Shown piece after piece: positions 1 to 64,000 of a stretch of DNA of 64,000 bases. The position numbers and the translations under genes were made by a program. Below the pieces are notes generated by a model that searched no databases, was not told the origin of the DNA, and was given only the letters and a program-made list of their open reading frames with translations. Within the stretch, counting starts at the first letter, position 1, and each line of letters opens with the position of its first letter. Origin of the DNA: Idiomarina loihiensis (GTDB taxonomy: Bacteria; Pseudomonadota; Gammaproteobacteria; Enterobacterales; Alteromonadaceae); assembly GCF_024584785.1 (NCBI RefSeq), contig NZ_CP074112.1, positions 2,294,001 to 2,358,000 on the forward strand, written 5' to 3'.

Positions 1-2513
1 CGGTAATTATCGTGTACTTGAGTATTTTCAATGCCTCGCAACCAATCACTGTCATCGACAATAGCGACGTTTAAAATACTCTCATCTTTATCGTTCCAGT
101 CGGGATTCCCCAAATAGAAACAGTGCTGCAGCCCGAAACGCTTTAGAACATCGGCAGGTACTGATTTAGGTTTATCGCTCGGAGGAACATGAACAATGTG
201 CTGCATAATAATAGCTGTACGTTTGCGCCATTCGGCTTTTTCTAGTTTGTGCCTATGCAGCGGCAGCTCTAATTGACTACCGTCTAAAAATGTTAGTAGT
301 GCCCGCTCAGCGTCTCTAGAGATACCTTTGAGAATTAACACTTCGAAGCTGTCTATTTCGCTGTATCGGGTCTGAGCTTGACTCTCTGGCAACGTGTTAC
401 CATCTTCTGCCAAACCAATTCTCGCAAGTTGCTGTAAATCCCTTCTTCCTTTTCTGTACCGATTACCATGCTCCAGCTCATAGAGCCATCGCTCCATACT
501 TCCCTGTTCTACCCTGTCTGAATATGTTTCTTCTATTAAATGACGAATATCAATGGGTAAATTAATTTTTCTACGGTCGGTCCAAACTTCTAAGCTCCGA
601 CATAAAACATACGGGTTATAGACATAAGCACTTGAGCCGAAATGTTTCTCTGGATTTTCAAACGCTTCCGCTAGTTTTGGCGCCAAAAACCAAGCTTCTG
701 GCTTTGCATGATTAGAGCGAGGTGTTTGAGAGTGGCGCCATAATCGACCCAAGCGCTGCAACAACATGTCCGTCGGTGCAAATCGGGAAACCATAAAGTC
801 GGCATCAATATCGAGTGACTGCTCTAGAACTTGTGTGCCGACGAGAATACGCCCCTTTTTACTTCGTTGGCTCCATCCTGATTTCCCATATAAATTAACC
901 CACTGCTCCTCAATTCTCTGCCGGTCATTCACTGTAAAGCGCGAATGCAGCAATCCAGTGGAAATTCCAAGTTCTGCGGCACGAGCTGCTAAATCAAGAT
1001 ACCGTTGCTGAGCTTCTCTTACAGTATTTTCTATCCACAGTACCTGCTGACCTTGTTCAGCGCGCAGAAGCGCTTCTTCAAGCGTAGCGTTTTCGTCTGC
1101 GGTTAAGTTGATTTGATATGCTTTGTGGTTATTTGATGGAACACTCACTTCCCTTAGCGCCTCATCATCCCTGTTTTTACTCGAAGTGATTAGTGGATAT
1201 TCCAACGAGGAACAAGGACGCTTAAGAAGCTTTTGGCGTCTCTCTTTGTTCAGTGTTGCGCTTAGGATAATAACTGTGCATTCAAGCTTACGAAGCAATT
1301 CGATAAGGGAATCCATTAGCGTGCTCGTGTAAGCATCGTACGTATGAACTTCATCGAGAATGACTACTTTACCAGCCAATCCGAACGCTCGTACAAAACC
1401 ATGTTTGACATTCATTGCTGCCATTAATGCTTGGTCAATAGTTCCAACTGCGAAAGGCGCAAGTAGACCTCGCTTGCTTTTGTTGAACCAAGCTCCTCCG
1501 GGCCGGCCTTCTTCACCTATGTCTTTTTCGAACAGCCAGGCATTTGCATGCAACAGTAACGAACGATGACTGCAATCGTCTGCTAAGACCTCCTCTAAAA
1601 AGCTCTCAAAGCGTTCGTAAATTTTATTTGAAGTCAACTGAGTGGGTAGTGCGAAATAAATACCTGAACACTTCCCCTTCTGCAGTATTTGATAAGCTGC
1701 AAATAAAGCTGCTTCAGTTTTACCTAACCCCATTGGAGCTTCTAGAACATAAACGCCTGGGGCCGTTACCTCTTTTATTAAAATTGACTGGGCGTCATGC
1801 GGAGAAAATCCAAAAACCTCTTCAAAACTTAATCCTGCGCGGTAAGTAACGGGCACAAAGCCAGCGTCATCTACCGCCATCTCAATTTTATCTTTCCACG
1901 AAGCTCTAGGGTCTTCAAAATGAAAACCAGATCCAATCCAGTCTGATACTGACGTTAACCCGGCAAGCAAACGAGCTTGCGCGATGGTCACTTCTTCTGG
2001 CCATGACTCACCAAGTGCTTCTTTCAATGAAACAACTAACTTATCTCTCTCAGCTTGCCAAACCTCACCACCGAAAACTTCGTCCGTTGCTCGAAGCCCA
2101 GAAATGGACGGTGAAAATCCGTGATGTTGACCAAGAATCTCCGGTATGTGACATGGTGCATTCAAATATTTAGCCGCTAACTGACTAACGCCGGCATGAC
2201 CATTCCACGTTCTCTCCAACTGAAAATTCACGTTCGGTAATAATTCACCGCCAGCAGCGACCATAATTTTATTGTAAAAAGTAGGGCTTACCTTACCAAT
2301 ATCATGTGTGGCTGCGGTAAACGCAGAGCCTACAGGAAAAAGGTGGGCAACTGGAGAACGACGAATTAACTCCTTCGCTACCTCCCCAACAATCCGGCAA
2401 TGGTTTTCTACACTTCTACCAACACCCTTCTGACCATTGTTATCAAAGGTTTTAGCGGGTATTTTTTGATATGGGATTGAAGCTATTTCCTTATTTTTAC
2501 GAGGCCGAAACAC
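1..2513 (-). CDS. cas3: CRISPR-associated helicase/nuclease Cas3, type I (partial, C-terminus beyond the left edge)
   Basis: This encodes the HD nuclease/helicase that degrades DNA after Cascade recruitment in type I CRISPR immunity. I translated the minus strand from a GTG at 2513, which has AGGG about 8 nt upstream and an in-frame TGA just before it; the frame stays open to base 1 (837 codons). N-terminal HD residues are visible: VENHC, TAATHDIGK near residue 65, a further His in WNGHAG and a QHHGF pair. Walker A is GLGKTEAAL near residue 260, the DEAD-box is DEVHTYDAY near 387, followed by LSAT near 417 and a motif VI-like QRLGRLWRH near 590. There is no fused Cas2, so it is not I-F; the DEVH-x-YD-x-Y pattern resembles I-E (or I-C). 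Cas3 is the first gene of its operon, so the remaining cas genes should lie to the left. Confidence 0.93.
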   Translation of the reverse strand, partial: MFRPRKNKEIASIPYQKIPAKTFDNNGQKGVGRSVENHCRIVGEVAKELIRRSPVAHLFPVGSAFTAATHDIGKVSPTFYNKIMVAAGGELLPNVNFQLERTWNGHAGVSQLAAKYLNAPCHIPEILGQHHGFSPSISGLRATDEVFGGEVWQAERDKLVVSLKEALGESWPEEVTIAQARLLAGLTSVSDWIGSGFHFEDPRASWKDKIEMAVDDAGFVPVTYRAGLSFEEVFGFSPHDAQSILIKEVTAPGVYVLEAPMGLGKTEAALFAAYQILQKGKCSGIYFALPTQLTSNKIYERFESFLEEVLADDCSHRSLLLHANAWLFEKDIGEEGRPGGAWFNKSKRGLLAPFAVGTIDQALMAAMNVKHGFVRAFGLAGKVVILDEVHTYDAYTSTLMDSLIELLRKLECTVIILSATLNKERRQKLLKRPCSSLEYPLITSSKNRDDEALREVSVPSNNHKAYQINLTADENATLEEALLRAEQGQQVLWIENTVREAQQRYLDLAARAAELGISTGLLHSRFTVNDRQRIEEQWVNLYGKSGWSQRSKKGRILVGTQVLEQSLDIDADFMVSRFAPTDMLLQRLGRLWRHSQTPRSNHAKPEAWFLAPKLAEAFENPEKHFGSSAYVYNPYVLCRSLEVWTDRRKINLPIDIRHLIEETYSDRVEQGSMERWLYELEHGNRYRKGRRDLQQLARIGLAEDGNTLPESQAQTRYSEIDSFEVLILKGISRDAERALLTFLDGSQLELPLHRHKLEKAEWRKRTAIIMQHIVHVPPSDKPKSVPADVLKRFGLQHCFYLGNPDWNDKDESILNVAIVDDSDWLRGIENTQVHDNY

Positions 2514-2735
2514 TATAATTTCCCTATTTCATGTTGATATTTCAAATTCCAGCAAACAAATACAACATGACTCAAATTTCCATCGCTCAAGCCAACGAAA
2601 ACAAGTCAAATGTTAACACTTTTTTATCATTAGTATGTTTAGCACGCATAGATGATTAATGTAAAGCATCCAGCCGACAGTTAGTGTCGCGGCTTGAAAA
2701 TTAATTGGAAAAGGCTATTTGAACTCTAGGGTGTC

Positions 2736-2778
2736 CCCTCCTTCACGTAACCGGCAGCGAGTTACTCGTGAGGGAGGG
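2736..2778. repeat. Long imperfect hairpin between cas3 and the antitoxin remnant
   Basis: Left arm CCCTCCTTCACG (2736-2747) pairs with CGTGAGGGAGGG (2767-2778), with one T-G wobble. The stem continues as TAAC (2748-2751) with GTTA (2761-2764) after a two-base bulge, leaving a 9-nt loop. No T-run follows on either strand, so it is not a classical intrinsic terminator. It could be a recombination-type site or a relic of a mobile element. Confidence 0.6.
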
Positions 2779-2859
2779 CTTCGAATTCAAAAAAATAAGA
2801 TTTACTACGTTTTATCACTACGAAACAATGAGGCTGATACCGCAAAACCTATAGTATCA

Positions 2860-2985
2860 TCAGTGACAACTTGACCCAGAGTGTTCCCCACCCCCAAACT
2901 TAGCTAGTCCCTTTTGCGTATAACTCAGCGCTTTTCTCTGCGCTTTAATAAGTACCGCCAAGTCGGCTGCGCGCTGAGTGAGCAT
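2860..2985 (-). pseudogene. HipB-like XRE antitoxin, N-terminal remnant
   Basis: The minus-strand reading from the ATG at 2985 gives 41 residues beginning MLTQRAADLAVLIKAQRKAL and continuing SYTQKGLAKF. This matches the first half of the helix-turn-helix in short HipB-type antitoxins (an LIxxxRKxLxxTQxxLA pattern). It then runs into a GGGEHSG stretch and stops, where intact family members continue through the recognition helix to about 70-100 residues. No partner toxin is present. I read it as a decayed toxin-antitoxin fragment; a functional micro-protein is unlikely. Confidence 0.5.
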
Positions 2986-3022
2986 GAGTAAACCTCATAA
3001 ATATATTCTCACGAACGGAGCT

Positions 3023-3820
3023 TCAGGTAATGCTTTCCACAATGCCACCTTCAACACGCAAGGCGGAACCTGTGGTGGCACTGGCCTGGGGAGAGGCGGC
3101 ATAGACACAGATGCTAGCAACTTCTTCCGGTTCGGCAAAACGCCTTAGCAGCGTGGACGGCCGGTTTTCATCCAAAAACAAGGCCTCCATTGCTTCCGGG
3201 GATACTCCCCGCTCAGCCGCTAGGTCAGCCATCATGGCCTTGGCTCCTTCAGTACGAGTCGGACCAGGCAGGATGCTATTCACGGTCACACCGGTACCAG
3301 CAAGAACCTTCGCTAATCCTCGGGAGAGGCCCTGGAGCGCCGCCTTGCTCACCCCATAGTGCACCATCTCGGATGGAATATTTATCGCCGATTCACTCGA
3401 AATGAACTGGATGCGGCCCCAGCCGCGAGTCTTCATGCCGCTGGCATAATGCCGAGCGAGTCGTACACCGCTCATCACGTTTACCTGGAAAATTTCTTCC
3501 CAAGCGGCATCGTCGATATCGAAGAATGGAACGCCGCCATAAATACCTAGATTATTGACTAAAATATCTACTTCTGGCACCTGTGCAATGATGGTCTGAC
3601 AACCTTCTGCGGTGCTTGGGTCGGCGATAATACCCTTGGCATCATCACGGCCGCTGGTGCTAGCTATCTGAGTCAAGGCTTTATCCACTTTGGCTCGGTC
3701 GCGGCCCACGATGGTCACTAAGGCTCCCGCCTGAGCCATCCCTTGAGCAATAGCCAAGCCAATACCAGCGGTAGATCCGGTGATCAACGCATGTTTGCCT
3801 GTTAATTCAATCTTCATCAT
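3023..3820 (-). CDS. SDR-family NAD(P)-dependent oxidoreductase
   Basis: A 265-residue classical short-chain dehydrogenase/reductase. The cofactor motif TGSTAGIG is near residue 15 and NNLG near 90. The catalytic Ser is in ISSES and the Tyr/Lys in YGVSK (near 156-160), followed by PGPT. The start ATG-ATG at 3820 follows AGAGGAAC. It lies 41 nt downstream of the dioxygenase-like gene on the same strand, so the two probably form an operon controlled by the divergent LysR gene at 4802. The substrate cannot be read from sequence; the context suggests an aromatic or quinone-type carbonyl. Confidence 0.9.
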   Translation of the reverse strand: MMKIELTGKHALITGSTAGIGLAIAQGMAQAGALVTIVGRDRAKVDKALTQIASTSGRDDAKGIIADPSTAEGCQTIIAQVPEVDILVNNLGIYGGVPFFDIDDAAWEEIFQVNVMSGVRLARHYASGMKTRGWGRIQFISSESAINIPSEMVHYGVSKAALQGLSRGLAKVLAGTGVTVNSILPGPTRTEGAKAMMADLAAERGVSPEAMEALFLDENRPSTLLRRFAEPEEVASICVYAASPQASATTGSALRVEGGIVESIT

Positions 3821-3861
3821 TCTGTTCCTCTAGCCATTGATTGTTGAGAAGCCCACGCCAC

Positions 3862-4683
3862 TCAACCAAATTGAAACGCCGATAATTGAGTTTCCATCAC
3901 TCGTTCTGAATAAATTTTCTTGCCGGGCTCGTCGTCCGCTGCACCCGCTGCAAGCAGCAATGGGATTAGGTGTTCCTCGTTTCCGCGCGGATGACAATCG
4001 AGAGCGTAAGGTGCCTGAAACCATTGCTTCAATCGTTGATAACGAACTTTGGAGTCACCTTCTACAGTGTCCGTCAGCCAATCATCGAACACCTCGGAAA
4101 GCGGCGTAAACCGCCTGTCGCCGTAACCACGCATATTGTGAAAGCTCATGCCACTACCGAGAATCAGCACACCTTCATCACGTAATGGCGCCAAAGCTTT
4201 GCCTGCCAGCAGGTGTGCCTCGGGATCTAAGTCTTGCCGTAAAGAAAGCTGAACCACAGGAATGTCTGCCTCGGGGAACATCACTTTGAGTGGAATAAAC
4301 ATACCGTGGTCAAACCCACGCACGGAATCCTCGAGGGTGTACTGTTGTGCCCCACTCAGTAGACGACTCACGCGATGCGCCAACTCAGGTGCTCCCGGAG
4401 CTGGATAGGTCAATTCATAGGTGTGGTCCGGAAAACCGAAATAGTCATAAATCAGATGAGGCTGGCTGCCGGCGGTCACACGAAACTCTGGAGTACGCCA
4501 GTGAGCGGATATCATCAGGATGGCCGTCGGCTTTTCTGGCAAACATCCACTGATATTTCGGAGGAATTCGGCCATACCGTCCCACGTATTGCGGGGATTC
4601 CAGTCCATAAAAAAGCAGGGACCGGCGCCATGGGGAATAAAAAAAACTGGTTGTTTTCTAGGCACTTTTGACTGCATAGACAT
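3862..4683 (-). CDS. Class III extradiol dioxygenase, 4,5-DOPA dioxygenase (YgiD/DODA) family
   Basis: A LigB-fold, metal-dependent ring-opening dioxygenase family. Conserved metal or active-site histidines are seen in FIPHG near residue 17, ISAHW near 60, GFDHG near 125 and a late HPRGNEEH. The preferred start is the second ATG (4683): GGAGG lies 7 nt before it but only 1 nt before the ATG at 4689. The family's physiological substrate in bacteria is often unclear. The genes for SDR and dioxygenase are co-directional and divergent from a LysR regulator, an arrangement common for phenol or quinone-responsive loci. Confidence 0.88.
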   Translation of the reverse strand: MSMQSKVPRKQPVFFIPHGAGPCFFMDWNPRNTWDGMAEFLRNISGCLPEKPTAILMISAHWRTPEFRVTAGSQPHLIYDYFGFPDHTYELTYPAPGAPELAHRVSRLLSGAQQYTLEDSVRGFDHGMFIPLKVMFPEADIPVVQLSLRQDLDPEAHLLAGKALAPLRDEGVLILGSGMSFHNMRGYGDRRFTPLSEVFDDWLTDTVEGDSKVRYQRLKQWFQAPYALDCHPRGNEEHLIPLLLAAGAADDEPGKKIYSERVMETQLSAFQFG

Positions 4684-4708
4684 CGACATACCTCCAAAGG
4701 CTTGAATA

Positions 4709-4728
4709 GTTCAGATATCACAATGAAC
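4709..4728. promoter_or_regulatory. LysR-type operator candidate in divergent intergenic region
   Basis: Inverted repeat GTTCA-N10-TGAAC lies between the divergent dioxygenase and LysR start codons. It contains a T-N11-A spacing, as LysR-family sites do. The assignment rests on position and symmetry only. Confidence 0.35.
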
Positions 4729-4801
4729 AGGTTATACTGATACCGAGAAAAGGAGAATAGACTTAAACAAGGAGCTATTTTAACTATAAGTAGGAAATAA
4801 A

Positions 4802-5713
4802 ATGCTGGACCGATACACAAGCATGCAGGTGTTCATTCAGGCAGTTTCCAAAGGTAGTCTGTCTGCTGCAGGCCGAGAACTCAACATGTCGCCAGCAATG
4901 GCCACAAAACATGTGGATTCTTTGGAAACTAGACTCGGCACCAAATTGCTTCATCGCACGACTCGACAGTTGTCACTAACAGATGCCGGACGGCAATACC
5001 TACAGGCCTGTCAGCGCATTCTTCAAGATATTGAAGAAGCCGAGTCCGAGGTATCTTCGCAGCAGCACCAAGCCATGGGTCGATTACGTTTAAATGCACC
5101 GCTATCCTTTGGCACACGCTTCATAGCACCATTAATACCCGAATTTACCCAGCGTTATCCTCTGGTAGAGGTGGATCTTGGCCTGAGCGACACCCAACAG
5201 GATCTGCTGAAAGAGAACTGGGATCTGATTATTCGCATCGGACATCTCGCTGACAGCAATCTCAAAGCTCGCCGTCTCGGTAATTGCCCGATGCGACTTT
5301 GTGCCTCTCCTGAGTATTTGAAAAAACACGGAAAGCCTAACCGTGTAGCTGAGCTCTCAAGCCATAATTGCCTGAGCTACAACCTCTCCTCAGCACAAAG
5401 CGGCGGCACCTGGGCATTCGGCCAAGATGGCCAAATTCAAGTGCCCGTAACAGGCAACCTCATGTGTAACAATGGCGACGCACTTCTTGCTGCCGCCGTT
5501 AAGGGCCAAGGAATCATATATCAACCCAATTTTATCGTGTCGGAGGCATTGGCCAGTGGTGCTCTGGTTGCTTTAGAATTGAATCACCCCCCATTGGATC
5601 TCGGCGGCTTGCATGTATTGTTCGCGCCAGATCGTCGATTACCACTCAAAGTAAGAGCGATGATCGACTATTTGGTTGAGGTTTTTGCAACCTCGCCATG
5701 TAGATCGTCGTAA
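4802..5713 (+). CDS. LysR-family transcriptional regulator
   Basis: 303 residues with an N-terminal winged helix-turn-helix (SLSAAGRELNMSPAMATKHV, residues about 20-39, then HRTTRQLSLTDAG) and a C-terminal LysR substrate-binding domain. AGGAA lies upstream of the ATG. It is divergent from the dioxygenase/SDR genes and probably controls them. It resembles the CrgA/AaeR-like subgroup whose ligands are often aromatics or aldehydes, but the ligand is unknown here. Confidence 0.93.
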   Translation: MLDRYTSMQVFIQAVSKGSLSAAGRELNMSPAMATKHVDSLETRLGTKLLHRTTRQLSLTDAGRQYLQACQRILQDIEEAESEVSSQQHQAMGRLRLNAPLSFGTRFIAPLIPEFTQRYPLVEVDLGLSDTQQDLLKENWDLIIRIGHLADSNLKARRLGNCPMRLCASPEYLKKHGKPNRVAELSSHNCLSYNLSSAQSGGTWAFGQDGQIQVPVTGNLMCNNGDALLAAAVKGQGIIYQPNFIVSEALASGALVALELNHPPLDLGGLHVLFAPDRRLPLKVRAMIDYLVEVFATSPCRSS

Positions 5714-5792
5714 GTTTTAACCTTACTTACCAAGGCTCGTAAATGCTCGTACCAGAAATTTACAGACTGCTGTAAAGCGTTGCGTCCCAAAG

Positions 5793-5938
5793 TTATTTCG
5801 CAAATGCATCGGCGTTCGGCATCACACTTAATTTTTCTTCAAGATGTACTGCGCGTTGGTAGTTTTGTTTCATGGTTGTTATAGTCATAACCAGCCCTTT
5901 TGATGTGCGAGGCGTGCGGCCTCGACGCGATTAATCAT
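5793..5938 (-). other. Two tiny overlapping ORFs, possible gene remnant
   Basis: Within the 254-bp gap before the amidohydrolase gene, the minus strand carries a 17-codon ORF (5885-5938, beginning MINRVEAARLAHQ). Its TGA overlaps the ATG of a 31-codon ORF (5793-5888, beginning MTITTMKQNYQRAV). Both read as protein-like. A GC-rich hairpin CGAGGC/GCCTCG (5908-5924) lies inside the first. They may be a frameshifted relic or chance; I do not recognise a family. Confidence 0.2.
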
Positions 5939-5967
5939 ACCCTGCGCTAGGCAACTGAGAGTACATC

Positions 5968-7362
5968 ATGAACACAATGGTTCGCTTCATCACACTTGTT
6001 ACCCTACTAACCTTTATCGCAGCGTGCGAGCCGGCTCAACCGCCCGCACCAGAAACGTCACATCAATCACCGAAGAACTTTGCGTTTACAAATGTTGCTG
6101 TGGTGAACATTGCGCGTAACTTGGGTGAGATTGCCGAAGCTCAAACAGTTTTGGTGGTAGGCGATCGCATTACCACGGTTGGAGCAACCTCTGCCGTTAC
6201 AGTTCCCAGCGGCTTTGTAGAAATTGACGGTACCAACCAGTTTTTGATGGCTGGCTTAACCGAGATGCACGGCCATGTGCCGCCGGCATCAAGCTTTGGC
6301 CAACTGCCAGAGCGCTATCTAGATGATGTACTATTTATGTATGTTGCCAACGGTATTACCACGGTGCGGGGCATGCTCGGCTACCCCCATCAGTTACAAT
6401 TGAAACAGGACATTACAGAAGGTAAGCGGACAGGTCCAACACTTTATCTGGCCGGGCCAAGCTTTAACGGCAACAGCATTGAATCACCAGAAAAGGCCAC
6501 TCAACGCGTTATTGAACAACGTGATCAAGGCTGGGATTTACTTAAAGTCCATCCAGGGCTGACGCTTAGCGAATATCAAGCAATGGCAAAAACTGCGCGT
6601 GACGCAAACATCGACTTTGCTGGTCATGTACCGAAAGACGTGGGTCTTGAAGTGGCATTAACAGAAGGCCAACGTACCATTGACCACTTAGACGGCTACT
6701 TGGAAGCCATCGACGCTTTAAATCGGCCTGCTAGTAAATACGAACTGGATTACCTCGTTGACTTAACCCTGCGTCACGGTGCCGCGGTGGTGCCAACCCA
6801 GGCATTGTGGGCTACGATTATTGGTGCCAGTGACATAGAGCAGCTGCGCCAGTACAAAGAAATTGACTATGTACCTGAAGCAGTGCGAGCCGGCTGGTTT
6901 AATTACTTAGAAGAGCCAAGTTTAGGGTACTTCAACGCCGAAGCGGCCGCCATTCAACAAGACAATCGCCAGCGGCTAATTAGAGCCCTATTTGACGGTG
7001 GCGTACCCATTATTTTTGGCACCGATGCGCCCCAATTATTCAGTGTTCCGGGCTTCTCAGCCTTACGTGAAATTGCAGTATTACACGACGCCGGAATTCC
7101 GCTGGCTGGAATTTTACACAGCGCAACCGTCGCAGCTGGGGAGTATTTTGCCGATAAAGATTTATTCGGTCGCGTTGCAGAAGGTCACCGTGCTGATTTG
7201 GTGTTGTTACAGCAAAATCCGCTGGAAGACCCTGCAGCGCTCGCCGGACGCTCTGGTGTCATGGTGGCCGGCCAGTGGCTTGATAGAGCAACCATCGATA
7301 ATCAGTTAGAAGCCATTCGAGCTGCAGGCATGCGCAAATCAGCAAACTTCAAGCCCGAGTAG
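5968..7362 (+). CDS. Amidohydrolase-family lipoprotein (imidazolonepropionase-like)
   Basis: 464 residues with a lipoprotein signal (LLTFIAAC lipobox near residue 20), so it is probably tethered in the periplasm or outer membrane. The metal-binding HxH is in TEMHGHV near residue 100; further likely ligands are in DLLKVHPG, FAGHVPKD, IDHLDGY and the late FGTDAP Asp. These fit the metal-dependent amidohydrolase superfamily, whose exported members include Xaa-Pro and cyclic dipeptide hydrolases. That would suit the peptide-scavenging gene content nearby, but the substrate is not determinable. It is followed by a bidirectional hairpin terminator. Confidence 0.88.
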   Translation: MNTMVRFITLVTLLTFIAACEPAQPPAPETSHQSPKNFAFTNVAVVNIARNLGEIAEAQTVLVVGDRITTVGATSAVTVPSGFVEIDGTNQFLMAGLTEMHGHVPPASSFGQLPERYLDDVLFMYVANGITTVRGMLGYPHQLQLKQDITEGKRTGPTLYLAGPSFNGNSIESPEKATQRVIEQRDQGWDLLKVHPGLTLSEYQAMAKTARDANIDFAGHVPKDVGLEVALTEGQRTIDHLDGYLEAIDALNRPASKYELDYLVDLTLRHGAAVVPTQALWATIIGASDIEQLRQYKEIDYVPEAVRAGWFNYLEEPSLGYFNAEAAAIQQDNRQRLIRALFDGGVPIIFGTDAPQLFSVPGFSALREIAVLHDAGIPLAGILHSATVAAGEYFADKDLFGRVAEGHRADLVLLQQNPLEDPAALAGRSGVMVAGQWLDRATIDNQLEAIRAAGMRKSANFKPE

Positions 7363-7368
7363 ACCCCA

Positions 7369-7394
7369 TAAAACGTACCCGGGAGTACGTTTTA
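7369..7394. terminator. Bidirectional hairpin between convergent genes
   Basis: Perfect 10-bp stem TAAAACGTAC / GTACGTTTTA with a 6-nt loop, extended outward by CCC/GGG after a short mismatch. It sits between the convergent amidohydrolase and OYE genes. The A/T ends of the stem give U-rich tails on both strands. Confidence 0.6.
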
Positions 7395-7424
7395 CTGGGT
7401 TTAAGTTGGCTAAGGTTGCCAGCA

Positions 7425-8513
7425 TCAGTAGCGTTCTAGCCAATGTGCATAAGGGGCTGGCAACACCCATGATGGTTTCTCCACACGCAGTGTTTTAGCT
7501 GCTTCATATGGCCAATGCGGATTAGCTAAATGGGCACGTCCTATCATCACTAAGTCTAACTGACCTTGGGCAACTGTATGCTCGGCCAGTTGCGGAGCAT
7601 CAATTCCCCAGGCCGAGGCAACTGGGATGGCTGCCGCATGCCGAATACGTTCTGCGATAGGAGCCATGAAGCCGGGTCCCCAAGGAATAGATGCGGTTGG
7701 GGTAGAAAAGCTGATACTAACGTTCAAGAAATCCAAGCCTTCGGCTTTCAATAGGTTGGTCAGTGCGATAGCTTCTTCAAGTTGCTGTTCATCGTTGCCG
7801 TCAAATTCAATCACGCCTAAACGTGCGGTGAGCGGTAAATTATCTGGCCAAACTTGCTTCACAGCTCGCACAGTTTCTACCAAAAAGCGTGCACGGTTTT
7901 CGAACGAACCGCCATAGTTGTCGTCACGCTGATTGGCGTGAGGCGACAAAAAGCTTTGTCCTAGATAGCCATGGGCAAAGTGTAGTTCTAACCACTGAAA
8001 ACCAATATCACGGGCTCTTTCGGCTGCAGCGACAAAGTCGTGTTGTACCCGTTGGATGTCTTCGAGGGTCATTGCCTTAGGCATCCGAGGTAGGTTAGCA
8101 CCAAATGGAATAGCAGAAGGCGACAGGGTTTGCCAGCCTTTGGCATCTGCTTCGGCGATATGATCGTCACCATCCCAAGGACGATTTGCACTGGCCTTAC
8201 GCCCAGCATGCCCAAGTTGAATACCTGGTACTGCGCCAGCGGCTTGAATAGCTTCGACAATAGGTACAAACGCTTGTGCCTGCTCATCATTCCAAAGCCC
8301 GGTACAATTTGGCGTGATCCGACCTTCTGGTGAGACAGCGGTTGCTTCTACGATGATTAGACCTGCACCACCACGGGCCAAGCTGGCGTAATGGTTAAGA
8401 TGCCAATCATTGGGTACACCTTGTTCTGCCATGTATTGGCACATTGGTGGAACTGCAATACGATTACGTAGTGTTACGTCTTTTAATTGAAAAGGCTGAA
8501 AAAGTGCAGACAT
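7425..8513 (-). CDS. Old yellow enzyme family NADH:flavin oxidoreductase (YqjM/XenA-like)
   Basis: 362 residues forming an FMN-dependent TIM barrel that reduces activated C=C bonds or nitro compounds. The N-terminal PMCQYMAEQG cysteine motif is typical of the thermophilic-like/YqjM subgroup. The His pair is in ELHFAHGYL near residue 180, followed by FLSPHANQRDDNYGGS, the family signature; the late MIGRAHLANP is a phosphate-binding loop. It is divergent from the EEP gene across a region with a perfect 7-bp inverted repeat. Confidence 0.93.
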   Translation of the reverse strand: MSALFQPFQLKDVTLRNRIAVPPMCQYMAEQGVPNDWHLNHYASLARGGAGLIIVEATAVSPEGRITPNCTGLWNDEQAQAFVPIVEAIQAAGAVPGIQLGHAGRKASANRPWDGDDHIAEADAKGWQTLSPSAIPFGANLPRMPKAMTLEDIQRVQHDFVAAAERARDIGFQWLELHFAHGYLGQSFLSPHANQRDDNYGGSFENRARFLVETVRAVKQVWPDNLPLTARLGVIEFDGNDEQQLEEAIALTNLLKAEGLDFLNVSISFSTPTASIPWGPGFMAPIAERIRHAAAIPVASAWGIDAPQLAEHTVAQGQLDLVMIGRAHLANPHWPYEAAKTLRVEKPSWVLPAPYAHWLERY

Positions 8514-8620
8514 GTAAAGTGTTCCTTATTGGTTTATTAATGCCATGGGTTGCATTATTTTACCCTTCTTTGCCAGCGCCGTTGTTGAATAAAAGCTATC
8601 GTGGCAATCGGTTTTTACAG

Positions 8621-8641
8621 CTTAGTTAGTATCCAACTAAG
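8621..8641. promoter_or_regulatory. Operator-like palindrome upstream of OYE gene
   Basis: CTTAGTT-N7-AACTAAG lies in the divergent OYE/EEP intergenic region, 22 bp before the EEP start codon. OYE genes are commonly controlled by electrophile-sensing repressors that bind palindromes. No regulator gene is adjacent, so the cognate protein is unknown. Confidence 0.4.
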
Positions 8642-8662
8642 ATAGAAACAAGCCGAACCAAA

Positions 8663-9466
8663 ATGACTAGAAGAAGGTCTACTAGAAGGTGGTACGATGT
8701 GCCAAGACAGAACCTTCGGAGATCCCGTTTGCTTAAACCTAAAGTTTTGGTTCCTGAGCAGTTCCTTCACGAACAACCTATTCGTCATGGCGAAGAGTTT
8801 GGCGTGTTGTGTTGGAATACGCAGAAACTCACAGATACACCCGAGTTTCAGCGCACTCTTACGCGCCTTTTAGCGCAGTTTCCTTGCCTATTTTTACTAC
8901 TACAAGAAGCCAAGCTTAGCTCTAAAACCAATTGGCTCTTACCGCATTGGTCTTACGCTGTCGCACCAAATATGCAAATGCGGCGTTCTACTTATGGTGT
9001 GCTCACAGCCAGTCAGTATGCGTTTACCGAAGCACAAGCTCGATTAAGTAGAAAGCGCGAGGGCATGTTCGCTACCCACAAAAGCTACATGCTTTCTTAT
9101 CACACACTAGCAGAAGGCGGTGCGCTGTTAGTGGTAAATATCCATGCGATTAACTTTGTGCGCACACAGCAATTTTCACAAGAAATTGAGCTGATTAAGA
9201 ACGAGATTTTAGATCACAAAGGGCCGCTTATTGTTGCTGGCGATTTTAATGTTTGGAGCCGCCAACGCCGCCTTCGTTTATTGCGCTTCTGTCGAAGTAT
9301 CGGCCTCAAGCACGCCATTATGGCCGATCCTCATCATATTAAAACCTATCGACAACACCCGTTGGATTTTATTTTCTACCGTAATTTGTCATTGCAGCAG
9401 GCAGCGGCACTTGATACCAGTACAGTATCTGACCATAATCCGCTCTATGCTCGTTTTAAACTATAG
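8663..9466 (+). CDS. Endonuclease/exonuclease/phosphatase (EEP) family protein
   Basis: 267 residues of the DNase I-like fold. Recognisable motifs are WNTQKL near 53, LLQEAK near 80 (metal-binding Glu), VNIHAINF near 165, AGDFNVWS near 195 (catalytic Asp/Asn) and the terminal SDHNPLYA. The N-terminus is Arg-rich. The ATG at 8663 has no clear ribosome site; a GTG at 8699 with AAGGTGG upstream is an alternative start. The gene is 25 nt upstream of the amidase gene, so co-transcription is likely. Homologues are usually annotated only by fold. Confidence 0.85.
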   Translation: MTRRRSTRRWYDVPRQNLRRSRLLKPKVLVPEQFLHEQPIRHGEEFGVLCWNTQKLTDTPEFQRTLTRLLAQFPCLFLLLQEAKLSSKTNWLLPHWSYAVAPNMQMRRSTYGVLTASQYAFTEAQARLSRKREGMFATHKSYMLSYHTLAEGGALLVVNIHAINFVRTQQFSQEIELIKNEILDHKGPLIVAGDFNVWSRQRRLRLLRFCRSIGLKHAIMADPHHIKTYRQHPLDFIFYRNLSLQQAAALDTSTVSDHNPLYARFKL

Positions 9467-9491
9467 CGGCAACTCACAGTAAAAGGCATCG

Positions 9492-10898
9492 ATGAACTAT
9501 TTATCAGCAACGACCATAGCGAATGCGATTCAAGCGGGCGACTTAACGTCTACCGCGATTACTGAGCACTATTTAACTCGTATTGCGCAACATAATCCAA
9601 AGCTGAATGCCTTCATAGATACCTATCGCAACCAAGCGTTGGCGCAAGCGAAACAGCGCGATGACAACGCCAACCGTCTAGGTCCGCTGCATGGCGTTCC
9701 CATTTCTATTAAAGAGTGCTTTTTGTATAAGGGCACTGCAACGACGCTCAATTATCCGCCGTTGAAGAATTACCAAGGTTCGCAGACGTCCCCCTTGGTT
9801 CAACGCTTGCTTGATGCCGGAGCCGTCATCCTCGGCAAAACCAATGTGCCGCAATTACTTGCTGATAGCCAAACCTTTGGGCCGCTATACCCGACCGCGA
9901 ATAATCCCTTTGACATCACCCGAACTCCGGGTGGTAGTACGGGTGGTGGTGCCGCAGCGTTAGCAGCTGATCTATGTGCTCTTGAACTGGGCAGTGACAT
10001 CGGCGGCTCCATTCGCAATCCTTCGGCCTACTGTGGCTTATTCGGATTAAAGCCTACCGAGAACGGTCACAGTCATGATGGCCATGTCCCCCCTTTACCC
10101 GAACATAAGCTTGGGTTTAGTGTGATGAATTGTACGGGGCCACTCGCCCGCGCCCCTGAAGACTTAGAGCTGGCGTTTAGAGTACTGTACCCACAACAGC
10201 AGCTCCAACTTGAAAGTAAGCCCTTGAGCGGATACACCTTTGGTTACTTTGACACCTTGCATGGCTTAACCGCAGGCCAGTCGGTGCAGTTGGGTTTAGA
10301 CCAATTAAAACAGTTAATCACCACTCAAGGAGCCACGCTTAAACCCGTTACCATAGATAACCAATTGGCTGCACAAGCGATGGAGTTGTGGGCAGAGTTA
10401 TTCGGCTTTTCTATTGCCCAAAATTTACCCTGGCTGATTCGTAAAATTTTCTACATGAAGTTTCGTCCTACCCTCAAAGATAGCTCATTGACGCTCATTC
10501 CCGCGCTAAAACGTGGTTTAAGCCTAGACTTCAAACATTTGAGCAGAGCGCTGTATCGACGCCGTGAGGTGATTGCAGAACTCAACCGAAGTTTTGCGGC
10601 TTGTGATGCGGTTCTCAGCCCCACCGCCTTAGGCCCAGCATTTCAGCATAATCATCAGCATCAACGCATAGCTTTAGATGGAGAGCAAATACCTTACATG
10701 GATTATTGTTTCCCTTTTGTAGCCTTATATAACTTAAGCGGTCAGCCGGTACTTACCGTCCCCAGCGGATGTGACGAGCTAGGGTTACCAATTGGTATTT
10801 CTATCAGCGCCCCTCATCATCATGAAGGGCGCTTACTACATATCGGTCACCTACTGGCTCAAAACGGAGTGAGATTTAGTCCTCCTGAACTTGTTTAG
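9492..10898 (+). CDS. Amidase-signature family amidase
   Basis: 468 residues. The Ser-cisSer-Lys triad region is visible: SIKECF Lys near 77, GGSTGGGAAA near 150 and GSDIGGSIRNP near 172, then the YCGLFGLKP signature. The family hydrolyses amide bonds in small molecules and peptide amides. GatA is unlikely because there is no gatB/gatC neighbour and the sequence resembles fatty-acid-amide-hydrolase-like enzymes. AAGG lies 7 nt before the ATG. The substrate is unknown. Confidence 0.9.
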   Translation: MNYLSATTIANAIQAGDLTSTAITEHYLTRIAQHNPKLNAFIDTYRNQALAQAKQRDDNANRLGPLHGVPISIKECFLYKGTATTLNYPPLKNYQGSQTSPLVQRLLDAGAVILGKTNVPQLLADSQTFGPLYPTANNPFDITRTPGGSTGGGAAALAADLCALELGSDIGGSIRNPSAYCGLFGLKPTENGHSHDGHVPPLPEHKLGFSVMNCTGPLARAPEDLELAFRVLYPQQQLQLESKPLSGYTFGYFDTLHGLTAGQSVQLGLDQLKQLITTQGATLKPVTIDNQLAAQAMELWAELFGFSIAQNLPWLIRKIFYMKFRPTLKDSSLTLIPALKRGLSLDFKHLSRALYRRREVIAELNRSFAACDAVLSPTALGPAFQHNHQHQRIALDGEQIPYMDYCFPFVALYNLSGQPVLTVPSGCDELGLPIGISISAPHHHEGRLLHIGHLLAQNGVRFSPPELV

Positions 10899-10924
10899 AG
10901 CCAGAAAGGTAGGAGCTAAAGGGA

Positions 10925-11611
10925 TTACATTCCTGGTAATTGCATCGGCTTTGCTGGCAGCTCAAAGTAACTTGCGGGCGGCGTGGTGGCAGAGCTCTTG
11001 GTAATTACAAACTCACTGCCTTGCCGCAACACACCATAACCTTGGTCTAGAATCTGCTTTTCCATTTTAGTCACGCTGGGCGGTAATTGACGACCGCTAG
11101 CCGTAATCATCAATTTAGTCATGGCATTCATCGCTCGAGCTAGCGCAACGATATGATCTTCTTGGCTAAGAACCATGGTGCTGGTTTGCTTTTGTCCCTG
11201 TCCATCAACATAAGTCATGGTGAAAACCTCACCACTAATGCCTGCCACCATCTCAGATTTGCCCGTATTACTTAATTCGAGCACATCCTGAATTTCTTCA
11301 TCCCAAACGCTTTCCTGATCAAGCATCTTATTCATTGAGGCTATTGCTGCGGTTAAGTCAAAAACCATCGTCTGACCACCTTGCTGCATTACGGTGTACA
11401 TTTTGTTATCACGCATGATCATGTAGCCGTCATCGGAGTCAGAAGTGATTCGTAACTTATCTGTGCCTGAATATTCTATCTTTATCCGCTCACCATCGTC
11501 TATCATGACTGCACTACCACCTTGTGCAGCCACGGCATAGACCGGGGCCAAGAAAACGGTAAATAGCCCAAGCGTTAATAGAGCGGTGAAAAATCTGTAT
11601 GGTTGCATCAT
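10925..11611 (-). CDS. Exported protein of unknown function (DUF4412-like)
   Basis: The ATG at 11611 follows AGGGAGAAGC and gives 228 residues; longer in-frame starts lack a ribosome site. The N-terminus is a Sec signal peptide (RFFTALLTLGLFTVFLAP, cleavage probably near AVA-AQ). The mature part has a repetitive beta pattern: GERIKIEYSG, DKLRITS, YMIMRDNKMYTVMQQGG. This resembles DUF4412-type periplasmic proteins that may bind lipophilic ligands. It is divergent from the lipoate ligase gene. Function unknown. Confidence 0.7.
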   Translation of the reverse strand: MMQPYRFFTALLTLGLFTVFLAPVYAVAAQGGSAVMIDDGERIKIEYSGTDKLRITSDSDDGYMIMRDNKMYTVMQQGGQTMVFDLTAAIASMNKMLDQESVWDEEIQDVLELSNTGKSEMVAGISGEVFTMTYVDGQGQKQTSTMVLSQEDHIVALARAMNAMTKLMITASGRQLPPSVTKMEKQILDQGYGVLRQGSEFVITKSSATTPPASYFELPAKPMQLPGM

Positions 11612-11791
11612 GCTTCTCCCTAATGTGTTGCTATCCTCTTTCATCTTAAATTTTAGACCTTATTGAGGGTTCTGCCAGTAATAACCACATGCGATTCAAT
11701 AAGGCGGGTTAGAGCAAAGATTCGAGCCGCTAAAAATGCTAAGCTCAGGGCAACTTACACATCGTTGGATACGAATAGCAGAGGTGGCATC

Positions 11792-12841
11792 ATGCACGGA
11801 GAATTTAAAGTTCCTGGCGGTAAGCTAGTAGTGGCAGATATTGAAACTAATCAAGAGGTTATTACCTCAGCTAGTATTTCTGGCGATTTCTTTTTGGAGC
11901 CTGATACGGCACTAGAGCATATTAACCAAGCGTTGGTGGGCCTATCCATTGATGCTAGCCATGCCATTATTAGTAAGGCCATTACCGCTGCCCTAGCGGA
12001 CGATGTGGTGATGTTTGGCTTCTCTGCTGAGGCAGTAGCTACGGCGGTACGTCGCGCTTTAGGCAAAGCCAGCAGCTGGTTTGACCATGACTTTGCTGTG
12101 ATTCCACCTGTCACCTTACCAGCGATACAACATGCGGCGCTAGATGAAGTGCTTGCGACCTCTGTTGCACAAGGTACGCGCGGACCAACCCTCAGGTTTT
12201 GGGATTGGGATGATTCAGTTGTGGTTATTGGCTGTTTTCAATCGGTTAGAAATGAAGTAGACATGGACGCAGCCAAGGCTGCTAATATCAATGTTGTTAG
12301 GCGCATTACTGGTGGCGGCGCCATGTTTATGGAGCCAGGTAACTGTATTACTTATTCGTTAACCGTGCCTAGTTCTTTGGTAGATGGCATGAGTATTGAA
12401 AGATCCTATCAATTTCTTGATACTTGGGTGTTAGCTGCACTAGCTGAAGTGGGAATTAAGGCGCACTACGTGCCATTAAACGATATAGCCTCAACCCAAG
12501 GTAAAATTGGGGGTGCTGCACAAAAACGTTTTTCTAATGGGGTGATTGTGCATCACGCCACTCTCGCCTATGACATTGACGCCGATAAGATGCTCAAAGT
12601 ACTCCGTACTGGGCGCGAAAAGCTCTCTGACAAGGGCACCAAAAGTGCTAACAAGCGGGTCGACCCCATGCGCAGTCAAACCGGTTTACCGCGAGCCCAG
12701 ATTATCGACGCCTTTATGGAGCAGTTTACCCAGCTTTATCAAACCCATACTGACAATTACAGCGCGGCAGAGTTAGCGACATCAGCACAGCTTGTTGCTA
12801 ATAAATTTCGCTCTGACCAATGGCTCTATAAGGTGATTTAG
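11792..12841 (+). CDS. Lipoate-protein ligase with N-terminal accessory (LplB-like) domain
   Basis: 349 residues from the ATG at 11792 (GAGGTGG upstream). Residues 1 to about 90 begin MHGEFKVPGGKLVVADIE, the pattern of the LplB/accessory domain that assists lipoyl-adenylate formation. The catalytic domain follows, with RRITGGGAMFMEPGN near 168 (lipoate/ATP loop), SLTVP and the lysine motif GKIGGAAQKR. It would attach lipoate to the E2 and GcvH lipoyl domains. In E. coli LplA the accessory domain is C-terminal, so the order here is reversed. Its stop overlaps the convergent dabA stop by 4 bp. Confidence 0.88.
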   Translation: MHGEFKVPGGKLVVADIETNQEVITSASISGDFFLEPDTALEHINQALVGLSIDASHAIISKAITAALADDVVMFGFSAEAVATAVRRALGKASSWFDHDFAVIPPVTLPAIQHAALDEVLATSVAQGTRGPTLRFWDWDDSVVVIGCFQSVRNEVDMDAAKAANINVVRRITGGGAMFMEPGNCITYSLTVPSSLVDGMSIERSYQFLDTWVLAALAEVGIKAHYVPLNDIASTQGKIGGAAQKRFSNGVIVHHATLAYDIDADKMLKVLRTGREKLSDKGTKSANKRVDPMRSQTGLPRAQIIDAFMEQFTQLYQTHTDNYSAAELATSAQLVANKFRSDQWLYKVI

Positions 12842-15159
12842 GTTTTAGGTACCGCTACCCACCCGGTAGCGGTGCGTTGTTGCAACGTTGCTGTTGATGG
12901 TTGCCACTGCCATAGCCACAGCCATTCGTTGTCAACCAGTTGTTTGACGACCGGTTGCGCAGCTATCACCTGATCAATTGCGACCGTATCTGCTGCAATC
13001 ACAACGGTAAGTCGCAACGGCTCATGGTACCAATCTTGTCCGTCATGTACAGATTGGCGTGCTAAGCCAATACGCAGATCTCCCCCATTCCCCTCAAAGA
13101 CACCCAACCCATCAGCTACAACATTGTGCAGTAGCTTATTACCACTGCCAAACTGCTGCGGTGCCACCGTTGACGCGTAATATTGCATATTGATCCAATG
13201 AGCCACCACCATAGGTGCCGTTAACAACTGGGTTAATAGGCTTTGGTCTTGATCGTGCTCGGCGACATACTCGTGTAAAAAAACACGACCATCAAAGTTC
13301 AAGCTGCGAGTAACACTGCGCGGTGCAAAAATAATGGCCGCATTACGCGCGAGGCCCCATTCTGGACGAACTTCTGCCCAGCTTCCTGCCCGTTGTTGTA
13401 ACAATTGCTGGGAGGAGATTGTGGCAGCCTGCTGCCCCAATAATCGCTGGGCTTGTTCTTGTTGCGCTTGGGTATTTGCAGCTGCTATCCAGGTAGCCAC
13501 ATCTTGAGGGACATCTGCACTTAAAAGCTGTAGCTGCTGTAATGTGGTGTTATGAAGCGCTGCAATAAAGCGTGTCTGAGAGGGAATGCTGATCTGATGG
13601 TGTTCATTTAATAGCTGCCGTACTGAAGGCTCATTAAGGATTTGCGCCAGCACTTGCGCATTAACTGCGCCAGACTGACCGCCACAAGCGCCGCACTCCA
13701 AACTAGCAGCATGTGGATTATTATGAGTTGATGCTGTGTGGCCTATCAGCAACACTGACTCGGCAAAAGCTTCGGTGAGGCTCATACCCGTTAGCACTTG
13801 CGCAGCAACTTGAGCTAACTCACGGTTACTGACCGGTTGTTGATGACGAGTGATCAGCCACGGCCCAGTATTCACCAAACTTGCCGCGATACGCTGTTGG
13901 GGCTGGTAGGTTAAGGTTTTCTTAAGTAATTTAGCAATCTTTGCTAAGCCACTCATTTCAACCCAACCATAAGCCCCTGCAGGGCTCTCGTGAGCACGGT
14001 GCCAACTGGCGGAACGCCAGATTTTACTCACCTGCTCACTCGTTTCATGATGACCGGATAACTGCACCTGCCACTGAGGTGCCAGTAAAGCCGGCAGTTG
14101 GGGCTTGCTCAATTCTGCGCTTACTTGATATTCAACCGGTAACCCAAAAAAGCCGGCAAAACCTATGGTCTGAATCCCCTCATGCTGCGCCTCTAGCGCT
14201 CTGCGCATAGGTTCAGAGCGAACGTCTATACAGCATACAGCTTGCAGCTTTGGCGGTTTACCCAGCTTGTTCTCGGATTGCTTTGTCGATGACGTCATCA
14301 ATTGGGTAGTTAACTGCTGCTGATAGTGCTGCTCGCGTTTTGATTGCTGTTGCCACAGCGGTTGTAACTGTATAGCGACCTGTTGCTTACGCTCTAAATA
14401 ATGACTCCAGGTTAGCTTGAATTGTTGCTGTAGTGCCTCATCGGAGCTTTGCCAGCAAACGAGGTCCCAGCCCAAGCGAATCGCTAGTAGCTGATTAAGC
14501 TCGTCATTAAAATCCGGCTGCTGGGTTAACTCTCGTTGCCAACGCCTTTGAGCAAAAATACTCGCCCAACCATACAGATCATGCAGCAGTACCTGCAGAT
14601 AGATTGGCCATTGTGCTGCTGTTAGTGGAAGCTGATGTAAGGCTATTTGGTAAAGTTCGAAAATATCCTCTGGCAAGTTCTCTAGGTGCTGCTGTATGTT
14701 TTTATGATTCAACAACAATGCGATGCCGCGGTCTTGCCGCACCACCTTCAGCCATTGTTTAAACATACGTTGATTGATGTCATGGTGCTGTCCCACTTGC
14801 GCAGGATAATTGACCCATAACGCACAGAATTGGCTCATTTGTTGCTGAATTTCAGTTAACCACGGCAAGGTACGGAGCTTACGTTGAGCCTGTGTCGCAT
14901 CGTAAGATGCCGCCACGCTGCCATGAAACCGCCCTTCAGCCAACAACCCTTCAGCTCCTTTTACAAGCGGTATGTTAAACCATGCTAGTTGCTCTGCCGC
15001 AACTTCGTGAATTGATTCGGTACGCTGTTGCCACCAAGGATTAACAGCAATACTACGGTCTAGCGGCCATGTCGGAGCAACCGTAGCTGTTGCTTGTTGT
15101 ATCCAATTTGCCAAGCGGATCACGTCTTGTTCCTGTTCAGAAAGGGTGTTTGTTAACAT
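12838..15159 (-). CDS. dabA: DabA, inorganic carbon transporter subunit (DUF2309/UPF0753)
   Basis: About 773 residues, the zinc-binding, carbonic-anhydrase-like subunit of the DabAB CO2/bicarbonate accumulation complex on the cytoplasmic membrane. Expected beta-carbonic-anhydrase-like residues are present: VCCIDVRSEP near 308-315 (Cys, Asp), LIGHTAS near 473 (His) and ECGACGG near 488 (Cys). The start is the ATG at 15159, one base after the dabB stop (TAGTATG); an upstream start at 15195 overlapping dabB is less likely. A small hairpin, ACCGCTACC/GGTAGCGGT (12851-12873), lies inside its 3' end. Confidence 0.95.
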   Translation of the reverse strand: MLTNTLSEQEQDVIRLANWIQQATATVAPTWPLDRSIAVNPWWQQRTESIHEVAAEQLAWFNIPLVKGAEGLLAEGRFHGSVAASYDATQAQRKLRTLPWLTEIQQQMSQFCALWVNYPAQVGQHHDINQRMFKQWLKVVRQDRGIALLLNHKNIQQHLENLPEDIFELYQIALHQLPLTAAQWPIYLQVLLHDLYGWASIFAQRRWQRELTQQPDFNDELNQLLAIRLGWDLVCWQSSDEALQQQFKLTWSHYLERKQQVAIQLQPLWQQQSKREQHYQQQLTTQLMTSSTKQSENKLGKPPKLQAVCCIDVRSEPMRRALEAQHEGIQTIGFAGFFGLPVEYQVSAELSKPQLPALLAPQWQVQLSGHHETSEQVSKIWRSASWHRAHESPAGAYGWVEMSGLAKIAKLLKKTLTYQPQQRIAASLVNTGPWLITRHQQPVSNRELAQVAAQVLTGMSLTEAFAESVLLIGHTASTHNNPHAASLECGACGGQSGAVNAQVLAQILNEPSVRQLLNEHHQISIPSQTRFIAALHNTTLQQLQLLSADVPQDVATWIAAANTQAQQEQAQRLLGQQAATISSQQLLQQRAGSWAEVRPEWGLARNAAIIFAPRSVTRSLNFDGRVFLHEYVAEHDQDQSLLTQLLTAPMVVAHWINMQYYASTVAPQQFGSGNKLLHNVVADGLGVFEGNGGDLRIGLARQSVHDGQDWYHEPLRLTVVIAADTVAIDQVIAAQPVVKQLVDNEWLWLWQWQPSTATLQQRTATGWVAVPKT

Positions 15160-15160
15160 A

Positions 15161-16585
15161 CTAACGGGGAGCTCCGGTGGTTGCAGAAGATGCACGTAAA
15201 GGCCAAAGCGTTAGGGTGAGGCGAGTAGCCCATTCGTCGAGGTACAAGCCTGCATTTAACATGATAAAAAGTTTACTGCTATGAGCTGCTTGGGGTCGGT
15301 ATAACAACCATAGGTAAACTCCCGTAATAGCGATTAAGACACTAGATACCCACAAATCAAGCCCAACGATAAGCGGAGCCTCAACAAACTCTAGATGCAG
15401 CTTTAATAACCACAGTGCCGCGCCATAGCAACTCAGCCAAATCATGGCGATAGCCATTGCTGGAATAAAGTCAGCCCACGCAAAGCGTTCAAAATAGCTC
15501 GCTAGCCATAAGCTCAGCGCTAAACTCACCGCCAACCAAGGCGCGACATACGTAAGCAAATCCAACTCAATAACTGTGATCAGTACTAAGCTGCAAACAC
15601 TAACTAAGGTAACAAGAACCGCGCTAAACGGCGGTAACGCTAGCCCTACAAAGCGCTGCCGCTCGCGCAACTCCACTGCACTACCTGAACTTAAAAAGGC
15701 ATAGGCCTTATAGCAAGAATGTGCCAGTAAATGCAGGGCGGCCAAGGTGTAGTAACCTAAACTTATTTCAACCAACATCAGCGCCATTTGCGCCACAGTA
15801 GACCAAGCCAAGCGAACTTTGATGCTAATCCGGGTCATGGTGACTACCGCTGCGACTAACATGCTCAATCCAGCAACTAGGGCCAATAGCCAGCGCGCTA
15901 GAGGAGCATCGCTAAGTACTGGCGCAAATTGTAGCAACAAAAATCCGCCTAGATTAATAATGCCGGCATGCAGTATGGCTGAGACTGCGGTTGGTGCTTC
16001 AACCACCTGTAATAGCCAACCATGTACAGGAAGTTGCGCGCATTTAAGTAAGGCAACCAGTACCAGCAGTACCGCAGCTACCTGTTGATTCACCAAGGAT
16101 CCGTGCTCGGTTAATTGACTGATATGGGTGGTACCCGTGTGATACCACAGCCAAATGAGCGCAGCCCCCAGCAATAACTCTGCGATACGCGCAAAGATAA
16201 ATTTTTTATGGGCTGCTAGTTGTGCTCGAGGTCGCTGAGGATAAAATAATAGGAGCTGGTGCAAACTTAAGCTCACGGTCACCCAAGCCAACCAAAATAG
16301 CAGATAATGATCCGCTAACGCCGTGGTCAGAATGGATACCAACACCAACACCAACCAGCGATGAAACCGGTGTTCTTCTTGCTCACCACGCACTTGAACC
16401 GCGGCGAAACGCAACACAACCCAACCGATAAAGCAGATCATTGCGGCAAATCCAGTGCTCAGGGTTGTTAACGCAAAACCAAAGGCTTTAACCTCTGTCC
16501 AACCCGTGTTACCTATGAGCAAACTGGTGATCAGAAAGCAACCACATAGCAGAGCAATCGTAGCGGTACTAATGCGCCAGCGCAT
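15161..16585 (-). CDS. dabB: DabB, proton-conducting subunit (NuoL/ND5-like) of the inorganic carbon pump
   Basis: 474 residues, almost entirely hydrophobic with about a dozen membrane segments. It resembles the antiporter-like NADH dehydrogenase subunit L: LLKCAQLPVHGWLLQVVEAPTAVS carries the conserved Lys-Pro-Glu region (shown here only as key residues K, H and E near 185-205), and HLLAHSCYKAYAFLSSG is the later Lys helix. GGAGG precedes the ATG. With DabA it should energise CO2 uptake by cation flow. No nuo genes are nearby, which together with dabA excludes complex I. Confidence 0.93.
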   Translation of the reverse strand: MRWRISTATIALLCGCFLITSLLIGNTGWTEVKAFGFALTTLSTGFAAMICFIGWVVLRFAAVQVRGEQEEHRFHRWLVLVLVSILTTALADHYLLFWLAWVTVSLSLHQLLLFYPQRPRAQLAAHKKFIFARIAELLLGAALIWLWYHTGTTHISQLTEHGSLVNQQVAAVLLVLVALLKCAQLPVHGWLLQVVEAPTAVSAILHAGIINLGGFLLLQFAPVLSDAPLARWLLALVAGLSMLVAAVVTMTRISIKVRLAWSTVAQMALMLVEISLGYYTLAALHLLAHSCYKAYAFLSSGSAVELRERQRFVGLALPPFSAVLVTLVSVCSLVLITVIELDLLTYVAPWLAVSLALSLWLASYFERFAWADFIPAMAIAMIWLSCYGAALWLLKLHLEFVEAPLIVGLDLWVSSVLIAITGVYLWLLYRPQAAHSSKLFIMLNAGLYLDEWATRLTLTLWPLRASSATTGAPR

Positions 16586-16661
16586 ATGGCCTCCAAAAGT
16601 TATCCATTGATGTTGAGATTAGTGCAAGTGGCGGCATTGTGCGTGATTCAAATACATTATA

Positions 16662-16704
16662 AAAATACATATATTTTATTTATTCGTTCGCTAAAATAGA
16701 ACGA
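16662..16704. promoter_or_regulatory. Divergent dabB/LysR control region with two inverted repeats
   Basis: AAAATA-N4-TATTTT (16662-16677) is followed by TCGTTC-N9-GAACGA (16684-16704). The second contains a symmetric T-N11-A core (TTC-N9-GAA), the usual LysR-family recognition shape. It lies between the start codons of dabB and the divergent LysR gene and is the best operator candidate. Confidence 0.5.
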
Positions 16705-16752
16705 TAGGTTTATCGTGACTCTTTCTTTAAGACAAACTCAGGAATAACTCCC

Positions 16753-17643
16753 ATGGCACGACTTAACTACCATCACCTTTACTATTTTTGGCGGGTAGCT
16801 AAGCAGGGCAACCTCACCGCAACCGCTTCACAACTGGCACTATCTCAATCGGCTTTATCTGCTCAAATTAGCCAGTTAGAACATACCATTGGCCAACCTC
16901 TGTTCAATCGTGTCGGTCGTTCTCTGGTGCTTACCGAATTAGGCCGTACGGTGCTGAATTATGCTGAGGATATTTATCAGCGCGGCGAAGAGTTGCAACA
17001 ATTACTCAGCCAAGGAACACCTACCGTGCCTAGTTTAAAGATTGGGGTGCTATCCAGTATGTCACGCAACTTTGTCGATGCTTTTATCAAGCCTTTAACC
17101 CAAGGCTTAGATGTTCACTTTCAGCTCATTGCGCGACCGCAGTCCGAGCTAGAACAGTTATTGGCACACCATCAACTTGACGTGATTCTTACTAACCGAG
17201 AGCTTGCTAGTGGTGATGATGTGGGGTGGCAATCTCAGCTGTTAGCGCGCCAAGCCTTGAGTGTTATTGCCCCTAGTCGCCTTGCCCATTTGCCAGCGGA
17301 AGTAGACGCTAGTTATCAACAACAGCGATGGGTGGTACCAGGTGCAGCATCGCCCCTGCGTGCTGCATTTGAGTTTTTCTGCACCCAGCATCAATTGCGC
17401 CCCGAAATTATCGCAGAAGCTGACGACATGGCCATGTTGCGGTTGCTCGCTCGCGACAGTGGCGCCCTCGCTGTCATGCCTGCAGTAGTTGTGCGCGATG
17501 AGTTGCAAAGCGGACTCTTAGTCAAACGCTTTGACCTGCCCAATGCTTTTGAAAACTTTTATGCGGTGACGCTAACTCGTAAATACCAACACCCGAGGCT
17601 AGCCGAACTGCTGCAAGCATCGTACTTTGGCACATTGCGCTGA
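16753..17643 (+). CDS. LysR-family regulator (NhaR-like), probable dabBA regulator
   Basis: 296 residues. The N-terminal winged HTH begins LNYHHLYYFWRVAKQGNLTA, close to the NhaR-type start, with the recognition helix SALSAQISQLE and RVGRSLVLTELG. A LysR effector domain follows. AGGA lies 9 nt before the ATG. It is divergent from dabB and shares a 167-bp control region. NhaR itself senses Na+; with dabAB the likely signal is inorganic carbon or ion status, which is inference. Confidence 0.9.
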   Translation: MARLNYHHLYYFWRVAKQGNLTATASQLALSQSALSAQISQLEHTIGQPLFNRVGRSLVLTELGRTVLNYAEDIYQRGEELQQLLSQGTPTVPSLKIGVLSSMSRNFVDAFIKPLTQGLDVHFQLIARPQSELEQLLAHHQLDVILTNRELASGDDVGWQSQLLARQALSVIAPSRLAHLPAEVDASYQQQRWVVPGAASPLRAAFEFFCTQHQLRPEIIAEADDMAMLRLLARDSGALAVMPAVVVRDELQSGLLVKRFDLPNAFENFYAVTLTRKYQHPRLAELLQASYFGTLR

Positions 17644-17661
17644 TAGCTAGTGCCCAAAGCA

Positions 17662-17754
17662 CTAAGGTAAGTGGAATGTAGAATAGACCCGCACCCGCTG
17701 GTCCTTTTCAAGATCAGCAAGCTGTTGAATTAACTCTCCGTTTCGCACATGCAC
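17662..17754 (-). other. Short ORF or gene remnant downstream of the PAS-GGDEF gene
   Basis: From a GTG at 17754 the minus strand encodes 30 residues reading VHVRNGELIQQLADLEKDQR and then VRVYSTFHLP before a TAG. The frame is open for eight more codons upstream, to a TAG just after the diguanylate cyclase stop. The amino-acid pattern (charged helix then beta strand) looks coding, but there is no ribosome site, so a broken gene tail is the likelier reading. Confidence 0.25.
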
Positions 17755-17785
17755 CTCTAAGGCGTTGTTATCAATACTCTAGTTC

Positions 17786-18775
17786 TTAATTCTCAGCAGA
17801 AACTTCAACGCGGTTACGGCCCTTATGCTTCGCCTCATAAAGAGCTCGATCAGCACGTTGCAAGACCGCTACTAAATCATCCTCTACAAGCATACTGGTC
17901 ACCCCAATACTCATGGTGACCTGACCATGAGCCCAACCAGTCTGTTCAACCAGTTCGCGAATGCGCTGTGCGGCTTGTTCAGCTTCAGCCAAACTTGCCC
18001 CGCTTACAATCAATGCAAACTCTTCACCACCAATGCGGGCAACCGTATCGATAGCACGCGTCTGCTCGGCTAAGACTTGTCCCATCCGCCGTAACACAAC
18101 ATCGCCCTCAGCATGCCCAAAATTATCGTTTATCGATTTAAAATGATCGATATCCATCACCAGCAACGCAGCACTGGCATAGCCACGTTTTACCTTTTCC
18201 AACTCAAGCTCTAATTGCTGCTCAAAGGTGCGTCGATTTGCCAGTTGGGTTAATGAGTCTGTGGTTGCTAAACGTTCTAACTGTTTATTTAGTTCAGTTA
18301 ATTGCTGATGTTTGTGTTCTAGTTCAGCCCGCGCACGCTCTAATTCTGCCACCACCAGTTGCTTCTCTCGTAGCGCACGCTCAGCTTCCTTTTTTGCTGC
18401 TACTAGCTGGTCTTCAAAGATAAAGCGCCGGTGAATCGGCAGTAACACCATAACAAAGCCATTGTTCGCTGCGGGTAATTTGACGGCGTTCACTAATACT
18501 GGCAATTCATTATTTTGTTTATCTTTTAAACGAAGGTACATCTCTTCAACGGTACCTTGATGCTGCATCAGCTGAAAAACATGCGTCAAAAAAAACAGTT
18601 TCCCAGCACCCGAGAACAGCTTATCAATCGACTGCCCCATTAGCTCATTTACTTGGTAGGCAAGTAACTCTAATAAAGGCTGGTTGATATCTACTATTTG
18701 GCGCTCGGCGTTGATTGCCAATAATCCTACTGGCACCTGTTGTGGATTAAAAAAATCAGACACAGTACTTGTCAT
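17786..18775 (-). CDS. PAS-GGDEF diguanylate cyclase coupled to an RsbQ-like hydrolase
   Basis: 329 residues. An N-terminal PAS domain (about 10-125; GLLAINAERQIVDINQPLLE, later GTVEEMYLRLKDK) resembles the PAS of RsbP-type proteins. A coiled coil follows (about 130-175; REKQLVVAELERARAELEHK), then a GGDEF domain with RIGGEEF and an upstream inhibitory RAID (I-site). It should make cyclic-di-GMP and be product-inhibited. The preferred start at 18775 overlaps the hydrolase stop as ATGA; an in-frame ATG at 18787 is the alternative. No membrane segment is present, so it is cytosolic. Confidence 0.92.
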   Translation of the reverse strand: MTSTVSDFFNPQQVPVGLLAINAERQIVDINQPLLELLAYQVNELMGQSIDKLFSGAGKLFFLTHVFQLMQHQGTVEEMYLRLKDKQNNELPVLVNAVKLPAANNGFVMVLLPIHRRFIFEDQLVAAKKEAERALREKQLVVAELERARAELEHKHQQLTELNKQLERLATTDSLTQLANRRTFEQQLELELEKVKRGYASAALLVMDIDHFKSINDNFGHAEGDVVLRRMGQVLAEQTRAIDTVARIGGEEFALIVSGASLAEAEQAAQRIRELVEQTGWAHGQVTMSIGVTSMLVEDDLVAVLQRADRALYEAKHKGRNRVEVSAEN

Positions 18776-19596
18776 CTCAAGAGGCACTCAATGATCTTAT
18801 CGCGCACTAATTGCGGTGAACTAACATGGGGATAGTGGCCACTGCAGCCGATTTTTGCAGTATCGCAATGGGGAATTCTAGCTGCCATATAATCAATCAC
18901 AGCAGTAGGTACAATCACATCAACGTCGCAATATAAGATACTCACGGGCACGGTAATTTGTGGTAGTAGTGAACGGTTGTCACTCAAAAAAACCAATTCA
19001 GCAAAGCGTCTTGAGATTGCTGGATCGGCGTTAGCAAAACTCTGTCGCAATTGCTCACTCAATTCTGGTCGGTGACTATTTTTCATCACAATCGGCGCCA
19101 AATAGCCAGCCCATTCAAAATGATTACGCTCCATTAAACTCAATAGCTCGTTAATCTCATCTAACTTGAAGCCGCCCTGATAATTATCAGTATCCAAATA
19201 GCGCGGAGAAGGCCCAATCGCAATAATCTGGCGAAATAAGTCAGGTCGCTTGATGGATGCGAGCATGCCTATCATGCCACCAACGGAATGCCCGACATAA
19301 TGAATAGGGCCGCACTCAAGCGCTTCAATGACTGCAATAAGATCGTTGACATAGCCGGTGAAACTTGAATAGGTTTCAGCATCATAATAACTAAAGTCAG
19401 AACGACCGCAGCCGCAAAAATCAAAGGTAACGGGGGCTATTGATGAAGGTAATTCGGCCAACAGCGGGGTCCAAATAAGCTGATCGCAACCAAAGCCATG
19501 CCCGAAGAGCACCCTGGTGGGTACCGAGTCATTAGGGTTTACCTGCTGGACATGTTGGGTAACGCAGTAACGTGACAGTATCTGATTAGCGGGCAT
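18772..19596 (-). CDS. RsbQ-like alpha/beta hydrolase (KAI2/D14 family)
   Basis: 274 residues from the ATG at 19596. Starting here puts ILSR five residues in, exactly as in Bacillus RsbQ; the longer start at 19632 has no ribosome site. RsbQ landmarks are FGHGFGCDQLIW, the nucleophile GHSVGGMIGMLAS, GPSPRYLDT, the Asp in CDVDVIVP and His in SGHYPHV. RsbQ activates the PAS-containing phosphatase RsbP in the Bacillus energy-stress pathway, probably by supplying a small ligand. Here the overlapping partner is a PAS-GGDEF protein, so the output would be cyclic-di-GMP (inference). Confidence 0.92.
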   Translation of the reverse strand: MPANQILSRYCVTQHVQQVNPNDSVPTRVLFGHGFGCDQLIWTPLLAELPSSIAPVTFDFCGCGRSDFSYYDAETYSSFTGYVNDLIAVIEALECGPIHYVGHSVGGMIGMLASIKRPDLFRQIIAIGPSPRYLDTDNYQGGFKLDEINELLSLMERNHFEWAGYLAPIVMKNSHRPELSEQLRQSFANADPAISRRFAELVFLSDNRSLLPQITVPVSILYCDVDVIVPTAVIDYMAARIPHCDTAKIGCSGHYPHVSSPQLVRDKIIECLLR

Positions 19597-19697
19597 TGGC
19601 AATCTCTTGTCGATAACTTTATGTTTAAACATAGAGTTTTATGAGCGAGATTGCCAGTTTAACCTGTACTAGCTGAGTAGCAAGCACTCAACCCTGA

Positions 19698-20993
19698 TTA
19701 ATGTAGCTTCAAGCGCGGCCGCAACCGTCGGCTTAAGCCCTTGATCAGCATAAATAAGAAGGTTTTAAAATAGCCATGTACCGCCACTTGATGCATACGA
19801 TACAAACTCTTGTACATAATACGCGCCAACCAGCCCTCAACTTTCATGGCACCCTTGGTTAAGTTCCCCATCAGACTACCAACTGCGGTGTAGCTTGATA
19901 ACGACACCAATGAACCATGATCTTTGTAAACAAAAGTACGCAAGGGTTTATGCTTTTGCTTTGCAACAATATTGGTATAGGCGGTGGCCGCCATCTGATG
20001 CGCAGACTGAGCTCGTGGTGGAACCCTAGACCCATCAGCTTGGGTAAATGCTGCACAATCACCTATCACAAACACATCGTCATTGGTGCTGGCTTGCAAG
20101 GTCGGCTTAACCACGATCTGATTGGCTCGATTGGTTTCAAAACCTGGTAATTTAGCTAGAAAATCGGGGGCCTTTACACCAGCAGCCCATACTTTAATAC
20201 TAGCTTCGATGAGTTCGCCTGAGTTAGTTATCAAGCCTTGTTCTGTTACTTCAACCACTTGCGTATTATCACAAATACGCACGCCTAATTTTTCTAGCTC
20301 TTGTTGCGCAGCTGCAGCAATACGCTCCGGTAGCGCGGGTAAAATACGTGGCCCGGCTTCAACCAAGGTGATTTGCAGTTTATTTAACTCAAAGTCAGCA
20401 AACCCATACGACCTAATCAGTTCTGCTGATTTAAATAGCTCAGCAGAAAGCTCGACTCCGGTCGCTCCACCGCCCACGATGGCTACTTTTAAAGGACGTG
20501 GATAGCGCTCAGCTTGCAGCGATAAGAATTTATTCATGAGGCGATGGTGAAAACGCACCGCTTGTTTGACACTATCTAGGAAGTAACAATGCTGACCGGC
20601 ACCTTTAGTACCGAAATCATTGGTGACGGAGCCAATGGCTAATACCAGTGTGCTATATGGCAGCTCACGGGCAGCAACGATTTGCTGTCCTTGATCATCA
20701 GTAATAGCAGCGAGTTTAATTAAACGTGCGGTTGTATCGATATCATTCAATTCACCTGGTAAGAAGTTAAAACCAGCGTGAGCAGCCTGAACCCGATAAT
20801 CGACACCATCAATGTCTGCATCAAGGGCGCCCGCTGCTACTTCATGAAGTAGCGGTTTCCAGACATGGGTTAGATTGCGGTCGATTAAAGTGACCGAAAT
20901 CTTTTTATTATTACGGTACTTCTTGCCAAGTTTGGTGGCTAACTCGAGGCCGCCGGCACCACCACCGACGATAATAATATGCTGGGTATCCAT
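19698..20993 (-). CDS. ndh: Type II NADH dehydrogenase (NDH-2)
   Basis: About 431 residues. FAD-binding IIIVGGGAGGLELA is at the N-terminus, the NADH Rossmann motif VGGGATGVELSAEL near 175 and VFVIGDCAAF near 305, with an amphipathic Arg/Lys-rich C-terminus suited to membrane binding. It oxidises NADH and reduces quinone without pumping protons. The start is uncertain: a TATAAT-like -10 (just before an ATG at 21023) argues for the internal ATG at 20993. It is followed by no obvious partner gene. Confidence 0.92.
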   Translation of the reverse strand: MDTQHIIIVGGGAGGLELATKLGKKYRNNKKISVTLIDRNLTHVWKPLLHEVAAGALDADIDGVDYRVQAAHAGFNFLPGELNDIDTTARLIKLAAITDDQGQQIVAARELPYSTLVLAIGSVTNDFGTKGAGQHCYFLDSVKQAVRFHHRLMNKFLSLQAERYPRPLKVAIVGGGATGVELSAELFKSAELIRSYGFADFELNKLQITLVEAGPRILPALPERIAAAAQQELEKLGVRICDNTQVVEVTEQGLITNSGELIEASIKVWAAGVKAPDFLAKLPGFETNRANQIVVKPTLQASTNDDVFVIGDCAAFTQADGSRVPPRAQSAHQMAATAYTNIVAKQKHKPLRTFVYKDHGSLVSLSSYTAVGSLMGNLTKGAMKVEGWLARIMYKSLYRMHQVAVHGYFKTFLFMLIKGLSRRLRPRLKLH

Positions 20994-21073
20994 GAGAGCT
21001 AATAAGGCTAGGAACAAGTGCATAAATTATACGCCTGTTACTAGCCCAATATAAGCGCTTTTATTGCCTTATG

Positions 21074-21685
21074 TTAAGCAGGTTTAAAAGCAATAAACTG
21101 ACACACCGCACCAGCACCTGTGTGGCCAGTTCCTTCATGTAGCGAACGTACTAGCTCCTGGCTATGGGTAACCTCAAAGCTTTGAAAAGCTTCATAAAAC
21201 TCTGCTGCTGTTAGCATAAGGTCTGCACTTGGTGGGCCGCCTGTACCCCGCCCTAGCTGAGCAGGAGTGTAACATTCGGCCAGAAACCAACCGCCGGGCT
21301 TGAGAGTTTTTGCTATCTGCTCGTACAAGAAAGGACGATGGGCACGGGGTAAATGACAAAAAATCATGACGACACCATCATATGCCTGTTCTGGAAGCTC
21401 TGTTTTACTCAAGTCAGCCCACTCAGTGGTAATGGTAACCTGCTCAGCTTGCGCCAAGCGCTGCGCTTTCTGCAAACCAACTTGTGAAATATCTAAAGCC
21501 GTTGCATGAGCACCTAACTTAGCTAAATAGACACTGTTACGCCCCTCACCATCGGCTAAGCAAAGGATGTTAGCTGGCTGTTTTCCATGCTCCAATAGGC
21601 TTGCGGCATGGTCTCGTAAAAAGTCATTCGGTTCGGTACCGTAGTGATAATCTTCTTTACTGTAACGTTCATCCCACTGATTCAT
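21074..21685 (-). CDS. Class I SAM-dependent methyltransferase (TehB-like)
   Basis: 203 residues. The N-terminal WDERYSKEDYHYGTEPNDFL is typical of a TehB/thiopurine-methyltransferase-like group. SAM motif I is LCLADGEGRNSVYLA near 45 and the acidic LDIS near 65; a late LKPGGWFLAE follows. It overlaps the cupin gene by an ATGA junction, so the two are translationally coupled. Substrates could be tellurite-like oxyanions or small molecules; not resolvable. Confidence 0.87.
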   Translation of the reverse strand: MNQWDERYSKEDYHYGTEPNDFLRDHAASLLEHGKQPANILCLADGEGRNSVYLAKLGAHATALDISQVGLQKAQRLAQAEQVTITTEWADLSKTELPEQAYDGVVMIFCHLPRAHRPFLYEQIAKTLKPGGWFLAECYTPAQLGRGTGGPPSADLMLTAAEFYEAFQSFEVTHSQELVRSLHEGTGHTGAGAVCQFIAFKPA

Positions 21686-22374
21686 TCTAACAACCTCATT
21701 GCTGTAACTTTTGCTGACTCATCAGCTAAGGGTAAATGGCCCGTTTTAACTAAGATGATGGTTTCTTGCTCAACAAAAGGCGTGTGTTGGCTCATGTGCG
21801 GGCTACGCAGCCAGCAGCCCGCTGGATAGCGACCATGTTCATCCATAAACTCTCCGGTTAATACGAAAATTTCTTCACCACCAAAGTGACGATGAGGTTT
21901 AAACACCTCTCCCGCTGGCCATTTGACTAAAGCTGTGTGCTGCGTGGCAAAACTATGTAGTGGCATCACCTTTAAGCCGCCTTGCCCTGGCAACCATTGC
22001 CCAGTTTGGGTTTGAATTCGCACGGAGGCGAGATCGGCAGGATCAAATTGATGGAGTTTTACCAATAAAGTACAGCCCTGCTCGCTGTAGGGTGCATGAG
22101 CGGACCCTGGCGGATTACGAATGTAGGTACCAGCTGGGTAATCTCCGTTTTCATCTGAGAAGACACCCTCAAGCACCAGAATTTCTTCACCTAATGGGTG
22201 TTGATGAGTATTGAAACGCGCCCCAGCAGCATATCTTACAATGCTGCTGGCTCGCCCTCGTTCAGCTTCTTCGCGTTCTAGTAATTTCCGTTCCACCCCT
22301 GCGGCTGGACTTGGTTGCCAAGCCTGTGCATGGGTATCAATCACCACGCGTTGCGAAAAATCCATGTGTAACAT
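21682..22374 (-). CDS. Bicupin protein (ChrR-type cupin)
   Basis: About 230 residues with two similar cupin domains. The first has HQHPLGEEILVLEG and the second HRHFGGEEIFVLTG, each with the His/Glu metal ligands, and each is followed by YPAG and a late histidine. The domain type is that of the ChrR anti-sigma factor's C-terminal cupin, but no zinc-binding anti-sigma N-domain or ECF sigma gene is present. The start is uncertain: a TTG at 22380 has AAGG 6 nt upstream, the ATG at 22374 is used here, and 22365 is also possible. It is operonic with the methyltransferase. Confidence 0.85.
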   Translation of the reverse strand: MLHMDFSQRVVIDTHAQAWQPSPAAGVERKLLEREEAERGRASSIVRYAAGARFNTHQHPLGEEILVLEGVFSDENGDYPAGTYIRNPPGSAHAPYSEQGCTLLVKLHQFDPADLASVRIQTQTGQWLPGQGGLKVMPLHSFATQHTALVKWPAGEVFKPHRHFGGEEIFVLTGEFMDEHGRYPAGCWLRSPHMSQHTPFVEQETIILVKTGHLPLADESAKVTAMRLLE

Positions 22375-22446
22375 AACCAATAACTACCTTATACCGGTTG
22401 CGATGTTTGCGGTAGCTTCAATATACCCTGCAACGGCGGTTTAAGA

Positions 22447-23622
22447 TCAGCGGCCGATAAGCGCTCGACCCATGGATCGCCACGATGGTTCTTTGCCGTA
22501 CATGGTAATGCCTAACGTAAATAATCTTACTGCTGCTGAACGAATAATATAGGTGGTTAAGAACAACACCACTAAACTACCGCTCCATTCCCACCAAGCA
22601 ACACCGCCATCAGCGACACGAATAGGCATCACCGCAAAGCTCGTTAACGGAAACCAACTTAAGATTTGTGCCAATAACCCTTGCGGGGTATCCATCACAC
22701 CAAAGCCCGCACCAACGAACAACGCAGGAATCAGCATCATGGCGCTACGCCCTGAATGATTAGGATCATCAATAGTAGCGGCAAAACCTGCCATCATCGC
22801 ATTAATCATAGCTAAGCCTAGCAGAGCAAATAACGTCGTAGCGACAAACAACTGCCAGCTCACTTCTGGATACGTCATCGCATCGCCAGCCACCACACTC
22901 ATCACTAACACCACCAACACAATCAAGATTAAAATTGTGGCCATGCTTTTCAAACAGTGCAGCGTAATACCAAGAATCTTGCCATCCATCCATTGGCTCG
23001 GGGTAATTAAGGTGAGCAACTGTTCAGTAACACGCTGTTGTTTTTCTTGCGTAATGGCCGTCATCATCAGACCAAAACTACCAAATACAGCAACCATGAT
23101 GCTTACCAGAATTAGCGTGGGTAAGGCTTTATTGGCAGAGCTTCGCGCCCGATCTTGGTTTTGCACTGCCACCACAAAACTTGGCGGTTGATTTAAAAAG
23201 GCGATCTGCTCCTCATTCAAAGCGAGGTCATTGAGCTTCTGCTGTTGCAAATAACTACTTATGGCCTGACTCATACGGTCTTGCCAACCAGCGTTACTTA
23301 ATACTGCCAACTCAGCGAGGTAACCTTGCTCGGCATCAGCGGTTATTGTCAGTACCCCAGCATAAGTTGTTCCCAGCTCTGTCATAGCTTTACTGGTGTT
23401 CGAGGCCGGCACCCAAGTAATGTTCTCTAGTTCTGGCATGGTCAGAGGCGCCACGACTGCAACTTGATGGGTCTCTTCTAAGGCAACTTTAAGTTGTCCC
23501 CAACCTATTGAAATAGCGAACAGCACTCCCATCAATACTAATGAAAAAACCTCTTGCTTCCATTTAAAGAAGCGCCGAAATTCAAATCCGCCAATGCGTA
23601 AGATATGTTGCCATCGATTCAT
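22447..23622 (-). CDS. ABC-2 type transporter permease (NatB-like)
   Basis: 391 residues. One membrane helix near residue 25-40, a large extracytoplasmic segment, then a cluster of about five helices from near 170 (TLILVSIMVAVFGSFGLMM onward). EKQQRVTEQLLTLITP matches the coupling region of Na+-efflux or multidrug ABC-2 permeases. Its start overlaps the ATPase stop as ATGA. Substrate unknown; the NatAB resemblance suggests ion or drug export. Confidence 0.88.
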   Translation of the reverse strand: MNRWQHILRIGGFEFRRFFKWKQEVFSLVLMGVLFAISIGWGQLKVALEETHQVAVVAPLTMPELENITWVPASNTSKAMTELGTTYAGVLTITADAEQGYLAELAVLSNAGWQDRMSQAISSYLQQQKLNDLALNEEQIAFLNQPPSFVVAVQNQDRARSSANKALPTLILVSIMVAVFGSFGLMMTAITQEKQQRVTEQLLTLITPSQWMDGKILGITLHCLKSMATILILIVLVVLVMSVVAGDAMTYPEVSWQLFVATTLFALLGLAMINAMMAGFAATIDDPNHSGRSAMMLIPALFVGAGFGVMDTPQGLLAQILSWFPLTSFAVMPIRVADGGVAWWEWSGSLVVLFLTTYIIRSAAVRLFTLGITMYGKEPSWRSMGRALIGR

Positions 23623-24533
23623 GCTTGCACCGCCTGAAGATAAAGTTCGTGAAGGTTTTGTTGCTGCGGACTAAATTGTTTTACTGGCGCCAGCTGTTGC
23701 AGTTGCTGTAGTAAGTCTGCAGCAACCAGCTGCTCGGTACAAACCAAGCGATAGCTGTATTCATCCACTTGAGTTACTTGGGTCACACCTACCAAAGCTT
23801 GTAATTGAGGGATAGTGACCGGCTGGGTAAATGCGACCTCTAGACTATGTTGCTGCTGTAATTGCTTACGCACTTCTGCCAAGCTGCCTTGAGCGATCAC
23901 TCGGCCTTTGTTCATCAGGACTAATTTATCGGCCATGCGCTCTACCAAAGCCATTTGGTGTGCGCTAAGAATCACAGTACAGCCCTGCCGTTTGAGTTCG
24001 TCTAATACGGTTAACACAAATTCTTGGTTAACCGGATCCAAACCCGAAAAGGGCTCATCCAGTACAACCAATTTGGGGTGATGCAACAAGGTAGCGATTA
24101 ATTGTACCTTCTGCTGATTTCCCTTCGATAACTGACGCATGGGCTCTTTGGCCCGCTCAGTTAAACTGAATCTTGCTAACCAGTGATCAATGTTTGCTGC
24201 CGCGGTAGCTTTAGGAAGCCCGCGTAAGCTTGCTATATACCGCAAGTTATCAAGCAAGGTGCGATCTTGATACAGCCCTCGATCCTCTGGTAAATAGCCA
24301 AAATCGCTGGTTTGTAATTGAGCTGCTTGCCCGCGATTAGCATCGCTGAAGTAGTGAATGCTACCACTATCTGGCCGGGTTAATCCCACCATCATTCGTA
24401 CTAAAGATGATTTGCCGGCCCCGTTGGGCCCAAGTAACGCGAGAATTTCGCCTCCAACTGCGGTTAAGCTGACTGCATCAACCGCTCGCACGGTTGCATA
24501 GTCTTTAACCACTTGTTCCACTTTAATTTGCAT
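23619..24533 (-). CDS. ABC transporter ATP-binding protein (NatA-like)
   Basis: 304 residues from the ATG at 24533 (AAGGA 8 nt upstream). Walker A is GPNGAGKSS, Q-loop region TSDFGYLPEDRGLY, signature LSKGNQQKVQ, Walker B LVVLDEPFSGLD and the H-loop SAHQM. The LSKGN signature and EDRGLY are typical of the NatA/DrrA exporters. It is the first gene of the pair with the permease. In-frame upstream starts as far as 24674 have no ribosome site. Confidence 0.9.
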   Translation of the reverse strand: MQIKVEQVVKDYATVRAVDAVSLTAVGGEILALLGPNGAGKSSLVRMMVGLTRPDSGSIHYFSDANRGQAAQLQTSDFGYLPEDRGLYQDRTLLDNLRYIASLRGLPKATAAANIDHWLARFSLTERAKEPMRQLSKGNQQKVQLIATLLHHPKLVVLDEPFSGLDPVNQEFVLTVLDELKRQGCTVILSAHQMALVERMADKLVLMNKGRVIAQGSLAEVRKQLQQQHSLEVAFTQPVTIPQLQALVGVTQVTQVDEYSYRLVCTEQLVAADLLQQLQQLAPVKQFSPQQQNLHELYLQAVQA

Positions 24534-24848
24534 GTAACAGGTCCTTGCTTTGGTGAGCAACTTATTTTTATAAGAATGATGGGTTGTCATCAGTAAAGTA
24601 CAATTATTCCATATTGCTGCAATGCTGCTATCAATAAAGCTGATTAAACTGTGTGCAAATGTTTCTAAAGTCATTAAAACTCAACGTGGTAAAAAGAAGA
24701 GTGGTAATGACTATAACTGCTAGCAAAATTATTCGCATTAATTTACTAAGATGGCGATTCAACTATACTAAAAGTGCCGTTCGCAATACCACTAAGGGTG
24801 TCAGCGAGAACAGCAAGTATTTCTATTCAGTAAAGGAAGGAATCCGTA

Positions 24849-26837
24849 ATGGCTAAAAAGACAATTGCGAAATTTGATATCTCGGCAACCGCACCAGAGG
24901 GTTTTGAACATGAGCCTGACGCAACAGGCGGTTTTTGGTGCCATAAACCGCTTAACACTTTGCCACCGGGGGATTTTATATCGCCCTATTCGCGTCATAA
25001 AACCTTACCAACTCCAGGAGTCGAAAAGCGTAAAGCGTGGATAATTGGTGGTGGTGTCGGGGGGCTTGCCGCGGCATTTTATTTAATTCGCGATGGTCAT
25101 ATGCCCGCCGAAAATATCACTATTTTAGAAGAAATGAGTGTAGAAGGCGGCTCTATGGATGGTGCGGGTAACCCTGAAGACGGTTACATCATTCGCGGTG
25201 GTCGTGAAATGAACTGGAACTACGACACCCTCTGGGATCTATTCCAGGACATTCCCTCCCTTGAACTTCCCGAAGAGTATTCTGTTCTCGATGAATACCG
25301 AATGATAAACGACAACGACCCAAATTACTCTAAGGCCCGTTTAATTAACAAGTCCGGCGAGATCCTTGACTCAGAAGACATGGGGCTGAGTAAATCTCAG
25401 CAATGGGAACTTATCCGCTTAATGCTGAAACGCAAGGAAGAGTTAGACGACACAAGCATTGAGGAATATTTCAGTGAAGGCTTTTTACAAAGCAACTTCT
25501 GGTTTTTATTCCGTACTATGTTTGCTTTTAAAAACTGCCACAGCCTGTTGGAAACCAAGCTCTATTTGCATCGTTTTCTGGACTCAATTGACGGCTTTGG
25601 TGACATGTCTGTTCTGCTTTTCCCTAAATACAATCAGTACGACACCTTTATAAAGCCACTGACCAATTTTCTGCGTGAAAAAGGAGTGAAATTTACCTTT
25701 GAAGCCAGAGTAGATGACCTTGATATGAGCTTTACCGGAGACAACAAGACGGTAACCGGAATTCAGGCCGTTGTTAAAGGTGAAGAGCAATATATTGAAG
25801 TTGGCAAGAATGATTTAGTGTTCGCCCTCACCGGATCAATGACTGAACAGACGGCTTATGCCGGTATGGATGATGCCCCGGAGATTAACTGTGAAAGGCA
25901 TGACCCGGGTAGCGAAAGTGGCTGGAACTTATGGAAGAACCTCGCCAAGAAATCTCCTGTTTTCGGTAAGCCAGAAAAATTTTATGGTGACGTAGACAAG
26001 TCTATATGGGAGTCGGCCACCCTTACCTGCAAGCCCTCCCCCCTTGTCGATAAACTGAAAACCTTATCAGTAAACGACCCATACTCCGGTCGAACCGTAA
26101 CCGGCGGCATAGTGACTTTTACTGACTCCAACTGGCTGTTAAGTGTTACCTGTAATCGCCAACCTCACTTCCCCGACCAACCAGACGATACCTTAGTTTT
26201 GTGGGTTTATGGTCTATTGATGGATAAGCAAGGCAACCGTATTAACAAAACTATGCCGGAATGTACCGGCAAAGAAATTCTGACCGAGCTTTGCCATCAT
26301 CTGGGTATTGAAGACCAGTTAGATGAGGTTATAGCCAACACCAAAATACGCATTGCGCTTATGCCTTACATTACCGCCCAGTTTATGCCCAGAGCAGCAG
26401 GCGACAGACCCAGAGTAGTGCCTGACGGCTGCACCAATTTAGGCCTAGTGGGGCAATTTGTAGAAACTCGCAATGACATAATATTCACCATGGAAGCCTC
26501 CATTCGCACCGCCCGTATTGGTGTGTATAAGCTGCTGAATATTCCCAAACAGGTGCCGGATATAAGCCCCACCCAATACGATATTCGCAACATTATAAAA
26601 GGTGCCAGAGCGCTCAATAGCAATAAGCCTTTTATTGGCGAGCGTATGTTGCATCGCTTACTCGACAAAACCTACTTTGCCCACATACTGCCGCCGCTGC
26701 CCGAACCGGAGGAGAAAAAGCAAACGCACTTTGAAGAAGAGCTAAGGGAACTGCTGGGTAAAGGCGGTGACTTAATACATAAATTTTCAAGCTGGGTTAA
26801 CTCGCTGAGGGAGAATTTTTCGAGCAAAGATAAATAG
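24849..26837 (+). CDS. ohyA: Oleate hydratase (MCRA/fatty acid double-bond hydratase family)
   Basis: 662 residues, slightly longer than the usual 590-650. FAD-dependent enzyme that adds water to cis-9 unsaturated fatty acids to give 10-hydroxy products; peripheral-membrane. The FAD motif [13 protein letters not shown] is near residue 66, followed by [12 protein letters not shown] and [17 protein letters not shown], strongly conserved in the family; the late [20 protein letters not shown] is also diagnostic. AAGGAAGGAA precedes the ATG. A rho-independent terminator follows directly. It probably detoxifies environmental fatty acids. Confidence 0.95.
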
Positions 26838-26865
26838 CGGGTTAGGTTTTGTTTTTTGCACAAAA

Positions 26866-26890
26866 AAGCCGCTCGAATGAGCGGCTTCTT
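26866..26890 (+). terminator. Intrinsic terminator after oleate hydratase
   Basis: Perfect stem AAGCCGCTC / GAGCGGCTT with a GAAT loop, 28 bases after the stop codon, followed by TCTTAT. The A-run upstream makes it potentially bidirectional. Confidence 0.75.
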
Positions 26891-26920
26891 ATATGGAATT
26901 GGTGGAGCTGTTTATAAAAG

Positions 26921-26958
26921 CCTTTTGTAAACAACCGATCGATCAGGAATACAAAAGG
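26921..26958. repeat. Inverted repeat between oleate hydratase and the IS element
   Basis: CCTTTTGTA (26921-26929) and TACAAAAGG (26950-26958) are perfect 9-bp arms around a 20-nt spacer that contains GATCGATC. It lies 66 bp outside the IS left end. No T-run follows, so a terminator is unlikely. The surrounding 190 bp hold no gene. Confidence 0.5.
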
Positions 26959-27024
26959 TTTAAGGAATGCGAGCGATAACTTTTATTTCAAAGTCAAAAC
27001 CGGCTAACCAAGTCTCACGCAGTA

Positions 27025-28311
27025 GTGTTCAGAACACTGTGTCATTTCGTTAAACTAAACAAAAAAGAGATGACATATGACCAAAACCAATTTCGACATG
27101 GATGCCGCTTTAAAGCAGTTGCGTGAAGGCAAAGACCTCACCGGCAAAGACGGCATCCTGACACCGCTTATCAAACAACTCACCGAAGCCGCGATGCAGG
27201 CTGAGCTTGAAGAGCATCTCAGTGATAAAGAGCAATCTAACCGCAAGAACGGTTCGACGTCAAAAACAGTCAAGAGTCCTGCCGGCAGCTTTGAATTAGA
27301 TACGCCCCGCGACAGAGCCGGCTCGTTTGAGCCGCAACTGGTTAAAAAACATCAGACGCATTTAACCGATGAGCTGGAGCGTAAAATTATTGCATTGTTT
27401 TCGCTTGGAACCAGCTATCAAGACATTCGCATGCACATTGAAGATCTGTACGGCATTCATGTCTCAAACGGCACCATTAATACCGTCACGGATAAGCTTC
27501 TGCCGGAGCTTCAGGCATGGCGTGAACGGCCTTTAGAAGCGGTTTACCCCATTGTATGGCTCGATGCCATTCACTATAAAATCAAAGAGAATGGGCGTTT
27601 TATCAGCAAAGCTGTTTATACCATTCTTGGCCTCAATATTGACGGTAAAAAAGAGCTTCTGGGGCTTTATTTATCCGAGTCAGAAGGCGCTCATCACTGG
27701 CTAAGTGTGTTGACCGATCTACATAATCGAGGCGTTCAGGATATTCTGATTGCCTGCGTAGACGGCTTAAAAGGCTTTCCCGAAGCCATAGAAAGCATCT
27801 ACCCGAAAACCGAGGTGCAACACTGCATCATCCATCAAATTCGCAACTCGATGAAGTACGTTGCCAGCAAAAATCAGAAAGCCTTCATGGCCGATTTGAA
27901 ATGCGTGTATAAAGCCGCGACACTATCCGCTGCCGAGAGCGCGTTGGATGATTTAGAAGCCAAATGGGGGGATAAGTATCCCATCGTTATTCAATCCTGG
28001 CGCAATAAATGGGCGACACTCTCAGCGTATTTTAAATACCCCGACTATGTTCGGACCGTTATCTACACAACCAATGCCGTTGAGGCGGTACACCGCCAGT
28101 TCAGAAAACTGACCAAAACCAAAGGCGGTTTTAGCAATGAGAGCAGCTTGCTTAAGCTACTGTACGCGGGTATGTTAAAAGCAACTGAGCGCTGGTCACA
28201 TCCGGTGCAGAACTGGAACCTGACATTGTCTCAGCTAACCATCCACTTTGAAGGTCGACTGGATGGCCACATAGATTTATGAAAATTTGGCTGACACAGA
28301 ATATTGAACAC
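27025..28311 (+). mobile_element. Complete IS256-family insertion sequence
   Basis: About 1287 bp bounded by imperfect terminal inverted repeats. Both ends read GTGTTCA inward and share CTGTGTCA at positions 13-20 (16 of 20 identical). A single transposase gene fills it. The 8-9 bp target duplication usual for the family is not visible: the left flank ends ACGCAGTA and the right flank begins TCTCTTGG. The element stops 19 bp before the glutathione peroxidase ATG. Confidence 0.85.
27077..28282 (+). CDS. IS256-family transposase
   Basis: 401 residues, normal for the family (Transposase_mut). DDE catalytic residues are visible in WLDAIHYK near 165, ACVDGLKGFP near 230 and TTNAVEAVHRQFRK near 337. 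The N-terminal part has the charged SNRKNGSTSKTVKSPAG segment typical of IS256 relatives. The frame is intact, so the element may be active. AAAAGAGATG provides the ribosome site. Confidence 0.95.
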   Translation: MTKTNFDMDAALKQLREGKDLTGKDGILTPLIKQLTEAAMQAELEEHLSDKEQSNRKNGSTSKTVKSPAGSFELDTPRDRAGSFEPQLVKKHQTHLTDELERKIIALFSLGTSYQDIRMHIEDLYGIHVSNGTINTVTDKLLPELQAWRERPLEAVYPIVWLDAIHYKIKENGRFISKAVYTILGLNIDGKKELLGLYLSESEGAHHWLSVLTDLHNRGVQDILIACVDGLKGFPEAIESIYPKTEVQHCIIHQIRNSMKYVASKNQKAFMADLKCVYKAATLSAAESALDDLEAKWGDKYPIVIQSWRNKWATLSAYFKYPDYVRTVIYTTNAVEAVHRQFRKLTKTKGGFSNESSLLKLLYAGMLKATERWSHPVQNWNLTLSQLTIHFEGRLDGHIDL

Positions 28312-28330
28312 TCTCTTGGAGTTACAGGTT

Positions 28331-28975
28331 ATGGCAATTCGTCTAAAAACAGCAGTAAAAGGGGTATCTCTTGCCATTGCAGGAGCTGTCGTGGGTGCCG
28401 TGGTGTTATTTGCGCTACCGGGCGAGCCAGCCAAACACATCATTCCTAGTGCTCAAGCAAGTGACCAGTTTAGTACAGGGAGTGACGGCTGCTTAGCTGT
28501 GTTTAACCATGAGCTGCGTGGTTTACATAGCAAGAACTCTCACGACTTGTGTGAGTTAACGAAAGATAAAGTGGTGATGGTGGTTAACACCGCCAGCAAG
28601 TGCGGTTACACCGGCCAGTTTGAAGGTCTTGAAGCCCTATATCAGCGCTACAAAGACGAGGATTTTGTGATCCTTGGCTTTCCGTCAGATAGCTTTATGC
28701 AAGAACATAATGACGAGGCTGAAACTGCCGATGTCTGTTTTGTGAATTTTGGCGTTACTTTCCCTATGATGGCTACAACCCCGGTACGCGGTAGTGATGC
28801 TAACCCGGTGTTTCAAGCCTTAAGTGCTGCCGCACAGCAAAGCCCACAATGGAATTTTCATAAGTACATCGTGGCCGCTGATGGCAGCCAAGTATCAAGT
28901 TTTGTGAGCAAGGTAACACCTACCGATACGAGTATCACAGACGTGATTGATAGCTATCTAGATGCGCAAAAATAG
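28331..28975 (+). CDS. Glutathione peroxidase family protein, exported or membrane-anchored
   Basis: 214 residues from the ATG at 28331 (GGAG 10 nt upstream). An N-terminal hydrophobic segment (GVSLAIAGAVVGAVVLFAL) is either a signal peptide or an anchor, followed by a linker and the thioredoxin-fold domain. The peroxidatic Cys is in NTASKCGYTGQFEGL and the Trp/Asn in WNFHKYIV. The usual CNQFG segment with catalytic Gln is replaced by SDSFMQ, so the tetrad is not canonical. A Cys in ADVCFVNF could be resolving. The IS256 element directly upstream probably replaced or displaced its promoter. Confidence 0.87.
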   Translation: MAIRLKTAVKGVSLAIAGAVVGAVVLFALPGEPAKHIIPSAQASDQFSTGSDGCLAVFNHELRGLHSKNSHDLCELTKDKVVMVVNTASKCGYTGQFEGLEALYQRYKDEDFVILGFPSDSFMQEHNDEAETADVCFVNFGVTFPMMATTPVRGSDANPVFQALSAAAQQSPQWNFHKYIVAADGSQVSSFVSKVTPTDTSITDVIDSYLDAQK

Positions 28976-29022
28976 CTTACGCAACATACCTAACAGCGTC
29001 TTGGTTTAACAGGACGATAAAA

Positions 29023-29050
29023 AAAGCCACTACTTTTCAGTAGTGGCTTT
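29023..29050. terminator. Bidirectional terminator between convergent gpx and aminopeptidase genes
   Basis: Perfect 11-bp stem AAAGCCACTAC / GTAGTGGCTTT with a 6-nt loop. It lies 47 bp after the peroxidase stop and immediately after the aminopeptidase stop on the other strand. Confidence 0.85.
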
Positions 29051-29054
29051 CAGA

Positions 29055-30593
29055 TTATTCAGCTATATCGGCGTAGATTTTTACCCACTCAGTCAGTAGG
29101 CGCACACCGTAACCATTCCCGCCAGCAGGGTGGATGCCATTCGCACTCGTGCTATACGCATTTCCTGCCATATCAATGTGAATAAATGGGGTATCTTTAG
29201 CAAAGTGTTGTAAAAATACTGCACCCGCCTGAGCACCCGGTGAACCGACGTTGGCAATATCAGCTAGGTTACTTTTAATGATCCCTGGATATGGCCCTAG
29301 GGGTAATTGCCAGACCAATTCTGCGGTTGCTTCACCGGCTTGTTGCATACTACGCAAAACATCGTCTTGCTCCGTAAATACAGCTGAATAAGCTGTGCCT
29401 AAAGCGCCCACTTTCGAGCCGGTTAAAGTAGCAATATCCGCAATGACGCGAGGTTTGAACTTATCACGCGCATACCAGATACCATCAGCCAAAATAAGTC
29501 GACCTTCGGCATCGGTGTTAGCAACTTCAATCCGAGTACCATCACCTGCGGTAACCACATCACCCGGTAACAGCGCTGATCCTGAGATTAAGTTATGCGA
29601 TAACGGCACCACTGCTACAACGTTTACTGGAGCTTTCTGGCCCGCTAACGCCATCACCGCACCAATCACTGCGCCGCCGCCCGCTTTATCGGTTTGCATC
29701 CGTAAAATAGATGCTGATGACGTTTTTAAGTTATAGCCACCCGTATCAAACGTATTCCCTTTACCCACCAAGGCAATAGGTGCATCTTTGCTGCCCTGCC
29801 ATTGTAGAGCCAGCAGATAAGCCTTATGCTCACTCCCTTTGCTTACGCCGTAAAGAGCTCCCATGCCGGCTCGTTCAACTTGACGAGGATTAAGCACCGT
29901 CACCTTAATTCCTAACGGCTTAACCGCTTTTTCCACCATCTCAGCGATGGCCTGTGGATAACCATCTCCGCCAGGCAAGTTGATGATGTCACGAGCCATG
30001 AATACGCCGCCAGCGATAGCCGCATAGTCAGCGTAATGGTCTGCTACGGACGGGACTTGGTTTACCGCCCATTGCACGTGTCTAACTTCGGTTTTTGCAG
30101 GATCGCTTTTATAGCGATCAAAACGGTAATCTCGCAGATCCATGCCATGTGCGATAGCGGCAACTAAGTTGGCATTGTTGAGCAACCGAGCATCCACGCT
30201 CACGGCATGCTTTGCATCAGCGGTTTCAGGTAAATAGCTCCATAAGGCGGCTCCAAGCTTCTCGGCGGCAACGCGGTTAAAGCTCTCGCTATCACCCACT
30301 CCAGCAACTAGTAAACGCTCGCTGGCTAAACCAACCGGTGCAAGTATCTCAACGATTTGCTGTGGGGCTCCGGTAAAATCTTTAGCTGCTAATGCAGCAC
30401 TAACCATGGCTTGCGTATCCGCACTCCAGCCTGTCACCTGTGCCGTTTGATTGGCGCCAACCAGTAACACTGACACTTTGGCATCAGCCTTGGTTTGCGC
30501 AGTAAACTGATGTTTGATGGCAGCAGGACTGGCCTGAGCTACCACGCTTATAACCATTGCACTCATCAGCGCAAGACTTTTTAACCACTTCAT
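29055..30593 (-). CDS. Exported M17 leucyl aminopeptidase family protein
   Basis: 512 residues. The ATG at 30593 follows AGAGGA and opens a signal peptide (WLKSLALMSAMVISVVAQA). The C-terminal M17 catalytic domain has the NTDAEGRLILADG signature near 360, GKGNTFDTGGYNLK with the metal-binding Asp, and a DKAGGGAV helix. Two-metal aminopeptidase releasing N-terminal amino acids. Most PepA proteins are cytosolic; the signal peptide here points to periplasmic or secreted peptide digestion, in line with the S9 peptidases of the window. Confidence 0.9.
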   Translation of the reverse strand: MKWLKSLALMSAMVISVVAQASPAAIKHQFTAQTKADAKVSVLLVGANQTAQVTGWSADTQAMVSAALAAKDFTGAPQQIVEILAPVGLASERLLVAGVGDSESFNRVAAEKLGAALWSYLPETADAKHAVSVDARLLNNANLVAAIAHGMDLRDYRFDRYKSDPAKTEVRHVQWAVNQVPSVADHYADYAAIAGGVFMARDIINLPGGDGYPQAIAEMVEKAVKPLGIKVTVLNPRQVERAGMGALYGVSKGSEHKAYLLALQWQGSKDAPIALVGKGNTFDTGGYNLKTSSASILRMQTDKAGGGAVIGAVMALAGQKAPVNVVAVVPLSHNLISGSALLPGDVVTAGDGTRIEVANTDAEGRLILADGIWYARDKFKPRVIADIATLTGSKVGALGTAYSAVFTEQDDVLRSMQQAGEATAELVWQLPLGPYPGIIKSNLADIANVGSPGAQAGAVFLQHFAKDTPFIHIDMAGNAYSTSANGIHPAGGNGYGVRLLTEWVKIYADIAE

Positions 30594-30751
30594 GATACAT
30601 CCTCTTAAGGTAGACATGATTGTCATTCTACTCAGTGCAGCTAATTACTTAACTCGGTTCGGGTAAATCGTCTAATTCATGCGACAAGACTGGGTTTATT
30701 AGTTGCAGCAGAATGGTTAGTCTGACCAATCGAATCCAAAGGAGAAAATTC

Positions 30752-31912
30752 ATGACTGCCAGTGACGCTTGGTTAACCCAACTTACCACGCCATTGTTGC
30801 TTATAGATGAGCGCAAGTTAAACCGTAATGTGCGGCGCTTGCAGCAGCGTATGGCAGCGTTAGGTTGCGCATTGCGGCCACATTTAAAGACACTAAGGTC
30901 GTTGCCCGCAGCTGAGCGAGTGATCGCTAACCCACAGGCTCCTATCACGGTATCGACTTTAGCTGAAGCAGAAGCCTTTGTTCATGCCGGATATACAGAT
31001 GTCCTCTATGCGGTTGGTATTACTCCGCTCAAATTAACCCGAATTGCCAATTTAATTCAGCAGGGTGCTAAGGTACATATTCTGTTAGATACCCTAGCAC
31101 AAGCAACTGCGGTGTATCACTACTCACAGCAGCATCAAGTTGATTTTTCAGTCTTTATTGAAATTGACTGCGATGACCACCGCGGTGGTTTGAGCCCTGA
31201 AGATCCGGCGCTCATCGCCTTGGCGAACTACCTAGTTGCCTATCCGGTTAATCGACATGGCCCAGCAATCACGGGGCTTATGACCCACGCAGGCGGCTCC
31301 TACGACACTGATTCGGTTAGCGCCATTAAACAGGTTGCTGAAGCTGAATGCCAAGCAGTACGCACAGCTGCTACTAAACTTGCCGCAGTTGGTATCGAAC
31401 CACTCATGTTGAGTGTAGGCTCTACTCCTACCGCACATTTCGTTGACGACCTCACTGGTATCACTGAGGTTCGCGCAGGGGTATACACCACCTTTGACTT
31501 AGTGATGCAGCAACTTGGAGTATGTGCGCTAGACGACATAGCGATGAGCGTTGTTACTGCAGTGATTGGTTACAATCCTGAAAAAAACTGGCTTTTAATC
31601 GATGCGGGATGGATGGCTCTCTCGCGCGATCTAGGCGCAACTCGTAACGCACAAGAGCCATCTTATGGACTAGTTTGTGATATTGCAGGCCAGCCCTTAG
31701 CTGCGGATCAACCCATTGTGGTTAATGGAGTTAACCAAGAGCATGGGGTGATTGCACTGCCGGCGGCTATCCGTTGTGAGCAATTTGACATAGGTCAGTT
31801 GCTGCGTATTTTGCCTAACCATGCCTGTGCCACAGCTGCCATGCATACCCACTATCATGTCATCACTGAAACACAAGCGCATGAGGTTTGGCCACGCATT
31901 CTTGGATGGTAA
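30752..31912 (+). CDS. DSD1-family PLP enzyme (D-serine dehydratase/D-threonine aldolase-like)
   Basis: 386 residues from the ATG at 30752 with AAAGGAG at ideal spacing. The alanine-racemase-like barrel carries the PLP lysine in RPHLKT near residue 46; the later beta domain has NHACATAAMHTHYHV, the His/Cys metal site of D-threonine aldolases and D-serine dehydratases. It should act on a D-beta-hydroxy amino acid with PLP and a divalent metal. Downstream is the serine hydrolase; upstream is the divergent aminopeptidase. Precise substrate unresolved. Confidence 0.88.
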   Translation: MTASDAWLTQLTTPLLLIDERKLNRNVRRLQQRMAALGCALRPHLKTLRSLPAAERVIANPQAPITVSTLAEAEAFVHAGYTDVLYAVGITPLKLTRIANLIQQGAKVHILLDTLAQATAVYHYSQQHQVDFSVFIEIDCDDHRGGLSPEDPALIALANYLVAYPVNRHGPAITGLMTHAGGSYDTDSVSAIKQVAEAECQAVRTAATKLAAVGIEPLMLSVGSTPTAHFVDDLTGITEVRAGVYTTFDLVMQQLGVCALDDIAMSVVTAVIGYNPEKNWLLIDAGWMALSRDLGATRNAQEPSYGLVCDIAGQPLAADQPIVVNGVNQEHGVIALPAAIRCEQFDIGQLLRILPNHACATAAMHTHYHVITETQAHEVWPRILGW

Positions 31913-31997
31913 TGGCTGGGGTTGGTCAGAGCTGGGGTTGTTAAAAACAGCTTTGGCTGATAATAAACTTTTTTGATAATGAGATAGGATGATTTTA

Positions 31998-33608
31998 ATG
32001 AAGCAAATGTCTGTTGTTAAACTATCCCAACAACTGAAGCCAACGGTTTTAGCGTTGGCACTCCTTATGATGCCGAGCCTGAGCAGTTATGCCCAAGCTA
32101 CCGATACACTTGTGAACACCGCTGTTGAGGCAGAAAAGCCAGCTTTAGCCGAACATATTAGAGCATCCGCTGCCGCTAGCTTACCTGCGTTTAACGTACC
32201 TGGTATGGCGGTAGTCGCGGTGCATCAAGGCAAAGTAGTGCTAGCTGAGGGTTTTGGCATTCGCGACCTAGAATCTCAGCTGCCTGTTACCAAAGAGACC
32301 TTGTTTGGGGTTGCCTCACACACTAAAGCCTTTACCGCTGCCGCTATGGCAACCCTAGTTGATCAAGGCAAAGTGAGTTGGGATGATCCTGTAGTAAAAC
32401 ATCTTCCCGAATTTAAGTTGGCTGATGCTCAGTTAAGTGCGCAGCTAACGCTACGTGATTTGCTGAGCCATCGCACCGGCTTAGGTTTAGGTGCTGGAGA
32501 TTTGATGATTTGGCCAAATACCGATAAAACCACGGCCGATCTACTGGCGGGATTGGCTCATGTCCCTATCGCCCACGGCTTGCGTGAACGCTTTGACTAC
32601 AACAACCTGATGTTTATTGTTGCCGGCGAAGTTATAGCTCGTGTTAGCGGAATGAGTTACGCCGACTACCTTGCAGAAACATTCTTCAACCCGCTAAACA
32701 TGAATAACACTCACGTTGGGTTTTCAACGATTCCAGCCACTAACAAAAACTTTGCGGTGGGCACGATTGAAGCACAAGGGCAGCTCCATCGCTTTGCGCT
32801 AGATTATTTAGAAGACTTTGGCGCAGCCGGTGCGATTGCCAGCAATGCTGAGGACTTTGCGCAGTGGCTGCTAACCCTTCTCAATCATGGTGTTAGCCCC
32901 ACCGGCGAACAGCTGATAAGCGAGCGCAGCTTTCAAGCCATGTGGCAAGTAACCACACCTCTTGGGGTACCACCAGCAGCTGCTGCTCAGGGCACCCACT
33001 TTCGTGGCTACGGACTCGGTTGGTTTGTCAAAAATTACCACGGAGTGAAGCATGTATCTCACAGTGGCGGTATTTTGGGCATGCTCTCACTAACCACTCT
33101 TATTCCTGAACATGATTTTGCTATCACTGTTATCAGTAATCAGCAAGCTTTCGGCGCTTTAACAGCCGTCACTGAAGAAGCACTGGAGCTCATTCTCGAT
33201 TTACCTGATAAAGACTGGCTGGCTAGTGAACAAGCTAAATACGACGATATGATCCAAGCTAAAGCCGAATTTACCTTGCCGGCACCGAGTAGGACACGTG
33301 CGGCCTTAGACCTAGCCTCGTATAGCGGCACTTATCGGGATGCTTGGTACGGTGACGTCAACATTAGTGTTAACGACGATCAATTAGCCATTAGTTTTGC
33401 GCACACCCCCATGTTGCAGGGCCAGTTAGAACATTATAGCGGTGATACTTTTGTGATTCGTTGGCATGAACCCTTGCTAGAAGCCGATGCCTTTATTGAT
33501 TTTAGTGTAAACCGGGAGCAACAGGTTACTGGCGCGAGTTTAGAAGCGGTTGCTGATTTTACTGATTTCAGCTTTGATTTTCATAACCTAAGGTTAATAA
33601 AGCAATAG
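31998..33608 (+). CDS. Serine hydrolase of the class C beta-lactamase family (exported)
   Basis: 536 residues from the ATG at 31998, chosen because AGGA is 8 nt away; the ATG at 31989 abuts the ribosome site. Signal peptide LALALLMMPSLSSYAQA. The SxxK motif is SHTK near 106 and the YxN is YNN near 202, with HSGG near 355 as the third motif. A C-terminal beta domain (about 430-530) resembles DUF3471. Such proteins are usually peptidases or esterases rather than antibiotic-inactivating enzymes. It converges on the PAS-GGDEF gene with only 8 bp between. Confidence 0.9.
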   Translation: MKQMSVVKLSQQLKPTVLALALLMMPSLSSYAQATDTLVNTAVEAEKPALAEHIRASAAASLPAFNVPGMAVVAVHQGKVVLAEGFGIRDLESQLPVTKETLFGVASHTKAFTAAAMATLVDQGKVSWDDPVVKHLPEFKLADAQLSAQLTLRDLLSHRTGLGLGAGDLMIWPNTDKTTADLLAGLAHVPIAHGLRERFDYNNLMFIVAGEVIARVSGMSYADYLAETFFNPLNMNNTHVGFSTIPATNKNFAVGTIEAQGQLHRFALDYLEDFGAAGAIASNAEDFAQWLLTLLNHGVSPTGEQLISERSFQAMWQVTTPLGVPPAAAAQGTHFRGYGLGWFVKNYHGVKHVSHSGGILGMLSLTTLIPEHDFAITVISNQQAFGALTAVTEEALELILDLPDKDWLASEQAKYDDMIQAKAEFTLPAPSRTRAALDLASYSGTYRDAWYGDVNISVNDDQLAISFAHTPMLQGQLEHYSGDTFVIRWHEPLLEADAFIDFSVNREQQVTGASLEAVADFTDFSFDFHNLRLIKQ

Positions 33609-33616
33609 TAATGGCG

Positions 33617-34921
33617 TTAGTCTAATAGGTCGCAGACCATTTGGTCGCGACCTTGCCGTTTAGCACGGTACATCAGTTGATCAACTGCCTGCAAGATTTC
33701 GTCTCTAGTGACATCTTTCGCGGCAATCTGCACCACTCCAAAACTGGCGGTAACTGCGACAGGTTCAATTTGTTGCGGCGGACACAACTGCAGACGATGC
33801 ACACAGTCCTGTAGCTGCTTAGCTACTGTAGTAGCTGCTGCTAAATCGGTTTCTGGAAGCAGGATAGCGAACTCTTCACCACCCAAGCGTGCCAGCGTAT
33901 CTACATCACGCAAACGCTGCTGCATAGCCGCCGCACACCCCACAAGGACATCATCACCGAAGCTATGCCCATAGGTATCGTTAAGTTGCTTGAAATAATC
34001 TAAATCATACATAACAACACTAAAGACACGGCCGTGACGCTGGTAGCGGGTTAACTCTTGCTGTAGCGTCTCCATAAAGTAACGATGATTGTAGACTCCT
34101 GTTAACGCATCTGTGCGCGCAAGCTGGAGCAATTCTTGTTGCATTTCTTTGGCTTCGGTAATGTCTCTAACAGTACCTATTATTTGCTCAGAGCCATCAG
34201 GTTGTCGTTTTATTTCACCACGTTCATGTACCCAAATAATGCGTCCATTGGGGCAACAAACCCGATGCTCAACATCATACTCACCCGTTTCTTCTGCATG
34301 TTTTAGGGCTTGTTGCTCAAGATCACGATCAGCCTCGTGGATCATCGCCATGAAGCTTGAAATAGTAGGTTGGAAACTCTGTTGGTCGAGACCGAACATC
34401 TCATAAATATTGGCGGACCATTCCAAGCGATTCTGTTGTGGATAAGATACCCAATGACCGATCCGTGCAATCCGCTGCGCCTCGCTCAATAAACGTCGGC
34501 TCTGCGCTGCCTCTTGCGCTTGCAATTGCTGCTGATGAACATTGGTGATAGCACCAGCTAAGGCGACGACCAAACCTGCGCGCTCAATTTTCTTAGTGCT
34601 ATCTTCCACCCACACATACTCATCGGCATGGCTGCGCAGCCGATAACGACGCGTCAATTGATGCTGATTGGTGTCCGCAGCAAAGTCTTTAAATAGGGCG
34701 TAGTTGAATTGACGGTCTTCTGGATGCTGCATGGTCATCCAATCAGCCATACTATTTATCCCAGAAAACTCGATATGTAAGGCTTCTGCGACATTTGGTG
34801 ACAGATATTGCAACGCGAATGGCGGCTCAGCATCAAGCCGATAAATAACAGCAGGGCTAGACGCTAACGTTTCATTTAATAACGCAGTAAGCTCTGGATT
34901 AAATAAAAAGCGACTGGGCAT
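33617..34921 (-). CDS. Diguanylate cyclase with two PAS domains
   Basis: 434 residues from the ATG at 34921 (AAGG upstream). Tandem PAS domains (about 15-135 and 150-265), each followed by a PAC-type segment (YRLRSHADEYVWVEDS; HRVCCPNGRIIWVHERGEIK), then a GGDEF domain with ARLGGEEFAILLPE and the I-site RDVD five residues before it. Catalytically competent by sequence. No membrane segments. The signals sensed by the PAS domains are unknown. Confidence 0.93.
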   Translation of the reverse strand: MPSRFLFNPELTALLNETLASSPAVIYRLDAEPPFALQYLSPNVAEALHIEFSGINSMADWMTMQHPEDRQFNYALFKDFAADTNQHQLTRRYRLRSHADEYVWVEDSTKKIERAGLVVALAGAITNVHQQQLQAQEAAQSRRLLSEAQRIARIGHWVSYPQQNRLEWSANIYEMFGLDQQSFQPTISSFMAMIHEADRDLEQQALKHAEETGEYDVEHRVCCPNGRIIWVHERGEIKRQPDGSEQIIGTVRDITEAKEMQQELLQLARTDALTGVYNHRYFMETLQQELTRYQRHGRVFSVVMYDLDYFKQLNDTYGHSFGDDVLVGCAAAMQQRLRDVDTLARLGGEEFAILLPETDLAAATTVAKQLQDCVHRLQLCPPQQIEPVAVTASFGVVQIAAKDVTRDEILQAVDQLMYRAKRQGRDQMVCDLLD

Positions 34922-35050
34922 AAGCACCTTCCTGGCAGCTGTCATTATCGATTAACTAACATCGCTATTTTACTTGTTTTACCGCCTATGTCACAAAAAC
35001 ATCCATCAAATCCTTATAAACTTTAGTGGTATTGTGGCTAGCCAAAATGT

Positions 35051-35072
35051 TATTTTAGATTATACTAAAATA
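35051..35072. promoter_or_regulatory. AT-rich palindrome upstream of the di-haem peroxidase gene
   Basis: Perfect inverted repeat TATTTTAG-N6-CTAAAATA, 55 bp before the start codon. Its spacer and right arm contain -10-like TATACT and AAAATAT. It looks like a repressor site overlapping the promoter. It is not an FNR or Fur consensus. Confidence 0.4.
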
Positions 35073-35127
35073 TATGGTAAGCAAACGTGATCGTCAAACA
35101 CTAACATAACAGCATATGAGGTTGATT

Positions 35128-36138
35128 ATGAATAAGTTTTTAGCCATTAGCAGCACCGCATTAGCGCTGATGACTGCGCTCTTCCAAGCGACACCAACCT
35201 TTGCCGATGCTCGCAATGAGCCGGTCAAAGTGATCGAGCCTTTTGTCTCTGAAAATCCAGCCAAAGTTGAGCTGGGTAAACAGTTGTTTTTTGACCCTCG
35301 TTTGTCTATGTCAGGCATCATATCTTGTAATACCTGCCACAATTTATCTTATAGCGGTACGGATAACCTAAAAACATCCATTGGCCATAAATGGCAGGCT
35401 GGTCCAGTTAACTCACCGACGGTATTTAACTCTAGCCTGCAAATTGCTCAGTTCTGGGATGGCCGTGCGCTTGACTTAAAAGAGCAAGCAGCAGGCCCCA
35501 TTGCCGCCAATGTTGAGATGGCCATGCCTCACACGCTAGCAGTGAATGTCATCGCATCCATTCCCGGCTACCGTGAACAGATCAAACGAGTTTACCAAAG
35601 TGAACAGGTCACACTAGACCAGATTACTGACGCTATTGCAGAGTTCGAGAAAACACTAGTAACCCCAAATGCGCCGTTTGATAAATGGCTACGAGGTGAA
35701 GATGATGCTATTACTGAGCAGCAACTTGCCGGCTATCAATTGTTCAAACAAGCGGGTTGCGTAGCTTGCCATTACGGTGAGGCTTTAGGTGGTAAATCTT
35801 TTATGAAAATGGGTTTAGTAGCTCCCTACCAATCAGATTCACCATCGCAAGGACGGTTTGATGTGACCGGCAAAGAAATGGACCGATTTATGTTTAAAGT
35901 CCCCACTTTACGCAATGTGGCCTTAACTTATCCCTATTTTCATGACGGTGCAGCTGAAACCCTCGAAGAAGCCACTCAAATTATGGGACAGCTACAACTT
36001 AATCGTAACTTCACTGAAGCCGAGTTAGCTAGTTTAGTTGCTTTTATGGAATCGCTGACTGGTGAGCGTCCAGCTATGGAGCTTCCGTTATTACCTGCAT
36101 CTGGACCTGATACACCACGCCCAAGACCCTTTGAATAA
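35128..36138 (+). CDS. Di-haem cytochrome c peroxidase (MauG/CcpA family)
   Basis: 336 residues from the ATG at 35128 (TGAGG upstream). Signal peptide LAISSTALALMTALFQATPTFA. Two c-type haem motifs are visible: CNTCH near 72 and CVACH near 215. The loop IKRVYQSE and late TLRNVALTYPYFHDGAAETL are typical of bacterial cytochrome c peroxidases. It reduces periplasmic H2O2 with electrons from a cytochrome c. A terminator follows 29 nt after the stop. A palindrome precedes the promoter. Confidence 0.95.
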   Translation: MNKFLAISSTALALMTALFQATPTFADARNEPVKVIEPFVSENPAKVELGKQLFFDPRLSMSGIISCNTCHNLSYSGTDNLKTSIGHKWQAGPVNSPTVFNSSLQIAQFWDGRALDLKEQAAGPIAANVEMAMPHTLAVNVIASIPGYREQIKRVYQSEQVTLDQITDAIAEFEKTLVTPNAPFDKWLRGEDDAITEQQLAGYQLFKQAGCVACHYGEALGGKSFMKMGLVAPYQSDSPSQGRFDVTGKEMDRFMFKVPTLRNVALTYPYFHDGAAETLEEATQIMGQLQLNRNFTEAELASLVAFMESLTGERPAMELPLLPASGPDTPRPRPFE

Positions 36139-36166
36139 CAGCTAGTTATCAGGTGTACCTAATAAA

Positions 36167-36193
36167 AAAGCCCAGCATGGTTGCTGGGCTTTT
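36167..36193. terminator. Bidirectional terminator between peroxidase and S9 peptidase
   Basis: Stem AAAGCCCAGCA / TGCTGGGCTTT with a TGGT loop and T-tail, between two convergent genes. A-run on one side and T-run on the other suggest function on both strands. Confidence 0.85.
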
Positions 36194-36203
36194 GGTTTGC
36201 GTT

Positions 36204-38633
36204 CTACTCACCCTTAAGGTGTTCATCTAACCAACGAGTTTGCTCCCATAGCATGTGTAATACTGACTCGCGAGCTCGGTAACCATGTGATTCATGAGGT
36301 AACATCACCAATCGTGCGGTGCCACCAAGCCCCTTGATGGCTTGATACAGACGCTCCGACTGCATCGGGAAGGTACCTGAGTTGTTGTCGTTGATACCAT
36401 GAATCATTAACAAAGGTTCGTTAATTTTATCGGCATGGAAGAACGGTGACATGCGAATGTATAAGTCAGCATCATCCCACACGGTGCGCTCTTCGCGCTG
36501 AAAGCCAAAGGGTGTCAGGCTACGGTTATAAGCGCCGCTGCGAGCAATACCTGTCTTAAACAGATCACTATGCGCAAGCATGTTAGCAGTCATAAAGGCA
36601 CCGTAAGAGTGGCCACCTAATGCGACTCGCTCTGGGTCAGTCACACCTAGTTTGGCACCAGCATCAATCGCGGCTTTACCGTTCATTACCAACTGCTCAA
36701 TAAAGGTATCATTTGGTTGGGCATCGCCCTCACCCACAATAGGCATAGTCGCAGCATCTAGTACGGCATAACCTTGGGTTGCCAAGTACTGAGGAGACCA
36801 ATAGCTAATGCGAACAAACTCATAAGGTGATCCTGAAATTTGTGCTGCTGCTGCTGAGCTCTTGTATTCACGCGGGTAGGCCCAAACAATGGTTGGTAGC
36901 GGGCCATCACGATCTTTATCGTAGCCAGCCGGTAAATACAATTCAGCCGACATCGGTAAACCATCGTCACGCGTATAGGTAATTTGCTCGCGGGTAATGC
37001 CTAAAGTATGCGGCATCGGATGCGGTGTTTCAGTTAACGCCGTGAGCTTATTATCATCAATATCTCGAATAAAGAAATCGGCAGGATCGTTCACCCCTTC
37101 TCGCTGTGTTAAGAAGGTCATGGCTTCGGCATCGATCAGTTCTCGAGGGGCTTCATAATAAGGCGCCTCACTGCGCCATAAGCGCTCACTGGTTTTATCC
37201 ATCAGATTATAACTGTCTATGAAAGGCCGATCGCCTTCATCCGATGCTCCACTACCACGCAATAATAAATTGCCGTCCTTCAGGTACAGTAGGGTTCGTC
37301 CCTCGTCTGTTTGCACTGTGAACGGAGCGCCTGGATCGTTATAGCGGTCTTCCCATGAACGCTCCCATACCAGCTCGGTGCCGCGCTTACCTGACGCATC
37401 CACTAACCAAAGTTTCTCGTCACGGTCTGCCCACCAGCGCTCCCAAATGAGAAGATGCTCGTTATCTGCAGCAAGCAAGCCACTGAAACGCTTACTCAAA
37501 TCGGCTAATTTTTGCGGCTGGCCCTTAAATGGAGCAGCTAACTGGAACACTTGGTCGCGCACTTCAGTAGCAACTGCCGGGTCACCTTGGTCTGCGGCTT
37601 CAGCCCAAACCAAGGTGGCATCCGCATCATTACGCCAACTAATCGAGCGACGTCCCCGCACTACGGCATCGAACGCAATCGGTAAGTTATCAGCTAACCC
37701 CTGCTCAACCACTTGATAAACTAACTTACCCGTAGGTGACCAGACTTCCGTAGTTTCAGGAAAACGATAATGAGGGACTGCGTAAGAATAAGGACGCTTA
37801 AGCTGGCTTACCAAAAGATAGTCATCACTTGGAGCCACACTCAGGCCATTGTAAACCGCAGGTTCACCGATGACACGCTCTTTACCTTTCACATTAAACA
37901 GCTTGATTTGGCTCGTAAAATAATAGTCAAACAAGTCTTCATCATGTTTGTTTTGCAACAAATCTTGGTAGGTGCGCCCAGGTGCTGTACGGCCTTTGCT
38001 TTCAGTGATCACCGGCCCGGTAGGGACAACTTTTGCAGCAGGTTTGGTTAACCCGTCAACCACCGTATAAGTGTACACACCGGAGCTATCGTGCAACCAC
38101 GCCAAGCGCGCGCCCCAAACCGCATTGAGTGCGGTTTTTGACCAGCGTTTTGCTTTGGCCTTGGCAACATCCACCAACCATAACTCCACGTGCTTTTCTG
38201 TCTGCTGTGCCAAGGCTATGTAGCGGCCATTAGGCGCCCAGCTTACCGCTAACGCCTTCAGATCAGCAGGCAGCCCTTGAATGGATTGATTGTTACCGGT
38301 AGCTACATCAACCAGCTTTAACTCACTGATATATCGCGCTTGGCTGACCGTATAGTTGGCCGGGTTAATACGACGACCAGCCAACTTCAATTGGTCTGCA
38401 GCCATATCATAAATATCAGGTAAGGCAGGATAACCGGTCACCAACAGTAAGGAGCCATCTGGGCTTAAGCTAGCCCCAGGTGATGGCGCTGCATCAACAA
38501 TATCGATGATGTCTTGGGCTGGTTGTTGGTAGTTAATTTTAACCGGATTAGCTGCTGCCATCGGAGCGGAAAGTGCGAGTACGCCTGCGGCTAAAACGCT
38601 TGCACAAGCCGATAAGGGAAAACCTTTGATCAT
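36204..38633 (-). CDS. Exported S9 peptidase, glutamyl endopeptidase (CGEP)-like
   Basis: 809 residues with a signal peptide (SACASVLAAGVLALSAPMAAA), a beta-propeller-like N-terminal half and a C-terminal alpha/beta hydrolase. The nucleophile is in GGHSYGAFMTANMLAH near 680, the Asp in HGINDN and the His in HESHGY. The stretch RSGAYNRSLTPFGFQ and the FPMQSERLYQAIKG segment match the chloroplast glutamyl endopeptidase group rather than dipeptidyl peptidases. It probably cleaves oligopeptides in the periplasm. AAGGT lies 8 nt before the ATG. Confidence 0.88.
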   Translation of the reverse strand: MIKGFPLSACASVLAAGVLALSAPMAAANPVKINYQQPAQDIIDIVDAAPSPGASLSPDGSLLLVTGYPALPDIYDMAADQLKLAGRRINPANYTVSQARYISELKLVDVATGNNQSIQGLPADLKALAVSWAPNGRYIALAQQTEKHVELWLVDVAKAKAKRWSKTALNAVWGARLAWLHDSSGVYTYTVVDGLTKPAAKVVPTGPVITESKGRTAPGRTYQDLLQNKHDEDLFDYYFTSQIKLFNVKGKERVIGEPAVYNGLSVAPSDDYLLVSQLKRPYSYAVPHYRFPETTEVWSPTGKLVYQVVEQGLADNLPIAFDAVVRGRRSISWRNDADATLVWAEAADQGDPAVATEVRDQVFQLAAPFKGQPQKLADLSKRFSGLLAADNEHLLIWERWWADRDEKLWLVDASGKRGTELVWERSWEDRYNDPGAPFTVQTDEGRTLLYLKDGNLLLRGSGASDEGDRPFIDSYNLMDKTSERLWRSEAPYYEAPRELIDAEAMTFLTQREGVNDPADFFIRDIDDNKLTALTETPHPMPHTLGITREQITYTRDDGLPMSAELYLPAGYDKDRDGPLPTIVWAYPREYKSSAAAAQISGSPYEFVRISYWSPQYLATQGYAVLDAATMPIVGEGDAQPNDTFIEQLVMNGKAAIDAGAKLGVTDPERVALGGHSYGAFMTANMLAHSDLFKTGIARSGAYNRSLTPFGFQREERTVWDDADLYIRMSPFFHADKINEPLLMIHGINDNNSGTFPMQSERLYQAIKGLGGTARLVMLPHESHGYRARESVLHMLWEQTRWLDEHLKGE

Positions 38634-38867
38634 AGCCTTTACCTTGTTGATAGTTAGAGTAGATAGCTTCTAAGCTAACACAGCCGCTAAATTTCTCCAG
38701 CCAATCATCCCGTGGCAAGCGATATACATGCCTAAAAAAGAGATGAATGCAGAATCCTTTACGTAAAGCTTGCCAAAATGACTTATTTTGCTACATAAAA
38801 AGAGGAGGTGTTTGGCTATACTGATCTTCTTGTTGTGCTCATTCTTTTGTTACCTATGAGGTCCGCT

Positions 38868-39299
38868 ATGCAGTCCGTCAAATCCGTTGTTAGCCGTCTA
38901 GGCTTAATTATAAGCGCCACGTTATTCATCAGTGCCTGCGCAGAGCCAAGCAGCGCCAACCTGCAGCAAGCATGGCAGCTACAAGGGAGCGCGTTAGAAC
39001 AGCCACCTACCATTGAGTTTAATCAGAAAACAGAAGTGTTTGGATCGACTGGCTGCAATCGTTTCCACGGTACCTATACTGTTGGAAAAAACGGCAGCGA
39101 ACTTAGTTTTAGTCCGATAGCAGTTACCAAAATGATGTGCGCTCCAGATCAAATGGAAGCGGAACAAGCATTCTTGGAGGCTTTAAACCAAGTACAAAGT
39201 TTCAAAATTGAGGCTGATACGCTGCATTTCTTGGGGCGCAATACAACGGCTTCGCCATTGATGAGTTTTACTGTAGTCACAAAAAAGCAGCTCGATTGA
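38868..39299 (+). CDS. META-domain lipoprotein (HslJ-like)
   Basis: 143 residues from the ATG at 38868 with GAGG 6 nt upstream. The lipobox is LFISAC near residue 20. The META domain shows the typical GSTGCNRFHGTYT and later ITKMMCAP-like AVTKMMCAP. HslJ-type proteins are linked to novobiocin and heat response, but most are uncharacterised. Its stop codon lies inside a terminator stem. Confidence 0.87.
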   Translation: MQSVKSVVSRLGLIISATLFISACAEPSSANLQQAWQLQGSALEQPPTIEFNQKTEVFGSTGCNRFHGTYTVGKNGSELSFSPIAVTKMMCAPDQMEAEQAFLEALNQVQSFKIEADTLHFLGRNTTASPLMSFTVVTKKQLD

Positions 39300-39309
39300 G
39301 CTGCTTTTT
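39282..39309. terminator. Terminator overlapping the META gene stop codon
   Basis: Perfect 12-bp stem AAAAAGCAGCTC / GAGCTGCTTTTT with a GATT loop. The TGA of the META gene is within the loop and right arm. It is placed to serve both convergent genes. Confidence 0.85.
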
Positions 39310-39324
39310 CACTTAAATAAGCGC

Positions 39325-39960
39325 TTACTTGTTAACGCTGGTAAAGCGTAAGTAAGGCTTCACTGTTTTAAACCCTTGTGGGAACTTCTTCTCGGCATCT
39401 TCCATCGATACACTGGGTGGAATGATAACATCACCGCCTACTTGCCAATCAGCTGGGCAAGCCACGCCAAATTGATCACCTGTTTGCAAGGCATCAATCA
39501 CACGAAGAATTTCGGTGAAGTTACGGCCAACGCCCATTGGGTAAGTCATGGTTAAGCGAATTTTATGGTTCGGGTCAATGATAAACACTGAACGTACCGC
39601 TGCGGTTTCGCTCTCACCTGGGTGAATCATGTCGTACAACTCAGCGATTTTCTTATCTTTATCTGCAACGATAGGAAATTCCAAGGTGGTATTCTGAGTT
39701 TCGTTAACGTCTTTAATCCAGCCTAAATGCTCTTCTACGGTATCAGTCGATAAACCTAAAGGTTTGACGTTACGCTGAGCAAACTCGCCAGCTAACTGTG
39801 CCGTACGACCCATTTCAGTAGTACAAACTGGAGTGTAATCAGCTGGATGGCTGAAGAAAAACACCCAAGAACCTTGCGACCAATCGTGGAAGTTAATCTT
39901 GCCTTGAGTGGTTTCAATTTCAAAATTTGGGGCGATATCGCCAATACGTAATCCCATCAT
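39325..39960 (-). CDS. Peroxiredoxin, Prx6 (1-Cys) type
   Basis: 211 residues, the usual Prx6 length. The peroxidatic Cys is in HPADYTPVCTTEMGR near residue 47; the C-terminal dimerisation arm includes YLRFTSV. FPIVADKDKKIAELYDMIHPGE is characteristic. A second Cys (GVACPADWQ) exists, but not at the typical 2-Cys position. Reduces H2O2 and organic peroxides in the cytosol. AGGAGAAT precedes the ATG-ATG start. Confidence 0.95.
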   Translation of the reverse strand: MMGLRIGDIAPNFEIETTQGKINFHDWSQGSWVFFFSHPADYTPVCTTEMGRTAQLAGEFAQRNVKPLGLSTDTVEEHLGWIKDVNETQNTTLEFPIVADKDKKIAELYDMIHPGESETAAVRSVFIIDPNHKIRLTMTYPMGVGRNFTEILRVIDALQTGDQFGVACPADWQVGGDVIIPPSVSMEDAEKKFPQGFKTVKPYLRFTSVNK

Positions 39961-40199
39961 ATTCTCCTAGTTTACTTTGCTTGTTTAGGTTGTGGCAGCC
40001 AACTGCTTGAGATGTCGACCAGAATGACAAGCATCTATGCAATCGGCTGTATTTCGTAACTTTCTAAAATATAGTCAATCCATTCGAAAATGGCCAGTTT
40101 TGTAAATCGATTAGTGCCATCTATTTTATCGAATTAGTAAGCTTATGCTTAGACAGCTTTGCGCTAACATATGTTCCATTAACTCAAAGCCTTTGTATT

Positions 40200-40220
40200 A
40201 ACACTGAATGATTCAGCGTT
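40200..40220. promoter_or_regulatory. Operator-like palindrome upstream of the csgG-like operon
   Basis: AACACTGAAT-G-ATTCAGCGTT, 9 of 10 arm positions complementary, 115 bp before the first gene. The cognate regulator is unknown. Confidence 0.4.
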
Positions 40221-40293
40221 AGCATGACCAAATGATGACACTTGTTTACAATTTTGTTGTTTAATCCATGCGTTATTGTTAGCCCGTGTGATA

Positions 40294-40313
40294 TTCTACG
40301 GAGGTTTGTAGAA
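40294..40313 (+). promoter_or_regulatory. Small inverted repeat in the csgG leader
   Basis: TTCTAC-N8-GTAGAA directly upstream of the ribosome site region (start codon at 40335). The loop contains GGAGG. Could fold in the mRNA leader or be an operator. Confidence 0.3.
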
Positions 40314-40334
40314 CAATAATCAACAAGGTCCTCC

Positions 40335-41306
40335 ATGAACAAAGCACATCTTTTAGTACCAGCTATGGCGGCTTTAGCCCTAGCTGGCTGCGCTAGTCAA
40401 GCGCCGCAACCCACACCAACCAAACCGCCAGTCAATCAGCAACAACAGCTGGCGGCACAGGCGCAGCAACAGGCTGAACAGCCCATTGAGTTGGGCCTTA
40501 AGCGGAAGCTGGCTGTAGGTAGATTAACCAATGAAACTAACTACGGACGCAGCCTTCTGCGCGAAGCCAGTAGTGGTCAGCATGACCAAAAAATATCCGA
40601 TATGTTTACTCAGGCCATCGCCAATACCAATCGATTTTTAGTGTTTGAACGCCCCGATCTCAATGCGGTAACAGCAGAACAGCAACTTACTGGGCAAGCC
40701 AATAACTTAGTGGGCGTAGATACCTTAGTTATCGGCTCACTCACCGAATTTGGTCGCTCAACTACCGGTGAACGCGGCTTTTTATCGAGTAGTTCGAAGC
40801 AGGAGGCGACTGCTACCGTAGACTTACGTTTGGTCGACACCAATACGGGCCAAGTGATTGCCTCGGTATCAGGAAGCGGAAACTCAGCCTTAGAGCAATC
40901 TCGCACCATGGGTTTTGGCTCGGTTGCTGGCTACGATGGCAGCTTAAATGACCGAGCTATTGGTGCTGCCGTTAATGCTGCGGTAGAGAAAATGCTGGAA
41001 TTGATTCTAGCCAAACCATGGTCTGCTGATGTATTGGCGAGCGAAGACCAACTGGTGTTTATTAGCGGCGGCGAAAAACAAGGGGTTAAGCCGGGTATGG
41101 TGTTTGATGTGCTAACCAAAGGTAAGGTAGTGCGCTCACCCACTACCGGTGGCAATATCACCTTGCCAGGTAAAAAAGTGGCTGAACTTACCATTCAAAG
41201 TTTGTTTGGCAATACAGATTTAGATCAAGGCGCAGCAGGTACTATTACCTCTGGCAGCATTACGGATCTGGAACTTTCAACCCTCGAAGTAAGAGAGCAA
41301 CAATAA
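40335..41306 (+). CDS. CsgG/HfaB-family lipoprotein
   Basis: 323 residues with a lipobox (ALAGCAS near 18) and a Gln/Ala-rich linker (QQQQLAAQAQQQ). The CsgG domain (about 55-240) shows KLAVGRLTNETNYG, DMFTQAIANTNRFLVFERPDL and TATVDLRLVDTNTGQVIASVSGSG. CsgG forms the outer-membrane pore for curli subunits, but no csgA, B, E or F is here. This homologue heads an operon with DUF4810 and DUF799 lipoproteins, as in the Neisseria GNA1162-1164 cluster. Stop and next start overlap as TAATG. Confidence 0.9.
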   Translation: MNKAHLLVPAMAALALAGCASQAPQPTPTKPPVNQQQQLAAQAQQQAEQPIELGLKRKLAVGRLTNETNYGRSLLREASSGQHDQKISDMFTQAIANTNRFLVFERPDLNAVTAEQQLTGQANNLVGVDTLVIGSLTEFGRSTTGERGFLSSSSKQEATATVDLRLVDTNTGQVIASVSGSGNSALEQSRTMGFGSVAGYDGSLNDRAIGAAVNAAVEKMLELILAKPWSADVLASEDQLVFISGGEKQGVKPGMVFDVLTKGKVVRSPTTGGNITLPGKKVAELTIQSLFGNTDLDQGAAGTITSGSITDLELSTLEVREQQ

Positions 41307-41629
41307 TGAAGAATCTCAGCTTAGCCCTAACCGCAACCCTGTTGGCGTTAACCTTAGCTGTTGGTTGTGCCAAACAACCGACTCGTACCACCACCATTGC
41401 CGATACGGCTCCGCAGGTAAGCTTTAAAGTTGCAGATGCTGCGGGCTTAGAATTGGTTGTTGACGGCGTCAGCTATGGTGACCTTGCCCAATACACCTAT
41501 CCAGAGCGGGCAGTTCAATTGGTGCCTGGGCAGCATTTGATTATTGTGCGCCAAGGGGAGCAAGTGATCTACCAAGAATCACGTTACTTTAGCGAAGCAA
41601 CACAAAGCACCATAACCATCAACGAATAG
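41306..41629 (+). CDS. Small lipoprotein of the csgG-like operon
   Basis: 107 residues with a lipobox (LAVGCAK near 21). The mature part is beta-rich: PQVSFKVADAAGLELVVDG, then VPGQHLIIVRQGEQVIYQE, resembling PEGA-like or small carboxypeptidase-like folds. TAATG coupling with the CsgG gene implies a shared complex. Not recognised as a named family. Confidence 0.75.
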   Translation: MKNLSLALTATLLALTLAVGCAKQPTRTTTIADTAPQVSFKVADAAGLELVVDGVSYGDLAQYTYPERAVQLVPGQHLIIVRQGEQVIYQESRYFSEATQSTITINE

Positions 41630-41651
41630 TACCTAACGAGAACTGGCATCC

Positions 41652-42005
41652 ATGAAATTAAAACTGCTTTGGGTTGTTTTAGGCAGCCTGCTGACATCCG
41701 CCTGTGTCACCAATAATAATCTTTACCAATGGGGCAATTACGAAGAAGCGCTTTTTGTTTATTATCATGAACCTGAAGTTAAAGAAGAGATTCTGATTGA
41801 TTACTTAGAATTTATTGAAACTGCCCAGCAAAAGCCTAAGCCCGTTGCTCCGGGTCTGTTTGCTGAAGCTGGTACCTTTTTACTGGAGCAAGGTAAACGA
41901 GCTGAGGCGATTAAGTTTTATCAACTAGAACATGACACGTGGCCTGAGAGTCAGCTGTTTATGGCCGCCCTGATTCGTAACCTGCAAACTCAACAAGGAC
42001 AATAA
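41652..42005 (+). CDS. DUF4810 lipoprotein
   Basis: 117 residues with a lipobox (LLTSACVT near 18). NLYQWGNYEEALFVYYHEPE is the hallmark of DUF4810, followed by a TPR-like helical segment (LFAEAGTFLLEQGKRAEAIKFYQ). The family is nearly always found next to DUF799 and CsgG-like lipoproteins. Function unknown; an outer-membrane assembly role is inferred from the operon. Confidence 0.9.
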   Translation: MKLKLLWVVLGSLLTSACVTNNNLYQWGNYEEALFVYYHEPEVKEEILIDYLEFIETAQQKPKPVAPGLFAEAGTFLLEQGKRAEAIKFYQLEHDTWPESQLFMAALIRNLQTQQGQ

Positions 42006-42007
42006 TC

Positions 42008-42691
42008 ATGACATTACTCCAACGTGTTAGCATGCTTGTTACTGTTCTTGTGTTGGGGGCTTGTGCGAGTGCTCCAGATACCACGCATCTCGAGCCATTG
42101 CATCAGGCTAAACTGCAATCGATTTTAGTGGTGCCAGTAAATAACAACACCATTGATGTGCAGGCACCAACCTCGGCGTTAGCAACCTTACCCTTTATGC
42201 TCGCCGAGAAAGGCTATTACACTTATCCGGTCAATACCGTAAAAATGTTACTTGAAGCGGAAGGCTATTACGAAGCGGCTGAAGTACATGCTGCGCCAGC
42301 TGATAATCTAGCCGGATTGTTTGGCGCTGATGCGATTTTGTATGTCACCATTCACGAATGGACAGCCCAATACATGGTGCTTGCGACACATACAAAAATC
42401 GACTTTGAGTATCGTTTGGTCAATGCTCAAGGGCAGTTATTATGGCAAGCACGCAAAGAGTTGGTTTATGCACCGCAGCAACAAAATAGCTCCGGTAATC
42501 CCTTGGCGGATTTAGTGGCGATGGCTATCACTGCGGCTATCGAACGAGCTGCTCCTAATTACCTGCCATTAACCCGAACTGCCAACGGCCAAGTCTTTTA
42601 TGGCGTAGAAACGGGATTACCACCTGGGCCTTACCATCCCAAATATGCTGAGTATTACCAAAAATTAGAGCAACCCAAGGCTACTCAGTAA
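42008..42691 (+). CDS. DUF799 (GNA1162-family) lipoprotein
   Basis: 227 residues with a lipobox (LVLGACAS near 19). The core SILVVPVNNNTIDVQAPTS, MLAEKGYYTYPVNTVKMLL and GADAILYVTIHEW match DUF799, whose Neisseria member GNA1162 has a TolB/CsgG-like N-terminal-domain fold. It ends the lipoprotein operon and overlaps the convergent phosphopantetheinyl transferase gene by 11 bp. A conserved C-terminal GPYHPKYAEY segment is present. Confidence 0.9.
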   Translation: MTLLQRVSMLVTVLVLGACASAPDTTHLEPLHQAKLQSILVVPVNNNTIDVQAPTSALATLPFMLAEKGYYTYPVNTVKMLLEAEGYYEAAEVHAAPADNLAGLFGADAILYVTIHEWTAQYMVLATHTKIDFEYRLVNAQGQLLWQARKELVYAPQQQNSSGNPLADLVAMAITAAIERAAPNYLPLTRTANGQVFYGVETGLPPGPYHPKYAEYYQKLEQPKATQ

Positions 42692-43355
42692 GCTGGTTGA
42701 AATCTACCAGTCGCAGTTTTTCAGCGGGTAAGTCAGGATGATAAATAGCCAACTGAAAAACTGCTACCTGGTGCCAAGTAGCAGCTGCTTGATAAACGTC
42801 AAAAGGCTGCTGCAAGGTGCGCATGAGTAACCCTTGCTGATATTTAGTCACGGCTTCAGCTAAGGTCCAACGCCGACTAAATTCAGAGGTACTGACGGTA
42901 GCTGATAACCCGGCCAAAAAGCCATCCGCAAAACGTTTCAATAATAACGGTAGCTGTTTAGGCGCTCGGCTGCGTTCAATATCCACCCCCATGGCATGGC
43001 TAGCACTGACGCCAACCAAGGCCGCACCCTCAGTGTGACTAATGGAGCAGTGCCAACGCTGGCCTTGCACCATGAGTTCCGGCGCGCCATTACTAGCACG
43101 TACAATCACAATATCCTGATTAGACACTTGAGGCTTGAGCTGTGTTACCGCAGCACGAATTAATGCCCGGCCTGCCAGAAATTGCTGCTGACGTTGTGGT
43201 GCGGCGTATTGAGCGGCTTGCTGCAGTTCATGAACAGATAGCCCATGTAGCTGTTGGTCAGCGCACAGCACGGCAGCTAGGTCCGTGCTGTACACTGCTA
43301 ATAGTTGTGGTAGCTGAGGCTTAGCCCTGCTGCATTTGTTGGCGGAGGTAATCAT
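42681..43355 (-). CDS. 4'-phosphopantetheinyl transferase (Sfp/AcpT-like)
   Basis: About 224 residues. Motifs: [10 protein letters not shown] near 60, [16 protein letters not shown] near 105, MGVDIERSR (metal-binding Asp) near 125 and [12 protein letters not shown] near 165, the family's W-x-x-x-EA-x-x-K signature. Transfers phosphopantetheine from CoA to carrier proteins. The start is uncertain: the ATG at 43355 lies inside the 3' end of ybiT and lacks a clear ribosome site, so translational coupling to ybiT is likely. No carrier-protein or synthase gene is nearby. Confidence 0.85.
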
Positions 43356-44916
43356 CGTAAGTACCAGAGAAATCACGCATGCCTTGGTCGGTTAATTCAA
43401 TAATGCGAGATGCTAACGATGACACGAATTCGCGGTCATGGCTAACAAAAATCAACGTACCATCGTAATGTTCTAAGGCCAAGTTTAATGCCTCGATAGA
43501 CTCCATATCTAAGTGGTTGGTAGGTTCATCCATGATCAAAATATTAGGCCGCTGCATCATCAATTTACCGAAGATCATACGCCCCTTTTCACCACCCGAT
43601 AAAATGGTCACCGGCTTTTTAATATCATCCTGAGAGAACAGCATCCGCCCCAACACACTGCGTACAGCTTGCTCATCATGGTGCGGCTGCATCCATTGGC
43701 TCATCCATTCAAACACGGTAACTTTATCTTTAAACCAATCGGCATGGTCTTGGGCATAGTAACCAATATTGACATTTTCAGACCATTTGATGATGCCGCT
43801 ATCGGGCGTATGTTGCCCCACTAAGCACTTCAATAACGTCGTTTTACCGATACCGTTTGCACCCAGAATTGCGACCTTCTCACCCACTTCGATCATGGCG
43901 GTGAGATTTTTAAGCACCTGCAACTCGTCAAAGGACTTACTTAAGCCTTCTATTTCAAGGGCTAATCGGTACAGCTTCTTCTCTTGCTCGAACCTAATAT
44001 ACGGACTGATTCGGCTTGAAGCTTTCACTTCTGCTAACTGAATCTTCTCAATTTGTTTAGCTCGAGAGGTTGCTTGTTTTGCCTTAGAAGCATTTGCTGA
44101 AAAACGACTCACAAACTGTTGTAGTTCTGCGATCTTCTCTTTCTTTTTAGCATTTTCGTTCAGCAGCTGCTCACGCGCTTGGGTGGCCGCAAACATATAC
44201 TGGTCGTAATTACCTGGATACACACGCAATTCGCCGTAATCAATGTCCGCCATATGAGTACAAACACTATTCAAAAAATGACGGTCGTGCGAGATGATGA
44301 TCATGGTAGCTTGGCGGTCATTCAGTACCGTTTCTAGCCAGCGAATGGTGTTAATGTCTAAGTTGTTGGTCGGTTCGTCTAACAACATAATATCAGGGTC
44401 AGAAAACAGCACCTGCGCCAATAACACCCGCAGCTTTAGGCCCGGAGCTATGTCACTCATTAAGCCATAATGCGCTTCAAGTGGTATCCCTACTCCTAGC
44501 AACAACTCACCTGCTCTTGATTCAGCGGTATAGCCATCAAGCTCGGCGAACTCGGTTTCTAAGTCGGCTACCCGCATGCCATCATCTTCGCTCATTTCCG
44601 GTAAGCTATAAATACGGTCGCGTTCAGCCTTGATTTGCCAAAGCTCGGCATGACCCATTATCACCGTATCAATAACCGTGTATTGCTCGTAGGCAAACTG
44701 ATCTTGGCGTAACTTACCTACGCGTAAGTTCGGTTCTATGGACACGTTGCCCGCAGACGGCTCTTGCTCACCACTAAGAATGCGCATAAAGGTAGATTTA
44801 CCGCAGCCGTTAGCGCCAATCAAGCCGTAGCGATTACCTTCACCGAACTTAACAGAAATGTTTTCAAAAAGAGGTTTTGCACCAAATTGCATGGTGATGT
44901 TTGCAGCAGAGATCAC
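43321..44916 (-). CDS. ybiT: ABC-F family ATPase YbiT
   Basis: 531 residues with two ABC domains: [10 protein letters not shown] and [11 protein letters not shown] in the first, [19 protein letters not shown] and [10 protein letters not shown] in the second. The interdomain region has [22 protein letters not shown]. No membrane segments; ABC-F proteins act on the ribosome. The GTG at 44916 aligns exactly with the E. coli YbiT start; a TTG at 44934 is the alternative. The 5' leader contains two inverted repeats. Confidence 0.93.
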
Positions 44917-44940
44917 GATAGTACACCCGAACAAAAATTA

Positions 44941-45021
44941 GGCGCGTAATCTACGTGGTTTCGCGCCAAATTACAAAGGAAGTTTCATTAAAACGCGATA
45001 ATCATAGGCCAACATCGCGTT
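44941..45021 (-). promoter_or_regulatory. Structured leader region of ybiT
   Basis: Two inverted repeats lie just upstream of ybiT: GGCGCG-N15-CGCGCC (44941-44967, extendable with AATT flanks) and AACGCGAT-N14-ATCGCGTT (44992-45021). The spacing to the start codon allows mRNA folding. A regulatory role is inferred. Confidence 0.35.
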
Positions 45022-45065
45022 AACCCCATGGAGAATTAACTTAAGGTAAATGAAGTTGGCTTCTA

Positions 45066-45995
45066 TTAACTCGCTAGTAACAACCAGGCTAAAGAACCAG
45101 CGCCAATCAACAACCACAGCAACACGGCTAATAACAGGGCTGCTCCGCCAGCGGCTTTGAGCTTAGCCCAACTCATGCTAGCTCCAATCAAGAACAAACA
45201 AACCACGAGAAGTTGTTTACCGCCATGAAAGAGGAGGTCATAAGCAGGAGTAAATTGCGGCCAAACATAATGCACTAACATGGCCAGCACATAGCCTACA
45301 ATAAACCATAGCAAACTTACCTTAACCCGCCCGGCGTTCGGCTGCATCCGCTGATACCACCATGCTGATAACAGCGCTAGCGGCACAATCCACAGAGCTC
45401 GTGCTAACTTAAGGGTGGTGGCGACCTGCAGAGCCTCATTGCCATAGGCCTGCGCAGCCCCTACTACCGACGAAGTATCATGAATAGCAATGGCAGCCCA
45501 AACGCCAAAGGTATGCTGGTCTAAATTAAGGGCATGGCCGATAAGCGGAAACACCACCAAGGCCACCGCATTCAGCGTAAAAACTGTGGCCATAGCTAAC
45601 GCCAGTTGGTCGGCTTTAGCATGAATGGCAGGCCCAATAGCGGCAATTGCACTACCGCCACAAATAGCTGTACCAGAGCCAATTAAATAACTGGTGGTGG
45701 GGTGAACTCGAAAGGCCCTACCAAGCAACCAAGCTGCGACTAACGTCAATACAATTGAGGCAACAATCAGCCCCAAATAGCTCCCCGTTAAGCTAACGGC
45801 CGCTTGTAACTGCACGCCAAACCCCATAGCGACAATGGCTATCCCGAGTAATTGCTTAACCCAGCTGGTTATTGCTACAGGGCCTGGGTGTAATCCCAGT
45901 GCAGTTGCAACAAACCCCATAACTAGCGCAACGGGTGCACTCATCCATGGGGTTAAACAGCTCAATAACAGTAACCAAAAAATGGCAACTTGCAT
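45066..45995 (-). CDS. YeiH-family membrane transporter (putative sulfur-oxyanion exporter)
   Basis: 309 residues, about 9-10 membrane helices. GTAICGGSAIAAIGPAI near 105 and AIHDTSSVVGAAQAYG near 175 are the UPF0324/YeiH signatures. Family members are annotated as putative sulfate exporters. It is the last gene of the persulfide dioxygenase operon, joined to DUF2798 by a TAATG overlap, so export of sulfite formed by the dioxygenase is a reasonable inference. Confidence 0.9.
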   Translation of the reverse strand: MQVAIFWLLLLSCLTPWMSAPVALVMGFVATALGLHPGPVAITSWVKQLLGIAIVAMGFGVQLQAAVSLTGSYLGLIVASIVLTLVAAWLLGRAFRVHPTTSYLIGSGTAICGGSAIAAIGPAIHAKADQLALAMATVFTLNAVALVVFPLIGHALNLDQHTFGVWAAIAIHDTSSVVGAAQAYGNEALQVATTLKLARALWIVPLALLSAWWYQRMQPNAGRVKVSLLWFIVGYVLAMLVHYVWPQFTPAYDLLFHGGKQLLVVCLFLIGASMSWAKLKAAGGAALLLAVLLWLLIGAGSLAWLLLAS

Positions 45996-46225
45996 TATTC
46001 AACGATCAACTTGGTCAAGCGTTTTACAATCGGCAATAAAATTAATAATATCGGAAACGCCACCAACCAAGAAATAAGCCAAGCCTGTGACCATAACTGC
46101 ATAAAATTATCAGGCATCCCTACCGCTCGAATAGTGCTTACCAAGGACACAATAAAGGTCATTAAAATGGACAATATCAGCGGCATGACTTTGGTTTCAT
46201 ACTTAGCTGGTAACTTCTTGGCCAT
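45995..46225 (-). CDS. DUF2798 small membrane protein
   Basis: 76 residues with two hydrophobic helices (VMPLILSILMTFIVSLVSTI and LISWLVAFPILLILLPIV) and basic ends, the DUF2798 pattern. GGAGAAC precedes the ATG. It is between the persulfide dioxygenase (40 nt upstream) and YeiH (overlapping), hence operonic. Function unknown. Confidence 0.88.
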   Translation of the reverse strand: MAKKLPAKYETKVMPLILSILMTFIVSLVSTIRAVGMPDNFMQLWSQAWLISWLVAFPILLILLPIVKRLTKLIVE

Positions 46226-46265
46226 GAATGTTCTCCGTTAATAAACTAGGATGCCCCTACTCTTG

Positions 46266-47135
46266 TTACAACTGGTCAATGGGTAGTTTTAAGTACACTT
46301 TGCCATTGTCATCAGCTGGGGGCATTTTACCGGCGCGAATATTCACCTGAATAGAAGGTAAAATCAACCGTGGCATCTCTAACGTTGCATCGCGTTCTTC
46401 ACGCATTTTCACAAACTCTGCTTCGCTCACGCCATCATGCACGTGTTTACTATGTTTGCGCTGATCAGCCACTGTGGTGCGATACTCGTGGCCACGCCCT
46501 GCTGGTGGGTAATCATGACAAATATAAATATCCGTCGTTTCTGGCAACGCTAGTAGCTTTTTGATGGAGCGATACAAAGTCGTGGCGCTACCACCTGGGA
46601 AATCACAACGAGCTGTACCCACATCTGGCATAAACAGGGTATCGCCAACAAAGGCCATTTGCTCATCGACAATGTATGCTAGGTCTGCTGGAGTGTGTCC
46701 TGGAGTGTGCATAACCCGCAGTTGCATGCTACCTACTTGAAACTGCTCGCCATCGGTAAATAAATGATCAAACTGGGCACCGTTGGGTAAAAACTCTTTT
46801 TCAAGATTAAAGATCTCTTTAAAAATCGTTTGCACTTGTTTGATATGCTCACCGATACCTATCTTGCCACCTACGTTTTGCTTGATAAACGGGGCTGCTG
46901 ACAAATGGTCGGCGTGCGCATGGGTTTCTAAGATCCACTCTACCGACAAGGCGTTTTGCTTAATGTAATCAACCATGCGCTGCGCGCCATTGGTTTTAGT
47001 GCGGCCAGATTTATAATCAAAATCAAGTACAGGGTCGATAACCGCTGCAGCTTTTTCATCGGTGCGGTGGATAACGTAGCTAAAAGTTTCGCTATCGTCG
47101 TCTAAAAAAGGTTCAACATGAATTCTAGTGCTCAT
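46266..47135 (-). CDS. Persulfide dioxygenase-like MBL-fold protein (Blh/ETHE1 type)
   Basis: 289 residues. The metallo-beta-lactamase motif is THAHADHLSAA near 57-66, later His in HTPGHTPAD near 135, Asp in VGDTLFMPDVGTARCDFPGG and His in ICHDYPP. The MPDVGTARCDFPGGSA stretch is specific for the persulfide dioxygenase/Blh group. It oxidises glutathione persulfide to sulfite with Fe(II). AGGAG precedes the ATG. A perfect palindrome lies 46 bp upstream. Confidence 0.92.
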   Translation of the reverse strand: MSTRIHVEPFLDDDSETFSYVIHRTDEKAAAVIDPVLDFDYKSGRTKTNGAQRMVDYIKQNALSVEWILETHAHADHLSAAPFIKQNVGGKIGIGEHIKQVQTIFKEIFNLEKEFLPNGAQFDHLFTDGEQFQVGSMQLRVMHTPGHTPADLAYIVDEQMAFVGDTLFMPDVGTARCDFPGGSATTLYRSIKKLLALPETTDIYICHDYPPAGRGHEYRTTVADQRKHSKHVHDGVSEAEFVKMREERDATLEMPRLILPSIQVNIRAGKMPPADDNGKVYLKLPIDQL

Positions 47136-47180
47136 CGTAGGGCTCCTGTCGTATTCAGCTAAAATGGCCTTGTTAACTAT

Positions 47181-47200
47181 AATACGAACTCATTCGTATT
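47181..47200. promoter_or_regulatory. Perfect palindromic operator candidate for the persulfide operon
   Basis: AATACGAA-N4-TTCGTATT overlaps a plausible -10 (TATTAT on the minus strand). In other bacteria such genes are repressed by ArsR-type persulfide sensors (BigR/SqrR) that bind palindromes. No regulator gene is adjacent here. Confidence 0.55.
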
Positions 47201-47246
47201 TCGGTTTATTCTAAAATACATGATTTTTCACCAACTGCAACCATAA

Positions 47247-47270
47247 AAAAAGGCGACCGAAGCCGCCTTT
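47247..47270 (-). terminator. Intrinsic terminator of ompW
   Basis: Read on the minus strand, stem AAAGGCG / CGCCTTT with an 8-nt loop followed by a run of seven T. It is 22 bases after the ompW stop codon. Confidence 0.85.
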
Positions 47271-47291
47271 GTATCGATAAGTTTCCATCGC

Positions 47292-48002
47292 TTAGAAACG
47301 ATAGCGAATACCAGCCATCGCTACATACGGGTCGATATCTACGTTAACACGCTGCGCGGTTGCGTTGTTAATACGAACATCGGCATCGGTGTCAATATCC
47401 ATTTTACTGACCATGAAGTGTAAGCCCCAATTGTCACTAATTGCAACGTTAACACCCGCTTGCAAGGCATAGCCCCAGCTGTCTTTAAGAGCTAGAGTAA
47501 CGCTATCTGACGCGGTGACTGCACCTAGACCAGTTAACGCACCTACCAACTCAGATGATGCTTGCTCATCAAAGAAAGTAGTGTAGTTCACGCCAAAACC
47601 AACGAACGGGTCAATCGCATCATTTGCAAGATCAAAATGATATTGAGCTAACAATGTAGGTGGCAAGTGCTTTACTTTACCTACTTTTAAACCAGCTAAA
47701 GCTCCGGTTGCATACACATCATGGCTAAATGGTGTTGCCGCAACTAATTCTAAGGTCCAGTTGGTGTTTAACTTATAGTCAAAAGTTAAACCTAGCTGAG
47801 TATTGGTATTGACGTTTACCCCGGTCGTGCCTGCGGGCAAGCCTGCTAAGCTTTCGACAACATTTAATGAGCTGCTGCTATCGTCAGGCATAACACTGAT
47901 CGCACCAACATTAACGCTGAAATTGTCAGCGTTGAATTCTGCCATTGCTGGAGTTGCTAAAAGGCCTAAAACGACACTGGCTGCGATTGCTGATTTTTTC
48001 AT
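47292..48002 (-). CDS. ompW: OmpW-family outer membrane protein
   Basis: 236 residues with a signal peptide (AIAASVVLGLLATPAMA) and an eight-stranded barrel pattern. Typical OmpW segments: TPFSHDVYATG, KVKHLPPTLLAQYHF, PFVGFGVNYTTFF and the C-terminal aromatic ending MAGIRYRF. Small hydrophobic-channel protein of the outer membrane. AAGGAG precedes the ATG. An FNR-type box upstream suggests induction under oxygen limitation. Confidence 0.95.
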   Translation of the reverse strand: MKKSAIAASVVLGLLATPAMAEFNADNFSVNVGAISVMPDDSSSSLNVVESLAGLPAGTTGVNVNTNTQLGLTFDYKLNTNWTLELVAATPFSHDVYATGALAGLKVGKVKHLPPTLLAQYHFDLANDAIDPFVGFGVNYTTFFDEQASSELVGALTGLGAVTASDSVTLALKDSWGYALQAGVNVAISDNWGLHFMVSKMDIDTDADVRINNATAQRVNVDIDPYVAMAGIRYRF

Positions 48003-48058
48003 ACTGCACTCCTTGGTTGATATACCCTAAATTTTATAAGGTTATTGGTGCGCAGATG

Positions 48059-48072
48059 TTGATCAGGATCAA
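48059..48072. promoter_or_regulatory. FNR/Anr box upstream of ompW
   Basis: TTGAT-CAGG-ATCAA is a perfect FNR consensus. On the minus strand a -10-like TAAAAT falls where a class II promoter (site centred at -41.5) would require. It overlaps the stop codon of the upstream DUF3365 gene. E. coli ompW is known to be FNR-dependent. Confidence 0.75.
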
Positions 48073-48653
48073 TTTTTTGCGTCAAGCCACTGTACTAAAA
48101 AGGCGCCGCGCAAATCACCTACGGCAAAGCCGGTAGCTTGATCTGCGGGATACTTCGCTTGTACTGCTTGCGCAATTTCTGGCTTAATTGAGCCCCCATG
48201 ACAAGCAGCACATTGCGGTTGCATTACAATCGCTTTCATATAGTACTGGTTGCCGTCACTTGATGAAAACATCAGTTCTGGTGCTGTTTCGCCTTGGTTC
48301 ATCCGCGCTTGAAAGTACTCTAGCACAGCGCGCTGTTCGGCGGTGGGGGCATTGTTGGTATTGCGTACCCTCAAAGCGGTACGCGAAACTACCGCCTTTG
48401 TATCGCCTTGATTCGCAGCATTAACGGCTGCAGCGATGGCTGGTGCTTGTTCATTGCATACTTGGATACCATGCACCGGGCCTTGTTCTTGCATGGCCTT
48501 CATGAGCGTAGCACTTAGTTGGCTTCCGAGTGCCTTACTCATGGCACGCGATTGCTCTAAGCGCTGTTGCTCATCTGCGCTACTGGTTTGCGCAAAACTC
48601 GTTAACGACAAGGCTGCTAACACACTAGCAGCGATTATTTTAATGGCTTTCAT
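48069..48653 (-). CDS. DUF3365 c-type haem protein (exported)
   Basis: 194 residues with a signal peptide (IIAASVLAALSLTSFA) and one c-type haem motif, CAACH, near residue 150, plus an earlier Cys in QVCNEQAP. DUF3365 (Tll0287-like) proteins are haem-bearing PAS-like domains seen alone or in sensor kinases. The gene starts 4 nt after the RegA-like regulator stop, so it is probably the third gene of that operon. A periplasmic redox or gas-sensing role is inferred. Confidence 0.87.
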   Translation of the reverse strand: MKAIKIIAASVLAALSLTSFAQTSSADEQQRLEQSRAMSKALGSQLSATLMKAMQEQGPVHGIQVCNEQAPAIAAAVNAANQGDTKAVVSRTALRVRNTNNAPTAEQRAVLEYFQARMNQGETAPELMFSSSDGNQYYMKAIVMQPQCAACHGGSIKPEIAQAVQAKYPADQATGFAVGDLRGAFLVQWLDAKN

Positions 48654-48657
48654 ACTG

Positions 48658-49197
48658 TTACTCCTTAAGGGGTGAATACTTACCTAATTTGCGTTGTAGC
48701 GTACGCCGGTGCATCCCTAAAGCTCTGGCCGTTGCGGAAATATTACCGTCGTATTCTTGCAGGGTGCGTTGAATGTGCTCCCACTCTAACTGGGCGGGGC
48801 TGAGGTGATGTTCAGCCAGCTCTGGCAGTTCATCCACATGCGAGCTCTCTGCATGTTCTAAACTTTGCAACAACGTCTGGGTTTGAATCGGTTTTGCTAA
48901 ATAGTCTGTAGCGCCAGCTTTGATAGCAGCAACCGAGGTTGCAATACTGGCATAGCCTGTCAACACTACTAGGTGCTTAGGTTTAAATCGTTGCTGCAAT
49001 GGTTTTATCAGTTCTAGGCCATTGGCATGGCCAAATTTTAGGTCCAATAGGATGTTGGCAATTGGCGACACTGTGATCTGCTTCAATTCATCTTCGCTGG
49101 CCGCCGTCATCACCTCGTAGCCATAGCGCTGCATACGCGCAGCCAGGGTTTGTAATAACGTAATATCATCATCAATAATCAAGAGTCGTTCAGTCAC
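48658..49197 (-). CDS. RegA/PrrA-type response regulator
   Basis: 179 residues. Receiver domain with IIDDD, the phospho-acceptor Asp in ILLDLKFG near 52, and conserved TG and LAKP; a short linker; a Fis-type HTH, YDGNISATARALGMHRRTLQRKLGK, strongly resembling RegA/PrrA/ActR. GTG start at 49197 overlapping the kinase stop by 8 nt. RegA homologues control respiration and other redox-dependent genes. Confidence 0.93.
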   Translation of the reverse strand: MTERLLIIDDDITLLQTLAARMQRYGYEVMTAASEDELKQITVSPIANILLDLKFGHANGLELIKPLQQRFKPKHLVVLTGYASIATSVAAIKAGATDYLAKPIQTQTLLQSLEHAESSHVDELPELAEHHLSPAQLEWEHIQRTLQEYDGNISATARALGMHRRTLQRKLGKYSPLKE

Positions 49198-50272
49198 TGT
49201 AAGGCTCCGTCGGTAAACGTATTTCAGCCACCACTTGAATCAGGTTCTCTGCACTACTAATGAGTTCGCGGCGCCAGCTGACTCGGCCTTGAAACCTTTC
49301 AATGGTGGAATAACTAAGCAAGGTGCCTGCGCCTGCACCGCGGCTGCTGGGTAACAGCTGCTGGCCTAACTGAGGGGCCGGTGGTAATTCATCAGCGCTG
49401 CCGGTGTTGCTGATAGTTAATACCCAATCGTTACCATCTAAGGCTGCTAGCACCTCAATCGCTAGCGGATGCGCTAACGGCTCGGGCTCGAGTTGCTGTT
49501 GCGTTGCTTGCGCGGCATCGGCTGCGTTGTGCAATAAACTCAATAAGGCGGGTAATAAGGTTCGATCAGCACGCACAGCAACGGGCTGTTGTACTTGATC
49601 GTGCCAATTAGCGTGAATATCAGGTCGTGCGATAAGCAAAGCATCTTGGAGTTGCTGCAGTAACTGATGCACCTCAAACGGCATCAGCCGATGGGTACGA
49701 ACATCTTCAGCAACTTGGCGCCAATCTAACAGTAAATTATGAATACGTTTGACTTGTTGTTCCGCTAATTGCAAATCTGCATCGTTGGGATATTGCTGGC
49801 GAGCGTCTTCTAATAAGAACTGGATGGTTTGAATAGGGCTGGCTACCTCATGACTAAACTGAGCTGCGGCCGTACCTATCGATACCAACTGTTCATCACG
49901 ATGTTGGCGTTGTTGCAATGAGCGAATCGCTTGTTGTTGGCGCACAATACGCACTCGCAGCCAATGTAACGTCACTCCCAGCAGCAGCGCAGCAAAAACT
50001 TGGCCATAAACCATTGCCCGATAATGGGTATCCATCTGATGATGAGTGGGTAGCTCGGCTTGCAGCTGCCACAGCTGCCCTGCGATGCCTAATCCCATCA
50101 CCAGCCAGGCCAGCCGGAACGGCAGTAGTAGCATAGCTGCGGCCATTGGCACCAAGGCTAGCACCGCATAGGGGTTAGCCGCAGCACCATGCTGCCAAAT
50201 CACTACACTTGCCGTTAATGTAATAAGGAGTAGCAATAAGGCTACGATGCTATCTCGTTTCGTCACTATCAC
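49190..50272 (-). CDS. RegB-like sensor histidine kinase without cysteines
   Basis: 360 residues. About four membrane helices in the first 110 residues, an Arg/Gln-rich linker, H-box FSHEVASPIQTIQF near 150, N-box SLLHNAADAAQ near 255 and G-boxes TISNTGS and SSRGAGAGTLL. The pairing with a RegA-type regulator makes it RegB-like. I see neither the RegB redox cysteine nor any other Cys in the protein, and no GGxxNPF quinone motif. GTG start at 50272, or GTG at 50266 with better spacing to AGAGG. Divergent from the copper receptor. Confidence 0.88.
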   Translation of the reverse strand: MIVTKRDSIVALLLLLITLTASVVIWQHGAAANPYAVLALVPMAAAMLLLPFRLAWLVMGLGIAGQLWQLQAELPTHHQMDTHYRAMVYGQVFAALLLGVTLHWLRVRIVRQQQAIRSLQQRQHRDEQLVSIGTAAAQFSHEVASPIQTIQFLLEDARQQYPNDADLQLAEQQVKRIHNLLLDWRQVAEDVRTHRLMPFEVHQLLQQLQDALLIARPDIHANWHDQVQQPVAVRADRTLLPALLSLLHNAADAAQATQQQLEPEPLAHPLAIEVLAALDGNDWVLTISNTGSADELPPAPQLGQQLLPSSRGAGAGTLLSYSTIERFQGRVSWRRELISSAENLIQVVAEIRLPTEPYSD

Positions 50273-50415
50273 CCACCTCTTTTTAGATACCTCTTAAGTA
50301 TGCATGCAAATGGCAATAAATCCAGCTGCGACACTTTGCCACATCGGTATAATTTTCAATAGGTTGATAATAGCGCACACTATGACACAGACCATTGTTG
50401 GGTGAGGTATTTACC

Positions 50416-52449
50416 ATGTTCGCAAAATCAGCTCTCGCATTATTTATGGCCACTTTAGCAACTGCAGCTATAGCCAATGAGCCAACTCAGGACGAAACCG
50501 ACAAAGACCTAGAGCGTATTATTATTACTGGGGTAAAGCCGCTCAACAGTATTGAATTAGCAAAAGATACTAAAGCGCCACAGCAACCGATACCGGCACA
50601 TGATGGTGCTGATTATTTGAAGTCGATTCCGGGCTTTTCAATTATTCGTAAAGGTGGCACCAGTGGTGACCCCGTGTTCCGCGGTGCGGCTGGCTCCAGA
50701 CTAACCATCGCTGGTGATGACCAAATGATCTTGGGTGGTTGTAGTGGTCGGATGGACCCTCCTACTGCCTACATTAACCCACAGAATTTTGACCGCATTC
50801 GAATCATCAAAGGCCCTCAGAGCCTGCTGTATGGACCCGCCTCTGCCACCGTGTTGTTCGAACGCGAAAATTATCAGTTTGATGCAACCCAAAGCCCCGG
50901 CCAAGTAAGCTTGATTGGCGCCGCTTACGGTCGCCGTGAATTTAATGCCGACTACGGTATCGGCAACGAGCTCGGCTTTATGCGTTTAAGCGCCACCCAC
51001 AGTGAGGCTGATGCTTATGAGGATGGTAATGGGGTGGCTGTGAATAGTGCCTACGAGCGCTGGGGTACCGATTTACAGTTGGGCTGGACCCCGTCTGCCG
51101 ATACGCTACTGATGGTAACCTTGGGCAATAGTGGTGCAGAAGCTGCCTATGCTGACCGGGCGATGGATGGTTCAGTTTTTGACCGCGACAGTGCCAGCTT
51201 GCGTTGGCGCCAAGCGTATCTCACCGATTGGTTAGCTGAGTTTGATGCACAAGTCTATTACGGCTATGTCGACCACGTGATGGATAACTACAGTTTACGA
51301 GACTTTCGGCCAACTGCCATGATGCCGAACCCAGCGGCGCGTAACCCCGACCGATACACTCGCGGTGGCCGTTTAGTTGCCACCATCGATAGCGAGTTTT
51401 GGTCTGCGTTAAAGGTCGGGTTAGACCATCAATATCATGAGCACCGCGAGCGCGTTAGCATGAACCAACCGCTGATGCCCTATGAAGAAAAACCAAGAAT
51501 TGCAGATGCCATTTTTGAGCAAACAGGGTTTTTTGCGGAAGCTAGCTATGCCCTGACAGACCGCACCTTGCTGTTATCGGGAGTACGCTTTGATCAATGG
51601 CAAGCCCTTGACCAACGTCAGCAACTAGGCACTATGATGAGCCCAGTTGTGAACCCTACTGCCAATGCCGAGCGCGATGCTGATTTAGTGAGTGCGTTTA
51701 TGCGTGCAGAAACTAAAGTTGGCGACCATCAATGGTTTGTCGGAGTTGGCAGAGCCGAACGTTTCCCTGATTTCTGGGAGATCATTGGCAACAAAACCCG
51801 TAGTGAAGCTTCTTTGTCCTCGTTTTTCTTAGACACTGAAGTTAACCATCAATTGGATGTTGGCTACCATCTGCGTCAGCACAACCTTGAATTCATGGCC
51901 TCGTTGTTCTATAGCCGTGTTGATAACTACATTCTGATTGAAAATGGCCAACACATGGCAGCTGATTTAGCCCGCTCCATCAAAGCAGAGAGTTTTGGTG
52001 GTGAGCTGCTAGCCAACTATCGTTGGTCTGATAACCTATTACTTGATGCTTCGGTGGCCTACACTCATGGTAGTAACTTAACCGACCATCTTGCGTTAGC
52101 CCAACAGCCACCGTTAGAGCTTAAGTTTGGAGCCGAATATCAGTTGCAAGATTGGACCTTTGCCGGCTTATGGCGGGTGGTTGATAATCAACATCGCGTC
52201 GCCATTGGGCAAGGTAATATTGTTGGCAACGACTTCAAAGCAACTGCCGGTTTTGGCACCTTAGCCATCAACGCCCATTGGTCGGTAAATAAGCAATTGA
52301 AGCTAAGTTTTGGCATTGATAACCTGTTGGATAAAGCTTATGCGGAACATCTAAGCAGTGCTGGAGCCATGGTTGCAGGCTTTGAGCAGATAACTCAAGT
52401 TAACGAACCCGGACGAATCTGGTGGTTTAAACTGGATTATCACCTGTAA
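50416..52449 (+). CDS. TonB-dependent copper receptor (OprC-like)
   Basis: 677 residues from the ATG at 50416 (GAGG upstream). Signal peptide ALALFMATLATAAIA; TonB-box-like LERIIITGV; plug domain with FSIIRKGGTSGDPVFRG, ILGGCSGRMDPPTAYI and RIRIIKGPQSLLYG; then a 22-stranded-barrel pattern ending WWFKLDYHL. The Gly-Cys-Ser-Gly-Arg-Met-Asp motif is typical of the copper receptor subgroup. It should import copper through the outer membrane, energised by TonB. Confidence 0.92.
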   Translation: MFAKSALALFMATLATAAIANEPTQDETDKDLERIIITGVKPLNSIELAKDTKAPQQPIPAHDGADYLKSIPGFSIIRKGGTSGDPVFRGAAGSRLTIAGDDQMILGGCSGRMDPPTAYINPQNFDRIRIIKGPQSLLYGPASATVLFERENYQFDATQSPGQVSLIGAAYGRREFNADYGIGNELGFMRLSATHSEADAYEDGNGVAVNSAYERWGTDLQLGWTPSADTLLMVTLGNSGAEAAYADRAMDGSVFDRDSASLRWRQAYLTDWLAEFDAQVYYGYVDHVMDNYSLRDFRPTAMMPNPAARNPDRYTRGGRLVATIDSEFWSALKVGLDHQYHEHRERVSMNQPLMPYEEKPRIADAIFEQTGFFAEASYALTDRTLLLSGVRFDQWQALDQRQQLGTMMSPVVNPTANAERDADLVSAFMRAETKVGDHQWFVGVGRAERFPDFWEIIGNKTRSEASLSSFFLDTEVNHQLDVGYHLRQHNLEFMASLFYSRVDNYILIENGQHMAADLARSIKAESFGGELLANYRWSDNLLLDASVAYTHGSNLTDHLALAQQPPLELKFGAEYQLQDWTFAGLWRVVDNQHRVAIGQGNIVGNDFKATAGFGTLAINAHWSVNKQLKLSFGIDNLLDKAYAEHLSSAGAMVAGFEQITQVNEPGRIWWFKLDYHL

Positions 52450-52497
52450 CTCAGTTTAAAATTGCGCCTTTCTAAAAAAACAATAGCGAGAGCAATT

Positions 52498-53217
52498 ATG
52501 GGTCGTGCCTATCAAAACCGCAAAGAGTCGATGGCCAAGACTGCTGCGGCAAAAAGCAAAGTTTACAGTAAATATGGCCGCCAAATTTACGTTGTAGCAA
52601 AGCAAGGTGGGATTGATCCAAGCGGTAACTTGCAGTTGCGCAGCTTAATTGACAGCGCCAAGAAAGACCAAGTGCCAGCCCACGTTATTGAAAAGGCCAT
52701 TGATAAAGCAAAAGGTGGTGCGGGCGAAGACTATGCGCCAGCCATTTATGAAGGTTTTGGCCCTGGCAACTGCATGGTGATGGTGGAGTGTTTAACGGAT
52801 AACCCTAACCGTACCATCGGTGAAGTGCGTAACTGCTTTACCAAAACTAAATGTAAGTTAGGGGCTCCGGGCAGTGTGGCGCACATGTTTGACCATTGCG
52901 CTATTTTACGCTTTGCTGGCGAAGATGAAGATGCCGTACTTGAAGCCTTAATGATGGCTGATGTCGATGTGACTGATGTTGAGGCTGAAGGCGGTTTTAT
53001 CACCGTATTTGCGCCTCATACAGAGTCGTACAAAGCTAAGCAAGCCTTATTGGATGCGTTTCCTGATCTGGACTTTGAAGTTGACGAAATTCAGTATCTG
53101 CCGCAAGTAAGCACTACGCTTAGCAGTGACGACGATATTGCGTTGATGGAAAAGTTTTTAGACATGCTGAATGACTGTGATGATGTGCAGAACATTTATC
53201 ACAACGCAGAGTTTTAA
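52498..53217 (+). CDS. yeeN: YebC/PmpR-family protein YeeN
   Basis: 239 residues from the ATG at 52498. [28 protein letters not shown] is the YeeN-type start (compare GHSKW in YebC), followed by [20 protein letters not shown] and [19 protein letters not shown]. YebC-family proteins act as regulators or translation factors that relieve polyproline stalling. It is 48 nt after the copper receptor gene; a terminator follows. Confidence 0.93.
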
Positions 53218-53249
53218 GATAACTGCTAACCCCCTTAGCATAGAAAATA

Positions 53250-53283
53250 AAAAAGCCAGTAAGTTAGTACTTACTGGCTTTTT
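53250..53283. terminator. Bidirectional terminator between yeeN and oligopeptidase B
   Basis: Perfect 14-bp stem AAAAAGCCAGTAAG / CTTACTGGCTTTTT with a 6-nt loop, between convergent genes. Confidence 0.9.
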
Positions 53284-53315
53284 CTTATTGAAGTTATCGC
53301 AGGTTTAAATCGAGT

Positions 53316-55460
53316 CTACTTGGCTTCAAGCAAATTCAAGATAAAAGCATACTCTTCCGCAATTTCTTTCATTCGCGCAAACCGACCTGAACTACCGCCA
53401 TGTCCAGCAGTCATGTTGGTTTTGAACATCAGCGGGTTAGCATCGGTTTTGTGTTCCCGTAATTTAGCGACCCATTTAGCTGGCTCAAAATATTGCACCT
53501 GCGAGTCGTGTAAACCGGTTGTAACCAAGATCGCTGGGTAGTCCTGGGCACTCACTTGATCGTATGGAGAATACGACAACATATAATCGTAGTAAGCTTT
53601 TTGCTTAGGATTACCCCACTCATCAAACTCGTTGGTGGTTAACGGAATGGTTTCATCCAGCATGGTGGTGACCACGTCCACAAAAGGTACGTGTGCCATC
53701 AGCCCGCGGTAATGTTGTGGAGCCATGTTGGCTACAGCACCCATCAACAAGCCACCAGCGCTACCGCCCATCGCAAACACTTTATCTGGATGCGCATAGC
53801 CCGCCGCCACGAGGTGCTCGGTAACATCAATAAAGTCAGTAAATGTATTGATCTTATTAAGAAGTTTACCGTCTTCATACCACTGCCGCCCCATTTCTTG
53901 GCCACCACGAATATGGGCTATTGCATAAACAAAACCGCGATCTACTAAGCTAAACACCGTCGAGCGAAAATACGGATCTGAGCTAGAACCATAAGAGCCG
54001 TAGGCATACTGATAGAGCGGCGCGGTACCATCTTTGCTAAAGCCTTTTTTGTACAACAAGGTGACTGGCACCATGGTGCCATCATCAGCTTTAGCCCAAG
54101 TGCGCTCAGTGCTATACAAACTCGCGTTGTAGTTAGGTACTTCCGTTTGCTTGAGCTGTTGTTGTTCACCACTACTCATATCATATGCGTAAATAGTCGC
54201 TGGCGTGGTCAACGAGCTGTAGGTGTAACGCAGGGTATCGGTAGCTTGCTCGACATTACGCTCAAACGACATCACGTAGGCTTGCTCATCAGCTGCTACT
54301 ACTTGCGCGGCGGCTGGGTCTTGCCAAGGCACAATGCGAATTCGACGCAAACCGTTACTGCGCTCGTTAAGCGCCAGATAATCGGTAAACACCTCATAAT
54401 CTTGGATAAAGACGTCATCACTTGGCGCAATCAATGGTTGCCAGTTAGCTTTATCACCAATGTCAGCATGACTCACTTGCATCATTTGGTAATTCGGAGC
54501 ATCCATATCGGTGCGAATGATCCAGCGCCCATCAATATGGTCAGCACTGTATTTCAGATGGCGCTCACGTGGTGCAAACAAAGTAAATTCAGCATTAGGT
54601 GTGTCCGCATCTAAGATATGCAACTCACTCGATACCGTCTGGGACAGGCTGATGGTAATGTACTCACCATCTTTGGTATTACTAACGTACATGTAGAAGG
54701 TGTTATCGGTTTCTTCATAAACCAATTCTGCTTGTGCCGCAGGTTGACCTAATTTGTGCTTCAATACCCGAGTTGATAGTAACGTCTGCGGATCGTTTTC
54801 AATCACAAACAAGGTTTCGTTGTCTTTAGCCCAAGCTATAGCGGAAGATAAGCCTTGTAGCCGGTCAGGGAGGTCTTCACCGGTGGTTAAATCACGAATA
54901 CGTAGCTCGTATTGACGACGACCGGTTGGATCCACCATGTAGGCTAACAATTGCTGATTTGGGCTCACCTGCATATTGCTTACTTGCATGAACGCTTGCC
55001 CTTGGGCTAACTCGTTCACATCCAGCATCACTTCAGGCTCAGCATCAGCAACACGCAAATCGCGACGCTGGTAAATAGGATACTCTTTACCTGCTTCGTA
55101 TACCGTTGAATATTCATAGTCGCCTTTCACATAAGGCAATGAGCTATCGTCTTGTTTGATACGACCGATGATTTCTTGTTCAACCGTGGCGGTTAAATCA
55201 GCATAGCTACTGCGATAAGCATCGTAATAAGCATTTTCTGCCTCTAAATGAGCGATCATAGCCGGCGCCTTGCGCTCATCATCACGCAACCAATAATATG
55301 GATCATTACGGTCGCCATGAGGTGATTTAACCAAGTACGGGATCTTCTCAGCGACAGGCGGTGTCGCTTTTAATTCTGTCGCCGCATCATTGCTGCAACC
55401 AAAAATCATCAGTGTTGATAACGCTAAGCCACTGATTATAAATTTATTTCTTAAAGCCAT
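53316..55460 (-). CDS. Oligopeptidase B-like S9A peptidase, lipoprotein
   Basis: 714 residues from the ATG at 55460 (AAGGA upstream). The lipobox is LMIFGCS near 21, unusual since PtrB of enterics is cytosolic. The N-terminal propeller begins HGDRNDPYYWLRDDER. Catalytic Ser in AMGGSAGGLLMGAV near 555, Asp in TTGLHDSQVQY and His in MTAGHGGSSGRF. Cleaves peptides after basic residues. In-frame starts up to 55610 lack a ribosome site. Confidence 0.92.
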   Translation of the reverse strand: MALRNKFIISGLALSTLMIFGCSNDAATELKATPPVAEKIPYLVKSPHGDRNDPYYWLRDDERKAPAMIAHLEAENAYYDAYRSSYADLTATVEQEIIGRIKQDDSSLPYVKGDYEYSTVYEAGKEYPIYQRRDLRVADAEPEVMLDVNELAQGQAFMQVSNMQVSPNQQLLAYMVDPTGRRQYELRIRDLTTGEDLPDRLQGLSSAIAWAKDNETLFVIENDPQTLLSTRVLKHKLGQPAAQAELVYEETDNTFYMYVSNTKDGEYITISLSQTVSSELHILDADTPNAEFTLFAPRERHLKYSADHIDGRWIIRTDMDAPNYQMMQVSHADIGDKANWQPLIAPSDDVFIQDYEVFTDYLALNERSNGLRRIRIVPWQDPAAAQVVAADEQAYVMSFERNVEQATDTLRYTYSSLTTPATIYAYDMSSGEQQQLKQTEVPNYNASLYSTERTWAKADDGTMVPVTLLYKKGFSKDGTAPLYQYAYGSYGSSSDPYFRSTVFSLVDRGFVYAIAHIRGGQEMGRQWYEDGKLLNKINTFTDFIDVTEHLVAAGYAHPDKVFAMGGSAGGLLMGAVANMAPQHYRGLMAHVPFVDVVTTMLDETIPLTTNEFDEWGNPKQKAYYDYMLSYSPYDQVSAQDYPAILVTTGLHDSQVQYFEPAKWVAKLREHKTDANPLMFKTNMTAGHGGSSGRFARMKEIAEEYAFILNLLEAK

Positions 55461-55663
55461 GTGTGATTCCTTCAAGGTAAACACGAAACTGTAAAGATAT
55501 ATTTTCACTGCAGCACTATAACTTGAATTGGCTGACAGGCAAATTTTCATTGTTTCGATATGTAACCATTTGTATCTTTGTGGTATAACAAACGGCTTGA
55601 TTACAAACAATTAACACTACAGCATATAAGCGGTCATAGCGGTTATTCAACGCATTTGTCTGT

Positions 55664-55680
55664 CACTGGCCCAACCAGTG
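55664..55680 (+). promoter_or_regulatory. Small hairpin upstream of the TPR-GGDEF gene
   Basis: CACTGG-CCCAA-CCAGTG, 45 nt before the start codon, in the 265-bp divergent region. May be a leader stem or an operator. Confidence 0.3.
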
Positions 55681-55725
55681 CGATAAGGTGCTCTTAATAA
55701 CCCAAGAAGAACAGCGGGAGAATTC

Positions 55726-57774
55726 ATGGTTCGGTACATTCATGCGGCTACTTTGAGCATGCTTTTATTGGTGGCATTGACCTTTGCCAATATGAGTTAT
55801 GCAGACATGCTTCCGCCGACGGATGCTGCAATAGAAGAAGAGCTCGAAGGTCTCTTAAATGAGTCTGATTATGAGGCCTCGCTGGTTCGTTTACTTGAGC
55901 TGCATGAGAGCACCAGCGAGCAAACGCCGGTCATGACTCGCATTCGACTGCTTGGTTACATCGCCTCTAATCATCATTACAATAAACGGCCCGAGCAGGC
56001 GCAAGACTATTTACAACAAATGAAAGCACTTGCGCAGCGCAGCGGCCTACCCGATGCCTTAGCTGAAACTGGTGGCACCGAAATCTATATTTTACTGTTA
56101 GATAATAAAGTTTCTGAGGCGTTAGCGATTCTTAATGACGCGTTAGTGCCAGTTGAACAAGCAACCATGCCTCGAGTTAAGTATTTTGTGCATAATCTTG
56201 CTGCTTATGTGTATTCAGCTCGTAGCCAATTCGCAGCAGCGCTCGAGCATCTTATCTATGCCCTAGATGCCATTAGCGGCACCAATACTGAGCGCACTAT
56301 ATTGCGCCAAGCTAGTCTCAAGTTGCGCATCGCCAACATTTATAATCAGCAGAAGAGCTATGACCTTGCGCTAGAGCAATTGGATGACCTTGAGGTTCGT
56401 ACGGCAGAGCTTCCTAATGCAAAAGCCTATTTGGTAGAAGTCACCTTCCAGCGTGGCGTCATCGAAACAGCCCGCGAAAATTATGATGCAGCCTTAGCTC
56501 ATTACGCCCAAGTAAAAAAACTTATAGCTGACGACACCGATTATCAGAGCACTTATTTAACGGTGCTTAATAATATTGGTGATATCGATATGAAGGTGCG
56601 TGACTTTGCCGGAGCGCGCCAAGCTTTCGACGAAGCCTATGCTATCGCTAACTTAAATAACGATGAGTTTAACGAAACCATCATTCGTTTTAACTTAGGT
56701 TTTATTGAAGTTTACGAAGGCGACTATGCTAACGGTCTGAGTAAGATGCTTGAGATTGTCCAACTAGCACGAGCTGAATGGGCGCCCGTAGACACTGAAG
56801 TCTTACTTGGTGAGTATGCTGAAGCCCTTGGAATTGCCGGCAACTATCAAGAAAAGGCTGCTATCCTGCTCGAGCAACGAGAGCTACGCGACCAAATTTA
56901 TAAAGCGGAGCAACAGAAAAGCGTTGCCGAGTTACAGAATTTGTACGATAGCAAAGATAAAGCTCAGCAAATTTTGCTACTAGAGCAAAAAAACGAGTTG
57001 AACCAGCAGCTCATTCAGAACCAAGAGCAAAAACGTACGATTCTTCTACTTCTCGTAGTGGTGGCACTGTTTGGCGCAGTCTTAGTCTTTATGTTGTACC
57101 GCTCAGCGCGTCGCTCTAACCAAGAACTTAAAGTGGCGAACGTAAAACTAGCTGAACAATCTATTCGTGATCCTCTTACCGGGCTGTTAAACCGCCGAGC
57201 CTTACAAAATAAGTTAAACGACCAGCATGATGCGCACGGTGATGCGATGATTTTGCTCGATATCGATCACTTTAAACGCATCAACGACAATCTTGGCCAT
57301 GCCGTGGGTGACGATGTGTTACTTGAGGTTTCAAAGCGCTTATTAGAGGTTTCGCGAGATTCCGATCTGGTGGTACGTTGGGGTGGTGAAGAGTTCTTAA
57401 TTTATCTTAGCAGCACCGAGCAGAAGCGCTTACCAGCCCTCACCGCAAGATTACTGGCAGCCATTAGCGAAAAGCCGATCCAGTCTGGTGATAAAGAGCT
57501 GCATGTTACCGCGACAGCTGGCTTTATCTGTTATCCATTTGCGGATTTAAACGAGAAACAAATGGACTGGGAAGACACCTTACAACTTGCCGATATGGTG
57601 CTCTACGCCGGTAAAGTGCACGGCCGGAATCAAGCTTGGGGTGTGATGGCGTTAAATGTACCTTTTGCTGAGGCACAGCCGCTCTTAGAAACCGACCTGC
57701 CAGCGGCAATCGACCAAGGCATGTTGAGTGTTGAAGTGGTACATGGCCCTAAAGTTCCTAGCTATAAAGCCTAG
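55726..57774 (+). CDS. TPR-GGDEF membrane diguanylate cyclase
   Basis: 682 residues. Signal peptide (TLSMLLLVALTFANMSYA), a periplasmic TPR-type helical region (about 40-400; for example AAYVYSARSQFAAALEHLIYA), a coiled coil, a single membrane helix (LLLLVVVALFGAVLVFMLY near 430-450) and a cytosolic GGDEF with VRWGGEEFLIYL and the I-site RDSD. A sensor that transmits a periplasmic protein or peptide signal to cyclic-di-GMP synthesis. GGGAG lies 6 nt before the ATG. Confidence 0.92.
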   Translation: MVRYIHAATLSMLLLVALTFANMSYADMLPPTDAAIEEELEGLLNESDYEASLVRLLELHESTSEQTPVMTRIRLLGYIASNHHYNKRPEQAQDYLQQMKALAQRSGLPDALAETGGTEIYILLLDNKVSEALAILNDALVPVEQATMPRVKYFVHNLAAYVYSARSQFAAALEHLIYALDAISGTNTERTILRQASLKLRIANIYNQQKSYDLALEQLDDLEVRTAELPNAKAYLVEVTFQRGVIETARENYDAALAHYAQVKKLIADDTDYQSTYLTVLNNIGDIDMKVRDFAGARQAFDEAYAIANLNNDEFNETIIRFNLGFIEVYEGDYANGLSKMLEIVQLARAEWAPVDTEVLLGEYAEALGIAGNYQEKAAILLEQRELRDQIYKAEQQKSVAELQNLYDSKDKAQQILLLEQKNELNQQLIQNQEQKRTILLLLVVVALFGAVLVFMLYRSARRSNQELKVANVKLAEQSIRDPLTGLLNRRALQNKLNDQHDAHGDAMILLDIDHFKRINDNLGHAVGDDVLLEVSKRLLEVSRDSDLVVRWGGEEFLIYLSSTEQKRLPALTARLLAAISEKPIQSGDKELHVTATAGFICYPFADLNEKQMDWEDTLQLADMVLYAGKVHGRNQAWGVMALNVPFAEAQPLLETDLPAAIDQGMLSVEVVHGPKVPSYKA

Positions 57775-57810
57775 TATTGATTAGCACCCAAACCAGTTAT
57801 TACACGTACT

Positions 57811-57848
57811 AAAAAGCCCTTGCTGGATAAACCAACAAGGGCTTTTTT
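57811..57848. terminator. Terminator between TPR-GGDEF and prolyl oligopeptidase
   Basis: Stem AAAAAGCCCTTG / CAAGGGCTTTTT with a 13-nt loop and T6 tail; serves both convergent genes. Confidence 0.85.
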
Positions 57849-57862
57849 CATGCACTTATGGA

Positions 57863-60010
57863 TTACTCTTTAATCCCCATGTTCCACAGGGTAAAGCCGT
57901 AAATATCAGCATATTGCTCAATGGTTTTTGATACCGGAGTACCAGCACCATGACCGGCATTGGTCTCAATCCGAATGAGCTGAGGATTGCTACCACCGGC
58001 TTTAGCTTGAAGCTCTGCGGCAAACTTAAAGGAGTGCGCAGGTACGACGCGGTCATCGTGGTCGCCCGTAGTGACCAAGGTGGCTGGATATTCCACACCA
58101 GACTTGACGTTATGCACTGGCGAATAGCCATAAAGATACTCAAACATCTCTTTGCTGTCTTCTGCAGTGCCGTAGTCATAAGCCCAACCAGCGCCAGCGG
58201 TAAAGGTATGATAGCGCAGCATATCTAGTACCCCAACGGCTGGTAAAGCAACTTGCATAAGTTCTGGGCGCTGAGTCATCACCGCACCTACTAACAAGCC
58301 ACCATTAGAGCCACCACGAATCGCCAAGCGCTCACTTGAGGTAAAGTCTTCAGCAATTAAATACTCGGCCGCAGCAATAAAGTCATCAAACACATTCTGC
58401 TTTTGTAACTGGGTACCGGCATCATGCCATGCTTTACCGTACTCACCGCCACCACGTAAGTTAGCTACGGCATACACACCACCAAGCTCTAACCACATGG
58501 CATTCGCCATACTAAATGAAGGCGTGAGACTGACGTTGAAGCCACCGTAACCATAGAGAATGGTCGGGTTGCTGCCATCGAGCTCTAAGCCCTTTTTATG
58601 AGTGATGATCATAGGTACCTTGGTACCATCTTTTGAGGTGTAAAAAACCTGTTTTGATTCATAATCATCGCTATTAAACGCGGTTTGTGGCTGTTCATAC
58701 ACCTCAGATTCACCTGCATCCGGCTCGTAAGCATAGATGGTGCTTGGTGTGCTGTAGTTGGTGAATGAATAGTACAACGTTTCTTCATCACGCTTACCAG
58801 AGAAGCCACCGACACTCCCTACCCCTGGTAACGCAACTTCACGTACTTTATTACCGTCGTAATCGTATTGCTGTACTTGGGCAATCGCGTCCACCATGTA
58901 TTCAGCAAAGATGTAACCAGCACCCGTTGAGGCACTTAACACATAATCAGTTTCGGCAATAAAATCTTGCCAGTTAGCTGGTTGCGGCGCACTGGCGTCA
59001 ACCGTCACGATTTTTTGATTGGGCGCATTGCGATTAGTAACCAGATACAGCTTGCTACCTACGTTATCTAATAAACCAGTATCGCTATCCGTGTCACCCA
59101 CGATCGTCACTAACTCGCTCTCTGGTTTGGTTAAATCTTTAATAAACAACTTGTTACCAGATGTAGATACCGATGCACTAATCAGCAAATAGTTGTCATC
59201 TTCCGTGACATAGCCACCCACATAACGGTGTTTTTCAGCTTCAGTACCGCCAAAAATCACGGCATCGTCAGCTTGTGCAGTACCTAGTTTATGATAATAC
59301 AGTTTATGCTGGTCGGTTTTCGCTGATAATTCAGACCCTTCCGGCTTATCGTAACTCGAGTAATAGAAGCCTTCGTTGCCATACCAAGAAATACCGCTGA
59401 ACTTCACGTCGACCAGCACAGGTTCAAGCTGTTCTTTGGTTTCGACATCAATCACAATGATTTTACGCCAGTCACTGCCGCCCTCAGAGATCGCATAAGC
59501 AGCAATCGAACCATCTTTTGAGAAGCTCAAGCTAGCCAAGCTGGTGGTGCCATCTTCACTGAAGGTATTGGGATCAAGAAAGACTTCCGTGTTCCCTTCT
59601 GCATCGGTACGGTAAACCACGTATTGGTTTTGTAATCCATCGTTTTTGTAGAAATAGGTGTAGTTACCCTCTTTAAAAGGTGAGCCTACTTTTTCATAGT
59701 TCCACAGCTCAGTTAAGCGGTCTTTGATCTTCGCTCGTAATGGGATTTCATTTAGGTAAGCGAACGTTACTTCGTTTTGAGCTTTCACCCAAGCTTCAGT
59801 TTCTGCGCTACGATCGTCTTCTAACCAACGGTATGGGTCAGCTACGCTCGTACCAAAATAGGTATCAGTGACGTTGCCTCGAACCGTAGTTGGATAAGTG
59901 ATAGACGACGGTACGGATGTCTGCATGGAAGCCTCCGTTGAGGTCTCTTCTGGTTGCGGCGAGCAAGCACTTAAGAGTGCCAAGCTAGCCACCGCGGCGA
60001 TATATTTCAT
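57863..60010 (-). CDS. Prolyl oligopeptidase (S9A), lipoprotein
   Basis: 715 residues with lipobox ALLSACS near 16. N-terminal [18 protein letters not shown] is the family start. Catalytic Ser in [21 protein letters not shown] near 560, Asp in GDHDDRVVP near 650 and His in NAGHGAGTP near 685. Cleaves after proline in short peptides. The lipid anchor implies action in the periplasm or at the outer membrane. GGGAG precedes the start. Confidence 0.94.
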
Positions 60011-60039
60011 AGATCAATAACTCCCTTCGATTGTTATTA

Positions 60040-60609
60040 TTAGCTCAGCGCTGGGTGTGTGTTAGCAAACCAAGGCTGACCATTTAGTGCCAATAGAAAT
60101 TGTTGTAAATTCGGATAATGCAAAATATCTATTTGCTGCCGAAATTGGGCCCAGCTCAAATAGCAAGCCAACCGTAACAACCCATCTGATAATTGCTCTG
60201 GCTGTTCTGGTAGGCTCCACGTGCGTTGATTCAACAACGCTAAAATGGCCTCAATACGCTGCTGCTGACGCTGCAAGTAGGCACTATGCTCAGCTGTTAA
60301 GCCATCTCGTTCAAGCAAAAAGAGATTAATGGTAGTGTCTAATGCGGTGTTCACCATGCAAAACAGGTCATAGTCCGCTGCATCTTGGCAAAAAGCTTGT
60401 CCAGCCTGCTCACGTAGGTAACGAACAATAGAGGCAGAGTCGTAAAAGGTCTGCTCATTATGTTGTAAAAAGGGCACCCGATACGTAGGTGAATGCTGAC
60501 CACTTGCTTGTTGATCGGTCATAATAAATTGGTACGGTTGCTGCTGTAATGCCAACACAATGCGGCAATGCCGTACATAGGGTGAGGTATAACTGCCAAA
60601 TAACTTCAT
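60040..60609 (-). CDS. Glutathione S-transferase family protein
   Basis: 189 residues from the ATG at 60609 (GAGGG upstream). Thioredoxin-like N-domain (MKLFGSYTSPYVRHCRIVLA) with Ser/Tyr at the active-site start, cis-Pro in YRVPFLQ, the glutathione-binding DSASIVRYL, and a helical C-domain. Substrate unknown. 29 nt upstream of the peptidase gene on the same strand, so it may be co-transcribed. Confidence 0.88.
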   Translation of the reverse strand: MKLFGSYTSPYVRHCRIVLALQQQPYQFIMTDQQASGQHSPTYRVPFLQHNEQTFYDSASIVRYLREQAGQAFCQDAADYDLFCMVNTALDTTINLFLLERDGLTAEHSAYLQRQQQRIEAILALLNQRTWSLPEQPEQLSDGLLRLACYLSWAQFRQQIDILHYPNLQQFLLALNGQPWFANTHPALS

Positions 60610-60663
60610 AATCGCCCTCAAAAGACGTTAAGCTATAGAAACATGTCGCTAGAGATTATCACA

Positions 60664-61275
60664 ATGAAAACCGCCATACAGTATTTACTCAAAGGCTTGG
60701 CTATTTTGTTGCCGCTGGTGGTAACAATCGCTTTAGCTCATTGGTTATTGGTGACCATCGAAACCTGGTTAAGCCCGATCTGGAAAGCCTTGCTTGGGGA
60801 TAAGTATTATTTGCCCGGGCTGGCTTTTGTCAGCTTTTTGGTGTTGGCCGCAGCGGTCGGCTTTAGCTCGCAATGGACAGCACTGAATAAGCTCTGGCAG
60901 TTGCCAGGAAATATTATGGAGCGGATGCCATTACTTCGCAGTATTTATGGCACCATCAATGATGTTTTTGATCTGATGTCGGGCAAAAGTTTCTCCGACG
61001 AGTCGGTGGTGCTGGTGCATTTGCCGGGCGGCGATATTCGTTTGATTGGCATCGTCACCAAAAAGAGTGGAATTAAAGGCGACCGCCTGTCAGAGACTTT
61101 AGATGATGACCACATTGCAGTGTTTCTCCCCATGAGCTACAACGTGGGCGGGTACATGATCATGGTACCGCGTAGCGCCGTGACCCCCTTGGACATGTCG
61201 GCAGCTGACGCCATGCAATTAACTATCAGCGGCGGTTTAGGTAAAAACCGCAGCAACAACAAATCTGGAGAATAA
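60664..61275 (+). CDS. DUF502 membrane protein
   Basis: 203 residues. Two N-terminal membrane helices (LLKGLAILLPLVVTIALAHW and LAFVSFLVLAAAVGF), then a soluble domain with PLLRSIYGTINDVFDLM and VFLPMSYNVGGYMIMVPRSAV, the DUF502 signature. Function unknown in bacteria; the family resembles plant LCV-like proteins. The start could be 60643 instead. Five bases separate it from the carboxylesterase gene. Confidence 0.88.
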   Translation: MKTAIQYLLKGLAILLPLVVTIALAHWLLVTIETWLSPIWKALLGDKYYLPGLAFVSFLVLAAAVGFSSQWTALNKLWQLPGNIMERMPLLRSIYGTINDVFDLMSGKSFSDESVVLVHLPGGDIRLIGIVTKKSGIKGDRLSETLDDDHIAVFLPMSYNVGGYMIMVPRSAVTPLDMSAADAMQLTISGGLGKNRSNNKSGE

Positions 61276-61280
61276 CTCAT

Positions 61281-61940
61281 ATGTCGTATTTAGCTTGCGA
61301 GCAAATTGAACCTCAGCAGCCCGCAACTCATGCCATCATTTGGTTACATGGCCTTGGTGCCGACGGTCATGATTTTGTGCCCTTGGTGCCTCACCTGCAG
61401 TTACCTGCGGGGGTGCATGCGCGCTTTATCTTCCCCCATGCTCCGCACCTGCCAGTAACCATTAATGGCGGCATGCGTATGCCCGCTTGGTACGATATTC
61501 TGAGTATGAGTATTGAGCGTGAGGTCGATGAACAGCAATTGCGTGAATCCGCAGCGCAGGTACAGGCACTGATTGAACGTGAGCTAGAACGCGGAATTAA
61601 ACCTGATCACATTGTTCTTGCAGGCTTCTCTCAAGGCGGTGCGGTAGTTTACGAAGCAGCTCTCAGTTATCCCAAGCGCCTCGCCGGGTTGCTGGTGCTA
61701 TCAAGTTACTTAGCGACACATCAAAGCATTCAACCACACAGCGCTAATGCTGATCTGCCCATTTTAGTGCAACATGGCAGCCAAGATCCGGTCGTCGCTG
61801 AAGCTCTTGGTAGACATGCCCAGCAATGGCTGGCTGAGCATAACTATCAAGTGCAATATCAGACGTTTCAGATGCAACACCAGGTGTGTCCAGAACAGAT
61901 AGCCGCCATTAGCAAATGGCTGCAGCAGGTCTTGGCTTAA
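61281..61940 (+). CDS. Carboxylesterase (phospholipase/acyl-protein thioesterase family)
   Basis: 219 residues. IIWLHGLGADGHDFVPLVPHL is the family start; nucleophile in LAGFSQGGAVVYEAAL near 117, Asp in HGSQDPVV near 172 and the catalytic His in MQHQVCPEQ near 205. The usual GHxV at the His is here QHQV. Cytosolic serine esterase with broad substrates. The 3' end overlaps convergent purK by 4 bp. Confidence 0.9.
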   Translation: MSYLACEQIEPQQPATHAIIWLHGLGADGHDFVPLVPHLQLPAGVHARFIFPHAPHLPVTINGGMRMPAWYDILSMSIEREVDEQQLRESAAQVQALIERELERGIKPDHIVLAGFSQGGAVVYEAALSYPKRLAGLLVLSSYLATHQSIQPHSANADLPILVQHGSQDPVVAEALGRHAQQWLAEHNYQVQYQTFQMQHQVCPEQIAAISKWLQQVLA

Positions 61941-63025
61941 TCAGCCAAGACCTGCAACTTATGCGCCCATTGGCTCACCCATTGCTGGGCCGTATCACGA
62001 TTGGCTGTACGAATATTGACATGACCAACCTTACGGCCCGGGCGAGCTTCTTTGTTGTACCAATGACAATCGGTATCGGCATGGTGCCACAATCCAGCTG
62101 GAATTTGTTCGGCACCAATCACGTTTAACATCAGCGTGGGCGTTAATCTTAATAACGGCAATGGCATGCCAGTTAGCGCCCGAATATGCAGGTCAAATTG
62201 GCTACTATTGGCGCCGGTCATGGTCCAATGACCCGAATTGTGTACGCGCGGGGCAATCTCGTTTACCAACAACTTAGTTTGTTGCTGTTCTTCCACCACA
62301 AAAAATTCAATCGCAAGCACACCGACATAATTTAACGCATCTGTAAGACGTTTAAAGCATGCCTCAGCTTGCTGCTGCAATGCATCTGACACAGGGTCTA
62401 TCGCACCTAAGCTATAACTTAAAATACCGCGCTCATGAACATTGGTAATCAGTGGATAGCAACAAATACTACCATCCTTACTGCGCGCTCCTACCAGCGA
62501 TACTTCGCGCTCAAACGCTATCATTTGTTCAGCGATACCGGGCGCTTGGCCGGCAGCAGCAGCTACTTCTGCTACCTCATCAGCCACCCCAAAACGCCAC
62601 TGCCCTTTACCGTCATAGCCGCCACGAGCTGCTTTAAGAACCAACGGCTGTTCCGCCTGCTGGAGGATCTTGGTTAGCTCATCGGCGTTGTGGTAAGTTT
62701 GCCACGGAGAGGTTGGCACTTGGCAATCATCAAATAATTTCTTCTCGGCGCGGCGATCGGTAAGGCTCTTAATGCGCGCGGGGTCCATCAAAAATTTATC
62801 ATGCGCTGCAGCGATGATATCCGCCGGAATATCCTCGTGTTCCCAGCTAACCACGTCCGCCCAAGCAATAGCTTCGGCTAAGCTCATGCTCAAGTCTAGT
62901 TGTGCACTCAAAGGTTTAACGGTGTTACTACGGGTACTAAAAAGTAGACACTCATGGCCATGGCTAATCCCGCTTGCGCCAAGCATCTGACCTAGCTGGC
63001 CGTCACCGATAAACAGAATTTTCAT
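61937..63025 (-). CDS. purK: PurK, 5-(carboxyamino)imidazole ribonucleotide synthase
   Basis: 362 residues, ATP-grasp enzyme of purine synthesis using AIR, bicarbonate and [15 protein letters not shown] at the N-terminus, [13 protein letters not shown] near 143, [16 protein letters not shown] near 180 and [14 protein letters not shown] near 260. Start overlaps the purE stop as ATGA, so coupled translation. Standard purE-purK operon. Confidence 0.97.
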
Positions 63026-63513
63026 GCATCTAACTCCAGCTTAGACCCTTGTAATACTTGCTCACGCTGGTGGGCTCTAAAAGCCTGAACCTTAGCGCGT
63101 ACGGTGGGATCAAACGAACCGATAACCTGAGCCGCCAACAAACCAGCGTTTGCGGCACCGGCGTCACCAATCGCAAGAGTACCTACGGCTACACCTTTTG
63201 GCATTTGCACAATAGATAGCAAGCTGTCTAAACCCTTAAGTTGTTTGCTCGGAACTGGCACACCAAAGACCGGAATAGCAGTGAATGCGGCTAACATTCC
63301 TGGCAGATGCGCAGCGCCGCCGGCGCCAGCAATCACCACGGGCACCCCATCTTGTTCAGCTTGCTGCATCGTGGTTTGCAGTAAATCGGGAGTACGGTGG
63401 GCAGAGACCACTTGCGCTTGCCAAGCAACGCCTAAGTCTTCCAACATTTTTGCTGCGTTCTTCATTACGGGCCAATCTGATTTCGACCCCATTAAGATTA
63501 ATACCGGTGCCAT
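63022..63513 (-). CDS. purE: PurE, N5-carboxyaminoimidazole ribonucleotide mutase
   Basis: 163 residues from the ATG at 63513 with AGGAG 9 nt upstream; a longer in-frame start at 63570 is not supported. [14 protein letters not shown] and VSAHRTPD are the nucleotide-binding and catalytic motifs, and [14 protein letters not shown] is diagnostic of class I PurE. Works directly before PurC using the PurK product. Confidence 0.97.
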
Positions 63514-63572
63514 GCTAGCTGCTCCTGTTTTAAAGGAGCGAATTGTAGCCATGCTGTGCGCTCGGTGCAAAT

Positions 63573-64000
63573 TTATTGCGCAATTCTAAGCCGATCTCGA
63601 CCTTGGCTCTTCGCTGTATCCATAGCATCGTCGGCCTTTTCTAACAGTTGCTCCCAGCTTTCGCCGGGACGCCATTGAGTGACCCCAGCGCTGGCCGTTA
63701 CCCGTGCCATCATGCTTTTGATAGCAAAAGGTTCATGGCGTAAATTATCCAGTACACAGCCACTGTACTGCGCGGCCTCCCGTAAACTGGCATTAGGAAA
63801 AATCACAATAAACTCTGCGCCATTGCCGCGAATAAAAATATCATCTGGACGACAGCAGGCGCGAATACGGCGAGCCGTATCTTGCAATACCGCATCGCCA
63901 AACATATAGCCGAATTTATCGTTGACCGCTTTAAAGGCATCTAAGTCTATTAACATCAAACACAAAGAGTGCTGACGCTGCTCAGCTTGTTGTAGGTGGT
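63573..64000 (-). CDS. Degenerate GGDEF-domain protein (partial, N-terminus beyond right edge)
   Basis: The visible 142 codons form a GGDEF domain ([23 protein letters not shown] near its start), but the active-site loop reads RGNGAEF instead of RxGGDEF. The first signature Gly and the catalytic acid pair are thus altered. The C-terminal [15 protein letters not shown] is intact. The frame is open to the window end. Probably not a cyclase; such domains often act as GTP- or protein-binding modules. It is upstream of purE (59 nt gap) on the same strand. Confidence 0.85.

Follow-up and report, generated by a model that had tools for sequence, protein, structure and literature searches.

The closest described systems to the locus analysed here are the RsbQ/RsbP-PAS modules. 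Nadezhdin, Brody and Price (2011; PMC3183031, cited throughout from extracts) reported 45 adjacent RsbQ/RsbP-PAS pairs with a phosphatase, a histidine kinase or a diguanylate cyclase as output, Psychromonas ingrahamii A1SVT3 being an example with diguanylate cyclase output. According to these extracts, the PAS domain of RsbP binds RsbQ, the F55A substitution abolishes this binding, and C56 lies on the pocket side of the PAS domain in the published model. The same authors put forward two models of sensing, and the physiological cue of the RsbQ-PAS modules was not known to them in 2011. A more recent article (eLife 2025; PMC12143880, likewise cited from extracts) restates the coupling of the RsbQ/RsbP module to kinases and GGDEF proteins, and presents an AF2 model of 2RsbP/2RsbQ in which RsbQ contacts both the PAS domain and the linker through an interface like that of RsbT. 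A further article that we considered, on a Pantoea cyclase (PMC8294551), is in the extracts available unrelated to the hydrolase/PAS-GGDEF module.

We analysed a window, that is, the whole stretch of 64,000 nucleotides of Idiomarina loihiensis DNA, in which an RsbQ-type hydrolase gene is followed by a gene for a PAS-GGDEF protein. This pairing of hydrolase, PAS domain and diguanylate cyclase is a class known since 2011 and not a new kind of system, and the pair in the window is a new example of it. An initial annotation of the locus had proposed a cyclic-di-GMP (c-di-GMP) version of the RsbQ-RsbP stress module. The c-di-GMP version is well supported by the sequence; as a novelty it falls, having been described in 2011 in the extracts of PMC3183031, and the supply or sensing of a ligand by the hydrolase, both raised in that annotation, match the two models of the same paper. 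Like the cyclase-output modules of PMC3183031, the window pair has an upstream RsbQ homologue, an N-terminal RsbP-type PAS domain, a helical linker and a single GGDEF domain in the same gene order. It differs from them in its host, which is new, and in a PAS domain in which Val replaces Cys10 and Gln replaces Pro62.

The RsbT-RsbU pair and the RsbU-domain GGDEF proteins (PMC12143880, extracts) resemble the locus in having a partner protein at an N-terminal dimer domain, a coiled-coil linker and exchangeable outputs, whereas the partner and the sensor domains are different ones. Compared with RsbQ-RsbP of Bacillus subtilis, the locus is alike in its hydrolase (39% identity in the fold alignment, with the same triad) and in the likeness of its PAS domain. 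The outputs differ: a GGDEF domain in the window, a PPM phosphatase acting on RsbV in RsbP of the sigma-B branch. The designation "stress module" was without support in the sole test that bears on it, a search of the host genome for SpoIIE-type phosphatase domains, which returned one domain at 507113 of the contig, remote from the pair at about 2312000.

The hydrolase furthermore shares its fold and triad with the plant butenolide receptors KAI2, D14 and DAD2. These receptors signal via F-box and SMXL proteins, whereas the hydrolase of the window would have a PAS-GGDEF protein as its signalling partner. Butenolide perception by RsbQ itself was reportedly described by Melville and others in 2024.

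The gene pair in the window

The hydrolase gene lies at 18772-19632 on the minus strand and encodes 286 aa from an ATG start; the pair was present as first annotated, apart from the extent of the hydrolase gene, which had been given up to 19596 and reaches 19632. The catalytic residues are Ser116 (19285-19287), Asp238 (18919-18921) and His266 (18835-18837), all on the minus strand. The gene for the PAS-helix-GGDEF protein (17786-18775, minus; 329 aa from ATG) has a start codon that overlaps the hydrolase stop codon, in an ATGA (18772-18775, minus) that is likely to couple the translation of the two genes. The list of open reading frames starts this protein at a GTG at 18787; the ATG start gives the ATGA overlap instead.

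Within the PAS-GGDEF protein, the RsbP-type PAS domain (residues 13-114; 18434-18739, minus; PAS_9 E 7.8e-10) is followed by the helical linker (residues 118-172; 18260-18424, minus) and the GGDEF domain (residues 170-322; 17810-18268, minus; Pfam E 7.4e-45, TIGR00254 E 4.9e-50). An RxxD inhibitory site (I-site; RAID, 18047-18058, minus) stands 5 residues ahead of an intact GGEEF active-site motif (residues 249-253; 18017-18031, minus), and with both the GG[DE]EF motif and the catalytic domain intact, the protein is predicted to be a diguanylate cyclase. On reading the sequence, we found the ATGA overlap, the hydrolase motifs FGHGFGCDQ, GHSVGGMIG and GPSPRYL, the segment GTVEEMYLRLKDK of the PAS-GGDEF protein, the GGEEF motif and the I-site, all as initially annotated. 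The host genome, a single contig of 2.9 Mb, contains 38 GGDEF matches, 37 of them over the cut-off. Three of these, besides that of the pair, fall within the window, at 33641-34120, 57163-57633 and 63591-64000, the last of which extends beyond the window end.

The RsbQ-type identity of the hydrolase holds, RsbQ of Bacillus subtilis (1wom) being the closest solved structure by sequence (E 1.2e-61), with plant KAI2/D14-type receptors and the Oleispira hydrolase 3qvm next; among the matches listed, the KAI2/D14/DAD2 receptors range from E 6.7e-53 to 8.3e-40. An AlphaFold2 model built from 7 sequences (mean pLDDT 77.9) gave 3qvm as the first and RsbQ as the second fold match of the hydrolase, and the identity to nine aligned relatives is 32-66%. 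The protein therefore has what defines the RsbQ/KAI2/D14 family, namely the Ser-Asp-His triad, the alpha/beta hydrolase fold and closest structures within the family. RsbQ-type hydrolases of less than 60% identity are also present in 69 plasmid records, 24 predicted to be conjugative and 15 mobilizable.

For the PAS domain we compared individual residues with those of RsbP. Window F54, L19, K59, F62 and V16 presumably occupy the places of RsbP L48, L13, Q53, C56 and C10, and F61, H65, E78 and P92 what we take to be the places of F55, Y59, E72 and P86, letters that we compared with the residues given in PMC3183031. We judged eight of the nine RsbP class positions (C10, L13, L48, Q53, F55, C56, Y59, E72 and P86, with classes as given in the legend text) to fit, in line with the RsbP-like PAS initially annotated; the misfit is Cys10, which is Val here. 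A total of 31 positions are identical to the RsbP PAS sequence used here, and the residues reported in the extracts of PMC3183031 as required in RsbP for RsbQ binding or signalling are the same or similar in type in the window protein. The place of RsbP P62 is taken by Gln68 (18572-18574, minus), in the F-alpha helix region.

Other hallmarks of the module are likewise present: the RsbQ homologue is immediately upstream, the PAS domain occupies residues 13-114 of 329, the output is a GGDEF domain, and a DIT motif at the PAS end was not found on reading the window protein. The linker, which in such modules is helical, potentially coiled-coil and at least 21 residues long, is modelled as one continuous helix (119-171). 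The cyclase model has a mean pLDDT of 83.5 and a pTM of 0.51. In Foldseek it matches PAS- and LOV-GGDEF structures best, although superposition over the whole length is poor.

Conservation of the pair and its outputs

The initial annotation called for a gene-neighbourhood survey and named lack of conservation of the pair as what would count against it; we ran this survey on 59 genomes and 129 hydrolases, and found the pair strongly conserved. Among the 59 related genomes, host included, the hydrolase search (E 1e-30) hit 10 and the PAS search (E 1e-5) hit 9, all within those 10, leaving 49 with neither (Fisher p 8e-10, n=59, kinship ignored). The tenth genome, G027, does contain a PAS-GGDEF protein when its loci are read, one too distant for the PAS search. 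Of the 25 other genomes of the same genus, both searches hit 6, and neither hit the other 19.

Hydrolases were collected from a protein scan of genome contigs (7 loci), from the 59 relatives (10 genomes) and by a profile at E 1e-40, applied at the level of the class (369 genomes, 3 with a match), the family (395 genomes, 99) and the phylum (398 genomes, 20). These sets overlap and are dominated by the family, and at most 7 candidates per genome were scored at first look. The family search gave 106 places, of which G729:C95, equal in score to another contig of its genome, was left out. Removal of identical cores resulted in 129 distinct hydrolases, including L012 (split by a frameshift) and L158 (cut by a contig end). 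The frameshift split (L012 5004-5809 and L017 1295-2100) is in a metagenome-assembled genome, beside an intact PAS-GGDEF gene, and may be a sequence error.

An RsbP-type PAS domain lies directly downstream of 121 of the 129 hydrolases, in the same frame in one case and one gene further, about 1.35-1.39 kb downstream, in three. For the remaining four (L024, L076, L083 and L157) no PAS domain was found within the stretch read, 1.5 kb for the first three; a profile based on 10 partners, as used here, could overlook divergent PAS domains. By way of a small control we inspected the host's four other hydrolase paralogues, and none showed an RsbP-type PAS domain within the fetched stretch. The gap could be measured for 118 adjacent pairs: counted from the first possible start, 83 overlap, with a 4-nt overlap in 32, and the gap does not exceed 30 nt in 117.

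The triad is equally well kept, with the catalytic Ser and Asp in 129/129 and the His in 127/129 of the distinct hydrolases. In the two exceptions, L018 (1447-2250) and L059, the His is replaced by Gln or Asn; both retain Ser and Asp and have a PAS-GGDEF partner, and turnover may thus be dispensable in some members.

The partners differ in output. By our own profile, 78 are GGDEF proteins (74 adjacent, 3 with an EAL domain and 1 fused), and 39 are kinases by motif (36 adjacent and 3 distal, of which L153 alone was scanned with Pfam); the partners at L075 and L081, two beyond these 39, are HWE/HisKA_2 kinases by Pfam. Six partners have no output domain: four with two PAS domains (L124 and L132 by Pfam, L147 by reading only, and L136) and two consisting of PAS alone. 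At L136, a HATPase domain follows downstream in a separate frame. The two lone RsbP-type PAS proteins, at L155 (1788-2141) and L156 (3140-3490), are 116-117 aa long and sit behind the hydrolase.

Among the 78 cyclase partners, Glu is found at the RsbP E72 place in all and Pro at the P62 place in 77, the window protein having Gln, and the C56 place is highly variable (F, Y, I, L, C, V). The string D[IVL]T occurs in 3/125 partners, and an RxxD I-site at the same spacing in 71/75 partners with a single GGDEF domain.

In genome G027 the whole module is a single frame of 582 aa (L109 2586-4334, minus) containing hydrolase, PAS and GGDEF, while the other copy in that genome consists of two genes. 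The fusion was read at the DNA level and is stop-free between its parts; a GTG and a TTG at the junction leave room for a second start. Pfam finds its hydrolase and GGDEF domains and not the PAS domain, which was detected by our own profile. The fusion was seen in 1/13 genomes of the G027 genus, and in the extracts of PMC3183031 the word "fused" never denotes a hydrolase and a PAS domain in one chain.

At L153 (1-4307, minus; genus g304), an ATG22/MFS-type transporter gene separates the hydrolase from a PAS-histidine kinase, and next comes a response regulator that carries an HD domain. In this genus, the same transporter was recognised by reading at L158 and at L157, the latter being one of the hydrolases for which no PAS domain was found, and at L154 a frame of the same length occupies the transporter place.

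The chromosomal surroundings were examined as a clue to function and rejected as such: the neighbour in the window is a Pyr_redox_2 oxidoreductase gene (NADH-dehydrogenase-like by reading) that precedes the module, whereas in six loci of the same genus (L006, L007, L008, L009, L012 and L018, by eye) the module lies ahead of an ompR-like gene. A greB-like gene is found on the other side in four of these six, and other genes in L009 and L012. Promoter-like sites are at shuffle level (6 versus a shuffle mean of 6.0), and terminator-like sites number 6 versus a shuffle mean of 3.9 (sd 1.8). Elsewhere in the window, DabA and a Proton_antipo_M protein are encoded at 12838-16585 (minus) and probably form a DabAB pair for the uptake of inorganic carbon; next to them, a gene for a LysR-type regulator (16753-17643, plus) is divergently oriented.

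Co-divergence and linker phase

In the 75 partners with a single GGDEF domain, hydrolase distances correlate with PAS distances (r 0.82) and with GGDEF distances (r 0.67), and PAS with GGDEF distances (r 0.82). The partial correlation is 0.63 between hydrolase and PAS given GGDEF, and 0.01 between hydrolase and GGDEF given PAS (n=75, kinship ignored). Part of the hydrolase-PAS correlation could come from gene order, because the PAS domain lies between the hydrolase and the GGDEF domain. When residues of the hydrolase and the PAS domain were compared for covariation, the F-alpha stretch, which makes up 14 of 110 columns, accounted for 12 of the 40 top pairs. We do not use this as contact evidence, because the top pair reflects a single old clade split, that is, one independent contrast.

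A quick hydrolase tree of 125 rows, with 51/122 inner branches weakly supported, requires 6 changes of the cyclase label when it is set against every other output, of which well supported branches force 4; the number is 3 when cyclases and kinases only are counted. The PAS-to-GGDEF linkers come in five lengths that are equal modulo 7 in 75/75 single GGDEF partners, window and fused protein included, with the three GGDEF-EAL proteins left out of the count. On the tree, linker length changed at least 4 times (74 partners, without L074, which has an extra stretch ahead of its GGDEF domain). The GGDEF linkers of other cyclases are known to obey heptad rules, and the whole-heptad differences therefore agree with a known principle. 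The 39 kinase partners showed no common phase, their residues modulo 7 being mixed; in many of them a further domain is present or the anchor column is empty.

How the hydrolase may control the cyclase

As judged from sequence, the evidence supports a hydrolase that would act by contact with the PAS domain of a dimeric cyclase. We consider it probable that the pair is a bipartite cytoplasmic sensor with c-di-GMP output, of the RsbQ/RsbP-PAS class, in which the hydrolase touches the PAS domain and switches the cyclase via the coiled coil. We favour this reading because of the gene overlap, the co-occurrence, the retained triad, a divergence that tracks the PAS domain, the constant heptad phase of the linkers and the likeness of the PAS residues. 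It gains further support from RsbQ being the best relative by sequence and the second by fold, and from the published RsbQ-PAS binding and AF2 model. Against it stand the His substitutions, the 4/129 hydrolases without a PAS domain, the mixed phase of the kinases, Gln68 and the Val in place of Cys10.

Under this hypothesis, the hydrolase would be a receptor-enzyme of the KAI2/D14/RsbQ kind, in contact with the PAS domain at its F-alpha helix and with the first part of the linker, probably in a 2:2 complex. A small ligand, perhaps ester- or lactone-like, would enter the hydrolase pocket and be hydrolysed, and the resulting change of contact may change the coiled-coil linker in its register or its stiffness. 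The two GGDEF domains would then meet and make c-di-GMP, which may limit the output by binding at the I-site.

The complete triad in 127/129 hydrolases would also be expected if the hydrolase were a plain enzyme handing a product or cofactor to the pocket of the PAS domain, the PAS domain being the true sensor, as in Model 1 of PMC3183031, where the extracts present it as a live model. We regard this as rather unlikely: the catalytic His is substituted in L018 and L059, the place of the pocket-side C56 varies widely in the cyclase partners with E72 fixed, and C56A and Q53A are mild in RsbP according to the same extracts. The triad also bears on a model in which the hydrolase is a constitutive activating subunit, as RsbT is for RsbU, and its amount rather than a ligand sets cyclase activity. 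Such a role would agree with the RsbT-like PAS/linker interface of RsbQ (PMC12143880, extracts) and with a gene overlap that would fix the hydrolase:cyclase ratio; it leaves the conservation of the triad in nearly all members unexplained, and we hold it to be improbable. That the two genes are neighbours by chance or through shared regulation, with a cyclase that senses alone, is hardly credible in view of the 121/129 adjacent pairs and the fused one, the co-presence across 59 genomes and the four host paralogues that have no RsbP-type PAS domain in the fetched stretch.

Taken together, our results add supporting detail on a known class, along with a fusion that may serve as an experimental handle. 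If the hydrolase does switch the cyclase by contact, the constant heptad phase would imply one shared change of coiled-coil register as the switch in the cyclase members. The single-gene fusion and the plain c-di-GMP pairs would offer a clean system for finding the cue, with one readout and no sigma-B cascade. More tentatively, a bacterial cousin of KAI2/D14 might serve as a ligand-gated c-di-GMP switch in marine Alteromonadales, with a receptor-PAS block that has moved onto cyclases, cyclase-phosphodiesterases, kinases and lone PAS domains, once as a hydrolase-PAS-GGDEF fusion, and that in one genus travels with a transporter that may carry the ligand. Because the strigolactone and karrikin receptors have the same fold as the hydrolase, a ligand from bacteria would bear on the origin of the plant receptor family.
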